Below are positions 1 to 64,000 of a DNA stretch of 64,000 nucleotides, in pieces; position 1 is the first letter of the stretch; every line of letters starts with the position of its first letter. The position numbers and the translations under genes were made by a program. The notes below the pieces were generated by a model, which worked only from the letters and a program-made list of their open reading frames with translations, searched no databases and was not told the origin of the DNA. This stretch comes from Tetradesmus obliquus (Eukaryota; Chlorophyta; Chlorophyceae; Sphaeropleales; Scenedesmaceae), in assembly GCA_030272155.1 (NCBI GenBank), contig CP126192.1, positions 6,854,501 to 6,918,500 on the forward strand, read 5' to 3'.

Positions 1-304
1 CAGGGCGTCCAACCTGTGCTGGGCAGCAAAGCAAGTCAACCTCATGGTTGGGGGCGCAGGTGCGGCTGCTGCACACGACGAGCTGCAGCAGTGTGCACCA
101 AGCTTAAGCGCAACAGCTGTGGCCTGCATGGGAGTCTCAACGTGCCTGCAGCCATTGCCCAACCTCAAGTTGGGAGGCGCAGCTGCAGCTGCTGCACGTG
201 CAGAGTCTCAAATTGCATGCAGCCATTGCTGCGGCCGAGTTTCGCGTCATGGTTCTCTGTGTTGCTTGCAGTGGCTGACTCATTGCATCGCTGCTGCTGT
301 GCAG
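1..304 (+). other. Intronic or upstream sequence of the GH9 gene
   Basis: No exon was recognised before the acceptor at 303-304. The stretch holds an imperfect direct repeat (about 33-78 and 157-204: an AACCTCA-GTTGGG core followed by a CTGCTGCAC-rich part). It is probably an intron of the cellulase gene, because the first recognisable exon starts in mid-codon and deep inside the GH9 domain. Confidence 0.5.
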
Positions 305-3300
305 GCCGCAGCTATGTCGTTGGCTATGGGCCCAGTCCCCCTAAGAGCCCGCACCACCGCCAGTCTGCATGCAGCGCGGTCTACAAGGAGCCCTGCAGGG
401 CAGACAGCAGGGGCACCTGCTGCGCCGGGGAGTCAGGTGCGTGGAGTTGACGTTGACATAGATATACAGTCAATTGCATGCAAGCAGGCTAGTAGTGCTA
501 CTAGGTGAGCGTAAACACGTCATTTTCGTGGCGCTCAGGTGAGGAGATCTCCACTGGTGTATGCATACGCACATGTGATCCACAGGCAAGCGACTAAATG
601 CTGCAAATCTCCTGCTGACATGCTGGCGGCTGTACACATCCACAGGCGTGGGCCAGGGCGGCTGCTGCAACGAGCCCAACTTCTTCAACAGCCACACGGC
701 CCTGGTGCAGCTCAGCGGTGCATTGGTTGGGGGTCCCGACAATGCAGACAACTTCCCAGACAGCCGGCCAGACTACCAGCGGAGCGAAGTGGTGAGTTTG
801 CTGCAGCATCTGCAACTTGAGGCATCTGTGATGAGCAGCAAGCAGTACTGCATGCCTGATTGCCTGCAGCCAGAAACATGATGGTGTGATGCCATTGATG
901 TTGAGCTGGGGATGTAGCAGCCGTTTCCTGTGCGCCGAGCTGTGATATGGTCACTCACCTATGCGCTAAGCACTCACAGCAAAGCACGTGCCTGCTGCTG
1001 CTGCCGCTGCTGCATGCCATGTCAGGCGCTGGACTACACTGCTGCCTTCGCCGCTGCGGTGGCTGGTGTTGCTGCCTTCAATGCACAAGGAGCGCTGGCA
1101 ACATGCGGCAGCAGCGGTGAGGCTAGCTCTGTGTTTCATCTGAGCGGCGGAGGGCCGGTGCCCTGTGTGTTGTCTGCCTGCTGTGCAGAATGGCTTAGTG
1201 TTTCAGCTTGTGACAGTCTGTGCCTGGCAGCCCAGGCAAACCTTCTTACTGCGTGCAATTGGTAAATACGCAATCAACGTGTGCCAGGTATGTACCTACC
1301 AGACCCATACGTAACATGCACTTGTGTCACCAAGCTGCTGCTGCTGCTGCTGCTGCTTTTTGACAGGCGGCACGCCCCCTCCTGCTTTACCCCCCTCCCC
1401 GTCCCCAGCCCCAAACCCTTCCAAGCCCCCAGCCACACCCTCCCCATCACCACCACCAGCCAACTCCCCTCCTGTAGCTACCCCCAGCCCTGCCCCACAG
1501 CCGCCCAGCAGCAGCTGCAGCACCAGGCTGCCTGCCTGGAGTGCATGTGGCGGCAAGGGCTTCGACTGCAAGCTTCCGGCTGGCAAGTGCACAGATGCAG
1601 CCTGGGAGGTGGGTGTGTGGTCATTGATAAATCACACACATTGGCGATGTCAATGCTTTTGTAGCTGCTGCTAGTGCTGCTGCTGCTGCTGCCCGAGGCG
1701 TGGACCTGATCAGCAAGACATGCAGGCGGCAGCAAACGTATCGCATGTACCGCATGCGCTGAAGACCTGCTGTCACCATAACCATAACCATTGCTGCTGC
1801 TGCTGCTGCTGTTGTGTATCAACTCTACCGTGCAGGGCCACTGCTGTGCCTCAGGCTTCACCTGCCAGCGCAGCAACGAGTGGTACTGGCAGTGCAGGAC
1901 AGGACCGCCAAGCAGCAACAGGGTGGAGCAGCCAGCGCCTGCACCGCCGACAGCATGTGCTGCCGTGCTGACTGAGTGGGCGGGGTGTGGTGAGTGCCTT
2001 GATTGCTGCATGGTCTGCGCTGAAGATGCGTCACTGTTGCCAGTGGTTGTGCAGCTGGGGTTCTGCCGGCACAATGGTAGAACATGCTAGCCGCTGGCAG
2101 TACAGACAGAAACCTGGGATAGCACTCTTGTACCTAGAAGTGAAGACTCATCGGCTTCTGTGTGAACAGAAATGCCCAGCTGGCCAATATGCATGTCGAG
2201 AGAGTTGCTCAGAATGATTGAGTTGTTGAGCTTACGCTGTTGTCCTGACGCAGGTGGCCGCGGCACCACCTGCCCGAAATCTTTGCAGTCAGCGGGCCAG
2301 TGTGCTGACGCACAATGGAAGGTATGGCCAGAATTGCCTGTACAGCAAGTTGTGGTACTGTGTACTTGAGTGACAAAGATGAACGACAAACAATCCTGAT
2401 CTGTTTGCTGCAATGCTTGCCCTCATACTATTCCGCTCTGCCGGCAATGCCTGCTGTATCGTTGTCCTGGGCCACCAGCACAGGACAGGGCTGCGCACTG
2501 TTGCTGCGTTTTGCCCAGATGTACTGCAATGGCTGCTGTGCTGCATTGCAGGGCTACTGCTGCGCTGCCGGCTTGAGCTGCAAGCGGCAAAGTCAGTGGT
2601 GGTGGAGGTGAGCAGTCGACATGCGTGTCACAAGCAAAGTGCTGCATACGTGCTCTTGTCACACTCTGTTTGCATTGCTTCAGGGTGGTCCAGCAGTGCA
2701 CAATATTTGCGCTGCTGGGCAACACCTGCATGCATAATGACCTTGTTCACGGCATAGCTCAATGACGTGTCCCTTGGTAGATGGCTGACAAAGTCAGGAA
2801 TTGACAGCGTAAAGAAGTTTAGCAGCCGGCAACACAGCAATACTGTTGGCCACGCATGCAACAGGACCATCACGCTACCAGGCTGCCTAGCTCATCTGCT
2901 TGCTGCCACACCAGCAAACACTGCATGCCTTCTAACCTGCTGCAGCTGCCTTGCGCAAGCACAGCCACAGCCCTACACTCTGTGACTGCTAGCACCTGCG
3001 TGCTCATACACTGCATGCTTTGTCTGCTGCCCTCTTTGTGCTCGCTGCAGCTGTCAAAAGCCTCGCACCGCTGGTACCGCAGCAGCCTCTGCAGCGTCTG
3101 CCGCCCTTCTAGAGCCAGCAGCTGCTGCTGAAGCCCCTACACTGCTGCCACAGGCACCAGCGTCAGCCACAGAAGAGCAACAAGCAGCACTGACAGAACA
3201 GCCTACAGAGCAGCCGGTGGAGCTGCAGGTCGCTGCAGCTGTGAAGGCAAATGTGGCAGCAGTAGAGGTGCCTGTTCCGCCTGCTGCCAGCTGCAGCAGG

Positions 3301-4188
3301 CCAGCACCGGCCTGGGAAGCATGTGGGGGCCAGGGCAGCTGCCCTGCAAGCGTCCAGCAGGCAGGCCAGTGCAGCGACGCTGTCTGGGAGGTGGGGCTGT
3401 CTCAATCATATGCCGCTGACATCTGCACTTTGCTTTGCAGCCAGCGCACGCAGCACGACCTTGATCACAGTATAGTGGCAATCGCCATGGGGTCATGCAC
3501 CACTTGCACGTCCATCAGCTGTAAAGGCTGCTTGCCGCGCAGTGCGTTCGTACTACAGAACAGCAGCTTGCATCCCCGTGTGCAACGACACAGTGCGGCG
3601 TGACATTCACATGCGTTTTGGGACCTGCCTGTCCGCATAATCATCGCTGCTGCTGCTCCTGCCTTGCTGTAGGGTCACTGCTGCGCTGCAGGCAGCGTGT
3701 GTGCGCGCAGGAGTGCCGCATCATGGCTGTGCACCCCAGCTTTCCAAACACCAAGCGACACAGGCTCTGGTTCTGCAGTTACGGCTGCGGTAGCAGCAGC
3801 AGCAACATCTGGTGCCGGCTTGGCGTCAGCTGCAGCCAACCCGAGGGTTGATGTGCTGCTGCTGTCAGTTGTGCCGCCTGCAGCATCCGACTGCAGCAAG
3901 GTGCGCCTGTCAGCTACACTGCTGCGCAACGGCAACACTCCTGTGGCTGGCGTCCGTATGTTCTTCACTGCCACTACCACTGGAGGCAAGGCAGCGAGCC
4001 CAGTGACAGCAACGGTGTTTGCAAACACTAATGCAGGTGGTACAGCTACTGCAAAGCTACCTAGTCAGGCTTGCAGCAGTGCAGGTGGCTCTACTGTTGT
4101 CAGCGCGTACACGGCAGCAGCAAGGGCGATGGGGGTCAGGGGTACTGTGGCGGTGCAGTCCAGCGAGGTAACCCTCAACTGGGTGTGA
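305..4188 (+). CDS. GH9 endoglucanase with three CBM1-like modules and Ig-like tail (5' partial)
   Basis: Probable secreted cellulase hydrolysing beta-1,4-glucan. Proposed exons are 305-436, 646-791, 1026-1116, 1367-1608, 1836-1989, 2254-2321, 2552-2607, 3051-3390 and 3673-4188; every junction is GT-AG and phase-compatible, and the stop is TGA. The first exon holds the GH9 His signature (SYVVGYG...PKSPHHRQ). The second holds GALVGGPD and DNFPDSRPDYQRSEV, whose Glu matches the family's catalytic acid. The third (LDYTAAFAAAVAG) closes the catalytic domain. A Pro/Ser linker and three Cys-rich modules follow (PAWSACGG, TEWAGCGG, PAWEACGG, each continuing into G-[HY]-CCA.G..C). These resemble fungal-type CBM1 in their W..CGG start, Cys spacing and aromatic residues. 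The last exon adds about 110 residues resembling a bacterial Ig-like (Big) fold. Most of the catalytic domain and the signal peptide lie upstream of the window. GH9 is certain; the CBM1 and Big assignments are by pattern. Confidence 0.9.
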
Positions 4189-4920
4189 GCAGTACAGGCC
4201 GTACACAAAGCACAGCAGCAAGAGGGTTGGTGGTGCTCAGGGCTTGGTGCTGCGGTGTAGCTGCGGCGCATGCACACACATGCAGGCGTGTGCTGCCTGG
4301 CTTGCATGTGCATGTTGTGCATGTTGCGCGGAGTTCAGCTGTCCTGTCCTGTGCAGGCTGATGCAAGTGGCTGCATCTGCACAGAGCGTTGAGACCGCCT
4401 GAAGGAGCCAAGATTGGCTCTTCACCAGCTTGTGCTGCGTCGCTGGCACTGTGCGCAGAGCACAGGAATGGTGGCGAGGTATACGCAATGCATATGAAAC
4501 TCATTGCCATGCTGCTACTGGCAGCAGAGTTTGTAGGAAGTTGCTTGGGATGCCATAGGCTGTGTGCTGGAGACAACGGATTCACTTGCTGTGCAGTCAT
4601 GTGGGACCTTGGTATAGGTACAGTTTGTTCATGGGCCACTGGTGTGCTCTGCACAGATTTGATCAGCACATCGATCCAGCTAGCGAGCTGCTTGCCACGG
4701 ACATCAGCGGGCACTACGATTTATGCACATGGGTGTCCTGTTACTTCATTGTCGTGTCACTCCTGCAGACCTGCAGTCCTTTTTGTGTGACCAGTCGTGG
4801 CCATCTAGCCAGTTTTGACACCACGCCATGGCTCGGCTACAGCAGCCCTATGATTGCTGCGAGACTTGTTTTAAACAGCATCTCACCTGACGTGTGCTGT
4901 GCGTACTGCATTGGCGCGCC
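4189..4920. other. Intergenic stretch, no gene seen
   Basis: It lies downstream of the cellulase stop codon. Open frames here are short, lack conserved motifs and show no splice-consistent partners. It presumably holds the cellulase 3' UTR. Confidence 0.5.
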
Positions 4921-5197
4921 AACGTTGGTGGCTGCATGCAGTGCGCGTGTGCACGGCTGTTGCACAGCAACTCCAGAAAACGTTGGTGGCTGCATGCAGT
5001 GCGCGTGCGCACGGCTGTTGCATAGCAACCCCAGAAAACGTTGGTGGCTGCATGCAGTGCGCGTGCGCACGGCTGTTGCATAGCAACCCCAGAAAACGTT
5101 GGTGGCTGCATGCAGTGCGCGTGCGCACGGCTGTTGCATAGCAACCCCAGAAAATGTTGGTGGCTGCATGCAGTGCGCGTGCCCACGGCTGTTGCAT
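4921..5197. repeat. 58-bp tandem repeat, about 4.8 copies
   Basis: Copies begin at 4921, 4979, 5037, 5095 and 5153 (each with AACGTTGGTGG or AATGTTGGTGG), a strict 58-bp period. Copies 2-4 are nearly identical; the first and last carry a few substitutions. All copies contain the palindrome TGCATGCA. The fifth copy is interrupted after TGTTGCATA by the insertion at 5198-5309, and its remainder (GCATAGCAACTCCAGAAA) resumes at 5310. Confidence 0.9.
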
Positions 5198-5309
5198 ACA
5201 TTACATTACATTACATTACATTACATTACATTACATTACATTACATTACATTACATGCTCCACTCAACGAGGAGTGGGAACCCCAGTCAGGAGCCAACGA
5301 GAGGCTCAT
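5198..5309 (-). mobile_element. Short retroposon-like element, copy 1
   Basis: It consists of a (ACATT)n tract (5198-5256) followed by a core at 5257-5309. The core forms two hairpins: CCACTC/GAGTGG around AACGAG, and GAGCC/GGCTC around AACGAGA. Read on the minus strand, the core is followed by a (TGTAA)n tail, which is why minus is given as its sense. It sits inside the fifth 58-bp repeat copy and is bounded by TGCATA on both sides (5193-5198 and 5309-5314), consistent with a target-site duplication. No coding capacity. Confidence 0.65.
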
Positions 5310-5646
5310 GCATAGCAACTCCAGAAAGGGAACACAATGGTACAAGTGCACCCGGCAGCTCCACTCTGGGTGGGCTGATGTTGCTTGATGCGCATTGTGT
5401 TTCATTCATTTGATGCATTTGATCTAGTCAGCTGTCTAGACAGCATGTCAGATCTGACATGCAGAGATGCATGTGTGCCGTGCAGCAGCAGCAGCCTGCT
5501 GCATCCTGCTTGGACGAATTTGTGCGCAGCTAGTAGAGTGATAGCATTTGCAATGCTGGCACCAGGTGCACGAGCTAAATATTCAAGGCACACGGCGCTC
5601 TTGGCACACATGTGCTAGTTACACCCATGCACATAGATGGCCCTTT
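5310..5646. other. Intergenic, no gene seen
   Basis: It starts with the remainder of the interrupted 58-bp unit. No exon or conserved motif was recognised. Confidence 0.45.
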
Positions 5647-5955
5647 GTACCACTGTGCTGCAGCCAGGTGCCGCCCTTTCAAGGCTGGTGGAGTATGTAA
5701 CGTGACATAACAAACAGTGTCACGGTGACGTAACGCAGAATGCCATGCACCACTGTGCTGCAGCCAGGTGCCGCCCTTCCAAGGCTGGTGGAGTATGTAA
5801 CGTGACATAACAAACAGTGTACGGTGACGTAATGCAGCATGCCATGTACCACTGTGCTGCAGCCGGGTGCCGCCCTTTCAAGGCTGGTGGAGTATATATG
5901 TAATGTGACATTTCAAACAGTGCCACGGTAACGTAATGCAACATGCCATGTACGG
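5647..5955. repeat. About 100-bp tandem repeat, three copies
   Basis: Units begin with CACTGTGCTGCAGCC at about 5647, 5747 and 5846, a period of 99-100 bp. Each contains CAAGGCTGGTGGAGTAT and a GTGACAT...CAAACAGTG block. The third unit is the most diverged and has a small TATA insertion. No coding potential is conserved across units. Confidence 0.85.
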
Positions 5956-6237
5956 TACGGCATGCCACAACTAAGTGCTTGCCACGGCTAGCGCACACAG
6001 GCTGCAGCATCATGTGAGCGTGCCACTTCCATAAGGTCTACTTGGGCAACGCATTCAAATGCAGCGATGCAAGTGATGCATGCATCATACATGTACGTGT
6101 TACAGCACGCAGTGCAGCTGCTTGCTTCTGCTGTCCACAGCAGGGTGAAGCCTGCACAGCTTATTTAAAACACTTGCCAAAACCCCAAAGAACAGGAGCA
6201 GCCTTTACGCAAGCTTTACTAACTGCCTTCAGCGTCC

Positions 6238-6955
6238 TCACACCAGCCGCGCTGTGTGACGCAGCACAGCTGGGACAGCATCTGGAGTGACATCTGCATG
6301 CTCCGCCCACAGCAGCCTCAACCCACGCAGCAGCGACAGCTGCAGCACGCCCCTATCAGTCACCCGACCGCAGTCCTCAAGGTTCAGCTCTGTCAGCTGC
6401 AGCAGTGCCTTGGATATTGCCAGCACGCTGACATTGCTGATACCGTCGCTGCCCTGCAAGCTGAGCTGCCGCAAGCCTGTCAGGCTTAGAACCAGACTGA
6501 TGCAAGCCGAGTCGTCAAATTCTTGGCCTGCCATGTCAAGGCACTTCAGCAGCGTGAGTGCTGTTAGAGGCTCCACTGTCATATGGCTCAGCCCAGAGCA
6601 CCTAAGCTGCAAGCTTTTTAAGTGGGGTAGGCCTGCTATGGCACTGGTCACCGGCATCATGTTGGGTGATGCGGGATCCTCCATCTGCTGGCGCAACAGC
6701 TCCCCGACGTGCAGAGTGAACAGCTGCTGACGCAGATCTAAAGCCAGAGGTTGCTGCTGCTGCTGCTGCTGTGGCGGCAGCAGCCCACTCTGGCCACCTG
6801 CATCATGCTGCATCATGGCCTGGGCACCGGCTGCAGCTACTGCTACTGCTGCCGGCTGCTGCTGCTGGTGCTGCTGCTGCAGCAGCAGCCCTCCTTGCCC
6901 GATCCTGCAGCCTGCTGCATCACGGGCTGGACAACTGCGGCTGGCGCTGCTGCCA

Positions 6956-6987
<32 letters not shown>

Positions 6988-8678
6988 CCGCCCTGCTGAT
7001 GCCCACCACCTGCAACCACAGCTGCTGCTGGTGCACCACCTGCAGCATGCAGCTGATCATCTCCTGCCACATCTCCTGCTGCTGCACCTGGCTGAGGCTC
7101 CCGTTGCAGCAGATGCTCGCCTCCTTTGATGCACAACTGCAGCGTGCGCAGCTCAGAGAGCGCCGCCAGCACACCAGCAAGCTCTGCAGGCGTCACAGGC
7201 AGTCCACTGCCTTCAAGCTCCTCATAGCTGACGCACACAATGCTCAGGTGCGTGAGGCGGGAAAGCTGCTTGATCTGCCGCACAGCGGCAGCCGGGATGT
7301 GCCCAGGGCGCACGTCGTCAATGTGCAGCAGCCGCAGCTTGCTCGCCAACGACGACCAGGCTTTTGCATTGGATGCGCTGCCAGAACAAGTATCTGAAAC
7401 GGATGTCTGTAAGGCCTGTCAGGCTGGTCAGCTTGCACAGGTCAGCCACATCAACTGTGCTGCACTCCACCTCAAGCTTCCGCAGCTGCTGGCAGCCAAG
7501 CACAGCCTGTGAGCCGTGCCAAGACCGCATGCTCAACTCGAGCAGCTGCTGCGGCAGCTGCGAGCTTGCGCTTGCCTCGGCTACAGTCAAGCTTGTCAGT
7601 GCTGACAAGTGCGACAGCTGCAGCTGCGGGGCTGGCACATTCACATGCTGCTGATGGATGTACAGCTTCAGCACTTTGAGGTGTGCTGAGAGCTGCCTCT
7701 GCAGCTGGGCAACTGCCTCAGCACTGGTCTGTGCTGACATGCTGGTGTTGATGACTAGAAGGGTCAGTGCTGTCAGCGGCTGCAGCAGCTGCAGCAGATG
7801 CTGAGCTGATATCCTGGGCTCAAGCGTCAGCGCCTGCAGCTGCCTGAGCGCTGCAATACCAGAGCTGAAGCTGGGAAGCAGATGTGGTGCAGCATGACTC
7901 AGGTGCAGCTGCAGCAGCATGGTGTCAGGTATCGCCTGCAGCAGTGCCTGCAATGCGCTTCCGACAGGCTGCAGCTGCAGCTGCCGTAGCTGCACACCGC
8001 CGCCCTCATCCTGCAGCTGCAGCTGCATTAGCGCGGCTGCTATGCACAGCTCAGCTTCCTCAAGCTGCTCTGCTGCCACTTGAATGCCGAGATCATACAT
8101 GAATGGCTCTTTGTGATGGTGCCCAGGCAGCATGCGCAGCGCCCCAGCAGCTGCCCGCACTTTCCTACCCAGGCAGCAAAACGCTGCGTGTGCTGCCTGC
8201 TGTTGATGGCAAAGCTGACATCCAGCAAGGCCCTGCAATGCTGCAGCACTGCTGCTCGCATGGCCTTGCTGGTGCAGCACAGTTGCAACACTGTCTGCAG
8301 GTCTGTGTGCACGGTGCTGTGCTGCAGCAGCAAGGGCAGTGCTGGTGACTGGAGCGTAGTGCTGGATGAGCCACTGCAAGGACATACATTCAGGTAGCAC
8401 TCAACACGAGAGACTGTGTGATCAAAGCCTGGTTTGCATCTGGGGAATGTGAGCAAATAGGCAGTGAGGTCCTCGCTGCTGCTGCTGCTGCCACCCGATA
8501 CTGAAGCACTACTGCTCGCCATGTGTGCAGGTGGGTACAGCATTTTAGTCGAATCAATGTGCATATCATAGCCGCGTGCTTCTGGTTGCTCAGCAGCTGT
8601 GTCGCACTTGAATGTGGAGCCTTGTCCAGCGGGTCCGCCCTGCTCGCACAGTATGCCTGCTCCGCCCGTCTCGAACAA
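6238..8678 (-). CDS. RNI-type leucine-rich-repeat protein (frames interrupted)
   Basis: It reads right to left. The 5' part (8678 to about 8145) has an acidic/Ser-rich leader and a helical segment (VLQLCCTSKAMRAAV) like the region before the LRRs in algal LRR proteins. The middle (about 8145-7390) carries repeated L..L.L motifs. The 3' part (6816-6238) has cysteine-containing LRRs such as LTELNLEDCGRVTDRGV, typical of AMN1/RNI-type repeats that act as protein-binding scaffolds. The coding frame changes near 8142-8145 (fits loss of one G in a short G run) and near 7385 (fits one extra base). A low-complexity Gln/Ala stretch at 6820-7010 leaves the join to the last part uncertain, and an intron may lie there. 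The stop is TGA. It may be a decaying gene or contain sequence errors. No catalytic domain is visible. Confidence 0.6.
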
Positions 8679-9408
8679 GCAGTTTGACAGCTTGCGGAGA
8701 TAGTGGAGTCTACACTGGTGAGGTGGCTACAACGTCCTGATGCTGGGATCAACTTGTCGGAGTTGTGCACATCCTCTTGGACACCCTTTCTTCAGGCTTA
8801 TTGAATGTACCAATGGAGCTGAGGTAATGCATCCTGCAGTCAGCATTCCTTAAAGGTGTTTGTGCCCCTTCACTGTCGTACATCACAGTGTCACCAAGCC
8901 TTAGTACGGTACGCAAGGTTACGCATCTGCCAACATAACACATTGCTGACCTGTCACGAAACAACTGTCAGCAGACAATGTCATCTGCTGTGAACCCCAC
9001 TCCACAATAGAATAGAAAGACGACGGCGCACTGCAAGCACTGTCAATGGCTCCAGCATGAACAACTTTGTTCAAACACTTTGAAGTCGTCAGCAGCCCAT
9101 CAGCATCACAACTGGCCAGCAAAGCCAGGCGTAGTGTGCTGTGGAGCTCCACCGCCCGGCGGGGCCCACAGGCCAAAGCAATGCTGTCTACAAAACACAT
9201 ACAACCCTTGCGGAGATTGAGTTTACTGCCTTCCACAGAAATGCACACCAAAGTGCTACAAGGATCCACCTCCACAACCCCACACAGTGCTGATTGCCAT
9301 CTTCACACACGCACACATGCATTGTGGCGGTGTTCAGGCACCCCACACTGAAGATTGTCTGCGCCACACACCTTCATACAGTGCTGTGCACTCTGAAACC
9401 AGCCCCAA
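8679..9408. other. Intergenic, no gene seen
   Basis: It lies between the LRR gene (5' side) and the 3' end of the next minus-strand gene. No conserved exon was recognised; the short frames on both strands look random. Confidence 0.45.
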
Positions 9409-9500
9409 CTAGCTCATGAGCTGATCAGCTGCAACCTCATCAAACAGCTGTCCATTCTAGGGTGGGCTGCGGCTGCTGCTCCACTCCTAGGCTGCCGTGC
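9409..9500 (-). repeat. Degenerate duplicate of the exon-2 end
   Basis: On the minus strand this matches 9580-9660 (the SPPYDGTLLDEVAAALFG part of exon 2) over about 60 nt. It would read SPP, TAG, then NGQLFDEVAADQLMS and a stop at 9409-9411. The Tyr codon of the original is a TAG here, so the copy is either decayed or used in another frame. The two copies are about 165 bp apart. Confidence 0.55.
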
Positions 9501-10565
9501 CACAAGCTTGCACAGGCCCGTGCGAGCCCAGGTTTTCTTTGCATGCCAGACACTCTCACACTGACCTGCGCACTTCAGACCCAAACAGCGCAGCCGCCAC
9601 TTCATCCAGCAGCGTACCATCATAGGGCGGGCTTTTGCTGCTGCTCCAGCTGGTGTGGAACAGGCAGTAGTGCTGCAGCATCCACAGCACGTCATCCGAC
9701 CACCCAGGACTGCTGCTGCTGCTGCTGCTGATGCTGATGCTGTTGTACTGCCGCTTCTGACCAACGACCGGCGTACTGCAGGTGCTGCTGCCAAATTCAG
9801 CAGGCACAGGAGCTGCAGGCGATGATGCAAGCAGCTGCACCGCTTCTTGCGCAAGCCCAGCAGCAGTTGCTGCTGCTGCTGCTGCGGCTGCTGCTACCTG
9901 CGCAGGTTCCTGGCAGCCTGTCAGCTGAAACATCTCCTGCTGCGCCTGCTGCCCCCACCGCTGTGGATCCTTACTGATCTCCGTCTTGACTGCTGCAATG
10001 TCGCTGGGGGACTTGGTGGCCAGCCAATCTTTCAGCCTGTCAGCGAGTGCTGTCAGGGTGCGACGCATGCCTTGCTGCAGCAGCTGCCTGTCGGCCTGCC
10101 GGCCAGGCTGGGCAGCCTCTGTGCTGATTATGTGGTAGAACAGCTTGCCTGCACAGCAGCGGCAAGGCAAATTGACGTACATGCCTTTCTGTTGTTGCTG
10201 TCTGTTTGGCATTCAAAGCAGCTGGTGGTTGTGCAGTGCACCGTACAGCAGCCGCTGATCAAGCTGTGGCCTACCATGCTTGCATGCCAACCAGCACTGC
10301 TCCAGATGCGCGCAGCACAAAAGGTCGAATCATAATAACTTGCGGTTACTTTGAAGGCTTACACGGACTATCAGCTTGCTGTCATGTACTTGGAGTCAAA
10401 CCTGAGAGGCTCACCTCGCTTGGTGGGGCGCAGCATCAGCTCCCAGTCCAGCTCAGGCAGGGACAGCAGCGACTTCAGCACCTCAGGAATGCAGTAGTGG
10501 CACGCCGTGAAGAACGGATGCGCATTGTTGCGATTCCTGCACTCCAGCAGCTGCCTCACCGCTGG

Positions 10566-10645
<80 letters not shown>

Positions 10646-11287
10646 GTGCGGCACTGCCTGCGCCAGCAGTTGCCGTCAGCAGCAGCTGCAGCAGGGTAAC
10701 CCGCTGCTCGCCCGGCAGCTCCCCAGCTGGGCGCTGCTCATCATCCGGGCCCCACTCCTCCACCTTGCTAACTATCAGGTGCATCAGTGAGCGCTGCAGG
10801 AACCAGCCTTCCTTCACATCCTGCAGCAGCACTGCAGGCACATTATGGCTGGCAGCATCCCTGTTGAAAGCAGCAATGCGCCAGAGCAGCTGCTCCGCAT
10901 CTGCCACGCTGCTGCTGTCGTGCATGCCTGCAAACAGCGCACACGCTTGGTGCTCAAGCACTGCCCGCCTGTCCTTCAGAACCTGCTGCGCACGGCGGCT
11001 GGGTGGCAGCCCAGCATCCTTTGCACGGCATGCGGTTGACAGATCAAGGATGATCTCACTGCTGCTGGCTTTTGCAGCAGCTGCTTGCTCGTCCGGAGGA
11101 CTCAGCAGCACAACTGGATCACAGCAAGTTGTGCTGTAGACTGCTTCTGCTGCTAGTGCTGCTCTAGCGGCTGCTGTTGCTGCTGGTGGTGCCCGTGCAG
11201 CATGCTGTCCTGGCTGTAGTGCTACTGCTGCTGCTGCTGCTGCTGCTGCTCGTGGTGGTGGTGCAGCATGCTGTCCTGGCTGTAGTG

Positions 11288-11321
<34 letters not shown>

Positions 11322-11834
11322 GGCGGCGGCGGCGGCTGTTGGCGGCGTGATGCAAGGTGACGCTGCAAAAGGCGATGTGCTTGCGCGTGCTGCTGACATG
11401 CCTTGTTGAGCCTGCACTGTCTGCACAACATGCTGCTGCTGCTGCCGCCACTCCTGCTGCTCCTGATGCTGCTGCGGCAGCGGCAACTGAGGTATTGGCA
11501 GCACAGACACGTGTGGCTGCTGCGCTTCCGAGATGAGTTGATGCGCCTGCATTGGCTGCTGCTGCTGCTGCTGCTGCCACTCCTGCTGCTCCTGATGCTG
11601 CTGCGGCAGCGGCAAATGAGGTATCGGCAGCACAGACACGTGTGGCTGCTGCGCTTCCGACATGGGTTGAAGCGCCTGCATTGGCTGCTGCTGCTGCTGC
11701 TGCTGCTGCTGCAGTAGCAGCAGCAGCAGCAGCGGCAGCGGCAGTGGGGCAGCTGAAGCTCCAGGCCTGCAACAAGTCAGCAGCAACACGAGCAGTAGTG
11801 CATGATATGAGGATGGCCTGATGATGACGATCAC
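9440..11834 (-). CDS. PolyGln/polyAla/polySer protein of unknown function
   Basis: Exon 1 is 11834-10415 and exon 2 is 10148-9566; both junctions are GT-AG with matching phase. A short third exon ending at TGA 9440-9442 is possible but weak. The N-terminus (MIVIIRPSSYHALLLVLLL) looks like a signal peptide or signal anchor, followed by polyGln. Two nearly identical units of about 40 residues follow, each with a SEAQQPHVSVLPIP core ending in polyGln. Next come polyAla, then a folded-looking segment (SSEIILDLSTACRAKDAG to VSKVEEWGPDDE), polySer, and a helical ankyrin-like piece (AHPFFTACHYCIPEVL). Exon 2 is helical and ends in PPYDGTLLDEVAAALFG. I do not recognise the family. The homopeptides all derive from CAG/CTG triplets read in different frames. 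Confidence 0.6.
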
Positions 11835-12217
11835 AGATAACGCGCCCTGTTTGCTTGATTCGCTACAACTGCTGGAGCTTTTTTAGTTCTCAAGATGCTT
11901 GTAACAGTTGAGGCAGTGACGGTGTGTGCGCATCATGCATGCTGTTGACCTCTCAAAACATCAAGAGCGGCAACATTGGGCGTGGGGCCAATGGCATTGC
12001 TGTATATGGCTTGATCTGTGAGCTGATGATGATGAACATCAAGAGTGGCAAAGTTGCTGCAAGCCTGCACTGTAAGGCCGGCCGCCATGTTGCGACATGC
12101 AGGCAGTCTGCAGCTGCAGCTGCTGACTGTGCATGAGTCTGACTGAACTTCCAATAGAACGTTGGCTGCAGCACCCCAACAGAACCACCAGGAAGTTTAC
12201 TTGATCAATGGGCTCAA
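11835..12217. other. Intergenic, no gene seen
   Basis: It lies between two minus-strand polyQ genes. It contains a short imperfect direct repeat, AACATCAAGAG (about 11958 and 12034). No exon was recognised. It probably includes the promoter of the 9.4-11.8 kb gene and the 3' UTR of the 12.2-13.6 kb gene. Confidence 0.4.
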
Positions 12218-13300
12218 CTAGGCATGTCTACTACTGGCTCCAGCAGCGGCAGCCCAAACTGTAATGTAATGTAATACAAACTCTGTTGGCCACTGCTCCG
12301 AGAACAGCAGCTTTGAGACCTTGCCAGGGAAGACATTCCGGCACACGCAGCTCAGCCAAAGGTGCTTGAATGGCCTCCAGTACAAGTTGCTGTCGACCTG
12401 CTGCTGCGCCCCTGCTGCATTCTGTGCTCGCTGTGCTGCCAGCTGCTGCTGCACTGCATCCCGCAGCAGCAGCTCACGCCTGAACGACACCTCCACCTGC
12501 AGCAGTAGCTGCTGGCTGTCTGCAGCTCTAATGGTTATGGTGCATGTGCCAGGCATGCTAATCAAAAACAGCCGCAGCTCGACAGCCCCAGCCACCGGCA
12601 CAGGGTCGGGCCAGCTCACGGGTCCTCCGACTTCAAAGGCACAGGTGACTGTCAGAAGCAGCCCGGCATACTTCTCAAGCAGCCCGGCAAACTGCTCAAG
12701 CAGCGCGGCATTCAGCTCTGGCAGCCTCACAACAAACGTGCACTCTGAGTTGGCTGTCTGCTGCCTCTTGTACAGGCTGCGCGTCTTTGTCAAATGGTTT
12801 TGGAACCCATACTGGCTGTAGGGGCTGAATGCTGCTGCAGTGCTGCCGTCTGGCAGCGGCCAGGCCATCACCTGCCAGGGGTCACCAGGCATCTGGGTGT
12901 GCACATGGTGCTGCATGCCCGTTGGCAGCTGCAGGAGCATGTAGTCCTCGTTGGCTGCCTTTGCGCTGAAGCGCTGTTCTGCTGCTTGGTCAGCTGCTGC
13001 TGCCAGCAGCAGTGCATTCTGCAGGTTCTCCTGCTGCCGTGGTGTCAGCTTTTGCAGCCGCAGCAACAGCTGTTGTTGTACAGCCCACTGCTGCGGCAGC
13101 AGCAGCTGGAGCTGCAACATGCCCTGTGGGCGCTGCGGTTGCTGTACCGGCAGCAGTTGCTGCCAAGCTGCTGCTCCTGCTGCAGCAGCAGCTGCTGCTG
13201 CAGGATTAAATCCAAGCATGTGCTGCGTACCAGAAACATGGCCAAGAGCAGCCAGCGGCAGCGCCTGGGCTGTTTGGTGCATGTCTGGTTGCTGCTGCTC

Positions 13301-13345
<45 letters not shown>

Positions 13346-13568
13346 AATCATGTAGGAGAGTTGCACTGCAGGCTGTGCCACATTTGCTCCATTCCCTTCA
13401 GGCACCTGTTCAGCAATGGCTTGCTGCACTTGCGCTGCTGCTGCTTGCATGCCCGACGCAACGGTCCCAGCCTGAAGAGGAACTGCCACTGGACCACCTG
13501 CATGCTGTAAAGCTGGACTTCCTGGCACGACCTGCATCTGCAGGTCAAGGAGCTGATGTTGCTGTGGA

Positions 13569-13600
<32 letters not shown>

Positions 13601-13621
13601 TTCCAGAAGCCGCTGCTGCAT
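12218..13621 (-). CDS. PolyGln-rich protein of unknown function, single exon
   Basis: An uninterrupted frame of 467 residues. The N-terminal half is disordered: polyGln tracts near residues 8-17 and 93-106, a polyAla block, and many QQ/LQ pairs. From about residue 205 the composition becomes that of a folded domain (SAKAANEDYMLLQLPTG, PWQVMAWPLPDGS, YGFQNHLTKT), ending with a beta-rich stretch (CTFVVRLPEL, LTVTCAFEVGG, TCTITIRAADSQQLLLQVEV) that could be a sandwich domain. I do not recognise the family. The last 20 residues run through the short repeat at 12261-12286, so the C-terminus may be repeat-derived or the true end may be spliced differently. The start is the first Met of the frame; there is no independent support for it. 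Confidence 0.6.
12261..12286. repeat. Dispersed GTAAT-tail motif, copy A
   Basis: Three GTAAT units run into TACAAACTCTGT. The 21 bases at 12266-12286 recur exactly at 44623-44643. Here they overlap the 3' end of the polyQ coding frame on the other strand. Confidence 0.6.
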
Positions 13622-14801
13622 GTGGTGGAGTGCTATTCAATGCCAGGATAGGAGGTCCATTGAGCTTCTGAATGGGTTGCTGAAGGAGAGCACGACACAC
13701 AGCGCTAGAGTCGTGCCTTGAATGTCTGCACTGCTTTCGAAGAGCTGCCTGCAACGGGCACCATACAAGCCTCGCAACATACAGAAAGGTTTGAAAACGA
13801 CATAGCACCCAAAGCTGTTGTGTTGTTCAATTTCGCGCTTACCTGGTTGTTTTAATTCCCCCACGGACAGCCACGGCTGGCAAGTACTGCGAACTACGAG
13901 CCGACGCACGAATCCAGGATGCTGATAACAGAAATAAAAATACAAAAACGACGGCGTTCAACCATCACATCTGCAAACAAGGCTGACTTTCCAAGTAGGG
14001 TTATTGCCAGACAAGCAGTCCTTGGGGGGCCCTTGGCGCTGTCGCTGCCAGGCGTGCTTCCCGATGCATCTCAAAGTCTCAAATTCAGGTTGAAACATTA
14101 AACAGCGTTCTTTTTGTACGCTATCCGATGCAGGTGTCACGATATCTGGGTGCGCAGGCCATGCATGCCGTGCTGGTTGAGTCTGGCTGCTCAGCGCTAG
14201 CTAGCTAGCTACGATAGCAGATCGCGCCACCAACAGATCCATCACTTTATATGCTGTACAGCTATTGATACGCTTCCATTCCAGACCGTCACCCTAGGCA
14301 TGCCAAATGCCACGACAAGGTGGGAGAACTGCTGTCTTCAGCTGAACGCCCATCATGCATCAGTAGGATCCCCCCCCCCCCCCCCCCCCCCCGTGAACAT
14401 AACAGAAATCATGCACCAGACACACCAGCACTGTGCAGTGTGTGAATTGGCACGGCACTGCAAGTGCACTAACCTGCACTGCCTGGACTGGGCCTGCAGG
14501 CGTTATTAAGCAGCAGAACTGTCAAAAGTTGGCGTCTGTAGGTATCATATTGTCTCATGAAATTTGTGAACCCCTCAGCAGAGAATCCAGGTACCCCAAA
14601 TGTTACAGGGCGGCATCATCGCCCGTTCAAAACTTGGTGACAGGCGCATTAAGCAACCACCTACAGAGCTGCCAGCATCAGGCATCAACCACCTATCATC
14701 AGCGGGCACAACAGCCAGCAGCCCAGCTTAGAAAGTGAGGCAGCAGCTTGACGAAAAAGGCAGCAACCTCGTTGTTTGGCCAACATCGCACCACGCGCGC
14801 C
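13622..14801. other. Intergenic region with low-complexity tracts
   Basis: It lies upstream of the 12.2-13.6 kb gene and downstream of the MYND gene (both minus). It contains a (GCTA)n tract near 14197-14212 and the C23 run at 14370-14392. No exon was recognised. A TTACA (TGTAA on the minus strand, the poly(A) signal known from green algae) lies near 14600 and could serve the MYND gene. Confidence 0.4.
14370..14392. repeat. Homopolymer run of 23 C
   Basis: An uninterrupted C23 (G23 on the minus strand) preceded by GGAT and followed by GTGAAC. It could form a G-quadruplex on the minus strand, but its exact length is likely uncertain in any assembly. Confidence 0.9.
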
Positions 14802-15514
14802 TCAGAGCTGCTGCTGCTGCTGCTGCCGCTCATGCTGTATCGCCTTGCACAGCCTCCTGTGCAGTGGCCAGGCTGCCACCTGGCACTCCTTGCTGCAGTA
14901 GCGCGCCGCAAAGCACCTGCAAAGCACACGGGGTAATGCACATGTTGCAGTAAACAGCAAAGCCCAAGCCCGATTGAGAGCAAGTTCAGGACAATGCATG
15001 AGCAGCCCTCGCAGATATGCATGCAAAACAGCACATGAGCTGGTGTCACAAACAATTGCTGCAGCTCCTTGTGCCTCCAACATAACTGTGTTCGTTGCAT
15101 CGCCTCTTTGCCACCCAGCACATCAATAATACTAGCCGCTGCTTGCTGCTACCCTCCCACCTCCCATCACCCTACCACCAATCCACTCACCGCCCGCACA
15201 CGCAGCCCCTGCCCGCCACCAGCTCCGCCTAACTCAGCTGGCCCAGGTTGGCGCAGCTGCTGTGGTTGCAGCAGTGCCTGCTGGGCAGCGCAGCAGCCAG
15301 CGCCTCACCAAATGACACCAGCTGCTGACCCAGCTCCCTGCAGCTGCTTTGAGTGGACCTTGAGGTGTCTGGTTGAGCCAAGCGCCAGCGAGCGACGCCG
15401 GCTTGCAACTCGAGCACGCTTGTTGGCAGCTGTTGCAGCAGCTGCAGCCTGGTTGCCTTCACCCTGCTGCTGTTGCTGCTGCTGCTACTGCTGGCGTGCT
15501 CGTTGAGTGCTGGC

Positions 15515-15570
<56 letters not shown>

Positions 15571-16203
15571 GCTGCGGTTGTGCTCCTCTATCAGCAGCGG
15601 CAGGTGCACCCTCACCCAGCACACAGCATCGTCAATGGCTGTCAACCCAACCAACAGGCCGTCCTCCGCTGCAGCCTGCTGCAGCTGACCAATGTATGCC
15701 AGCGCTCGTGCCATCAAGTGTATCCACATGCCTACTTCTCCGCTGCTGCCGCTGCCGCTGCTGCTGCTGCCGCCGGTGATGCTAATGCTGCTGCTGCTGC
15801 TGCTGCTGCTGTTGTTCCTGCTATCGCTGCCATCAATGAGGCGAGCCGCCGCCAGCTGTACATGCCGCAGCACCCACTCCAAATTGTACAGCACTGTGTC
15901 ATCGCTCTCCAAATAATATCTACTGGCCTGCGCTGCTTTCAACAGGCTCAGCAGCAGCGTGAACAGCCGCTGCTGCTGCTGCTGCTGCCGTGTGGCTGCT
16001 GCATCTCCCTGCTGTGTCTGCTGAGAGTGCAGGTCCACAACTTCCTTAACCAGGGCGCAGCTGAAGATAACAGCATCATACCTGAGCTGACCAAAGCGGC
16101 CCCTGGCTGCATTTGCACGCACGCCTGCCTCTAATGCTGCTGCTATGTCTGTGCCGGCTAGCGCGGCTGGCTGCTGCGCTGCTAGTGCTGCCCGCAGGTT
16201 CAA
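14802..16203 (-). CDS. MYND-type zinc-finger protein with one in-frame TAG
   Basis: Exon 1 is 16203-15191 and exon 2 is 14916-14802; GT-AG, phase 2, TGA stop, about 375 residues. The N-terminal 300 residues are helical with polyGln, polySer and polyAla inserts (WIHLMARALAYIGQLQQAAAEDG, DDAVCWVRVHLPLL). The C-terminus is a MYND finger of the algal type: RHCCNHSSCANLGQLS, then GCVCGR joined across the intron to CFAARYCSKECQVAAWPLHR and LC. MYND fingers bind zinc and mediate protein contacts. A TAG at 15229-15231 interrupts the frame between LGQLS and AELVAGRGC. Frame, splice sites and zinc ligands continue intact on both sides, and algal members typically have Glu there (GAG to TAG is one substitution). 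The gene is therefore a very young pseudogene, a read-through case, or contains a sequencing error. Confidence 0.75.
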
Positions 16204-16256
16204 TGGCTCAACGGCTCAATGGCTCCTCATCGTCAGAGTGCTCTGTGTGGCACACA

Positions 16257-16258
<2 letters not shown>

Positions 16259-16303
<45 letters not shown>
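16259..16303. repeat. (AGC)15 microsatellite upstream of the MYND gene
   Basis: An uninterrupted AGC triplet tract about 55 bp upstream of the predicted MYND-gene start. It would be (CTG)n in that gene's promoter or 5' UTR. Confidence 0.9.
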
Positions 16304-16304
<1 letters not shown>

Positions 16305-16527
16305 TCAGGTGACAGGCAGTGATGATCGATAGTGAGGTTCAACCCCCAAAACGTTAAAGAGTCGGTGATCTGGAAGTGGCGAGTGTTATGAATCCAGGGT
16401 CTGTTGGGCCTGGATCTCTTAGCTAACTTGGCAGATCATGCTGTCTCCTGTGAGTGAGGACTACAACTGCGTCACAATACATGGCGCGGCATGGCAAACA
16501 CAGCTGGCGCATTTTTGCAGAGGCACG
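16304..16527. other. Intergenic, no gene seen
   Basis: It separates two co-oriented minus-strand genes. No exon was recognised. Confidence 0.4.
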
Positions 16528-17366
16528 TCACCCTTTCTTGTGCACAACACGTGGCGTATGCTGCAGCGCCCTTGCAACCAGCATAGCCGCCACAGCCTCT
16601 AGTGGCCCTGTCCTGGTGCGCGCAGCTATAGCCATGAAAACCTCACCCTTCCTGATGCCATCCTGCCACCCTGCCAGAAAGCACACCAGCTCCATAAAAG
16701 CAGACAGCAGCGCTGTATCTGGCTCTTTCAAATCTGCTGCTGCTGGCAGCCCTGAAGCCTTGCTGTGTGTTGCACTGCTGCAAACAGCACCGGCTGCAGC
16801 TGCAGCACAGCACTTGGCAGCGCACACATGCGCTTCACCGTGTCTGCTGCTGCTTCTACAGCTGCCTCTGCCTCTGCTTCTACAGCTGCTGCTGCATCTG
16901 CTGCTGCAGCTGCCACTGCTGCTGCAGCTGCCGCCCACTTGGCGACCTCCGCATTGCGCACAGTCTGCTGCATGGCATTTGATGCGTGCATCAGCATTTG
17001 CGCGCTGGTCTCATGGCTGCAGTCAAACAGCAGTATGAGCTCCAGCAGCGTCAGCAGCAGCGGCAGCTGGCAGTTGTGAGGCAGCATCACTGGAAAGCTG
17101 ACAAGCGCGGCACTGCCAGCATTGCTGCTGTCGCCAGCTTGCTCCTCTGGCTGCTGCTGATCTTCTACCCCCTGTGTACTGTCTCGCTCCGCTGGCTGCA
17201 GCTGAGGCAGCATGGCAAAGTCCAGCACAAAGGCTGCCCTGCCACAGAAGATAGGGTCGCAGCGCCGGCTTGCAGCAGCCTCAGCAGCAGTACTCAGGTC
17301 AGCAGCAGCAACCCCTAGGCCCAGCAGCAGCTGCTCATGCCAAGCAGGCACCCTGCCCTCACCCTC

Positions 17367-17402
<36 letters not shown>

Positions 17403-17876
17403 ACCGCCCTCAAACTGCCGCAGCGCTGCTGCCACTGCTGCCGCCACATTCGGCAACAGTGCCTTCCCTTGTCGCTGCCGGTGCATCGCCTGCACAGCCA
17501 GCCCAACGTCCAGCAGCAGCAGCTGAAGCACATACGGGTTGCTGGTGAGCAGCTGCAGCTGCGGCTGCTCTGGAATGGCATGAGCAGAGCCACACACTGT
17601 GACTACCAGTACGTCAGTCACCTTGACCAGCAGCTCAAACCGCTCCAGCCGAGTGATAGGCCTCATCATGCTGACTTCGGCATCACATCCGTGTCAACGG
17701 CGGCGCCGCCAGATGCACTGCTGCTGCTGCTGCTACTACCGTTGCTGGTGTTACCGGATGTACGCAGCAGGGCCACCGCAAGGCGCGCCACTGCTGGCAA
17801 CACAGCAGCGCTGTGCAATTCTGGGTCTGAGAACAGCCAGCCAAAAATCGCCCGGTCCTCAGCTGCACCAGCACGC

Positions 17877-17927
<51 letters not shown>

Positions 17928-18617
17928 ACTTGTTCTACATTCTCACGGACAGCCACCGGCTCACCCCAAATCAGCAGCAAGTACGAGCCCAAAGACACCA
18001 GAAGGTTCAGCGCCTGCTGCTGCTGCTGCTGTTGCTGCTCACCTGACCCTTGCTGCTGCTGCCGCTGCTGCTGTTGCAGCTGCTGCTCAAGTGCCGCGCT
18101 TAGGGTGATGCAGGCGGAGGCCAATGGCAGCAGCAGCTCTGCGGCAGAGCACAGCATCACAGGCAGATGTGATGTGATGCACGTCAACAGCCACATGATG
18201 TGTTACACTTCAGCTGCTGTTGTTGCAAGAAAGATGCTACTGACACATGCACAGCCACAGCAGAAGCGGCAGCGCTGCACACGCATGCCAACCAACATAG
18301 CTAGGTTCCTGATTTTGCACAGTGCTTTAAGCAAGAGCCAAGAGGTACTGCAACGGTGTGCTTTGTACTCACGTCTATCCCTGATGAAGTTTGCACATAT
18401 CAGTGCTTCTGTCACACTCTGCTCATTCCTTCTTCCATATTGCTGGCGCAGCTGCTGCTGCTGCCGATGCCGCTGTTGCGGGTGCCGCTGCTGCTGCTGC
18501 TGCTGAGTGAAGCCCTGGCGTCCAGTCGCATACATTATGCCAAGCAGCGTTTGCAGCACGCAGCAATGCACTTCTAAGAAGCGCAATGGCACCTGCAAAC
18601 GCTGCGAGCCATGATAT

Positions 18618-18660
<43 letters not shown>

Positions 18661-19420
18661 GCGGCGGCAACAGGATAGCGACAGTCAGGTGTCAAGGTGC
18701 AATAAAGGGGTAAGTCGGCCACATGCAAGTGAGAGATAACATGCACGGGCCTGGCAGGCTGACTGGCAGCTGCCTCAGGTCTGGTTCTGACAGCAGCAGC
18801 TGCTGCTGCTGTATACCGTGACTGGTGCAGCTTTGTGATGCAGTCACGCCATCACAAGCGCTACAGATGCTGCGATGGTGCCTGGGCTTCATTTACTTGA
18901 CATGACAGTGCTGTGCAGCATGATTGATGGCAGTCCGTCTACCACACCAAGTAAATACATGTTTACTTGAACGCACAGCCAGTGCGATTCATTTGTGGAA
19001 GGTTGGCTGTAATGTGGGCTTTTGCAACATAATGTGCAATAATTGAACAACAGGGTGAACACATTGCCTGAGAGGTGCAATCGAGTAATGCTGTAGCGCA
19101 TTCTTTGTGCGACACCATCTCACCTGCTGCAGCAGCTCTGAGGGCTGCTCCTGCCCCAGCAGCTGGCACAGCTTGCCTACTGAGCTACACAGCACATCGC
19201 ACTGCTCTTCTGATAGGTCCAAAACCGCGCCAGGCGTGCTGATGTTGTCGCGGATGTCCTGCAGCAACTGCTGCTGCTGCTGCAGATCATTTAGCGTGGC
19301 AGCGGCGGAGATTGCAGCAGTTGCTGGCAGCCATGTTTCTGTGGATACGTGTTGATGAATCTGTGGGATAGTGACGCCTTGCAGGGCACTGCTGCTGCCC
19401 TTTACGTGGCATGATGCCAC
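16528..19420 (-). CDS. Large polyGln/polyAla helical protein of unknown function (two frame breaks)
   Basis: Proposed exons are 19420-19124, 18601-18373 and 18138-16528 (GT-AG, phases 0 and 1). Exon 1 starts MASCHVKGSS and contains VLDLSEEQCDVLCSSVGKL. Exon 2 has FLEVHCCVLQTLLGIMY and a Gln-rich stretch. Exon 3 is helical with polyAla and polyGln inserts (LTLLELILLFDCSHETSAQ, LLSAFMELVCFLAGWQDG) and stops at TGA 16528-16530. Two one-base losses must be assumed to keep exon 3 in one frame: near 17690 (between AVDTDV and AEVSMMRPITRL) and near 16757 (between HTARLQG and LPAAADLKEPD, in a G run). The helical, insert-rich layout resembles the N-terminal part of the MYND protein next door, but no zinc finger is visible. 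Family not recognised. Confidence 0.5.
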
Positions 19421-19719
19421 ACTGCCACGTCTAGATGTGCAAGATGGAGCAGAGGCAGTAGCAGTAGCAGTGAAACTGGTGAAATGCGTAATGGCTTGCT
19501 GATACCTAGACGCTGAGAGCCGCTGGCGTGAGCTAGCGAGTGATCTCAGGCCCAGGTAGTAGTGTTAGCGCGAAAGTGATTCCACAGGCCTGAGCAGTAC
19601 ACACCAGCGATGACACTACTGCTGTCGTTGTTATTATGCCGGAAGCCGGGCTTCGCCCCCAACTCACGTTGTTGCAGACGCAAAGTGCACCAAGACACTG
19701 AATCGAGTGAATGCTTAAT
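19421..19719. promoter_or_regulatory. Divergent intergenic region
   Basis: About 300 bp between the 5' ends of a minus-strand gene and P1 (plus). By position it must hold both promoters. No TATA box or other recognisable element stands out. Confidence 0.35.
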
Positions 19720-20803
19720 ATGGGTGTGACTCTGAATGAGTTGGACGTGCACATTTGGCGGGCTGTTGCCCTGCTGCTTCCGGATCCCACATTCTTTGCC
19801 AGCTGCTGCAAGCGTGCGAGCCAAGTAGTTGGACACCAAGACTTTTGTAGCGAATGGTTCGCCGCTCACCACAGGTGCGCATGGCTATCGGCATATGCAA
19901 GCAGCAGCATAACAGCTCCAGCTCATCACGCCCTGACTGGCTGTGCTTGTCTGAAGCAGAAGCTTGACTTGCACATGTACGATGTTCTCTTGTCTCATGA
20001 ATCCTTGAAAGCACACCAAATTCATCATCTCTGTTGTTGCTGCAGGAGCCGTGCCCCTGACAGGCCCTGGCAGTATGCTGCGCTGACGTGGCAGCTGCAC
20101 AGGCACGCCAGCCCTGAGCAGATCGCTGCCTTCATGCTGCGCTTCCATGCCTGGAGGCAGCAGCAACAGCAGCAGAACACGGCTGCAGGCCTGACTGACA
20201 AAGCGGCAGCTGTAGCAACAGCAAGTTGGAACCCAGCAGCTTTATCTGCACAGGCTGCTGCAGCAAGACAAGCAGCAGCAAGAGCCCGCACTATGCTGCA
20301 GCCGCTGAACAGCATTGAAGGCCACTTTTCGCTTCCCTTGGATTGCAAGCTGCTGCCATCCACAGTGCGGCGGGCTCAGCAGCTGCTGGCAAAGGGCCGT
20401 GCACTGGATGCGCTGTACTGCCTGTGCCCTGCATCTACCTCTCTGCTGTGTGCTTACGCTGGTGCGTGGAGGTGAATTGCATAGGGATCTTCTGCTCTCC
20501 ATCTGCTTGCTTTTGTCAGACTGAAAACTCCACAGCCCTGCAGGAAACATAGGTTTTAGCAGAATCAGCTTGCAGGAGGTGCCTTTGCTGGCACCCATAT
20601 GCTTGCAGGCAGCTGCAGTCTTGCAGGAATGCCACATCTGTCAGCGGCTCACAGTACACTGCATGGTGTGATACACCCGAGAGTAACTTTGCTCAATAGC
20701 GCTGTGTCCGCGTTGGCCCCCTCTGATCTGCACGCAATATGATGCTGCATACAGCTGGCCTCTGCACAGCCCTCTTACCTGTTACCTCCTGCCTGCCTCC
20801 TTG

Positions 20804-20851
<48 letters not shown>

Positions 20852-22060
20852 CCCTCCCGCCACCTCTCATGCTGCAGCAAAGTCCCGCAACCTGGGCCTC
20901 ATGCAGCAGCTGCTGAAGCACCACGACACGCTCCAGCCCTTTACCATGTTCCCTGAGCACTGGTTCAGGGGCTGCGCAGACACAGGCGGCATGTACCTGC
21001 GCTTGGACCTCGCCTGCAGCTATGCAGCGCTCGCTAGCGGCGACCAGCAGATGCTGCGGCAGCTGCTGCTGTGGCAGCTGCTGCTGTGGGGGCACGACCT
21101 CGCCAAAACGTGGCGCAGCCGGCTGCTGCTGTGTTATGCGGCGCGCCACAGCAACGCAGAGTGCTTGCAGGAAGTGCTGGCAGCGCGCCAGGCACACGCC
21201 ACCTTCCACCCAAAGAAAGCGGCGCTGGTGGCACCGCAGCACCTGCACATGGCAGCAGCGAGGATGGACCCGTGGGCAGCAGGTGTGTCCTGGTGCCTCT
21301 GCATGTGGTCAACTGGCTGCCGTGCTGCTGTTTGTGATTGCTTGGCAGCAATATGCATTACATTACATTACATTACATGCTACACTCAACGAGGAGTGGG
21401 AACCCCAGTCAGGAGCCAACGAGAGGCTCATAGGGGGATACATGCATGTGGATGGGCCGCGTCACCTCTTTGGGATTCGTTTTACTCGCTGGCTGGTGCT
21501 GCAATGCCAACAGATGCTATCAGTTGTGTTTAGTGAGGAGGAACGGATGATGGCTGCATGGGCTGATCATAGTCTGCTGCAATCACTGCAGCAGCGGCGG
21601 CTGGGGACAATGCATCAGGAGTGGCAAAAACCAGCTGCGACAACCAGTGGCGGAAACCAGCTGCACTGTTTAATGGCTGTGCTGCTGGTCACCACGACGT
21701 AGACATATGGTAGACACGCTGTACACATGACCAGGCATGGCACCTGTATTCAAGCATGTCTGTCGTTCTACCTACGCGCTGCCAGGCGCACATAGATTGC
21801 CTTCTCTTGACTGAAGTTGTTGCTGCCACTGCAGGTGTTGTGTCGCAGCTGCTGCAGGCGCTGACCCCCAAGCAGCGCAAGCCAGCCAACATGCGGCCAG
21901 CCTACAAGGCCGCCTGCAGCAGCGGCTGCATGCCAGTGCTGGCCGTACTGCTGCGCATGGCTGCAGCAGCACCTCGTCAGCAGCTGCCAGTACTGCTGCA
22001 GGCTGCTGCTGAGGCAGGCAACCTGCAAGTCTGGCGGCTGCTGCTTGCAGATGACAGCAC

Positions 22061-22094
<34 letters not shown>

Positions 22095-23627
22095 GAGGAG
22101 GGTGGAGAAGAGCAGCAGCAGCGAGATGGAGCAGCAGCTGCAGCCTTCCCACGCCTTGACTGGTGCTGCCTGTCCCTGCAGCAGCTGACCTCAGCGCTGC
22201 ACTTGGCACTGCCAAGGAGAGACGGTAGGTTCGGCTACATCCCCGGTACCAACCAGGAGCAGCAGTGGAATGCAGCCGAAGATGCTTGCCGGCTGCAGAT
22301 GGCAGGCCTGCTGTGGCAGCAGCTGGTGGTGCAGCAGGGCAGGGAGGCAGACCTGCGGCAGTACCTGTGTACGCTTGTGCCTGCAAAGCACCCCGCGGCA
22401 GCAGGCGGTGCAGTTGCATCAGGCGCTACTGCAGCACCTCGCGGCAATCACATCAACAGCAGGCTGCTGTTTTGCTTGCTGCCTGCTGGCTCAGCAGACG
22501 ATGGCTTCGGAATTCCCTGGCGTGCGCGAGAGATGTCTGCAGCAAGGGTGCTGTGGCTGCAGCAGCACCAGCTGGTGGCACCCAGAAAGCTGCAAAACAT
22601 GGCAAAGTTCGCCCTCAAATGTGCTATGGAGGTGGCTGTGGAAGCAGGGGACTTTGCGCGTGCGCTGCAGCTGCACAACGATATGCAGAGTCTGCACGGG
22701 GTGCTGCCGCATGGTGGGTCGGATAGGGCGGCGCGCTTGGTCAAACACAGCATCGGCGGGCGCCTGCGCAGGGCGTGTGCTGCTGGCGATGCTGCTGCTG
22801 TGGCGCAGCTGGAGCGGCTGGCGGGCTTTGCGCGTGGCTTTGTGGTAGACATACCGGTGAGTCAGCATGTGCAAGTTAGCGTGCTTACATTTCACGTGGG
22901 GCTAGCTGGAGCTTGCTCCCTCCAATGGCTGCAGCGGCAGCAGCAGCAGCTAACACTCCTGCAAGTGGCACGCCAAGCTCCATGGTGTGGCAGCTGACTT
23001 GGTATTTGATATTTGATGTTTTATTTGCAGCTGCAGACACCTGGAGGTCACAACTGTTCGCATCGCTTTTCTGTGCTTGGTGCTTGAGCTTGTTGCGCGT
23101 TGCAGCAGCAGCATCCATCAAACAATGCCTCTGCTTCCTTTGCTTGTACTTGCTGTGCCGTGTGCATTGCGTATCCTGATTATGTGCCGCCCTGATCGCC
23201 ACTGCTATCACTGCCGCCTGCGCCTGCAGCACGTACTGCAGCACCCGACGCTGCTGCAATCCCTGGTGGGCAAATTTTATGGTCGCGCAGTGACCATGGG
23301 CAGCCTTGCAGAGGAGCTGGGCCTGCCCTGGCAGCTGCTGCAGCGCCTGCTACAGCGGCGAGTGAATGCTGTGTTGGCAGGCAGGGATGGCCCGAGCACT
23401 CCCGAGATGCAGCAGAAGCGCCGTGATGAGCTACTGGAGGCTGTGCAGCACACGCTGACGCTGGCGCAGGACCAGGCAGCGACAGCGCAGCAGCTGCGTT
23501 CGGCTGCTGCCTCTGCGCTTGCCTCGATCATGCAGGACATGCAGGATGCCATTAACATTCGACTGCCACAGCTGCCGGGGGCCGCGGGTGCGGCTGGCAA
23601 TGCTGCTGCCGCCCATCCTGCAGCTGT

Positions 23628-23679
<52 letters not shown>

Positions 23680-24834
23680 GATCCCATGCAGCAGCTGGCG
23701 AACCAGCTGAACGCCGGCCTGCAGCTGCAGAACCAGGCGGGTGCGCAGGCGAATGCAGCAATGCTGCAGATGCTGCAGCAGGCAGGCGCTCCTGTGGTAG
23801 GAATCGCACCGATTGGAGCTCAGCCCATTGCAAACGTACTCAATGCACAGCCGCAGGTGCAACAGCAGCCAGAAGCTCTGCCAAAAGAGGACTACTCGCC
23901 TGCAGTGGTACTGCAGCAGCTGCAGGCGCGGCAGCGTGCTGGCGAGTGCAGCATCCCAGTGCCTCAGCAGGCGCAGCTGGGGCCGCTGCCGCTGTGGCAG
24001 CAGTGCCTGCTGGAGCTGGTGGCCACCGACTTAGTGGTGGGGCTTGATGACCATGATGTTTATTGGCATAGGGTGAATGATTACCTGACGTCAGGCATGC
24101 TGGTGGCAGACTCGGCAGCAGCAGCTGCAGGCGCTGGCTGCATCACGCCGCTGCAGCGTCTGCTCGGCGATAGTGAATTCATTACCAAGCCGCAGGTGAC
24201 GCCGCGGCCGCTGCGGCTGCCGTTTGGCTGGCTAGCGGCGCAGGCGGCAGTGGAGCTGCGTCGGCCGCAGCTGCTGGCATGGGCGCTGCAGCCGGAGCAG
24301 CGGCAACGGCTGTGGGGATCTGCACACAACGCTGTCAAGGCAGCACTTGTGGACCACCTGAGGAAAGACTGCACGCCAATCGGCAGTAAGATCAGCAGGC
24401 AGCCTGAGCAGCAGCGTGCAGACCTGCTGCAGCTGCAGCAGCACCAGCGGCAGCTGCTGCCTGGGCAGCCTGCCTTTGCTGAGCTAGCTGTTGAGACTGC
24501 GCTGCTGCTGCTGAGAGTCATGCCAAATGATGAGGGTCTGCTGAGTGACTGGCTGCAGGACGGGCTGCAATTTGGCTGCAATGCAGCCAATGCTCGAGTC
24601 AGGTTCAATAGGGGACCTTCAGGGAGTTTCAGTGCAGCAGACTTGGCTAGGGCCAGGGCAGTGCTGGCAGCAGTGGTGGCAGCAGAGCAGCTGCCGGCCG
24701 GTGCACAGCTGATGCGCCGCAAGTGTTTGCTGCAGGTGCAGCGCATCGGAGACCTTGACCTGCTGGCTCTGGTGGTGCTGTGGGGCCACCGTTTAGCGCG
24801 AAGTGTCGTGCAGCCTGTTGGTGCGCCTCAGTAA
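19720..24834 (+). CDS. P1: F-box-like / ankyrin-like polyGln protein
   Basis: First of four tandem paralogues. Exons: 19720-19874, 20046-20461, 20878-21282, 21835-22856 and 23230-24834; all GT-AG, phase-compatible, about 1,200 residues, TAA stop. Exon A has an F-box-like motif (LNELDVHIWRAVALLLPDP...CCKRASQVV). Exon B starts SRAPDRPWQYAALTWQLHRH. Exons C and D carry divergent ankyrin-like helix pairs (SRNLGLMQQLL, ACSYAALASGD, LLLCYAARHSNAECLQEVL, QHLHMAAAR, RPAYKAACSSGCMPVLAVLL, RRACAAGDAAAVAQLERLAGF). Exon E has TMGSLAEELGLPW, a polyGln tract and further ankyrin-like helices. By analogy it may be an SCF substrate receptor; this is inference. The start at 19720 aligns with those of P2 and P3; an in-frame ATG nine bases upstream is an alternative. 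Intron 3 carries retroposon copy 2. Confidence 0.8.
20785..20852. repeat. (CCTG)n microsatellite in intron 2 of P1
   Basis: About 15 CCTG units just before the acceptor of exon C. The same intron position carries a short version in P2 (26147-26175) and a ~200-bp version in P3 (35131-35330). Confidence 0.9.
21356..21440 (-). mobile_element. Short retroposon-like element, copy 2
   Basis: A (CATTA)n tract (21356-21378) plus a core (21379-21440) with the same two AACGAG-loop hairpins as copy 1; one base of the outer stem differs (CTACACTC). It lies in intron 3 of P1. ATGCAT occurs on both sides (21353-21358 and 21442-21447), a possible target duplication. Confidence 0.65.
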
Positions 24835-25059
24835 GGTGGCTGAGCAGGTGTGCTTGTGTCATAGTGATCTGGGTGGCAAGCAGTGGCGAGGGAAATGAGA
24901 TCACCACGATTCGGTTACTGTTACAATTCTGCTGTCCGCTGTCCTTGTCAGTGACACGTTGTCACTCTGCCTAAATTACGCTGAACTACGCTGAACTCCA
25001 CTGACCAACGAACGTGTGGTTGTGCAAGACAATGCGCTGGTTGACTGCACAAGAAGAGG

Positions 25060-28000
25060 ATGGCGCTCAATGAGTTGGATACGCCCACTTGGCGGGTTCT
25101 TGCCCTGCTGCTGCCGGATCCAACATATTTCGCCAGCTGCTGCAAACGCGCAAGTCAGATTGTTGGTGATGAGGGGTTCTGCTTAGAGTGGTTCGCTGCA
25201 CACCATAGGTGCGCTTCACAACTGGCAACTGCAGCAGCAGCATAACCGCTCGGAGCCACGCTTCTACTGCCTATGCTCCGCCAAGGCAGAAGACCGATGT
25301 AGTTATATCAAACTTAGCCAGTGTGTCCCGTTCATGGCTGTTTGCGTTGCTGCAGGAGCCGTGCCCCTGACAGGCCCTGGCAGTATGCTGCACTGACATG
25401 GCAGCTGCACAGGCACGCCAGCCCTGGGCAAATTGCTGCCTTCATCCTGCGCTTACATGAATGGAGGCAGCAACAACAAAACTCGGCTGCAGGTCCTCCT
25501 GGCAAGGCGGCAGCTGTGACAACAGCAAGCTGGAATAACAGACACCTGTCTGCACAAGCAGCTGCAGCGAGACGAGAAGCAGCAAGAGCCCGCACCATGC
25601 TGCAGCCGCTGTACAGCGACGCTGAAGGCCAATTTTCTCTGCCCATGGCTTGCAAACTGCTGCCATCTACAGTGCGGCGGGCACAGCAGCTGCTGACGAA
25701 GGGCCGTGCACTGGATGCGCTGTACTGCCTGTGCCCAGGGCCTACATCTCTTCTGTTTGCGTATGCTGGTGAGTCGAGGCGAACAATACAGGGTCTTCAG
25801 TCCCCAGGTTGCTTCTCTTTTGTCAGCTTGAAATTCACTCAGCCCTGCTGGAAACACTTAGCTTAGCAAAAATTGCTGAGCAGTTGTTGCAGGTGGTGGC
25901 TTGACTGGCACCAATATGCTTGCAGGAATCTGCTGGTCTTGCAGGATTGCCACTTCTGTCAGCGGCTCACAGTACACTGCGTGCTGTGGTACAGCGCAAG
26001 TGATTTCTGATTCTATGAGCAGCTTGCAGATGGCCATGCTGTATGCCCAACCTTGCGCTGTGTGAGCATCGTCCCCGTCTGCTGCGCCTCCATTGTGATG
26101 TGCTGCATACATCTGGCCTTTGCATAGCCCCTGAATATGCTTCTGGTGCCTGCCCGCCTGCTTGCCTGCCTGCCTCCTCATGTTGCAGCCAAGTCCCGCA
26201 ACCTGGGCCTCACTCAGCAGCTGCTGACGCACAAGGCCGCCCTGCGCGGCTGCGTCGTGTTCCCTTCGCACTGGTATACCCGCTGTGTCAACGGCATCTA
26301 CTTGCGCACCGACCTCGCCTGCAGCTATGCAGCACTCGCCAGCGGTGACAAGCAGATGCTGCGGCAGGTGCTGCTGTGCGCGGGCGGCCTTGGCAAAACA
26401 TGGCGCAGCCGGCTGCTGCTGTGTTATGCGTCGCGCCACAGCAATGCAGAGTGCTTGCAGGAAGTGCTGGCAGTGCGCCAGGCACATGAAACGTACTCAA
26501 AGAGACAAGCGCTGGTGACACCGCAGCACCTGCACATGGCAGCAGCCAGGACAGACCCCTGGGCAGCAGGTGGGCAGTGCGGCTTGTTTGACAGCTGACA
26601 TGCTTGTGTGCCAGTTCACACTCATTGTTGCTTGCTGTCGTGCTGGTGCTGCACTGACAGTCAGTGTATTGGCACCACCAGCGGCTTACTGTGCTGGCCA
26701 TGTGCATCAGTGAATTTTGGCGGGTGCAGCAGCAGCAGCAGCGATGCAGCTGAGAGCTGGCTTGGGAACACATGATTGCCATCATCAACAAACCCGCACT
26801 GCTGCTCCCACTGCAGGTGCTGTGTCGCAGCTGCTGCAGGCGCTGACCCCCAAGCAGCGCAAGCCAGCCAACATGCGGCCAGCCTACAAGGCCGCCTGCA
26901 GCAGCGGCTGCATGCCGGTGCTGCAGCAGCTGTTGGGCGTGGCTGCAGTAGCGCCGCGTCAGCAGCTGCCGGTGCTGCTGGAGGGTGCTGCTGAGGCAGG
27001 CAGTTTGCAGGTCTTGCGCCAGCTGCTGCAGGCGGATGACAGCACCCAGCAGCAGCAGCAGCAGCAGCAGGAGGGCGAAGAGCAACAGCAGCAGCACGCA
27101 GCAGCAGCCGCAGCCATGCCATGCTTTGACTGGTCCTGCCTGTCTCTGCAGCAGCTCACCTCAGTGCTGCACTTGGCTCTGCCCAGAAGGTATGGGGATG
27201 CAGGCTTTCACCCCGGCACCAGCCAGCAGCAGCAATGGGATGCAACCGAGGATGCGTGCTGGCTGCAGATGGCAGAGCTGCTGTGGCAGCAGCTGGTGGT
27301 GCAGCAGGGCAGGGAGGCAGACCTGCGGCAGTACCTGCGTGCACCCGCTGCTAGATCAGGCGCTGCGGCTCCAGCAGTAGCTGCTGCAGTTGCATCAGGC
27401 GCCTACGTCCCTCCAGCCACTGCCATCAACAGCAGGCTGCTGTTTTGCTATGGTGCAAGCAGCTACACAGCAGCAGACCCTTACGCTGCTGCTTACAGCA
27501 GCGACACCTTCGATTGGCGGCAGATGTCAGCAGCAAGGGTGATGTGGCTGCAGCAGCACCAGCTGATTCCCTGTGAACAGCAGCAGCTGGCAACCTGCGC
27601 TAGCTTCGTGCTCCAGGGAGCGTTGGAGGTGGCAATTGAGGCAGGGGACTTTGAACATGCCCTGCAGCTGTACAACATGGTGAACAAATTAGACTTGTGG
27701 CCGCAGGATATGAGTGCGGCGACGGAGGCACGCGTGGTTGGGAACAGCATTGGCGGGCGCCTGCGCAGGGCGTGTGCTGCCGGCGATGCTGCTGCTGTCG
27801 CGCAGCTGGAGCGCCTGGCGGGCTTTGCTAATGGCACAATCATAAACATGTCGGTGAGTCTGCACCCGCAAGTTGGCGTGATGTTGCTATGCCGACTGTT
27901 GGGCTGGCTTGAGCAAATTCCCTTCAAAAGCAGCAGCAGTGACATCGGCAGCGGCGAACACTCTAGCAAGTGACTTGCCAGGTGTGAGCCCTGTGAAGCA

Positions 28001-29857
28001 GCTGGCTTGGATACTTCCAGCAGCGTGTCTGCTATGTAGGGTCGCAGGTGGTTGGAAGCCATGGCAGGACGTAATCACGCTACTGCCCGCACATGCGAAT
28101 GAGCCCATCATTAGGTGCACTGTGCAGCAGCCACGTCCCAACAACAAGCAGCAAGTGCCCCAGTGCACCTTAGTCAGCCTTCTGTTCTCCCATCTTGAAC
28201 CTGCCGCTGTAGCGGCCACCTCTGCCCCTGCTGCCATTTCTGAATGCAGCAAGCGCTGCAGCACCCGCAGCTGCTGTGCAACCTGCTATGCGGCTTCTGC
28301 GGTCGCGCAGTGACCATGGGCAGCCTTGCAGAGGAGCTGGGCCTGCCCTGGCCGCTGCTGCAGCGCCTGCTCATACAGCGCATGGATTGCTTGCTAACAG
28401 GTCGCTTGGGCATGCCATGGATGCAGCACATGCAGCGTGATGAGCTGCTGGAGGAATTGCAGCACACGCTGACGCTGGCGCAGGACCAGGCGGCAACGGC
28501 GCAGCAGCTGCGCTTTGCCGCCCGCACTGCGCTGGTCGCAGAAATGCAGAGTAGGCAGCAGGATGGCGGCGTGGGCGCGGCTGGCAATGCTGCTGCCGGC
28601 TTCCTCTTTCCTGCAGTCGTGCAGCAGCAGCAACAGCAGCAGCTGCAGCAGCAGCTACAGCAGCAGCAGCAGGAGCAGCAGCAGCAGCAGCAGGAGCAGC
28701 AGCAGGAGCAGCAGCAGCAGCCGCTTGATCCTATGCAGCAGCTGGCGAACCAGCTGAACGCCGGCCTGCAGCTGCAGAACCAGGTGCAGGACCAAGCAAA
28801 TGAAGCGCTGCAGCAGCTGCAGCAGATCGTGCAGGAGCTGCAGCAGGCAGGTGCCCCTGAAGACGAGATTGCACAGATTGAGGCACAGGGGCTGTTAAAC
28901 ATTCAATTTGAGCAGCCGCAAGAGCAGCAGCAGCCAGAGGTTTTGCCTCAGGAGGACGACTCAAATGCTGCGGTGTTGCGGCAGCTGCAAGCACGGCTAG
29001 AAGCTGCCGAGCGCAGCATCGCGGTGCCGCAGCAGGCGCAACTGGGGCCGCTGCCACTCTGGCAGCAGTGCCTGCTGGAGGTGGCATCAAATATGCCAAG
29101 GGTGCCTATCAGCATTGCGCCGAATGGGCTGTATGCATACCTGACATCAGGCATGCTGGTCGCTGACCCGCCAGCAGCAGCAGGGGATGATGCAGGCGAC
29201 ATCACGCCGCTGCAGCAGCTGCTTGGTGACGCCGCACTTGTCACCGGGCCGCCGGTTACGCCGCAGCCGCCGCGGCTGCCGTGGGGCCGGCTGGTGGCGC
29301 AGGCGGCAGTGGAGCTGCGCCGGCCGCAGCTGCTGGCCTGGGCGCTGCAGCCGGAGCAGCGGCAGCGGCTGTGGGGCAGTGCAGACAACGCTGCCAAGGC
29401 AGCACTGGTGCACCTAGGGCAGCAGCACTGCACCCCCATAAGCAATGACGTCAGCAGGCAGCCTGAGCAGCAGCGCGCAGACTTGCTGCAGCTGCAGACG
29501 CACCAGCAGCAGCTGCTGCCTGGTTGTCCTGCCTTAGCCCAGCTGGCTGCTGAGACTGCGCTGCTGCTGCTCAACGTCACGCCAAACGATGAGGGTTTGC
29601 TAAGTGATTGGCTGCAGCACGGGCTGCGCCCCGGCAGCAGTGCAGCAGACTTGGCCAGGGCCAAGGCAGTGCTGGCAGCAGTAGTAGCAACAAAGCAGCT
29701 GCCAGCGGGTGCGCAGCTGATGCGGCGCTTCTGTTTGCTGCAGGTGCAGCGGCTTGGGGACGCTGACTTGCTGGCGCTGGTGGTGCTGTGGGGCCACCGC
29801 TTGCCCCCTCAGCCAATGCGGGGCGATCATGTGCAGTCCGATGATGATGCAGAGTGA
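25060..29857 (+). CDS. P2: F-box-like / ankyrin-like polyGln protein
   Basis: Second tandem paralogue, starting 225 bp after P1 ends. Exons: 25060-25208, 25356-25768, 26189-26569, 26817-27853 and 28250-29857; they sum to 3,588 nt (1,195 residues) with GT-AG sites and the same phases as P1. Exon A reads MALNELDTPTWRVLALLLPDP, the F-box-like motif. Exons C and D hold the ankyrin-like helices (SRNLGLTQQLL, LLLCYASRHSNAECLQEVL, RPAYKAACSSGCMPVL, RRACAAGDAAAVAQLERLAGF). Exon E has TMGSLAEELGLPWPLLQRLL, a longer broken polyGln/Glu tract, and the conserved QAQLGPLPLWQQCLLE and AAVELRRPQLLAWALQPEQ blocks. No internal stop or frameshift was found, which argues against a uniformly error-ridden assembly. 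Partner and substrate are unknown. Confidence 0.8.
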
Positions 29858-30015
29858 CGTTTCTCTGCCACCAGGGAGCATTTGCTGTCATGCTTGTTGG
29901 CTGCATTGCACACATGTTATATGTGGAGAAAGCTGTTCTACTGTGATCGGCATTTTGACAGGTTCGCCTTTGGCACAGGCGTCATGCATGTGGCAATGTT
30001 TGTGTTACTACTATG

Positions 30016-30255
30016 CACCCCGGCAGCAGTGCAGCAGACTTGGCCAGGGCTAAAGCTGTGGCGACAGCAGTTCTGGCAGTTGAGCAGCTGCCGGCATGTG
30101 CGCAGTGATGAAGCGGGGGTGCCTGCGGCAGGTGCATCGCATTGGGGATGACAACCTACTGGCTGTCTCTGTTGGTGTTGTGGGGCCACCGCTTGGTTCC
30201 GAATGACCGCACCGCTTAATGGCGTGGCTGAGTAAGGTGGCTGTGCAGGTGTAAC
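30016..30255 (+). pseudogene. Orphan exon-E tail of a further P-family copy
   Basis: The segment matches the last ~200 bp of exon E of P1/P2 (CGGCAGCAGTGCAGCAGACT, the GAGCAGCTGCCGGC block, TGTGGGGCCACCGC), but with shifted frames. It continues into the P1 3' flank (GTAAGGTGGCTG.GCAGGTGT). No upstream exons remain. It marks a lost gene between P2 and P3. Confidence 0.75.
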
Positions 30256-30801
30256 CCATATGCTTGGGATTTGGTAGCAAGAACTGCGTTGGGCGGCACA
30301 CAGTTAACTGCAATGTAGGCAGTAACATGTGTGACGTCTGAACGGGCGGTTTCCTCTCGCAAATGTGCATAGTGCATGGCAGCCATGCCTCTGCAGACAC
30401 GTTGTTCTGCAGAGAGCCATGAAATGCGGCTGATTTCAGGGAGCAGGTGTTTCCCTCCATGTGGCACGCTGCTGCAGGGCGTCTGAAAAGTCTGGACAGC
30501 AGCGGCAGCAGCAGGGCAGTTGCAACAATGTCGCCTTGAAGTTTTCTGTGCACCGCATAGGCTTGAAAATGTTACGAATCAAACATCAGCCAGCAAATTT
30601 GATAGCAGCACCCTATTGGCCTTATATTGACATAGGCTTGATGACTGCGATGATCTGCAGACAGCACTTGAACCTCCAGCTGCCAGCAGAGTACCTTGTC
30701 GCTCTGACTGAACGATATAGCGCAGCTCAGCGCCCAGCTGACGCTGACCACAGCACTAATGTGCATTACGACTATACGCTGACTGACTGCACAATACGAG
30801 G
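30256..30801. other. Intergenic region before P3
   Basis: No exon was recognised. It should contain the P3 promoter, but no element can be named from the sequence. Confidence 0.35.
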
Positions 30802-31156
30802 ATGGAGCTCAACGAGATGTACACGCACACTTGGCGCGCTCTTGCCCTGCTGCTGCCGGATCCCAGATCCTTCGCCAGCTGCTGCAAGCGGGCTAGTCAA
30901 GTCGTTACAGACGACGCGTTCTTCATAGAGTGGTTCGCCGCTCACCTTGGGTGCGCTTGGCAGTTGGCATTGCAAGCAGCAGCTTAACCGCTCTTTGCTC
31001 GCAACGCTTCTGTTGTCTATGCTCCGCTTAGGCAAAAGGTCGATATTCATGCACTCAGCACTCCTCCTTCAAATGTGTTACTGTGGCTGCTTTGCTGCAG
31101 GAGCCGTGCCCCTGACAGGCCCTGGCAGTACGCTGTTGTGACATGGCAGCGGCACA

Positions 31157-31695
31157 ACTACTGCGCCACTCAGTGACTGGTACCCCGTGCCAGGCCGGAC
31201 ACATGCAGTTACCAGCTTTTGCCCTGATAAGGAGGCTCAACTACAGACACCAACTGACCGATTCAACTTGCTAGTGTGTATGAGGGCTATACAGTACAAC
31301 ACCAGTCACGCATGTGCCAACCCTGTCAATAATACCAGTGGCATAAGTATGTGCCACTTGTTTTGTTGGCCAACATAACAACACAGGCATTGACCTGATG
31401 CACAATGGGAACTTTGCTATGCTGAGAGTGCGCATATGTACACTCAGAGACTCTGATTAGACATGCCCCACATTCTGTACAGCTACACATCACTGAAACC
31501 AGCCTGACTTGGAGGATTCACCTGCCGCCTGCCCTGCTGCTGCTGTGCCGCTGCACAGCTGCCTGACCATGACCCAGCAAGGTGATGTATAAGCGTAGCA
31601 TGTCAGGGCTCTAATCCTTTAACATATCGACCGCGACATCTTGCAGTAATAGATTGCATGCCTGTGCTGCCTTGCGTTTGCTGGCCGTGCGCACG

Positions 31696-31730
<35 letters not shown>

Positions 31731-32194
31731 ATTGCCAGCAGCTGCTTTTGGTGGTTTGCGCCTTGGTGCCTCCTGTTGCTGCTGCTGCGTTGATGGTCCA
31801 GCCAGCTGCTGCATTTCTGTCGCCTCCCCTGCCGCCCCATCACCTTGCCTGCGCTGCCTGGGCCGGCTCGGTCGCTGCTGCTTTGGCTGCTGCTGCTGCT
31901 GCTGCTGCTGAGGCCCTGTTGGCAGCAGACGGCCACCAACTGGCACAAAGGGGTCAGTGCCCCAGTTGGCCTTGTGACGATTGACGCGGGGTTGCCTCAT
32001 GCCGCCGCCAGCTTTGCGTTGAGGGCCGCGGTCACAGTTGCCAAGGCCCCTGTACTTGCTGCGCCTCCTGCCAGCCTCCGGCAACCTGACAAGCTTTGGC
32101 TGCTTCTTCTGCTGCTGCTGCTGCGAGCTGCGGCTTTTCTTCTGCAATGCACCTGCTGCTGCATCTCCCTCCTGATCAGCAGCGCGCTTGCGCT

Positions 32195-32234
<40 letters not shown>

Positions 32235-34345
32235 ACTCTTCCTGTTGTACAGGGGCTTCTCGTTGCGGTCACTGTCCTGCCTGCGGCCGCGGCCTGCTGG
32301 GTTGGCCCTAAGCCTTTTGAAGCCTGGGATGTGCTTGCCGAGCTTGTTGACCAGCATGCGCAGCTCAGGGAGATGCTGCGCCAGCACGTCATCAGGTAGC
32401 TGGCCAGCTACCCTGACCAGGCTGCTGCCCAAGCTGCTGAGCTTCTTCTGAGAATCTGACAGCTGCTGGCTTGGCGAGGGCCGGTTGCGACTTGCAAGTG
32501 CTGCTGCTGCCAGCTGTCGCACAAGTTGGGCTGGGTCGCATGCCGCTGTGGGCTCCGGCACACCTGCAGGCAGCTTTGGTGCAGGTATGACGCGCTTGAC
32601 TTCAATTGCGGCATCTGCGTCTGCTGGTGCCCTCGCTGAGCTGCTCCACTGGAAGAACTCGCCATGCTCCGTGTCGCCAAACACCTGCTCGCTGGCCATC
32701 AGGTGCGCACACAGCCCGTTATGCTGGTAGGCCAGGCATGGGCAGAAGCCAGTGAAGATGTTGATACGCAGTGGCTCACTGTAGCCAATGCCTGGGCCCC
32801 ACACGTTCCTGCGGCAGGCAGCAAACTACCAGATCCAAACACATGGTCAAGCAACAGTTGGGGTGCGGCAATCGCTCATGGCAAAGATATGAAAGCAAGA
32901 CACAGTGAAAGTGTTTTGGTGAGTCAAAACTATTAGGGCATGTAAATTGTGCACAAGTAAATGCAGTTGCATGCCACTGCATGGTGCTGCACATAGCAAA
33001 GCTAGTGCGCTCACTTGTAAATGGCAGCACCAGTCACTGCATCTTGCAGCGTGATTACCTGCTTGTCAGCAATGGCCTGCGCTGTCGCAAGCCGCATGGC
33101 GTGCGTGAAGGGCTTGATCTGCGCTGCTGCCTCCAGGTGCTTGCAAACACCTGTGTGCGGGCATGGACAGCCCCACTCCCCTGGGCAGCTGATGTAGCGC
33201 ACACCCAGGTGGCCGTGCTTGACACTGTCGCAGCTGCAGGTGTGTGTGCTGTTGTTCAGGAGGCACACGCGCGGGCCGTGAAGCAGCGTGTCTACCTCGT
33301 GTGCATGGCGGGTGAGGGCAGCTTGTGAGCCTGTGGCACATGCGGCAGAGGTGAAAGGTGAATGCAGAACGTCAGTGAGCTTGTTGAGACTTTCCTGTCA
33401 TGCAGGTGGTGCATGCTGCCGTGTGTGTATGTTGGGCCTGGCAGCAATTGAGTCACTGTAAGTTTATGGCAGTATTGTCAACCCTGGAGACTCTCGTCAG
33501 CATGGCAGCAAGCCTGACGCTGGCACACGTGTGCTGAACACACTCGAGACAATACACCAGCACCCTCCTGGATCTGAGTACTCACATGAACGCTCCAGCT
33601 GGGCCAGCTTGGCTAGGCGAGACTCCATGCTGGGCACCATGACGTCCTCCACCAAAATGTCCATCAGCAGCGTCACCTGCGGCATGCGCTTGCGCTGCAG
33701 GAGAGTGATCTTGAGCAGGCCGAACCACCGCTCCAGGTGGTTGTTGGTGTCGATGCCCATGTCCCAGCACGCCTGCCGCCCGAAAGAAGCCCAGTTCTCT
33801 GCACACTCCTGCCAGTTGGCCTCGTAGTGCTGCAGCACCACGGTGTAGCCCTTTTCCTGGCACCTGTCCATGCAGCGGGTAACGACAAGCAGAGTTCGTT
33901 GCTGCAGATGCTTTCCAAGAGTGATGCAACAAACCATGTAATCAACAGCACACACCCACTGTTGAGATTGCTACACCTGCAGCACATGCATGCTGCAAGC
34001 AAAACGTGCCACTTTCTGCACCAGCTACCACTCACATGGCTTTGAAGCTCGCCTGCTCGATGTCGAACCATGCCTTGTCCTTGGTCTGTGCCAGCGCCTT
34101 GAGCCGCCTCAGGATTTCCAAGTGCTCCTCCACGTCCTTCACCCCTGCCTCACCCTTCTTCAGGAACCTCTCCCAGTCCTGAAGCTTGTGGAACAGGCAC
34201 AGGAAGTGGATGAGGCCCAGGGCGCCCAGTGCGGAGATCTCCGCCTTGGACTTGTCGATCATGCAGTACTTGAGGCGCCTGTCAATGCGCTGCTGCACCA
34301 CCTGTTGCAGCAGCAGTGGCAGTAGGAGCGGCAGTGGCAGTGGCA
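31157..34345 (-). mobile_element. MULE/SWIM-type transposon fragment inserted in P3 exon B
   Basis: P3 exon B is collinear with P1 up to about 31156 and resumes at about 34346-34352, so the intervening ~3.2 kb is an insertion. It encodes transposase exons on the minus strand. Flanks share TGGCAGC.GCACA (31143-31155 and about 34346-34358). Alternatively AGCGGCA occurs beside a short inverted CTACTGC..CACT end. Either could be the target duplication, so the exact ends are unresolved. The transposase's 5' exons are missing at the right-hand end, so the copy is incomplete. Confidence 0.7.
31611..34301 (-). CDS. MULE-like transposase with SWIM zinc fingers (5'-truncated)
   Basis: Proposed exons on the minus strand: 34301-34036, about 33900-33586, 33330-33015 and 32808-31611. 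The first carries MIDKSKAEISALGAL and LCLFHKLQDWERFL, matching the second-Asp and C.FH region of Mutator-like transposases. The second has GIDTNNHLERWFGLLKITLL, like the (T/N)NN..E....LK motif with the last acidic residue. The third contains CSCDSVKHG and CPCPHTGVCKHLEAA, and the last CPCLAYQHNGLCAHLMAS, both of the SWIM C.C...C.H type. The tail is basic and Gln-rich with a nuclear-signal-like SSRKRKRAADQ, polySer and polyGln. The region with the first catalytic Asp is absent, so it should be inactive unless complemented. An acceptor-like CAACAG precedes the first exon. Confidence 0.7.
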
Positions 34346-35129
34346 GTGGCAGCAGCACAGGCACGCCAGGCCAGAGCAACTTGCTGCCTTCATGCTGCGC
34401 TTTCACGCCTGGAGGCAGCAGCAGCAGCAGAAGTTTGCTGCAGGTCTGGTGGACAAGGCGGCCGCTGCGACAACCGCAAGCTGGAGCCCAGCTGCTCTGT
34501 CTGCACAAGCAGCTGCAGCCAGACGCGCAGCAGCAAGAGCCCGCACCATGCTGCAGCCGCTGGAGCGCCAAGAAGGCCACTTTTTGCTTCCCCTAGCTTG
34601 CAAATTGCTGCCATCCACAGTGCGACGGGCGCAGCAGCTGCTGGCAAAGGGCCGTGCAGTGTATGCGCTGTTCTACCTGTGCCCAGGGTCTACCTCTGTA
34701 CTGCTTGTCTATGCAGGTGAGTTCACATATAGGTGAACAAGAGCAGTCAGTTGGATAACTTTGCTTAATTATTACAGCATAACAATAACGCATCCTTGCA
34801 GGAAGCATTCAGCCAAACAGCTGCTTGCAGATGGAAACGTGGCGGACATGGCTTGCAGGAACAGGTGGGTTATGCAGCAATGTCCCAGGCTTGAAGCACG
34901 CGAGGGTTCTGCGCATACCCGTCATTGTACCCTGCAACCAAGTTCTGCTTGTTTTGCTCATCAGCACGACTGCCCTTCTGTCCAGCCTCAACGTCAGGCA
35001 TTGTTTTGCCTGAATGGTGTTCATCAGTCTTTCTTGCGGCTAAGCTTCGCAATGAGGGCCTTGTATGAAGCATATGAGCTTTTCCAACTCATCACACAGC
35101 TGCCCCTGCTTGGCGTCTTTAACTCTGTT

Positions 35130-35330
<201 letters not shown>

Positions 35331-38300
35331 CACCCTCCCGCCACGCGTGTTCCTACAGCCAAGTCCCACAACCTGGCCCTGATGCAGCAGCTGCTGAAGC
35401 ACTACCTGCCCAACTGCGCATTGTTCCCTCAGCACTGGTTCGACGGCTGCGAAGGCAGCGGCATGTACCTGCGCTCGGACCCCGCCTGCAGCTATGCAGC
35501 ACTCGCTAGCGGCGACCTGCAGATGCTGCGGCAGCTGCTGCTGTGTGAGGGAAGCCTGGGCAAAACGTGGCGCAGCAGGCTGCTGCTGTGTTTTGCGGCT
35601 CGCCACAGCAGCGCAGAGTGCTTGCAGGAAGTGCTGGCAGCGCGCCAACTGCACTCAACGTTTGTAAGAAGCTGTGCACTGGTGGCGCCGCAGCACCTGG
35701 CGATGGCGGCAGCGAGGACAGACCCCTGGGCAGCAGGTGCGCAGTGATTGATAGTGGTGTCTTGTGCATCCTGCTACCTGGGTGCCTTTCATATCGTCTC
35801 TGTGCTGCTTGCTGTTGCCATTGTGTTGTCAGGCTTTGTAGATGAGTGCCATTGGCCGTCACTGGTGGCGGTTCACGAGGGTGAGCTTCCTGCATGGCAG
35901 CACAATGTGCGAAGCGTCTCTTTCTCCAGCAGCAGCCAGCAGTCCAACTTATCAGTGAGTCACTTGAGTGCCATGCAATGACTGCTTTGTTGATTGCGCT
36001 GCTGTCAACACGGCGTACTCGAGTGATCAGGCAGCTGACGGTCAATCCCTGGCATGCCATGACCATACCAAGGCAAGGCAGTGACACATCCGCTGCTGCT
36101 GCCCTTGCAGGTGCTGTGTCGCAGCTGCTGCAGGCAATGACGCCCAAGCAGCGCAAGCCAGCCAACATGCGGCCAGCCTACAAGGCGGCCTGCAGCAGCG
36201 GCTGCATGCCAGTGCTGACCGTGCTGCTGGCTGAGGCTGCAGCAGCGCCGCGTCAGCAGCTGCCGGTGCTGCTGGAGGCTGCTGCGGAGGCAGGCAACCT
36301 GCAGGTCTGGCACCAGCTGCTGCAGGTAGACGGCAGCAACCAGCAGCAGCAGCAGAAGCAGCAGCAGGAGGAGCTGGAGGAGGAACCGCAGCAGGAGGCA
36401 GCAGCAGCAGCAGCCTTGCCACTGCTTGACTGGTCCTGCTTATCCCTGCAGCAGCTGACCTCAGTGCTGCACCTGGCACTGCCGATAAGATATGGGGATG
36501 CTGCCTATCGCCCAGGTACTAGCCAGCAGCAGCAGTGGCAGGCAGCTGAGGATTCGTGCCGGCTGCAGATGGCAGACCTGCTATGGCAGCAGCTGGTGGT
36601 GCAGCAGGGCAGGGAGGCAGCGCTGCGGCAGCACCTGCGCGCCCCAGCTGCTGCAGAGCATCGGGATACGCAGCACCCTGCAGTAGCAGGGGCCACAGCA
36701 GCTACAGCAGGCACAGCTGCTACACTATAGGCTTGTGAGGTCAATAGCAGCCTGCTGTTTCTGTATCGTGGTTCGGGCGGCTCGAGCATACGCGACTTTG
36801 ACTGGCTGGGGATGTCTGCAGCGAGGGTGATGTGGCTGCAGCAGCACCAGCTGATCTTCAGACAGCACAAGCAGGTCGCATACCGTGCGCTCATTGGTGC
36901 CATGGATGCGGATGTAGAAGCAGGGGACTTCCCGCGTGCGCTGCAGCTGCACAACGTTGTGCAGGGCCTAGATGAGGTGCTGCGGCAATCCAAGGGCACA
37001 ACAGCGACTGGTGTGGTTAGACACAGCATCGGCGGGCGCCTGCGCCGGGCGTGCGCTGTTGGCGATACTGCTGCTGTCGCGCAGCTGGAGCGGCTGGCGG
37101 GCTTTGCCGGTCACTTGGCTACAGATCTGCCGGTGAGTCAGCGTGCAAGTTAGCATGGTGACGCCAGCTATCAGGCTAGCTTGGGCTCCCATCACAAGCA
37201 GGAGCAGGAGCAGCAGGAGCAGCGGCAGTTATTTCGCACGTGGCACATGCAGTTGGAAGGTCTGAGGCAGCTGGCTTAGCTGCATCTGCTGGTTTGGCCT
37301 TGCGAGGCTGCAGACGGCTAGCTGCAGTTGCATGCATTGCTGTTTGTGCTGGTGTTGCGAGCTTTATGTAGATTGCAGCAGCAGCAGCAGCCGCTTCCAC
37401 TCGACGGAGCATATGCCGCCTTCATCTGCACTAATGTGCCGTGTTTCTTGCTGATTCTGTAAACGTGCCGCTTTGGCTGCCACTTCTGGTGCTGCCGGCC
37501 GCAGCTACATCACGTGCTGCAGCACCCGCTGCTGCTGCGGTCCTTGCTGGGCGGCTTCTGCGGCCGGGCAGTACCATGGGCAGCCTTGCAGAGGAGCTGG
37601 GCTTGCCCTGGGCGCTGCTGCAGCGCCTGCTACAGCAGCGCGTGGATGCAATCTTGTCACGCGCTGATGCCCGGACACTGTAGAGGAGTACCAGGTGCAG
37701 CGTGATGAGCTGCTGGAAGCTGTGCAGCACACGCTGACGCTGGCACGGGACCAGGCAGTGACAGCGCAGCAGCTGCGTTCCGCTGCTGCCACTGCCCTTG
37801 CCTCGACCATGCAGCGCATGCAGGCTGCCGCCAATGCTGTGCAGCCTGAGCAGGCCGTGGGCGGCGAGGCTGGCCATGCTGTGGCAGCAGCGGGTGCAGC
37901 ACCTGCTGCACCCAACAATGCTGCTGTGCAGCAGCAGCAGCAGCAACAGCCGCTTGATCCCATGCAGCAGCTGGTCAACCAGCTGAACGCCGGCCTGCAT
38001 CTGCAGAACCAGGCGGGTGCCCAGGCGAATGCAGCAATGCAGCAGCTGCAGCAGATCGTGCAGGAGCTGCAGCAGGCAGGTGCCCGTGAAGAAGAGATCG
38101 CACAGATCGAAGCACAGGCAGTTGCAAACATACTTGATGAACAGCCGCAGGAGCAAGCAGAGCCAGGAGGCCTGCCTGGGGAGGATGATTCAGATGGTGC
38201 CGTGCTGCGGCAGCTACAGGCGCGGCTGGATGCAGGCGAGCGCAGCATTCCTGTTCCCAAGCAGGCGCAGCTGGGGCCACTGCCGCTGTGGCAGCAGTGC

Positions 38301-39059
38301 ATGCTGGAGCTGGTGGCGACCCACTCAATAGGGGTGCGTCGTGCAATGAATGGCAAACGGCTGATAGCGTACCTGACGTCAGGCATGCTGTTGGCAGACT
38401 CGCCAGCGGCAGCAGGCGACGTCACGCCGCTGCAGCGGCTGCTGGGTGACGCCGCATTCATCGCCGGTCCGCCGGTGACGCCGCAGACGCCACGGCTGCC
38501 GTGGGGGCGGATGGCGGCGCAGGCAGCAGTGGAGCTGCGCCGGCCGCAGCTGCTGGCCTGGGCGCTGCAGCCGGAGCAGCGGCAGCGGCTGTGGGGATCT
38601 GCCCATAACGCTACCAAGGCAGCACTAGTGGACCTCATGCAGCAGGACAGCACGCCAATCAGCAATGCCGTCAGCAGCCAGCCTGAGCAGCAGCGCGCAG
38701 ACTCGTTGCAGCTGCAGATGCACCAGCAGCAGCTGCTGCCTGGGCGCCCTGTGTTTGCTCAGCTGGCTGCTGAGACTGCGCTGCTGCTGCTCAACGTAAC
38801 GCCAAATGATGAGGGCCTGCTGAGTGACTGGCTGCAGGATGGGCTGCAGCCCGGCAGCAGCGCAGCAGACTTGGCACGGGCCAAGGCAGTGCTGGCAGCA
38901 GTGGTGGCAACCGAGCAGCTGCCGGCGGGTGCGCAGCTGATGCGGCGCCTCTGTTTTCTGCAGGTGCAGCGGCTTGGGGACGTTGACCTGCTGGCCCTGG
39001 TGGTGCTGTGGGGCCACCGCTTGCCGCAGGTGCTTTGGGCTGACAATGTGCCAGAGTAA

Positions 39060-39672
39060 GCCTTGCCAAAAGGCGGCTGCAACGGCAGATGTACTCAGGT
39101 CGTACTGCAACACGCCAGTTTGGGAGGCCTGTTCCGCCTTGCGCATTTCGTTGGCATGTTTAATTTTCTGCACAGGCATCATGCCTTCATGCATGGAGCA
39201 GGTTTGTGGCATTTGCATGATACGTGTGTTCAACACACCAAGTTGGGTTCCTGCACACGTGCTGCACAGTTGAATTCTTGGACCAGCCCAGTATACAAGA
39301 CTGGTAGGCTAGAAGAGGCTGATGTCTCGTGGGGGCAGTTGCAGTTGTGGCATGCATTGTTTGTCGTTGAAATGCACAGGCATGCGCTGAACAGCTGTTG
39401 TTTCTGGTGCCATAACCGCAGCAGCACCCTGCAGGTGTAGCACATTAGGAAGTCTGCAACTCATGAGCTGCGCTGTGCACGGCGTGTTCATCCCTCTGCT
39501 GTGCTTCTGTAGTTTCCTGGCTGGTGGAAGAATTGCCTGTCCTTACTTACCATCCGCTATCTGCGGGACAGTTTGCTTGCTTGTCTGAGTTGCCTGGTTT
39601 ACTGGTCCGCTTGTTCAATTGCATCGCACATTGTTATCTTCATAGCTTAGCTTGGAATTAAAAAAAGACTGC
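39060..39672. other. Intergenic region between P3 and P4
   Basis: No exon was recognised. It contains the P4 promoter by position. Confidence 0.35.
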
Positions 39673-41848
39673 ATGCGACCACAACGGGAGCTAGACCCGT
39701 TGAGCTGGAGGGCGGTCGCACTCCACCTGCCCGACCCTTCAGCGTTCGCAGCAAGCTGCAGGCGAGCCAAGGAGCTGGTGAAAGAGGACGAGTTCCGCCT
39801 GGAGTGGTTTGCCACCCAGCGCAGGTCAGTCACTTGGGAGCATCGAAGCAGCAGCAGCACGGCAGGAACTGCAGCTGTAGTGCTCAGCAGCAGCTGCTGG
39901 GCCGGCACACGCTGCTTATTCAGCCTAAGTATCACTGGCTTTTTTACATCATCAATGCACAGCAGAGGTCAGCTCAACATGTGCGTGGTGCATCGACCTG
40001 CTCAGCAGTGCTGCTGTCACCTGCCCCTTGCAACACACCGTACCAACTGCAACTGAACTCACACTCCAATCAGCATTGCTGACTTTAACCATCGTTTGAT
40101 TTTCTGCTGCTGCAGGAGCCGTGCCCCTGACAGGCCCTGGCAGTATGCTGCGCTGACGTGGCAGCTGCACAGGCACGCCAGCCCTGAGCAGCTCGCTGCC
40201 TTCATGCTGCGCTTCCATGCCTGGAGGCAGCAGCAGCACAACCAGCAGCACCGCCGGCATGCTGCATGCAACAAAGCAGCAGCAGCAGCTTCAGGTCCAG
40301 CAGCAGCAGATCAAGGAGCGGCAGCAGCACGATCACCAGCAGCAGCAGCAGGGCAGCGCAGTACCCTCCATCCGCTGCAGGGCTGTGAAGGGCACCACAG
40401 CCTGTTCCCTGACTGCGCCCCACTACCGTCTGCAGTGCGGCAGGCGCAGCAGCTGCTGGTAAAAGGGCGCGGCCTGGACGCGCTGTACAAACTGTGCCCT
40501 TACTCAGGGATGCTGCTGCACGTGTACGTAGGTGAGGGTGCATGCTGCTGTTCAGTCTTCTCGTCAGTGCACTTCAGCTCCTGGCTGTTTTCAGCCTGTG
40601 TATGCAGTCCAGACCATACATTGGGGTTGCGTGCATGCTGCTGTTCAGTCTTCCGGTCAGTGCAAATCATTGCCGTTGCGTTCTTCAGCCTGTGTATGCA
40701 GCGGCCATACACTGGGGTTGCGTGGCACCCCATCAGCTGCTACATTTTATTTTTAAATCAGAATATACGTATTAAGTGCCCTCGGCTAATCCGCTGCTGC
40801 CTGCCGCGCTGTGCTGCAACGCCGCCGCCTCTTCCGTGCAGCGGCCTCGCGCAACACAGCGCTGATGCAGCAGCTGCTGTCACACAGGAACCCAAACATC
40901 CGCAACTTCCCTGGCACAGCCAAAGGTGCCGTCTTTCGGCCAGGCACCATCGGCGCAGACATAAACGCCAGCCCCAGCATTGACCTCGCCTGCTGCTGCG
41001 CAGCGCTGAAAGCAGGCGACGCAGACATGCTGCGGCTGCTGTTCACCGCCAGCAACATCGCCAGCAGCGGCAGCAGCAGCTGGAGGCAGCGCCAGATGCT
41101 GCAATATGCGGCGCGGCACAGCAATGCAGCATGCATAAATGAGGCCGTGTGTGCAGTGCGCGCTTCCAAGCCGTACCTGAACATGCACACGCAGAGGGCA
41201 GCAGCAGCAGTGGTGATGCCGCAGCACCTACACATGGCAGCAGCACGGACAGACCCCTGGGCAGCAGGTGGGCAGTGATCCTGTGTGTGGCCGTGGCTAT
41301 TTACCTTGCTTGCTTGCCAACCTCAGGGTTCTGGCATGCGTTTGAGCAGGGTCCATAGAGCAGTTGGCTGAGTTATCGCTGTGATGATGCTGTGCAATGA
41401 GCGTGCAAATGGCGCTGTTACAATGGCAGCTGCCACACCCGGCAGCTGCTGCCCTGCCATGTCAAAAGGTGTTCTGGAGCTTGTTGGACAGCTGGGTGTA
41501 TGTCTTTTTGATTATAAAACGCCAGGTAGCTACTAGCACAGCTCAGCTGGCCAACATTCACTCATACATTGAGTTTGATTGTAGGCACTTACATGCCAAT
41601 GCATTCCTTCTTGCCGCAGGTGCTGTGTCACAGCTGCTGCAGGCACTGACGCCCAAGCAGCGCAAGCCAGCCAACATGCGGCCAGCCTACAAGGCGGCCT
41701 GCAGCAGCGACTGCATGCCGGTGCTGGCGCTGCTGCTACAGGAGGCTGCAAAAGCGCCGCATTCGCATGCGTTAGTGCTGCTGCAGGCTGCCGCACAGGC
41801 AGGCAACCTGCAGGCCTGGCGGGCCTTGCTGCAGCCAAGCACCAGCAC

Positions 41849-41888
<40 letters not shown>

Positions 41889-43642
41889 GACGCGCATTCA
41901 GACCCCCCAGCGCCTTTCTGGTCCCGCCTGTCTGTGCAGCACATCACAGACCTGCTGTGGCATGTGCTGCCAACCCTCGCCATCACTGATAAGCCTGGCC
42001 CTACTAGCCAGCAGCAGCAGCAGCAGTGGCAGCAGGCAGAGGAGGCCTCCCGGCTGCACATCGCAGATCTGCTGTGGCAGCAGCTGGTGGTGCAGCAGGG
42101 CAAGGAGGCAGACCTGCGGGTGTACGTGTACACAGGCTTCATTGGGACCAAGAAGGTTCAAGGTGGCAAAGACCTGTGGAGCTGTGCTACAGCTGTTGGG
42201 TCCTCCTGGTTGATGCAGCATAACCTGCCGCCGAAGCAGGACAGGACGTTCCATGGCATGCCGCCGCTGTGGTCTGGCGTACTCCACGCAAGCCGCGCAG
42301 GCGACTTTGCAGCTGCGTTGGGCGTTGCCAGTGCCGACAAAGAGATGCCGCAGAGGCTGCAGGATGAGCTGCCCATGAGTGACAAGGTTCAGGCGCTGCT
42401 ACGGCACAGCTTTGGCGGGCACCTGCGCAGGGCGTGCGCTGCTGGCAATGCTGCTGCTGTGGCGCAGCTGGAGCGGCTGGCGGGCTTTGCTGCCAATGCG
42501 TTTTCTGCAACAGAGGTGAGCAGCAACAGCAGCAGCAGGAGCAGCACATCCGCAGCCTATTTCTATTTTGCAACGGAAGCACAATAAGCAGCTGCATGCG
42601 CAGCATCTCAGACGCTATCTTAAATTGTCTGGAAGTGCTGCATTATTCACATACAGCAGTGATGTGCATAGCTGTTGCTGAATAATGTTGTGTCTTGCTA
42701 TAGAATGCACAGTAACTGCTGCTGCAGCTGCTGAGAGAGCTTTGCTTGTTCCTGCAGCCCATGACAGTGGCATTTATGCTGAGTTTGGCGCAGCATTCAC
42801 AGGGCAGCTGCACTCCAGAGCTCCTCACTGCTCGCGCCCCACTGCTCTTGTCCCTGCTGCTGCTCCTGTTGCTGCCGCTGCCTGCAGCTGGACCTGAACC
42901 GCCCGCTGCTGCTGCGGTCCCTCCTTGGCGGCTTCTGCGGTCGCGCAGTGACCATGGGCAGCCTTGCAGAGGAGCTGGGCCTGCCCTGGCCGCTGCTGCA
43001 GCGCCTGCTACAGCAGCACATCGAACACCGGCAGAGCCAAGCTGCTGATCAGCAGGAGGTTGATAAGCTCAGGTCCAATGCAGAGCGCTCAATCAGGTTG
43101 GGTCAGCAGCCTGAGTATCAGGCTGGCGTGCTGAGGACAGTTGCAAGTGCAGCGCTGGCAGCGGAGGTTGATCGGCTGCTGAGAGTAGAGGCAGCGCTGC
43201 TGCAGCAGCGCATCAACGAGCTGCAGCAGCAGGCTAGCGCCATGCAGCAGCTAGGTGGTGCATTCCTGCTGCAAGCTGGTGAGCTTCAGCAGCTGGTTGT
43301 GGCAGGGCTGCAGCAGCAAGCCGACGCAGTGCAACAGCAAGCTGGGGAGCTGCTGCAGCAGCTTGCCGATGTGCAACGGCAACTTGGCGAACTGCAGGTG
43401 CCCCAGCAGCAGCAGCAGCAGCAGCTGCTGCTGCCTGATCAGCAGGAGCAGCAGCAGCCTGATCAGCAGCAGCAGCAGCAGCAGCAGCTGCAGCTGCCCG
43501 ATCAGCAGGAGCAGCAGGAAGAGCAGGAGCAGCAGCAGCAGCAGCAGCCTGATCAGCAGGAGCAGCAGCAGCTGCCTGATCAGCAGGAGCAGCAGGAAGA
43601 GCAGGGGCAGCAGCAGCAGCAGCAGCAGCCTGATCAGCAGGA

Positions 43643-43684
<42 letters not shown>

Positions 43685-44567
43685 ACAAGACATTTCAATG
43701 GAGGAGGCAGCTGCCTTGCGCATGCAGTTGATGCAGCGGCAGCGAGCTGGCGAGCGCAGCATCCCGGTGCCGCAGCAGGCACAGCTAGGGCCGCTGCCGC
43801 TGTGGCAGCAGTGCCTGCTGGAGCTAGCATCCACATCCTGCAGCTTTGGTTGCAGCCGCTTGTGGCACAGCCACCCACATGGCCTGTATGAGTTTGTAAC
43901 AGCAGGGCTGTCTGTTGCAGACGCATCAGCAGCAGCAGTTGCAGAAGGTTCAGGCGTCACCTCGCCGCTGCAGCAACTGCTGGGTGACGCTGGCTTTGTC
44001 ACCGGGCCGCCGGTGACGCCGCAGCCGCAGCGGCTGCCGTGGGGCCGGCTGGTGGCGCAGGCGGCAGTGGAGCTGCGCCGGCCGCAGCTGCTGGCCTGGG
44101 CGCTGCAGCCGCAGCAGCGGCAGCGGCTGTGGGGCTCACATGAGTACGCGCCAGGCCTTGCTGTTATGGATCTGCATGACGAGGCCTGCAACCCAATCAG
44201 CTGCCAGATCAGCCGGCATCCGCAGCAGCAGCGGGCAGATCTGCAGCAGCTGCAGCAGCACCAGCAGCAGCAGCTGCCTGGCCGGCCCGCATTTGCACAC
44301 GCGATGGGCGTTGTTGCCTTGCAGCTGCTGCATGCAGAGCCGGTCATTTCGAACCTGCTGAGTCTGTGGCTGCAGCAAGCGCTGCGGCACAACAGCAGTG
44401 ATGCTGACGTTGCACGGGCCAAGGCGGTGCTGGCAGCAGTAGCAACAGCTGAGGAACTGCCTGCAGGGGCCGGCCGGGTGGACCAGGCGGCGCTGATGCG
44501 GGTGCTAGACACGGGTGATGCTGACCTGCTGGCACTGTTCATGTGCTGGGCCAGCCGCGTAGCGTGA
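39673..44567 (+). CDS. P4: F-box-like / ankyrin-like polyGln protein, most diverged copy
   Basis: Exons: 39673-39824, 40116-40531, 40842-41267, 41620-42515 and 42888-44567; 3,570 nt (1,189 residues), GT-AG throughout, phases as in P1, TGA stop. Exon A keeps the F-box-like core (LDPLSWRAVALHLPDPSAF) but only about half of its residues match P1. Exon C has its own insert (GAVFRPGTIGADINASPS) among ankyrin-like helices (SRNTALMQQLL, ACCCAALKAGDADMLRLLF, QYAARHSNAACINEAV). Exon D retains RPAYKAACSSDCMPVLALLL and LRRACAAGNAAAVAQLERLAGF. Exon E has an unusually long Gln region built of PDQQEQQ units, likely a coiled or disordered spacer, then QAQLGPLPLWQQCLLEL. The first ~120 bp of exon B are almost identical to P1, unlike the rest. 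A TGTAA sequence at 44627-44631, about 60 bp after the stop, is a candidate poly(A) signal. Confidence 0.8.
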
Positions 44568-44622
44568 AAGCGGCGCCTCATTAACTGGGCATGGGTGCGA
44601 CTGTTCAAGTGTGAAGTGACTG

Positions 44623-44643
44623 GTAATGTAATACAAACTCTGT
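44623..44643. repeat. Dispersed GTAAT-tail motif, copy B
   Basis: Twenty-one bases identical to 12266-12286. It lies 56 bp after the P4 stop codon and contains TGTAA, the poly(A) signal used in chlorophytes, so here it may act in 3'-end formation. Confidence 0.55.
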
Positions 44644-45404
44644 AACTTTGCAACAAGCAGACTCAGCTAAATGAGGGCGTGGGTGTCATGATGTTTGGTG
44701 AGACTTGTTATTGTCTTTTGTTCATCCAGAGCTGCAGAGGGTTGTTGACCTCCGGTGAAGCACCTCCAATGAATCTTTGTAATTTCACAGAGTGTTTCAA
44801 GCGCATCCTGTCCAGTCAGTGATTTGTATCATTCTACCATTTACCAACGCGTAGCCACAGCCCCACCCATGAAGGAGCCAAACAAGGGCATGATGTCTCC
44901 AATGCTTTAGAAGACACAGTTTCAGTTCGGCTAACCCAAGTCATCAGCATGCAGGAGCTGCACATGCTTACAATCTGAGGTTCAGCAGCCATGGTGGCCT
45001 TTTGAGGGACCACTTCAGGCAATGTGAGTACTCATCATGCTGCATTATACTTGTAATGATTGACCTGCTTGCACGTTACAACCCTTGAATACTACAGCAT
45101 GTGCGCACAGCAGCCGTAGCCACACAACCAGCCGGGAGCAGCCCACACCAATGCGTAGCCGGCAGCCAGGTGTGCCTGTCATGCCAGCCAGCATATCAAA
45201 CAGCCACGACAGTCACACCCCACACAGTCAAGCCCCCTCATCACGCCTCAACTCAGGCGCAGTGAGGCTACCGAATGCCGCAGCAGCAGTTTTAAGACAC
45301 GCATACATGCCAGGCACACATCAGGCAGCACATACAATCGAGATGCATCACACATGGAAATGCATGCACATGAGCAAAAGCAGAAACCCCAGCCATGGGC
45401 GGTT

Positions 45405-45462
45405 TAATATGACAGATTTAGGCATGGTCAATGTAATATGACAGTTTAAGGCATGGTAAATG
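45405..45462. repeat. 29-bp tandem duplication
   Basis: Two imperfect copies of TAATATGACAG...GGCATGGT at 45405 and 45434. No function is suggested. Confidence 0.7.
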
Positions 45463-45545
45463 GTGTACCACCACTGCGTGGCGAGCAGCCAAGCATGCTA
45501 GCTAGACTGAGCCAGAACTGTACAAGAACACCCGCATGGTCCTGA

Positions 45546-47732
<2,187 letters not shown>

Positions 47733-48420
47733 GTTGTCTGTGGCAGGAGTGCGACTTCGCGAACGGGATCGTGAATCAGATCGTTAAGCATATGGAGAAG
47801 GACGCTATCAACCTGTGGCAGCAGTGTCGCCAAATTTGCAGAAACGGAACACGTCGGTTGAGGTTCGATCGACCTTGGAGTCCAAGGTTGGTGCCTCAGC
47901 AGCACGGATTGCCTTTCGCCAACCAGACCATGTCACTGCTTGCATAGGCTAATGATGCAGTGCTTGTTCAGATGTACAACAGGCAGCGCCTTCAGTGGAC
48001 TGCACAACTGGGATCACTCTAAACATTGAGTACACCGCCTCTCTACATGCCATCAGGCAGTACATTAATGTTGTACTGCTGTCACTATGTATACATGTAC
48101 ATTATTGTACTGCCGTCACTATGCATTACATTACATTACATTACATTACATGCTCCACTCAACGAGGAGTGGGAACCCCAGTCAGGAGCCAACGAGAGGC
48201 TCATAGGGGGATGCAATAAGCGGCAAGCACATTTTGTCACTGCGTCATCTGCAATGCACACCGCTGCTGATTGCCACAGCCTTGGCCCTAAGCTGCAAAA
48301 GCACCACTTTACAAAGCAAGCAAGCAACCACACCAGTGTTGCCCGCACGCCGCCCTATGGCCGCCTAGCTGTGCCGCTGCCACAAGCATTGCAGGTGCAC
48401 GAGCCAAAGCAACTGAACTT
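47733..48420. other. Intergenic region between L1 and L2
   Basis: It contains the L1 promoter by position. It also holds a type-A upstream block (GTCCAAGGTTGG, about 47879) shared with the upstream regions of L3 and L5, and retroposon copy 3. Confidence 0.5.
48124..48215 (-). mobile_element. Short retroposon-like element, copy 3
   Basis: A (CATTA)n tract (48124-48151) and a core (48152-48210) with both AACGAG-loop hairpins intact. ATGCA flanks it on both sides (48121-48125 and 48211-48215), a clean candidate target duplication. Confidence 0.7.
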
Positions 48421-50294
48421 TCAAAGATGCCCCAGCTGCACAGAACATGGTGGCAACTGTGCAACAAGACCAACACACACGCACAGACACCAGCCAACGC
48501 AACACACTTGGGCATAAGTAGCAAGTATCAGCCACATATGTTGACCTGGCTGCTGGCCAGCAAGCCGCTGCGGCAGCCGGCACATACAAACCAAGCCGCC
48601 GCAGCGCCCTGGTCGAGCACCGCACCGCAGGCGCAGCGTGAGGCCACCCACACGGAAGTTCTCCAGTGCATCACACCCCTCCAGCGACAAATCCTCCACC
48701 ATAGGACACTTGGACAAGTCCGGCAGCTGCCGCAGGCTGCTGCAGCCCTCGACAGCCAACTCCTTCATGGTGGGTGGCAGCTCCGGCAGCTGCTGCAATG
48801 CTGTGCAGCCGCTGACGTACAAATACGCAAGCTTTGGCAGCAGCTGCGCAGGCAGTTGCTGCAAGCTGCTGCACCCGCTGCAAAACAAAAACGTCAGGCC
48901 GGCAGGCAGCTGCTCTGGCAGCTGCTGCAGCTGCTCGCAGCCACCCACGCTGAGCTCCTGCAGGCGTGGTAGCGAGCCAGGCAGCTTGCTGATGGCTGCG
49001 CCACTGATGCATAACTCCCTCAGAGAGCTGGCAGGCAGCCTTGGGAGCCTGGTGACTAACTGAAGCGCACCCGCCTGCAGGATCTCCAGGCTGTCTGGCA
49101 TGTCTGGCAGCTCCTTCAGCAGCTGGCAGTCACTGCAATTCAGTTCAGTGAGGCCTGTGTGCGCCAGCTGCGGCAGCTGCTCCAGCGAGGGGCAGCCTGA
49201 GCAGTTGAGGTCGCTTAGTGAAGCTGGCAGCTCCGGCAGCTGCATGCCAAGGTGCAGCAGAGCAGACAGAGAACAAGCCGCGTGCTTGGTCAGTTACCCC
49301 GTGGCAAGGAGGTAGTGTGTTATAAGTGGGTGATATGTGACTGCGTCACCACCCTTGCTAGGGTGCACGTGCGAAACACACCAGCTTCCTGATGCTCGAT
49401 AACATGGCAGCAATCATGCTGCAACGTGCACACCCACCGGTAGATGTGCCGCGTTACGGTATCGGCGACAATGGCAGTGATGCAGCCTTTCGTGCCAGCT
49501 GCAGCAGCTGCTGTGTGCAAACAACTTGCCAGAGCTAAGGATGCCGCTGACGTGTAGCTACAGTCCACCAAGTGTCTTGCTCGGTTACGGCAAACATAGC
49601 TGTACAACGGGCTTGTGCGACGCTTTCAACGCTGTTATGACGACACACTGCCGACAGCACTAGTTGTAAGACCAGACATGCTGCGTATCAGCAGCTTCTG
49701 CTCACCGCTGTCAGCGATTCACAGTAGATCGTGTGCAGGATCTTGAGGCCTTCAGGCAGCGCAGGCAGCTGCAGCAGCCCCCTGCACCCACCCGCCTGCA
49801 GCTCAATTAAGCTTGGCGGCAGCTGTGGCAGGGTCCTGAAGCTGCAGCCGCCGCAGAGCAGCTTTGTGACAGCGGTGGCGGTTAGGCTGCTAGGTAGCGC
49901 GTCCAATGCTTGGCAAGCCCAGCAGTCCAGGTGGAGCAGTGTGGGAGGCAGCTCTGGCAGCTCACATAGATTGCTGCAAAGGTGACATGCAGCTGCTTCA
50001 GCTGTGGCGGCAAGGGCGGCAGATGCTTGATGTGGTCGCTTTTGAGGGTAAGGCAGGTCAAGTTCCTGCAAGGAAATGATGTCGCAACTACTGACGGTGT
50101 GCATCAGCACAAGCAGCGGCTGCTGCAAACAGCCCCAAGCACTAGCAAGAGTGGCAGCATGCGGACGCCATGATCTTGATGGCATTATCATTGGCGCCTC
50201 TGCTTCACAACATGACACAATCAAGCAGTAGTGCAAACAACGGCTAACAGACAGTCTTTTTACTATATCACAGAAGAAATTTTGCTCAGGAGGA

Positions 50295-50329
<35 letters not shown>

Positions 50330-50641
50330 GACCGGTGCTGGTGCTGGTGCTGGTGCTGATGCTGGTGCTGATGCTGCTCACCTGCCACCCTCCATGACAT
50401 CCTGCAGCATCCTCTGTGGTAAACCCACGCTTATCTTGACGCTCAGCGTCTGCATTGACACGAAGTTCTTATGCAGCCATGATGTAGCAGAGGCCGACCC
50501 ATCAAGCTGAAAGTTGATGCTGTGGTCGCGCCAGGACACCCTCATGTCTCGCAGCTCACAACATGTGCACCTCAATATGCATAGTTCTCGAGGTGCGAGG
50601 CGAGAGAGGCACAGACGCAGGATCTGCAAAAGCTTGTCCAT
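48421..50641 (-). CDS. L2: F-box/LRR protein (one frame break)
   Basis: Exons: 50641-50382 (F-box: LRLCLSRLAPRELCILRCTC), 50065-49706 and 49239-48421. Exon 2 is one base short of the length expected from L1 and L5. The gap lies near 49976, where CATGTCACCTTT should be followed by T before GCAGC (L4 has TTCTGC), so HVTF cannot be read into CSNLCELPEL without a shift. Exon 3 is open (273 codons) with about seven L..L.C..C..L..LP repeats (LSDLNCSGCPSLEQLPQL, LTFLFCSGCSSLQQLPAQL). It runs about 60 residues beyond the point where L4 stops, with a Cys-rich tail. The upstream sequence is type B, as in L4, and intron 2 is also strongly similar to that of L4, so these two are recent duplicates. Confidence 0.65.
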
Positions 50642-51602
50642 CAGTGTTTCCGCAGGTGTGCGACAGTATGGGGACAGGAGTTGCCAGAAGGATTATCTGA
50701 TGCAGAGATGTTACAGAATTATGGCGGGTCTCAAAATCAGCTGCAACCAACAGGAGGGGGCTGAGATGCGACCAACTGGACTCCAAGGCTTGAGCCCTCA
50801 ACCCTGTTTTTGAATGCATGTCACACCTGTAACGATTCTCTCCCATTGCCTTGCACATACAGATGTACGTGTCAGCTGTACGGGGTCATACTGCACACCT
50901 GCCACCTCCAAGGGCAGGCTGAGGCCCAAAACAGCAGGAGCATCGAACTGCGAACAGTAGCAGGCACATCGTCGGAAGAACCTGTGCTTCTGGACTGCTG
51001 TGCCTGCATGCTCAGCCCACTTGGAGCGCCAGGAGCCCTAGGGCGAGGGGCTTCTGGACCAGCATTGCTTGAAGGTGCGCAGTTATGCTTGTACTATGCC
51101 TAGAATCGTCCTATTTATATCATGTGTGGGCCTGAGTCAGGCCAGCAAACACAGCCACTATGACTGTTGCTGCAGCAGCCACCAGACACGCGCGTGCCAG
51201 CTAAGCACCAGCAAGACCATCTGCACAGACCATCGCGCGTAATAGAGAAGGACAAGGACAGGGCTGGTATGGGTCCGAGAGCTGCAGGAACACCACCTGA
51301 CAACAAGCACGCCATGGCGTGGCCACCATACCAGTCCAGCAGCTGCTGCACATCGCCACAAGCACCGCCTAGCTGGGCAGCAACCACAACCCACGCACAT
51401 GTGCACGCACACCGGCAACAAGCAGCAAAGCAAAAGATCTTTCAGCTGCACAGAAATATGGTGACAACTGTGCCACCAGGACCAGCAGATACAGGCCCAC
51501 CCCAGCCAAAACAACACACCCCTAAAGCATGACCAGCTAACATCAGCCAAGCATGGTACTGTTTAGCAGCTGACACATACAACGCCATCACATCCCCCTT
51601 GG
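50642..51602. other. Intergenic region between L2 and L3
   Basis: It includes a type-B block upstream of L2 (CTCCAAGGCTTGAGCCCTCA at about 50770). It also has a segment at 51290-51560 homologous to 53800-54290 downstream of L3. No exon was recognised. Confidence 0.45.
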
Positions 51603-53247
51603 TCACCCACCCCGCAGCGTGAGGCCACCCGCATGGACCTCCAGCAGTGCATCACACCCCTCCAGTGACACCGTTTGCATCGTAGGACACTTGGAAAAGT
51701 CTGGCAGGTGCCGCAGGCTGCTGCAACGCTTGCAGCTCAACCATTTCAGAGTGGGCGGCAGCTCTGGCAGTCGCTCCAGTGTTGTGCAACTGTCAACATA
51801 CAGGGTCTCCAGCACTAGCGGCAGCTGCGCAGGCAGCTGCTGCAGGACGCTGCACCCTCTGCAGTCTAGGTACGTGAGGCTAGCAGGCAGCTGCTCTGGT
51901 AGCTGCTGCAGCTGCTCACAGCCAAGCAAGTACAGCTGCTGGCAGCTTGACATCGCGGGCAGCCGCTGGATGGGTGTATCACAGCACTCCAGCTCTTCAA
52001 GGCGTGGCAGTGAGCCAGACAGTTCGCTGATGGCTGTTCTGCTGATGTTCAAACCCTTCAATGTCTCCGTGGGCAGCCTGGGCAGCCAGGCGACACGTGT
52101 GAGGTCAGCGGCCAGCAGCTTTTCCAGGCTGTCAGGCATGTCTGGCAGCTCCTCTAGAAGACGGCAGCGGCTACAGTCCAGCTCAGTGATGCCTGTGTGC
52201 GCCAGCTGCGGCAGCCGCTGCAGTGCGGTGCAGTACTTGCAGTCCAAATGAGTGAGAGACTTTGGCAGCTCTGGCAGCTGCAAGGCATGCGGCAGCAGAG
52301 GGCAGGGCAGACAGGCAGCCATCAGCGTACTTTGTCAGCTGGGCACAGGTCAAGAGGAAGCTTGCTGGTGACCGTTCAACCTGCTCACCATGTTGTTGCG
52401 GGTGCCTGAGCGACTCTTACACACTTGCACACAGCAGACCCAGCTTTCAGCTTCCAGCAGCACCTTCTAGCGTGACGCAGCGTGTGCAGCTTACTTGCAA
52501 ACTGCAACTTCACTTGTTGACACCTGTCCACTACATCATGCTGGCAGCGCGCGCAGCTTGTCACAAGCGCTGATGTGCAGCTGCTCCAGCTGTGGTGGCA
52601 AGGGCGGCAGCGTGTTGATGTGCATGCTGCTGATGGTGAGGCAGGTCAGGTTCCTGCAGCAAAGTGAGGGTGCAACAGCCGAATTGTATACATCAGCTCC
52701 AGATAGCGGCTTCTGTAACCATACGTAGAACTGCATGATGGGGCCAAGAAACACAAGCATTGCCATCACAATGTAGATGGCACCTTCATGCACATGCACA
52801 TGCACGCTGTGTGATGTCATTTTACACCTCGGCTTGACAGCACAAGTGGCTGCCCCTTTGCGCACCTCAAGCAGCAGCGCAGAACTTTGAAGTGACTGTT
52901 ATGTACATCTGCTGTAAATCTGGCCTGGGCTGATGCTGCAGCTGCTAATGCCGCTGTGCAGTCCCGGCTGTTGCTGCTGCTGCTCACCTGCCACCCTCCA
53001 TGACATCCTGCAGCGTCCTCTGTGGCTGTGCAGCAGTTATCACAAGGTTCAGCTTCTTCATGGTGCCGATGTTCTTCTGCAGCCAGGAGGTAGCAGAGGC
53101 CGACCCGTCCAGCTGGAAATCGATGCTGTGGTCCTGCCAGGACACGCTCATGTCGCGCAGCACAGAGCATGTGCATCTCAGCATGCACACGTCTTTTGGT
53201 GTCAAGCGAGACAGGCACAGCCCCATGCCCTTTACCAGCTCGTCCAT
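51603..53247 (-). CDS. L3: F-box/LRR protein with truncated middle exon
   Basis: Exons: 53247-52988 (F-box: MGLCLSRLTPKDVCMLRCTC), 52653 to about 52537, and 52277-51603. Exon 3 is open (225 codons), with repeats such as LTHLDCKYCTALQRLPQL and LTYLDCRGCSVLQQLPAQL. Exon 2 keeps only its first ~110 bp (NLTCLTISSMHINTLPPLPP...CDKLRALPA) and then hits a stop at once. About 240 bp present in L1, L2, L4 and L5, including the donor, are missing. A shorter protein could arise if exon 1 were spliced directly to exon 3, but their phases (2 and 0) do not match. Probably a pseudogene. Confidence 0.65.
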
Positions 53248-54331
53248 GCTGCGTTTGGCAAGAGCGCGAACGTGAAGGTTGCAAGCAAATGGTGTAGCGT
53301 GCGGGATGCTGACAGTAGAGAACAGTGGAATGAAAGTAGCAGGACTTAGCTCAATCCTGATCGCCTACAGGCGTGAAAAATAGACGGCAATTGAGATCCA
53401 GGCTACCTTGGAGTCCAAGGTTGGCGCCTTAGCAGTTTACTCGAGGTTTGCGGCACGGCTTGCCATCATCCAACCATACATTGTATTTGGTGTTGTTTGC
53501 GTGATTGGCATTGCACTCTTGTTCATTTGTAACAGGCAGCGCCTCAATTAGGCTGCGCGATCAGAATCAGCCAGAACATGAAAAGTTGCCACCGCATGCT
53601 GCCAGGCAGTACACTGCAGTGTACAGCTGTACTGCAGCCAATACAATACTTTGAGGATTGAAACCTCCCTCACACACAAGCCCAGCGAGCCGATACTCCG
53701 CTCATGAGCCACTATGCAGTAAGCGGCCAGTTTGCTTCGCACTGCGTCAACTGCAATGCACCACGCTGCCAGACGGATGAAGCACAAAGCAGCAGAAACA
53801 CCACCTGCCAATAAACGTGGCATGGCGTGGCCACCACACCAGTCCAGCCACACACCGTCATTGTGACCGCCTAGCTGGGCAGCAACCACAAGCCACACAC
53901 ATGTGCAGGCACACCGACAGCAAGCAGCAAGGTTAAAGATCCCAGCTGCCAGCTTGCAGACGCACACTGCAATGCACCACGCTGCCAGACGGATGAAGCA
54001 CAAAGCAGCAGAAACACCACCTGCCAATAAACGTGGCATGGCGTGGCCACCACACCAGTCCAGCCACACACCGTCATTGTGACCGCCTAGCTGGGCAGCA
54101 ACCACAAGCCACACACATGTGCAGGCACACCGACAGCAAGCAGCAAGGTTAAAGATCCCAGCTGCCAGCTTGCAGACGCACAGAAATACGGTGACAACTA
54201 AGCGACCAGGACCAGCGGAAACAGGCCCACCCCAGCCCAAGCAATGCACCCCTAATCCAGAAGCAGCTAACACCAGCCAAGCATGCTACTTCTGGCAGCT
54301 GACACATACAACGGCACCACATTCCCCCTGG
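53248..54331. other. Intergenic region between L3 and L4
   Basis: It has a type-A upstream block at about 53409 (TCCAAGGTTGGCGCC) and the 216-bp tandem duplication. No exon was recognised. Confidence 0.45.
53751..54182. repeat. 216-bp tandem duplication
   Basis: Two directly adjacent copies, 53751-53966 and 53967-54182, appear identical by eye. Each contains CACCACCTGCCAATAAACG and CCGCCTAGCTGGGCAGCAAC. A related but diverged single copy lies at 51290-51450. The identity implies a very recent event. Confidence 0.9.
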
Positions 54332-56340
54332 TCAACCACACCGCAGACGCAGCGTGAGGCCACCCACACGGACCTCCTGCAGTGCATCACACCCGTCTAG
54401 CGACAACCTTCGCACCATGGGGCACTTGGACAAGTCGGGCAGCTGCTGCAGGCTGCTGCAGTCGTCACACTGCAACTCCTTCAGAGTGTCTGGCAGCTCC
54501 GGCAGCTGCTGCAGTGCTGTGCAGCTGCTGACATCTAGATACTTGAGCTTTGGCGGCAGCTGCTCTGGCAGCTGCTGCAAGCTGCTGCACCCGCTGCAAT
54601 GTAATAACGTCAGGCCGACAGGCAGCTGCTCTGGCAGCTGCTGCAGGTCCTTGCAGCAATTAACGATCAGCTCTTCCAGGCATGGTAGCGAGCCAGGCAG
54701 CTTGCTGATGGCCGTTCCACCGATGCACAACTCTTTCAAAGAGTTAGCCGGCAGCCTTGGGAGCCTGGTGACTAACGGAAGAGCGCCTGCCTTTAAGATT
54801 TTCAGGCTGTCTGGCATGTCTGGCAGCTCCTCCAGCAATGGGCAGTCATCGCAGTTCAGCTCAGTGATGCCTGTGTGCGCCAGCGGCGGCAGCCGCTGCA
54901 GTGCATGGCAGGCCGAGCAGTTGAGGTGACCAAACGAAGCTGGCAGCTGTGGCAGCTGCAAGCCAAGGTGCAGCAGAGCAGACAGGACACAAGCCGCGTG
55001 CTTTGTCAGTTACCCCCATGGCAAGGAGGGAGCGAGTGATGAGTGGGTGATAGGTGACTGCGTCACCACCCTTGCTAGGGTGCACGTGTGACCCATAACA
55101 TGCCAGCTTCTGATGCTCGACAAAGTGGCATTATGCTGCCACTTGCACACTTAGCAGTAAGCATGCCGAGTTACAATAGCGGCGACAATGGCAGTGATGC
55201 AGCCTCCTAGAGTGCCAGCTGCAGCAGCTGCTGTGTGCAAACAACTTGCCAAGCTGAATCAGCAGTTGACATGCAGCTGCAGTCCACCAAATGTCTTGCT
55301 CAGCAACGGCAAACATGGCTACACAACACTGTTGACAACACTTTTGTGACAGCGTTGATATCACAACAGTGTGACAACTCTGTTGTCACAGCACTGTTCT
55401 GGCACTGTTATTGCACTTGCTGCCAGCTCCATGCTGCCCAGCAGCTGCTGCTTACCTCTGTCAGTGATTCACATTGAATTGTGCGCATGACTTTGAAGCC
55501 CTCAGGCAGCGCAGGCAACCGCAGCAAGTTCCAGCATGCACCCGCCTGCAGCTCAACCAAGCTCATCGGCAGCTGTGGCAGAGTCTTGAAACTGCAGCCG
55601 CCGCAGTGGAGCTTTGTGACAGCTGTGGCGCTGAGGCTGCTAGGAAGTGCCTCCAGTGCTTGACAAGACCAGCAGTCCAGGTGGCGCAGTGTAGGGGGCA
55701 GCTCTGGCAGCTCACGTAGCTCACTGCAGAAGGTGACATGCAGCTGCTCCAGCTGTGGCGGCAAGGGTGGCAGCTGTTTGATGTAGTCGCTTTTGATGTA
55801 GAATGGTTAGGTTCCTGCGAAGAAGTGAAGGCACTCCTACTGACGGTGTGCATCAACACAAGCAGCGGCTGCTGCAAACAGCCCCAAGCACTAGCAGGAG
55901 TGGCAGCATGCGGACGCCATGATCTTGATGGCATTATCATTCGCGCCGCTGCTTCACAACACAACACAGTCAAGCAGTAACAAAAAACGGTTACCAGATA
56001 ATGCATTACTATATCACAGAAGAAACCTTGCTCAGGAAGCTGCTGCTGCTGGTACTGGTGCTGGTGCTGGTGCTGCTCACCTGCCACCCTCCATGACATC
56101 CTGCAGCGTCCTCTGTGGCAGATCCAGACTTATCTTAAGATTCAGCGTCTGCATTGACACGATGTTCCTGTGCAGCCAGGAGGTAGCAGAGGCCGACCCA
56201 TCCAGCTGAAGGTTGATGCTGTGGTCGTGCCAGGACACCCTCATGTCTCGCAGCTCAGAACACGTGCACTTTAGTATGCATATGTCGCGAGGTTCGAGGC
56301 GCGGCAGGCACAGACGGAGAATTTGCAGAAGCTTGTCCAT
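54332..56340 (-). CDS. L4: F-box/LRR protein (two-base loss in exon 2)
   Basis: Exons: 56340-56081 (F-box: LRLCLPRLEPRDICILKCTC), 55814-55456 and 54955-54332 (208 codons, open). Exon 2 is two bases shorter than expected. The loss lies within its first 20 bases (near 55800, between NLT and the conserved KSDYIKQLPPLPPQLEQL), so the normal frame is lost at once. Repeats include LKYLDVSSCTALQQLPEL and LTLLHCSGCSSLQQLPEQL. Its promoter-side sequence (type B) and intron 2 match L2. If the early shift is real, translation could only start inside exon 2. Confidence 0.65.
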
Positions 56341-57170
56341 CAGAGTTTCGCAAGAGTGCGACCGTCAAGGGTAAAGCAGTTGCAAGCAGGTTTAAATGAT
56401 GTGTGGAGATCACGAAAACCATGGCAGGCTCTTGGAACAGCTGTCAACACAGTTGAACTGAGACCACCTGGATTTCAAGGCTCGAACCCTCAACCCTGCT
56501 GTTCAAATGCATGAGACACTGCAGTGTGTCACCCGGCAATAGAAACAGTGCCGTAGAATTCGCGTGAATGTTGCAGAGCGTATCAAGGCATAGAACGTGG
56601 ACCCCGCAGAATAGCAGTCAAGAGCTGCCTTTCCCGCACAAACAAAAAAAGCGTGCGGACAATCCGCATACCCCCAGACCCCTTGAAAGAACGCTGCCTG
56701 ACATGGCCACCAGCTGGCGACAGCATTCTGGCGACAGCATGCCTATGGCCAGCATATTTATAGAATAGTAGTCTGCCTATGGCCAGCATGTAAGCCGGCA
56801 TACAGGTGATGCTGCAACAGTGGCAGGCATGCGATATTCCTAGTGCGACCAGCTGTTGCGTACAAAATGTGACAGCGCATGTACAGTATCTCAATACAAC
56901 ATTGAAGCCACTAGCACTGCCGCAGCAGCAGCCACTGATACGTACGCATGCCAGCTAAACACAGAGAGACCATCCATCTGCACATACAATTTGGTACAGA
57001 GCGAAACAAGCGCACCGACATCCACCCACACCAGCCCAAAAACAGCCTGCCATCAGCGCTACACACTGCTGCTTGGCTGGCAGCCAAGCATGGTTGCTAG
57101 CGCAAACAGCACCACCACATTTGTGCTTATCAACCTGAAGCCCTCAACCCAGGCACAGCGTGCAGCCCAC
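56341..57170. other. Intergenic region between L4 and L5
   Basis: It holds a type-B block (TTTCAAGGCTCGAACCCTCA at about 56473) upstream of L4 and the 3' flank of L5. There is a short direct repeat, GCCTATGGCCAGCAT (56740 and 56775). No exon was recognised. Confidence 0.45.
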
Positions 57171-59025
57171 TCAAACCTCCCGCAGTGCATCCCACCCCAC
57201 CAGCGACACCTCCTTCACCAGACACCTGGACAAGTCTGGAAGCTGCTGCAGGCTGCTGCAGCCCCAGACAATCAACTGATGCAGAGTGGGTGGCAGCTCT
57301 GGCAGCTGCTCAAGAGCTGTGCAGTGGCTGACATCCAGGCACTCCAGCCTGGGTGGCTGCTGCGCAGGCAGCTGCAGCAAGGCGATGCATTTGCAGCATT
57401 GCAAATGACGAAGGCCTGCAGGCAACTGCTGCGGCAGCTGCTGAAGTGCTGTGCAGCCGTCGACATGCAAGGTCTCAAGTTTAGGCGGCAGGTGCATTGG
57501 CAGCTGCTCTGGCAACTGCTGCAGCTGTGCGCAGCCCTTCATATTCAGCGTTTCGCAACTCGGCAGCGCCGGCAGCCGCAGAATCGGTGTGCAGCAGCAA
57601 GCCAGCACCTCAAGGTGTGGCAGTGAGCAAGGCAGTCGGCTGATGGCTGTTCCATTGATGTTCAGTTCCTTCAGACTTCCTGTAGGCAGCCTGGGTAGCC
57701 TGGTGACGTGCTTGAGACCAAAATTTGCCATCAGGCTTTCCAGGCTGTGTGGCATGTCTGGCAGCTCCTCCAGCAGGCAGCAGCCGCTGCAGATCAGCTC
57801 AGTGAGGCCTGTGTGCGCCAGCTGCGACAGCTGCTGCAGTGACTGGCAGTTTGAGCAGTTCAGGTGTTCCAGTGACGCTGGCAGCTCAGGCAGCTGCAAG
57901 GCAAATTGCAGACAAGCAGAAGCAGAGCAGGGAAAGATAATGAGCACTCTTGGCCAGTGAACCCTTGGCAAAGGAGCCATAACACCGCAGGTGGTTGCTA
58001 GGTTGACGTCTTTGCTAGCGGTGCAAGCGTGAACCATGCAGGCTGGTTGCATGTACGACACATTGTGGCACGCTGCCGTACATTTCTTGTTGGCCAGTCA
58101 TATATTGCGTCAGCGGTTACAATGGCGATGACCAAAAGCGGGCATGATAGCAGGTTGCAAGAGCTTCTGTGTGCACAGGATTTGCACACAGCTGCTAGTT
58201 TCAAGGCAACACTACTATGAACCAACTGCACCCCTTCCACCATGTCCGATACACCAGCACCTTCTGCTTACCTGTGTCAGCGCCATGCAGCTGCTGATGC
58301 TCAGGCGCTTCAGGCCTTCAGGCAGCGCCGGCAGCTGCTGCAAGCTGCAGTCGAGCACTCTCAGCTCAACTAAGCTCAGCGGCAGCTCTGGAAAACTCGC
58401 AAGCTGATCGCAGCCGCTGAAGTCCAGCACCGAGACATCAGATGAGCTGAGGCTGCTGGGCAGCGCCTCCAGGCCAACACAGCGAATGCAGCGCAGCTTG
58501 CGCAGTGCCGGGGGCAGCGCCGGCAATGCGGTCAGCTTGAGGCACCGTTCCACGTCCAGCTGCTCCAGCTGTGGTGGCAAGGGCGGCAGCACTTCAATGT
58601 GCTCAGTGCTGTGGTAATCATTGTAGATGCGCAGGGAGGTCAAGTTCCTGCAGGGAAAGATGGGGAAATGGTGAAACACATGGCTCATGAGATGCATTAC
58701 ATTACATTACATTACATGCTCCACTCAACGAGGAGTGGGAACCCCAGTCAGGAGCCAACGAGAGGCTCATAGGGAGCCAACGAGAGGCTCATAGGGAGCC
58801 ATCGGTGTCCAAAGGTAGCTGGGCCCCTGTGTTAAAGCGCTGGCGGCGGCACTACACGCATGTGGCATTGTGTTGACACACAGGTGGCATCAGTTCTCCG
58901 CACGCACAGCTGCGCATGTAACCTTCGAGGCAGCAGCGCTATGGCAACAGATTGCTCTGCAACGCCTAAAAAGCACCACTACCGCTGCAACTGCCTGATC
59001 ACGAAGCAGCTGCTGCTCCTGCTGG

Positions 59026-59056
<31 letters not shown>

Positions 59057-59057
59057 A

Positions 59058-59089
<32 letters not shown>

Positions 59090-59375
59090 GTGCTGCTGCT
59101 GGTGCTGCTGCTCACCCGCCACCCTCGAGAACATCCTTCAGCATCTGCAGCGAAGTCCTGGTGCTTATTTTGAGGCTTGCTTTGCGCATCGATGCGATGT
59201 TCTTATACAGCCAGAAGGTAGCAGAGACCGACCCGTCCAGCTGAAAGTCGATGCTGTGGCCGTGCCAGGACACCCTCATGTCGCGCAGCGCAGAGCAGGT
59301 GCACCTCAACATGCACATATCTTTTGGTGCCAAGTGAGGAAGGCACAGCCGCACACTCTTCGCAATCTCGTCCAT
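57171..59375 (-). CDS. L5: intact F-box/LRR protein
   Basis: Exons: 59375-59116, 58647-58272 and 57893-57171; 1,359 nt, 452 residues, GT-AG, phases 2 and 0, TGA stop. It is the only copy in the array without a visible lesion and the best reference for the family. Residues 8-30 are F-box-like (VRLCLPHLAPKDMCMLRCTC). Residues 36-60 carry HSIDFQLDGSVSATFWLYK. From residue 90 on there are about a dozen 21-24-residue LRRs (LEQLDVERCLKLTALPAL, LEHLNCSNCQSLQQLSQL, LETLHVDGCTALQQLPQQL) with Cys at the conserved Asn/Cys position. Likely a cytosolic or nuclear recognition subunit of a ubiquitin ligase; the target is unknown. Retroposon copy 4 lies in intron 1, and the intron start is CAG/CAC-rich. Confidence 0.8.
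58695..58799 (-). mobile_element. Short retroposon-like element, copy 4
   Basis: A (CATTA)n tract (58695-58717) and a core with both hairpins (58718 to about 58772). The second hairpin unit (GAGCCAACGAGAGGCTCATA) is then repeated directly and partly started a third time. The left flank is ATGCA (58692-58696); no right-hand duplication was found. Confidence 0.65.
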
Positions 59376-60631
59376 GCTGCGTTTGGCAGGAGCGCGACTC
59401 TAAAAGTTGCATGCAGTCCGTGTAGCGTGCGGAAGGTGCACAACAGAATAGTGGCAGTAACCTGTCTGGAATTTTGTGTAAAGCAAGGCAGTTGAGATCC
59501 AACGTACCCCGGGGTCCAAGGTTGGCGTCTCAGCAGTTTACTCGGGTCTGCGGCACGGCTTACCATTAGCCAACCAGATCATGTACTGTTTGCGAAGACT
59601 GGTGCTGCAGCATTTGATCACTTGTAAAACGCGCCTTCAAGGACTGCACGTTGAGAATCAGCGTGAACATTGCAGCAGGTTCAATGCAGTTACTGCATCC
59701 TCTACATGCCGCAGGCTGCCAGGCAGTACGCTGTACTGCAGCCATCATGCATGCAGTAAGGACGCGGCCACTGCCTTCTGCGCAGGGTTGATCCCACTGC
59801 GTTGGAATGCAATGGACCATAATGTCATGCTGCAGACTGCCGAGGCGCAAAGCTGCAGAAACACCACCTGCAAATCCACGCCACCACACCATTACAGCCG
59901 CACACTGCCACTTTCACGGCTAGCTATACCCCACATGTGGGGTCTGTATAGATGCTGTACAGCATCAAGACACGCACATGTGTGGGCAACAACAACAGGA
60001 AGGCCACATAACTTCTGAGATGGTGTCAATTGACACCATTGTTTGCAGTTGCAACTGTGTACACAGGTTACATGTAACCGAGACCACCACCACACACGCG
60101 CACACCAGTCAAAGCAACGACCCAGGCATGAGCTCACACACTCAGGCTCGAGCAGCCAACACCGGACAAGCCAGCTACGAGCTGGTACTACCAATGGCTG
60201 GCATACATACACGACACCACCACATCCGCCTTGGGCCAAGCGCCCGCACCGCATGCCAACCACACACACACGCCTTTGTTTTGGGCAAAAAAGAACCTAA
60301 TTGATGGTAGAGGCTCAATGACATGCGGCACCGGGTCCTGCTGGCATGTTCTGCCTGACTTGGCAGTTGAAGGCTTCAAGTTGCAACTTCAATTGAAGCA
60401 GTTGTAGCCTGTGTCACTAGCTAGGGTTTCATCTGCTGGCAAGCTCGCGTATCTTTTTGCTTTGAAGCTGAAGTTCTTTGATTGCGATAATTGTCATATT
60501 TGAATGCTGCGCAGCGCGATGCCCGCATTGATGCATGGCCGAGACAGTGACGATGGCTGTGATCACGATGCAGCGTCAGACGGAAGACGCACCAGACACA
60601 GCTGCTGGTTTCTATACTATATCACGCTTTC
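59376..60631. other. Intergenic region between L5 and the dehydrogenase gene
   Basis: A type-A upstream block of L5 lies at about 59513 (GGTCCAAGGTTGGCGTCTC). The rest is unannotated. L5 (minus) and the dehydrogenase (plus) diverge here, so both promoters should lie in it. Confidence 0.45.
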
Positions 60632-63160
60632 ATGCAGCAGCGAGAGAGAGGGATCGTCCAGCAAGGAACAGCTTCTGTGCAACCTCAACAGCACACCACA
60701 GCAGCAGCAACACCACCTTGGTCAGCCAAGCTCGCAACCATGACAGGCCGCATGGTAGAGGCAGTGGACTCGCTGCTGAACAAAATGGAATTGGGCCACG
60801 ATGGCAACAGGAAAGAAGGTGAGCAACAGCACGCAGTGGACGCTGGGATCAGCATGTGCAGCGCAGCATGCTTTACCGACTGCTGCTGCCATGCAATTGT
60901 CCAGATGCAGCAGTGAAATATCTGTATCTTTCTCTTTTGCTTTGGGGCAACGCCAGAGTGCATTCTGCAAATCAGCTGGCTGTGCGCAGCTGATCTAAGC
61001 ATGCAGTCGTGCTGTCAACTGGGGTTGCCACTTGCTCACCGCTGCAATGCAGCACATCAGGCAACAGGTTGTGCATGTGCAGATCACCTGTAGATGCTGC
61101 TCACACATTGCATGCATTTGGCTCTGAGACATCAGAATATTCACTTCTGTGCTGCTTGCTCTTGTGCATTGCCTAGCAGCATGCGAGCAACAAGCAGCCC
61201 ATTGGCCACATGCATGCGGCAGGCTGCACTGCCATGCGCACGTTCAACTGCTCCCAGCGTGTCAATGTGCGACACTTTTATTTAGCACAATCCAAGTCAC
61301 CTGCACCACACTAACACGTATGCACTGCTGCGGGCAATCCATGTCTGCCAACCATCCATGGTGCCTTGCCCCGTCAGGCGGCTGCAGCGTTGCGGCCAAG
61401 ACCCACCCTGATGCCAAGATGCACGCCGTTTCCTGGATGGGCAGCCACAACATGCAGGTCAAGGAAGTGCCACGCCCCATGGTCACAGACCCGGTGAGCG
61501 CTGCTGCTACTACTGCTGTTGCTGCTGCTGCTGAATGCACAAACACGTAGAGCCCGACATCAAACAGAATGGGCAGCCGTGCTGTAGGCTGTGATGGATG
61601 CGTGCAAGCAAGAACTGCTGCACTTGTTGTCAGGTGTAGCGCTGCTGCTGCACATGACCAAAGCGGCCTTGTTATGCACTTGCACAATGCACACAACCCC
61701 GCTGATGCACGCACAAACATATCTCTCTCTGCTGCTGTAATGTTCATGCTGCTGCAGGCCAACGTGCCGCTGCGCGTGACCAACGCAGCCATTTTATGGC
61801 TCCGACCTGCACATGTACCCGCATAGCACGCACACATGATATACCCGATCACGCCTGCGCATCCTGTGCCGCTCTCCGTCTGTTTGCAGGCTGACGTGCT
61901 GCTGCGCGTGACCAACACAGCAATCTGTGGCTCCGACCTGCACCTGTACACAGTGCGGACAGCAACATTGGCCACACCTGATCCTCTGCTGTTTCTGTAC
62001 CTTTTTTTGTCCACAGGCCGATGTGCTGCTGCGCGTGACCAACACAGCCATCTGTGGCTCCGACCTGCACCTGTACGTGCACGGCATGCCAAGCATGAAG
62101 AGCGGCGATGTGCTGGGCCACGAGTTCATGGGAGTGGTGGAAGAAGTGGGAGATGCCGTGACGAAAGTGAAGCGGTGAGTGCGTTGTTTCTATGTGTCTT
62201 TGGATGTGGCTCTTGGACAAAGAGCAGTGATGTGCTGGGTCATGAGTTCATGGGCGTGGTGGAAGAAGCGGGGAAGGCCGTAACCAAGGTCAAGAGGTGA
62301 GTGTTAAGAGGTTCAGAGGTTAGGGGTTAGGGGCGAGGGTTCTGGGCAGCAGCTCTGGGGCTGTAGGGCCACTAGCAAGAGAGTGGCAGAGGAGGTGGGC
62401 AAGCCTTGCTGGGGGTTAGGGTTTAGTTGATCGTCACCACGGTCAAGCGGTGAGTGCGTTGTTGGGGTTTGGGGCTTTGGATCAAGGGCGTGTTCTGTTG
62501 CAGGTCCAAAGTTCAATGTGGTAATGGCATGCCTGGCATGAAGGATGGAGATGTGCTGGGCCATGAGCTCATGTGCGTGGTGGGGGTAGTGGGCGGTGCA
62601 TTGAACCAAAGTAAGCGGCGGGTGCAGGGTTTGGGGTTTGGGGTTTGGGGTGTATGGGGTTGAGGGTTTCAGGGGTATGAATGCAGGCGATGTGCTGGGC
62701 TGCAAGTTTCAAGCGCGTAGGAGGAGGTGGGCAAGAGCGCCCATCAAGCAGGGATCGCACATTTACGTTGCTGCCAATGTGACAACAGTCTGGCGATCTT
62801 GCGCCTAATGCTGGGCTTTGAATGCGACTCAAAGTCCAACTTTAGGCGCCAGGTCGCCAAACTCACCGATCAGCCTAGGGAAACACAGGGCCATACATAG
62901 TATTATGAGTTGCAGCAAAGACATTGCATACTGGGACAGCATCAATGCAACATAATGCGTGCTCACATCTAGAAGGTAGGCCCCCTCGCCACCATGGCTG
63001 GTGCCATACATAGGCGCTGGGTTTCTTCTAGCAGAAATAGGTTGGTACTGGGCACTCCGGAGGGTCCTCAACTCAATCGCCTAGATGTTGTGACAATACA
63101 CAACTGCGCTTGCACACCATAGCGTCCGCGCAGCTGCACCTTGATTGAGCACTGCCTCGA

Positions 63161-63191
<31 letters not shown>

Positions 63192-64000
63192 CGCTGCTGT
63201 TGGCGCCTGCAGGGGTGACCGTGTGCTGGTGGCGTTTGACATTGCCTGTGGGCACTGCTTCTTCTGCAACCACGGCTACCAGAGCAGCTGCGACAGCACC
63301 AACCCCAGCAAGGTGTGTGTTTCTTGTTATGCTTTCTTGTTATGCTTTCTGTTGGCTGTGGAGTGTGAAATAGCCGTACAGTGTCACAGCACAGTTGTGC
63401 TCAAGTAGGTGTGCCAACCAGCTCCTCCAACCATGCAGCCCCGCTGCTTGGTTCATTTGTTTCACGATGCAGGTGCAGGAGTCCATGTATCGCCAGGCTG
63501 CAGGCGGCCTGTTTGACTGCAGCCACCTCACTGGGCGTGTATTAAATGCAAGGGCCCTCCAACCTCATGCCTTACATTTCTTTTGTCTTTGTTGGGCCAG
63601 GCAGCTGGTGGCTTCTTTGGCGTACAGCCACCTCTCATCAATCAATCAATTTCACCTCACATGGTGTGTTTGTATGTAATGCCAAACAACTGCACTGCAT
63701 ATTGCTGCTACTGATTGAATGTTGCAGTTGCACAAGACAATGTACGGCCAGGCAGCTGGCGGCTTCTTTGGCTACAGCCACCTCACATGGTGTCTTTGTT
63801 TGTAACATCAATCAACTGCACTGCAAACTCCCGCTACTGGTTCCTGCAGGTGTCGGAGGCTATGTACCGCAAGGCCATGGGTGGCGTCTTTGGCTGCAGC
63901 CACCTCACATGATATCTATGCTTTAGCACCAAGCAACTCGGTCGATTTCAATGTTGTTCGATGTTTGCGTTTGCAGATTTCGGAGGCCATGTACGGCCAG
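60632..64000 (+). CDS. Zinc-dependent alcohol/formaldehyde dehydrogenase (3' partial) with duplicated exons
   Basis: Medium-chain dehydrogenase oxidising an alcohol or aldehyde adduct with NAD(P). Best exon path: 60632-60818, 61378-61493, 62017-62174, 63213-63312, then one of several copies from 63473 on; all junctions are GT-AG and in phase. Exon 2 gives [21 protein letters not shown], the usual start of the fold. Exon 3 gives [11 protein letters not shown] with the catalytic-zinc Cys, and [16 protein letters not shown] with the GHE signature. Exon 4 has [15 protein letters not shown], the four-Cys structural zinc loop. The following exon type encodes [17 protein letters not shown], as in glutathione-independent formaldehyde-dehydrogenase-like proteins. 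The start is uncertain (also 60740). Extra copies of parts of exon 3 lie on both sides of it, and at least five copies of the SHLTG exon occur before the window ends. The Rossmann part lies beyond 64000. Confidence 0.85.
61758..61950 (+). repeat. Two extra copies of the first half of ADH exon 3
   Basis: Copy X1 starts at 61758 and copy X2 at 61890, each right after an AG acceptor; the full exon X3 starts at 62017. X2 encodes [20 protein letters not shown] perfectly, then diverges. X1 has an insertion at the catalytic Cys (ATTTTATGG for ATCTGTGG) and then a TAG. Spacing is 132 and 127 bp. Confidence 0.85.
62219..62730 (+). repeat. Extra copies of the second half of ADH exon 3
   Basis: Z1 (about 62222-62296) encodes [24 protein letters not shown] and keeps the GTGAGTG donor. 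A short tail copy (about 62437-62455) keeps GTCAAGCG|GTGAGTGCGTTG. Z3 (about 62515-62618) reads [18 protein letters not shown] and is decayed at its end. Z4 (about 62687-62730) keeps only GGCGATGTGCTGGGC. None has a proper acceptor in front. Confidence 0.8.
62299..62680 (+). repeat. Degenerate G-rich GGGTT/TTAGGG-like stretches
   Basis: Short runs such as GGTTAGGGGTTAGGGG (62318-62335) and three GGGTTTGG-type units (62627-62655) lie between the exon copies. They are G-rich on the coding strand and may help slippage or duplication. They are too short and irregular for a telomere. Confidence 0.6.
63473..64000 (+). repeat. Array of at least five copies of the SHLTG exon in the ADH gene
   Basis: Copies: Y1 63473 ([19 protein letters not shown]), Y2 about 63590-63640 (AAGGFFG with a one-base insertion), Y3 63728 ([17 protein letters not shown]), Y4 63850 ([19 protein letters not shown]) and Y5 63977 (ISEAMYGQ, cut by the window end). 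Y1, Y3, Y4 and Y5 each follow an AG acceptor. Spacing of 110-145 bp shows that exon and adjoining intron were duplicated together. Confidence 0.85.

Follow-up and report, generated by a model that had tools for sequence, protein, structure and literature searches.

X1, X2 and X3, three consecutive segments of a dehydrogenase gene of the green alga Tetradesmus obliquus, are homologous to one another at the positions given in Table 1, and X1 and X2 are probably fragments of exon 3 that were left by repeated short tandem duplications. Such fragments occur beside exons in most of the gene loci that were compared, in a strict order relative to the intact exon, and plain tandem duplication followed by neutral decay is not enough to account for the way in which they have diverged. 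The stretch of DNA that was analysed, further called the window, comprises 64,000 nucleotides (C2:6854501-6918500).

The dehydrogenase gene and the copies of its third exon

The gene, which extends from 60740 to 69866 in the numbering of the window, runs beyond its end. A model with 10 exons and nine GT-AG introns of 352-1642 nt was the sole open solution when only GT-AG introns, placed near the homology-defined exons, were admitted; it encodes 442 amino acids, and the intact exons by themselves give this one open frame. Matches to PF08240 (ADH_N, E 2.5e-22) and PF00107 (zinc-binding dehydrogenase, E 6.7e-15) are both over the curated cut-off, and judged by these domains the product is a member of the zinc-dependent alcohol dehydrogenase (MDR) family. 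Its closest solved structure is an alcohol dehydrogenase (4cpd, E 2.5e-62), and the third-ranked solved relative is a glutathione-independent formaldehyde dehydrogenase (4jlw). Intact exon 3 encodes GHE as well as an ICGSDLH motif, which we take to hold the catalytic-zinc cysteine.

In the genome that was searched (104.7 Mb in 17 contigs), a DNA search with positions 61700-62180 (E <= 0.001) gave nothing outside the dehydrogenase gene, and a protein search gave one weaker relative (49%) on another contig; no relatives were found in IMG/VR. The G+C content of the window is 54-63% per 2 kb, and the available part of a genome report on T. obliquus gives 57% for a genome of 108 Mb (PMC5966456).

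Table 1 Exons of the dehydrogenase gene and exon copies in and just beyond the window
Feature	Position	Strand	Basis
Exon 1, with start ATG	60740..60818	+	10-exon model
Exon 2, without copies	61378..61493	+	Gene model and copy search
X1, decayed copy of exon 3 5' 73 nt, frameshifted, Cys codon lost	61758..61831	+	DNA match
X2, copy of exon 3 5' 60 nt, without homologous donor	61890..61949	+	DNA match
X3, intact exon 3, 158 nt	62017..62174	+	Gene model, domain match
3' copy, exon 3 positions 82-156, donor-like GTGAGT kept	62220..62294	+	DNA match
More decayed 3' copy, exon 3 positions 67-158	62526..62617	+	DNA match
Weak 3' remnant, exon 3 positions 88-134	62686..62731	+	One comparison only, outside main copy count
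Exon 4, without copies	63213..63312	+	Gene model and copy search
Copy of exon 5 5' part	63473..63534	+	DNA match
Copy of exon 5 5' part, acceptor not kept	63595..63637	+	DNA match
Copy of exon 5 5' part	63729..63787	+	DNA match
Copy of exon 5 5' part	63855..63909	+	DNA match
E5a, full-length second exon 5	63977..64000, running to 64082 outside the window	+	DNA match, model
Exon 5 itself (E5b)	64142-64247, outside the window		Gene model

An initial annotation of the window had described three homologous segments starting at 61758, 61890 and 62017, each with its own acceptor, and had ranked them as dead (X1), perfect (X2) and full-length (X3). This description was borne out when the full exon (62017-62174) was used as query. 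X2 matches positions 1-60 with 95% identity (E 3.5e-23) and X1 matches positions 1-73 with 82% identity (E 4e-16), and homology between 61758-61820 and 62017-62080, a comparison that had been named as a possible refutation, is clear. AG acceptors precede X1 (...ctgctgcag), X2 (...ctgtttgcag) and X3 (...tttgtccacag). X2 encodes the same 20 codons as X3, with three differing sites that are all synonymous, and then the homology ends, whereas X3 reads on to the end of the exon (...VTKVKR); X1 is frameshifted and its Cys codon is lost. Both copies represent the 5' part only, the donor and the last 85 (X1) and 98 nt (X2) of exon 3 being absent.

The spacing of X1, X2 and X3 is 127-132 bp, and no long simple repeat is present in the spacers. 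When the intron between X1 and X2 is aligned with that between X2 and X3, 43 of 59 positions agree, a value matched by 1 of 500 shuffles, and this residual similarity supports the duplication of whole units; the stretch before X1 is less clearly similar (z 2.0). A 26-nt match at 61643 (77-81%) might be a fourth 5' fragment but is too weak to be included. Degenerate runs of GGGGTTT/GGGTTAGG that slightly resemble a telomere repeat lie between the 3' fragments of exon 3 (window 62310-62690); exact TTTAGGG is absent from the window and CCCTAAA is present once.

The order of exon copies and the probable duplication process

The initial annotation had considered tandem copies of a zinc-ligand exon unusual for a housekeeping enzyme. 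Neither this exon nor this enzyme turned out to be special, as copies occur at six of the 10 exons of the gene and at five of seven other loci. A translated search of the dehydrogenase locus with its own protein already gave extra pieces of several exons, and by DNA criteria the gene holds 23 copies, namely nine 5' fragments upstream, 13 3' fragments downstream and one full-length copy. Exon 5 is preceded by four 5' fragments and the full-length version and followed by three 3' fragments. Exon 8 is preceded by a single 5' fragment and followed by four 3' fragments, of which three are 97-98% identical; of the 10 intron pairs in this array, two have clear similarity (z 3.8 and 4.7) and the rest have z values from -1.1 to 1.6.

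Eight gene loci were compared. They are the dehydrogenase, five peptidase S41 loci, a 2.6-kb enolase stretch and a gene whose translation was recognised by eye as that of a glutamate-cysteine ligase. The dehydrogenase was given, the ligase was chosen for its visible repeats and the other six for other reasons; copies of exon ends are present at the dehydrogenase and ligase loci and at four of the six others. One peptidase locus (L041) was compared with itself only, without a gene model, and had no direct repeats at least 60 bp apart at E <= 0.01. In the remaining seven, which contain 45 exons, 54 direct matches, no inverted ones, and none in one shuffle per locus were found; the exon edges used for the peptidase, ligase and enolase genes are approximations. 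Leaving out one match more than 1.5 kb away (an upstream 5' fragment), 53 copies remain on 29 exon sides, of which one is full length. All 52 partial copies obey the same rule: 5' fragments lie upstream (21) and 3' fragments downstream (31) of the intact exon. No exon copies were found in the enolase stretch, and no repeated segments were seen among the profile matches listed for phosphoglycerate kinase and enolase. A D1 protease exon of this genome is identical over 89 residues to the photosystem II D1 protease of PDB entry 1fc7, a protein of Scenedesmus (now Tetradesmus) obliquus.

The ligase locus also contains a 151-bp array of 4.3 units that are 96% alike (L012 3963-4618; C5, about 1.004 Mb), which carries the 3' end of a glutamate-cysteine ligase-like exon and looks like a minisatellite that has expanded from the edge of an exon. 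Where copies take in the stop codon region of a terminal exon (L012 5515-5584 and L006 9842-9991), they lie downstream of the intact one, in the same order as copies of splice edges, which indicates that the process is not limited to splice sites.

Direct repeats also outnumber inverted ones in random parts of the genome. In a random sample of 17 loci of 10 kb, one per contig, 135 direct and 17 inverted self-matches were present (120 and 15 within 1.5 kb), and 12 loci had at least two direct near matches; one of these, L023, is satellite DNA (279-bp units, 14.2 copies, at 16-3959 and 345-bp units, 5.5 copies, at 4115-6039; C16, about 1.0 Mb). Tandem Repeats Finder reported head-to-tail arrays, many with periods of 100-170. 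Across 28 regions, among them the window with its neighbours, the main peak of spacings is at 100-175 (65 of the 194 that are below 775 bp), and a second one lies at 225-250. The exon copies behave similarly: in 23 of 53 the distance to the corresponding place in the intact exon is 100-175 bp, and in no case is it below 91. Arrays at the random loci are not enriched in coding-like sequence (17 arrays at 10 of the 17 loci, mean percentile 0.52), so that a mechanism targeted at exons is not required and the duplication process seems to be general rather than aimed at exons. A duplication process specific for exon-intron junctions was considered in view of the scarcity of exon-free repeats in the modelled introns, but was rejected on account of these arrays.

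In the mechanism that we propose, a unit of most often 100-175 bp that reaches from the upstream intron into the exon would be duplicated head to tail. The downstream unit would then retain the whole exon, and the upstream unit would be an exon fragment stranded in the intron; a duplication from inside the exon to the downstream intron would leave the whole exon in the upstream unit and a 3' fragment downstream. Selection would remove events after which no unbroken copy of the exon is left or a second one is spliced in, and duplications within an exon or of a whole exon, which change the message, are expected to be lost. Among duplications that straddle an exon edge, the survivors would therefore be those with 5' fragments upstream and 3' fragments downstream. 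The fragments would normally be spliced out with the intron, and the copies would decay after duplication.

Divergence of the copies and its possible causes

Signs of decay are evident: the frame is shifted by a length change in 11 of the 53 copies, and one copy contains a stop. In 13 families with at least two copies, changes on the copy lineages fall 33/29/50 on codon positions 1/2/3, a nearly neutral distribution in which third positions are slightly over-represented (45%, p 0.016 against one third), and the changes that separate the intact exon from all copies fall 2/2/18. Thus, change in the copies is mostly drift, and the intact exon is under constraint. However, two observations go beyond what tandem duplication and neutral decay can explain. 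First, pairwise mismatches fall 80/66/210, so that third positions are favoured 2.88-fold (bootstrap 2.20-4.03, 23 exons), whereas a copy drifting away from a constrained exon should give a value of 1.74. Unequal mutability does not explain this excess, since at positions 1 and 2 G/C and A/T sites differ about equally often (6.4% and 6.9%). Second, the intron halves of the duplicated units have largely been lost. Directly behind the exon end identity is 77%, and at +31 to +40 it has dropped to 26%; ahead of the exon start it drops from 73% to 33%. These values are underestimates, as the comparison was ungapped. In a simulation calibrated on the copies, intron halves of 60 nt stayed recognisable in 52-88% of cases; the observed number of intron-only repeat copies is 8 (7 of them beside an exon or copy) against 53 copies of exon parts, simple repeats having been masked in this count and not in the simulation.

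The copied exon parts extend to the exon edge and the core of the splice site. The AG is kept in 19 of 21 upstream copies (z 7.9; 6.6 with one copy per exon) and the GT in 21 of 29 tested of the 31 downstream copies (z 2.9; 2.2 with one copy per exon), the null model for both ignoring the possibility that homology simply ends at the splice site; altered donors tend to remain within the consensus. Taken together, the third-position excess, the loss of intron halves and the retention of splice-site cores look like what is seen when working versions of a gene are compared. It is therefore conceivable, though somewhat less likely than not, that many copies and the intact exon diverged while both were part of working exons. 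This could have come about through repair or unequal exchange that brought two diverged alleles together, or through continued exchange of sequence between the copies and the intact exon. With low confidence we prefer exchange or repair between diverged alleles, since this would also make events without an exon invisible.

The repeats at the random loci, which may in part involve exons, have a modest three-base periodicity in their mismatches (z 4.2). Among 26 self-match pairs with at least 92% identity and a spacing of up to 320, two are complete tandem repeats, and about half of the remaining pairs have similarity in the flanks and half do not.

Continued gene conversion with the intact exon could maintain the copies and expose damaged ones to selection, leaving the intron halves to drift. 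This would fit the preservation of exon halves and splice-site cores next to lost flanks, and it would fit the observation that the third-position excess is strongest in copies of at least 87% identity (3.6-4.7, against 1.9 below). However, a test for mosaic sequences gave no signal in nine of 10 families, and the tenth (L042 744, p 0.006) is unreliable as it included non-homologous sequence; the nearly neutral changes on the copy lineages also speak against it. We consider this explanation unlikely, and retain the duplication of exon-straddling units, possibly from diverged alleles, as the preferred reading.

A further possibility, which the initial annotation had raised for X2 and X3, is that the extra copies are alternative exons that are spliced into some transcripts and alter the protein. 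X2 preserves the protein over its 20 codons and fits as an added in-frame cassette of 63 nt that ends at 61952 before GTGCGG, the reading frame staying open. Yet the two are not interchangeable: since X1 and X2 copy only the first 60-73 nt, X2, with 20 of about 52 exon codons and no homologous donor, cannot substitute for X3, and its use in place of X3 was rejected. As a cassette it would leave a GTGCGG...AG intron of 64 nt, much below the range in this gene. The case is different for E5a and E5b. Both are 106 nt long (E5a at L006 3977-4082) and have an AG acceptor and a GTGAGA donor; either one alone gives an open frame and both together give an early stop, as with mutually exclusive exons, and their 17 differences fall 3/2/12 by codon position. 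Within the gene, E5a and E5b are thus the strongest candidates for genuine alternative exons. For the copies as a class the explanation is nevertheless improbable, because 52 of the 53 are partial, 11 have a frameshifting change of length, and the register spacings have no excess of multiples of three (16 of 53).

Replication slippage on intronic CTG/CAG repeats is also a quite improbable driver of the duplications. CTG/CAG runs are frequent beside exons in the stretches that were read, and by eye one of the duplications in the ligase gene (L012 1759-1938) seems to join a CAG run, but the spacers of X1, X2 and X3 contain no such run and the unit length is most often 100-175 bp. The initial suggestion of slippage-driven exon birth and decay holds in spirit, as far as local duplication and decay are concerned; slippage on simple repeats is unsupported for X1-X3, given their spacing and the composition of the spacers. 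The fragments might also be seen as complete exons that predate an intron loss; this idea was abandoned, as by eye their inner ends are not consistently bordered by donors or acceptors.

Finally, heterotype false duplication, in which two diverged haplotypes are assembled end to end, is a well documented error (the available part of PMC9516828) and copies with conserved exons and diverged introns would resemble it, but it is most improbable here in view of six distinguishable versions of the exon 5 5' part including the intact one, which is more than two haplotypes allow, the absence of any N in 360,465 letters (overlaps counted twice), the graded decay among copies and the side rule that holds without exception.

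Relation to known systems

Each element of the pattern is of a known kind; its scale is unusual and its order is strict. The comparisons that follow refer to the accessible portions of the papers cited. A single tandem duplication across an intron-exon boundary has been described for a potato RdRp gene (PMC4974935). This duplication, which includes the acceptor and the start of the exon, has the geometry proposed for X1-X3, and differs in being one event in one gene that gave a spliced new intron, whereas the copies described here are many per gene. Pseudogenic exons of mammals, disabled copies that lie close to the parent exon, have been found in 0.4-1.0% of genes; 12-22% of them are on the opposite strand and most have at least half of the parent length (PMC2718932). 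Here, copies occur in 6 of 8 loci, with none on the opposite strand in seven loci, nearly all are fragments, and the side rule is strict, a comparison in which definitions differ, since most copies here are not frameshifted. With proximity to the parent and a frameshift or stop as the definition, X1 would count as a pseudogenic exon and X2 would not.

Tandem exon duplication with mutually exclusive splicing (PMC9013439) offers another comparison. E5a and E5b fit this arrangement, also in having a frame that is open with one and broken with both, whereas the frame stays open when X2 is added to X3. X1 (positions 1-73 of 158), X2 (1-60) and the other fragments are incomplete exons, E5a being the exception.

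The Exonize survey, which uses the same classes of matches as found here, reported that intronic and inter-boundary duplications are commoner than full-exon duplication in vertebrates; lower eukaryotes generally had fewer events, and serial arrays or a side rule are not described in the accessible text (PMC12343006). Gains of introns by duplication of coding sequence have been reported for Drosophila (PMC2891723). In the open-licence PMC literature we found no description of the pattern in this alga, of its scale or of the side rule.

In the available part of a comparison of five algae (PMC5966456), T. obliquus ranks first in mean intron length (462 bp) and last in coding share (15.7%), and duplication of exon edges could help to explain both. 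A more far-reaching view is that such duplication is a major force of gene evolution in T. obliquus, which lengthens introns by placing exon ends on both sides; the stranded ends would then be more than debris and form a reservoir that recombines with diverged versions of working exons and keeps coding and splice sequence alive as introns dissolve, and X2 and E5a would represent steps towards new introns and alternative exons. We put this forward as a speculation that is rather unlikely to be correct.

The lengthening of introns and the origin of new introns and exons have mostly been inferred from rare single events. A genome with intermediates from fresh to decayed in many genes would make the rates, breakpoints and fates of exon-edge duplications measurable. 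There is also a practical side, as automatic gene annotation can be led astray by fragments whose splice sites look plausible.

Duplications of other sizes were noted as well. The window contains a perfect tandem duplication of 216 bp (53750-54182), and between 20000 and 60000 there are long, diverged direct repeats about 1.6-8.8 kb apart that possibly represent a tandem gene cluster. On another scale, two phosphoglycerate kinase genes (C9:4540430-4543682 and C9:4556633-4559885) lie about 16.2 kb apart; they have the same exon layout and near-equal profile scores, and are likely the result of a recent gene duplication.
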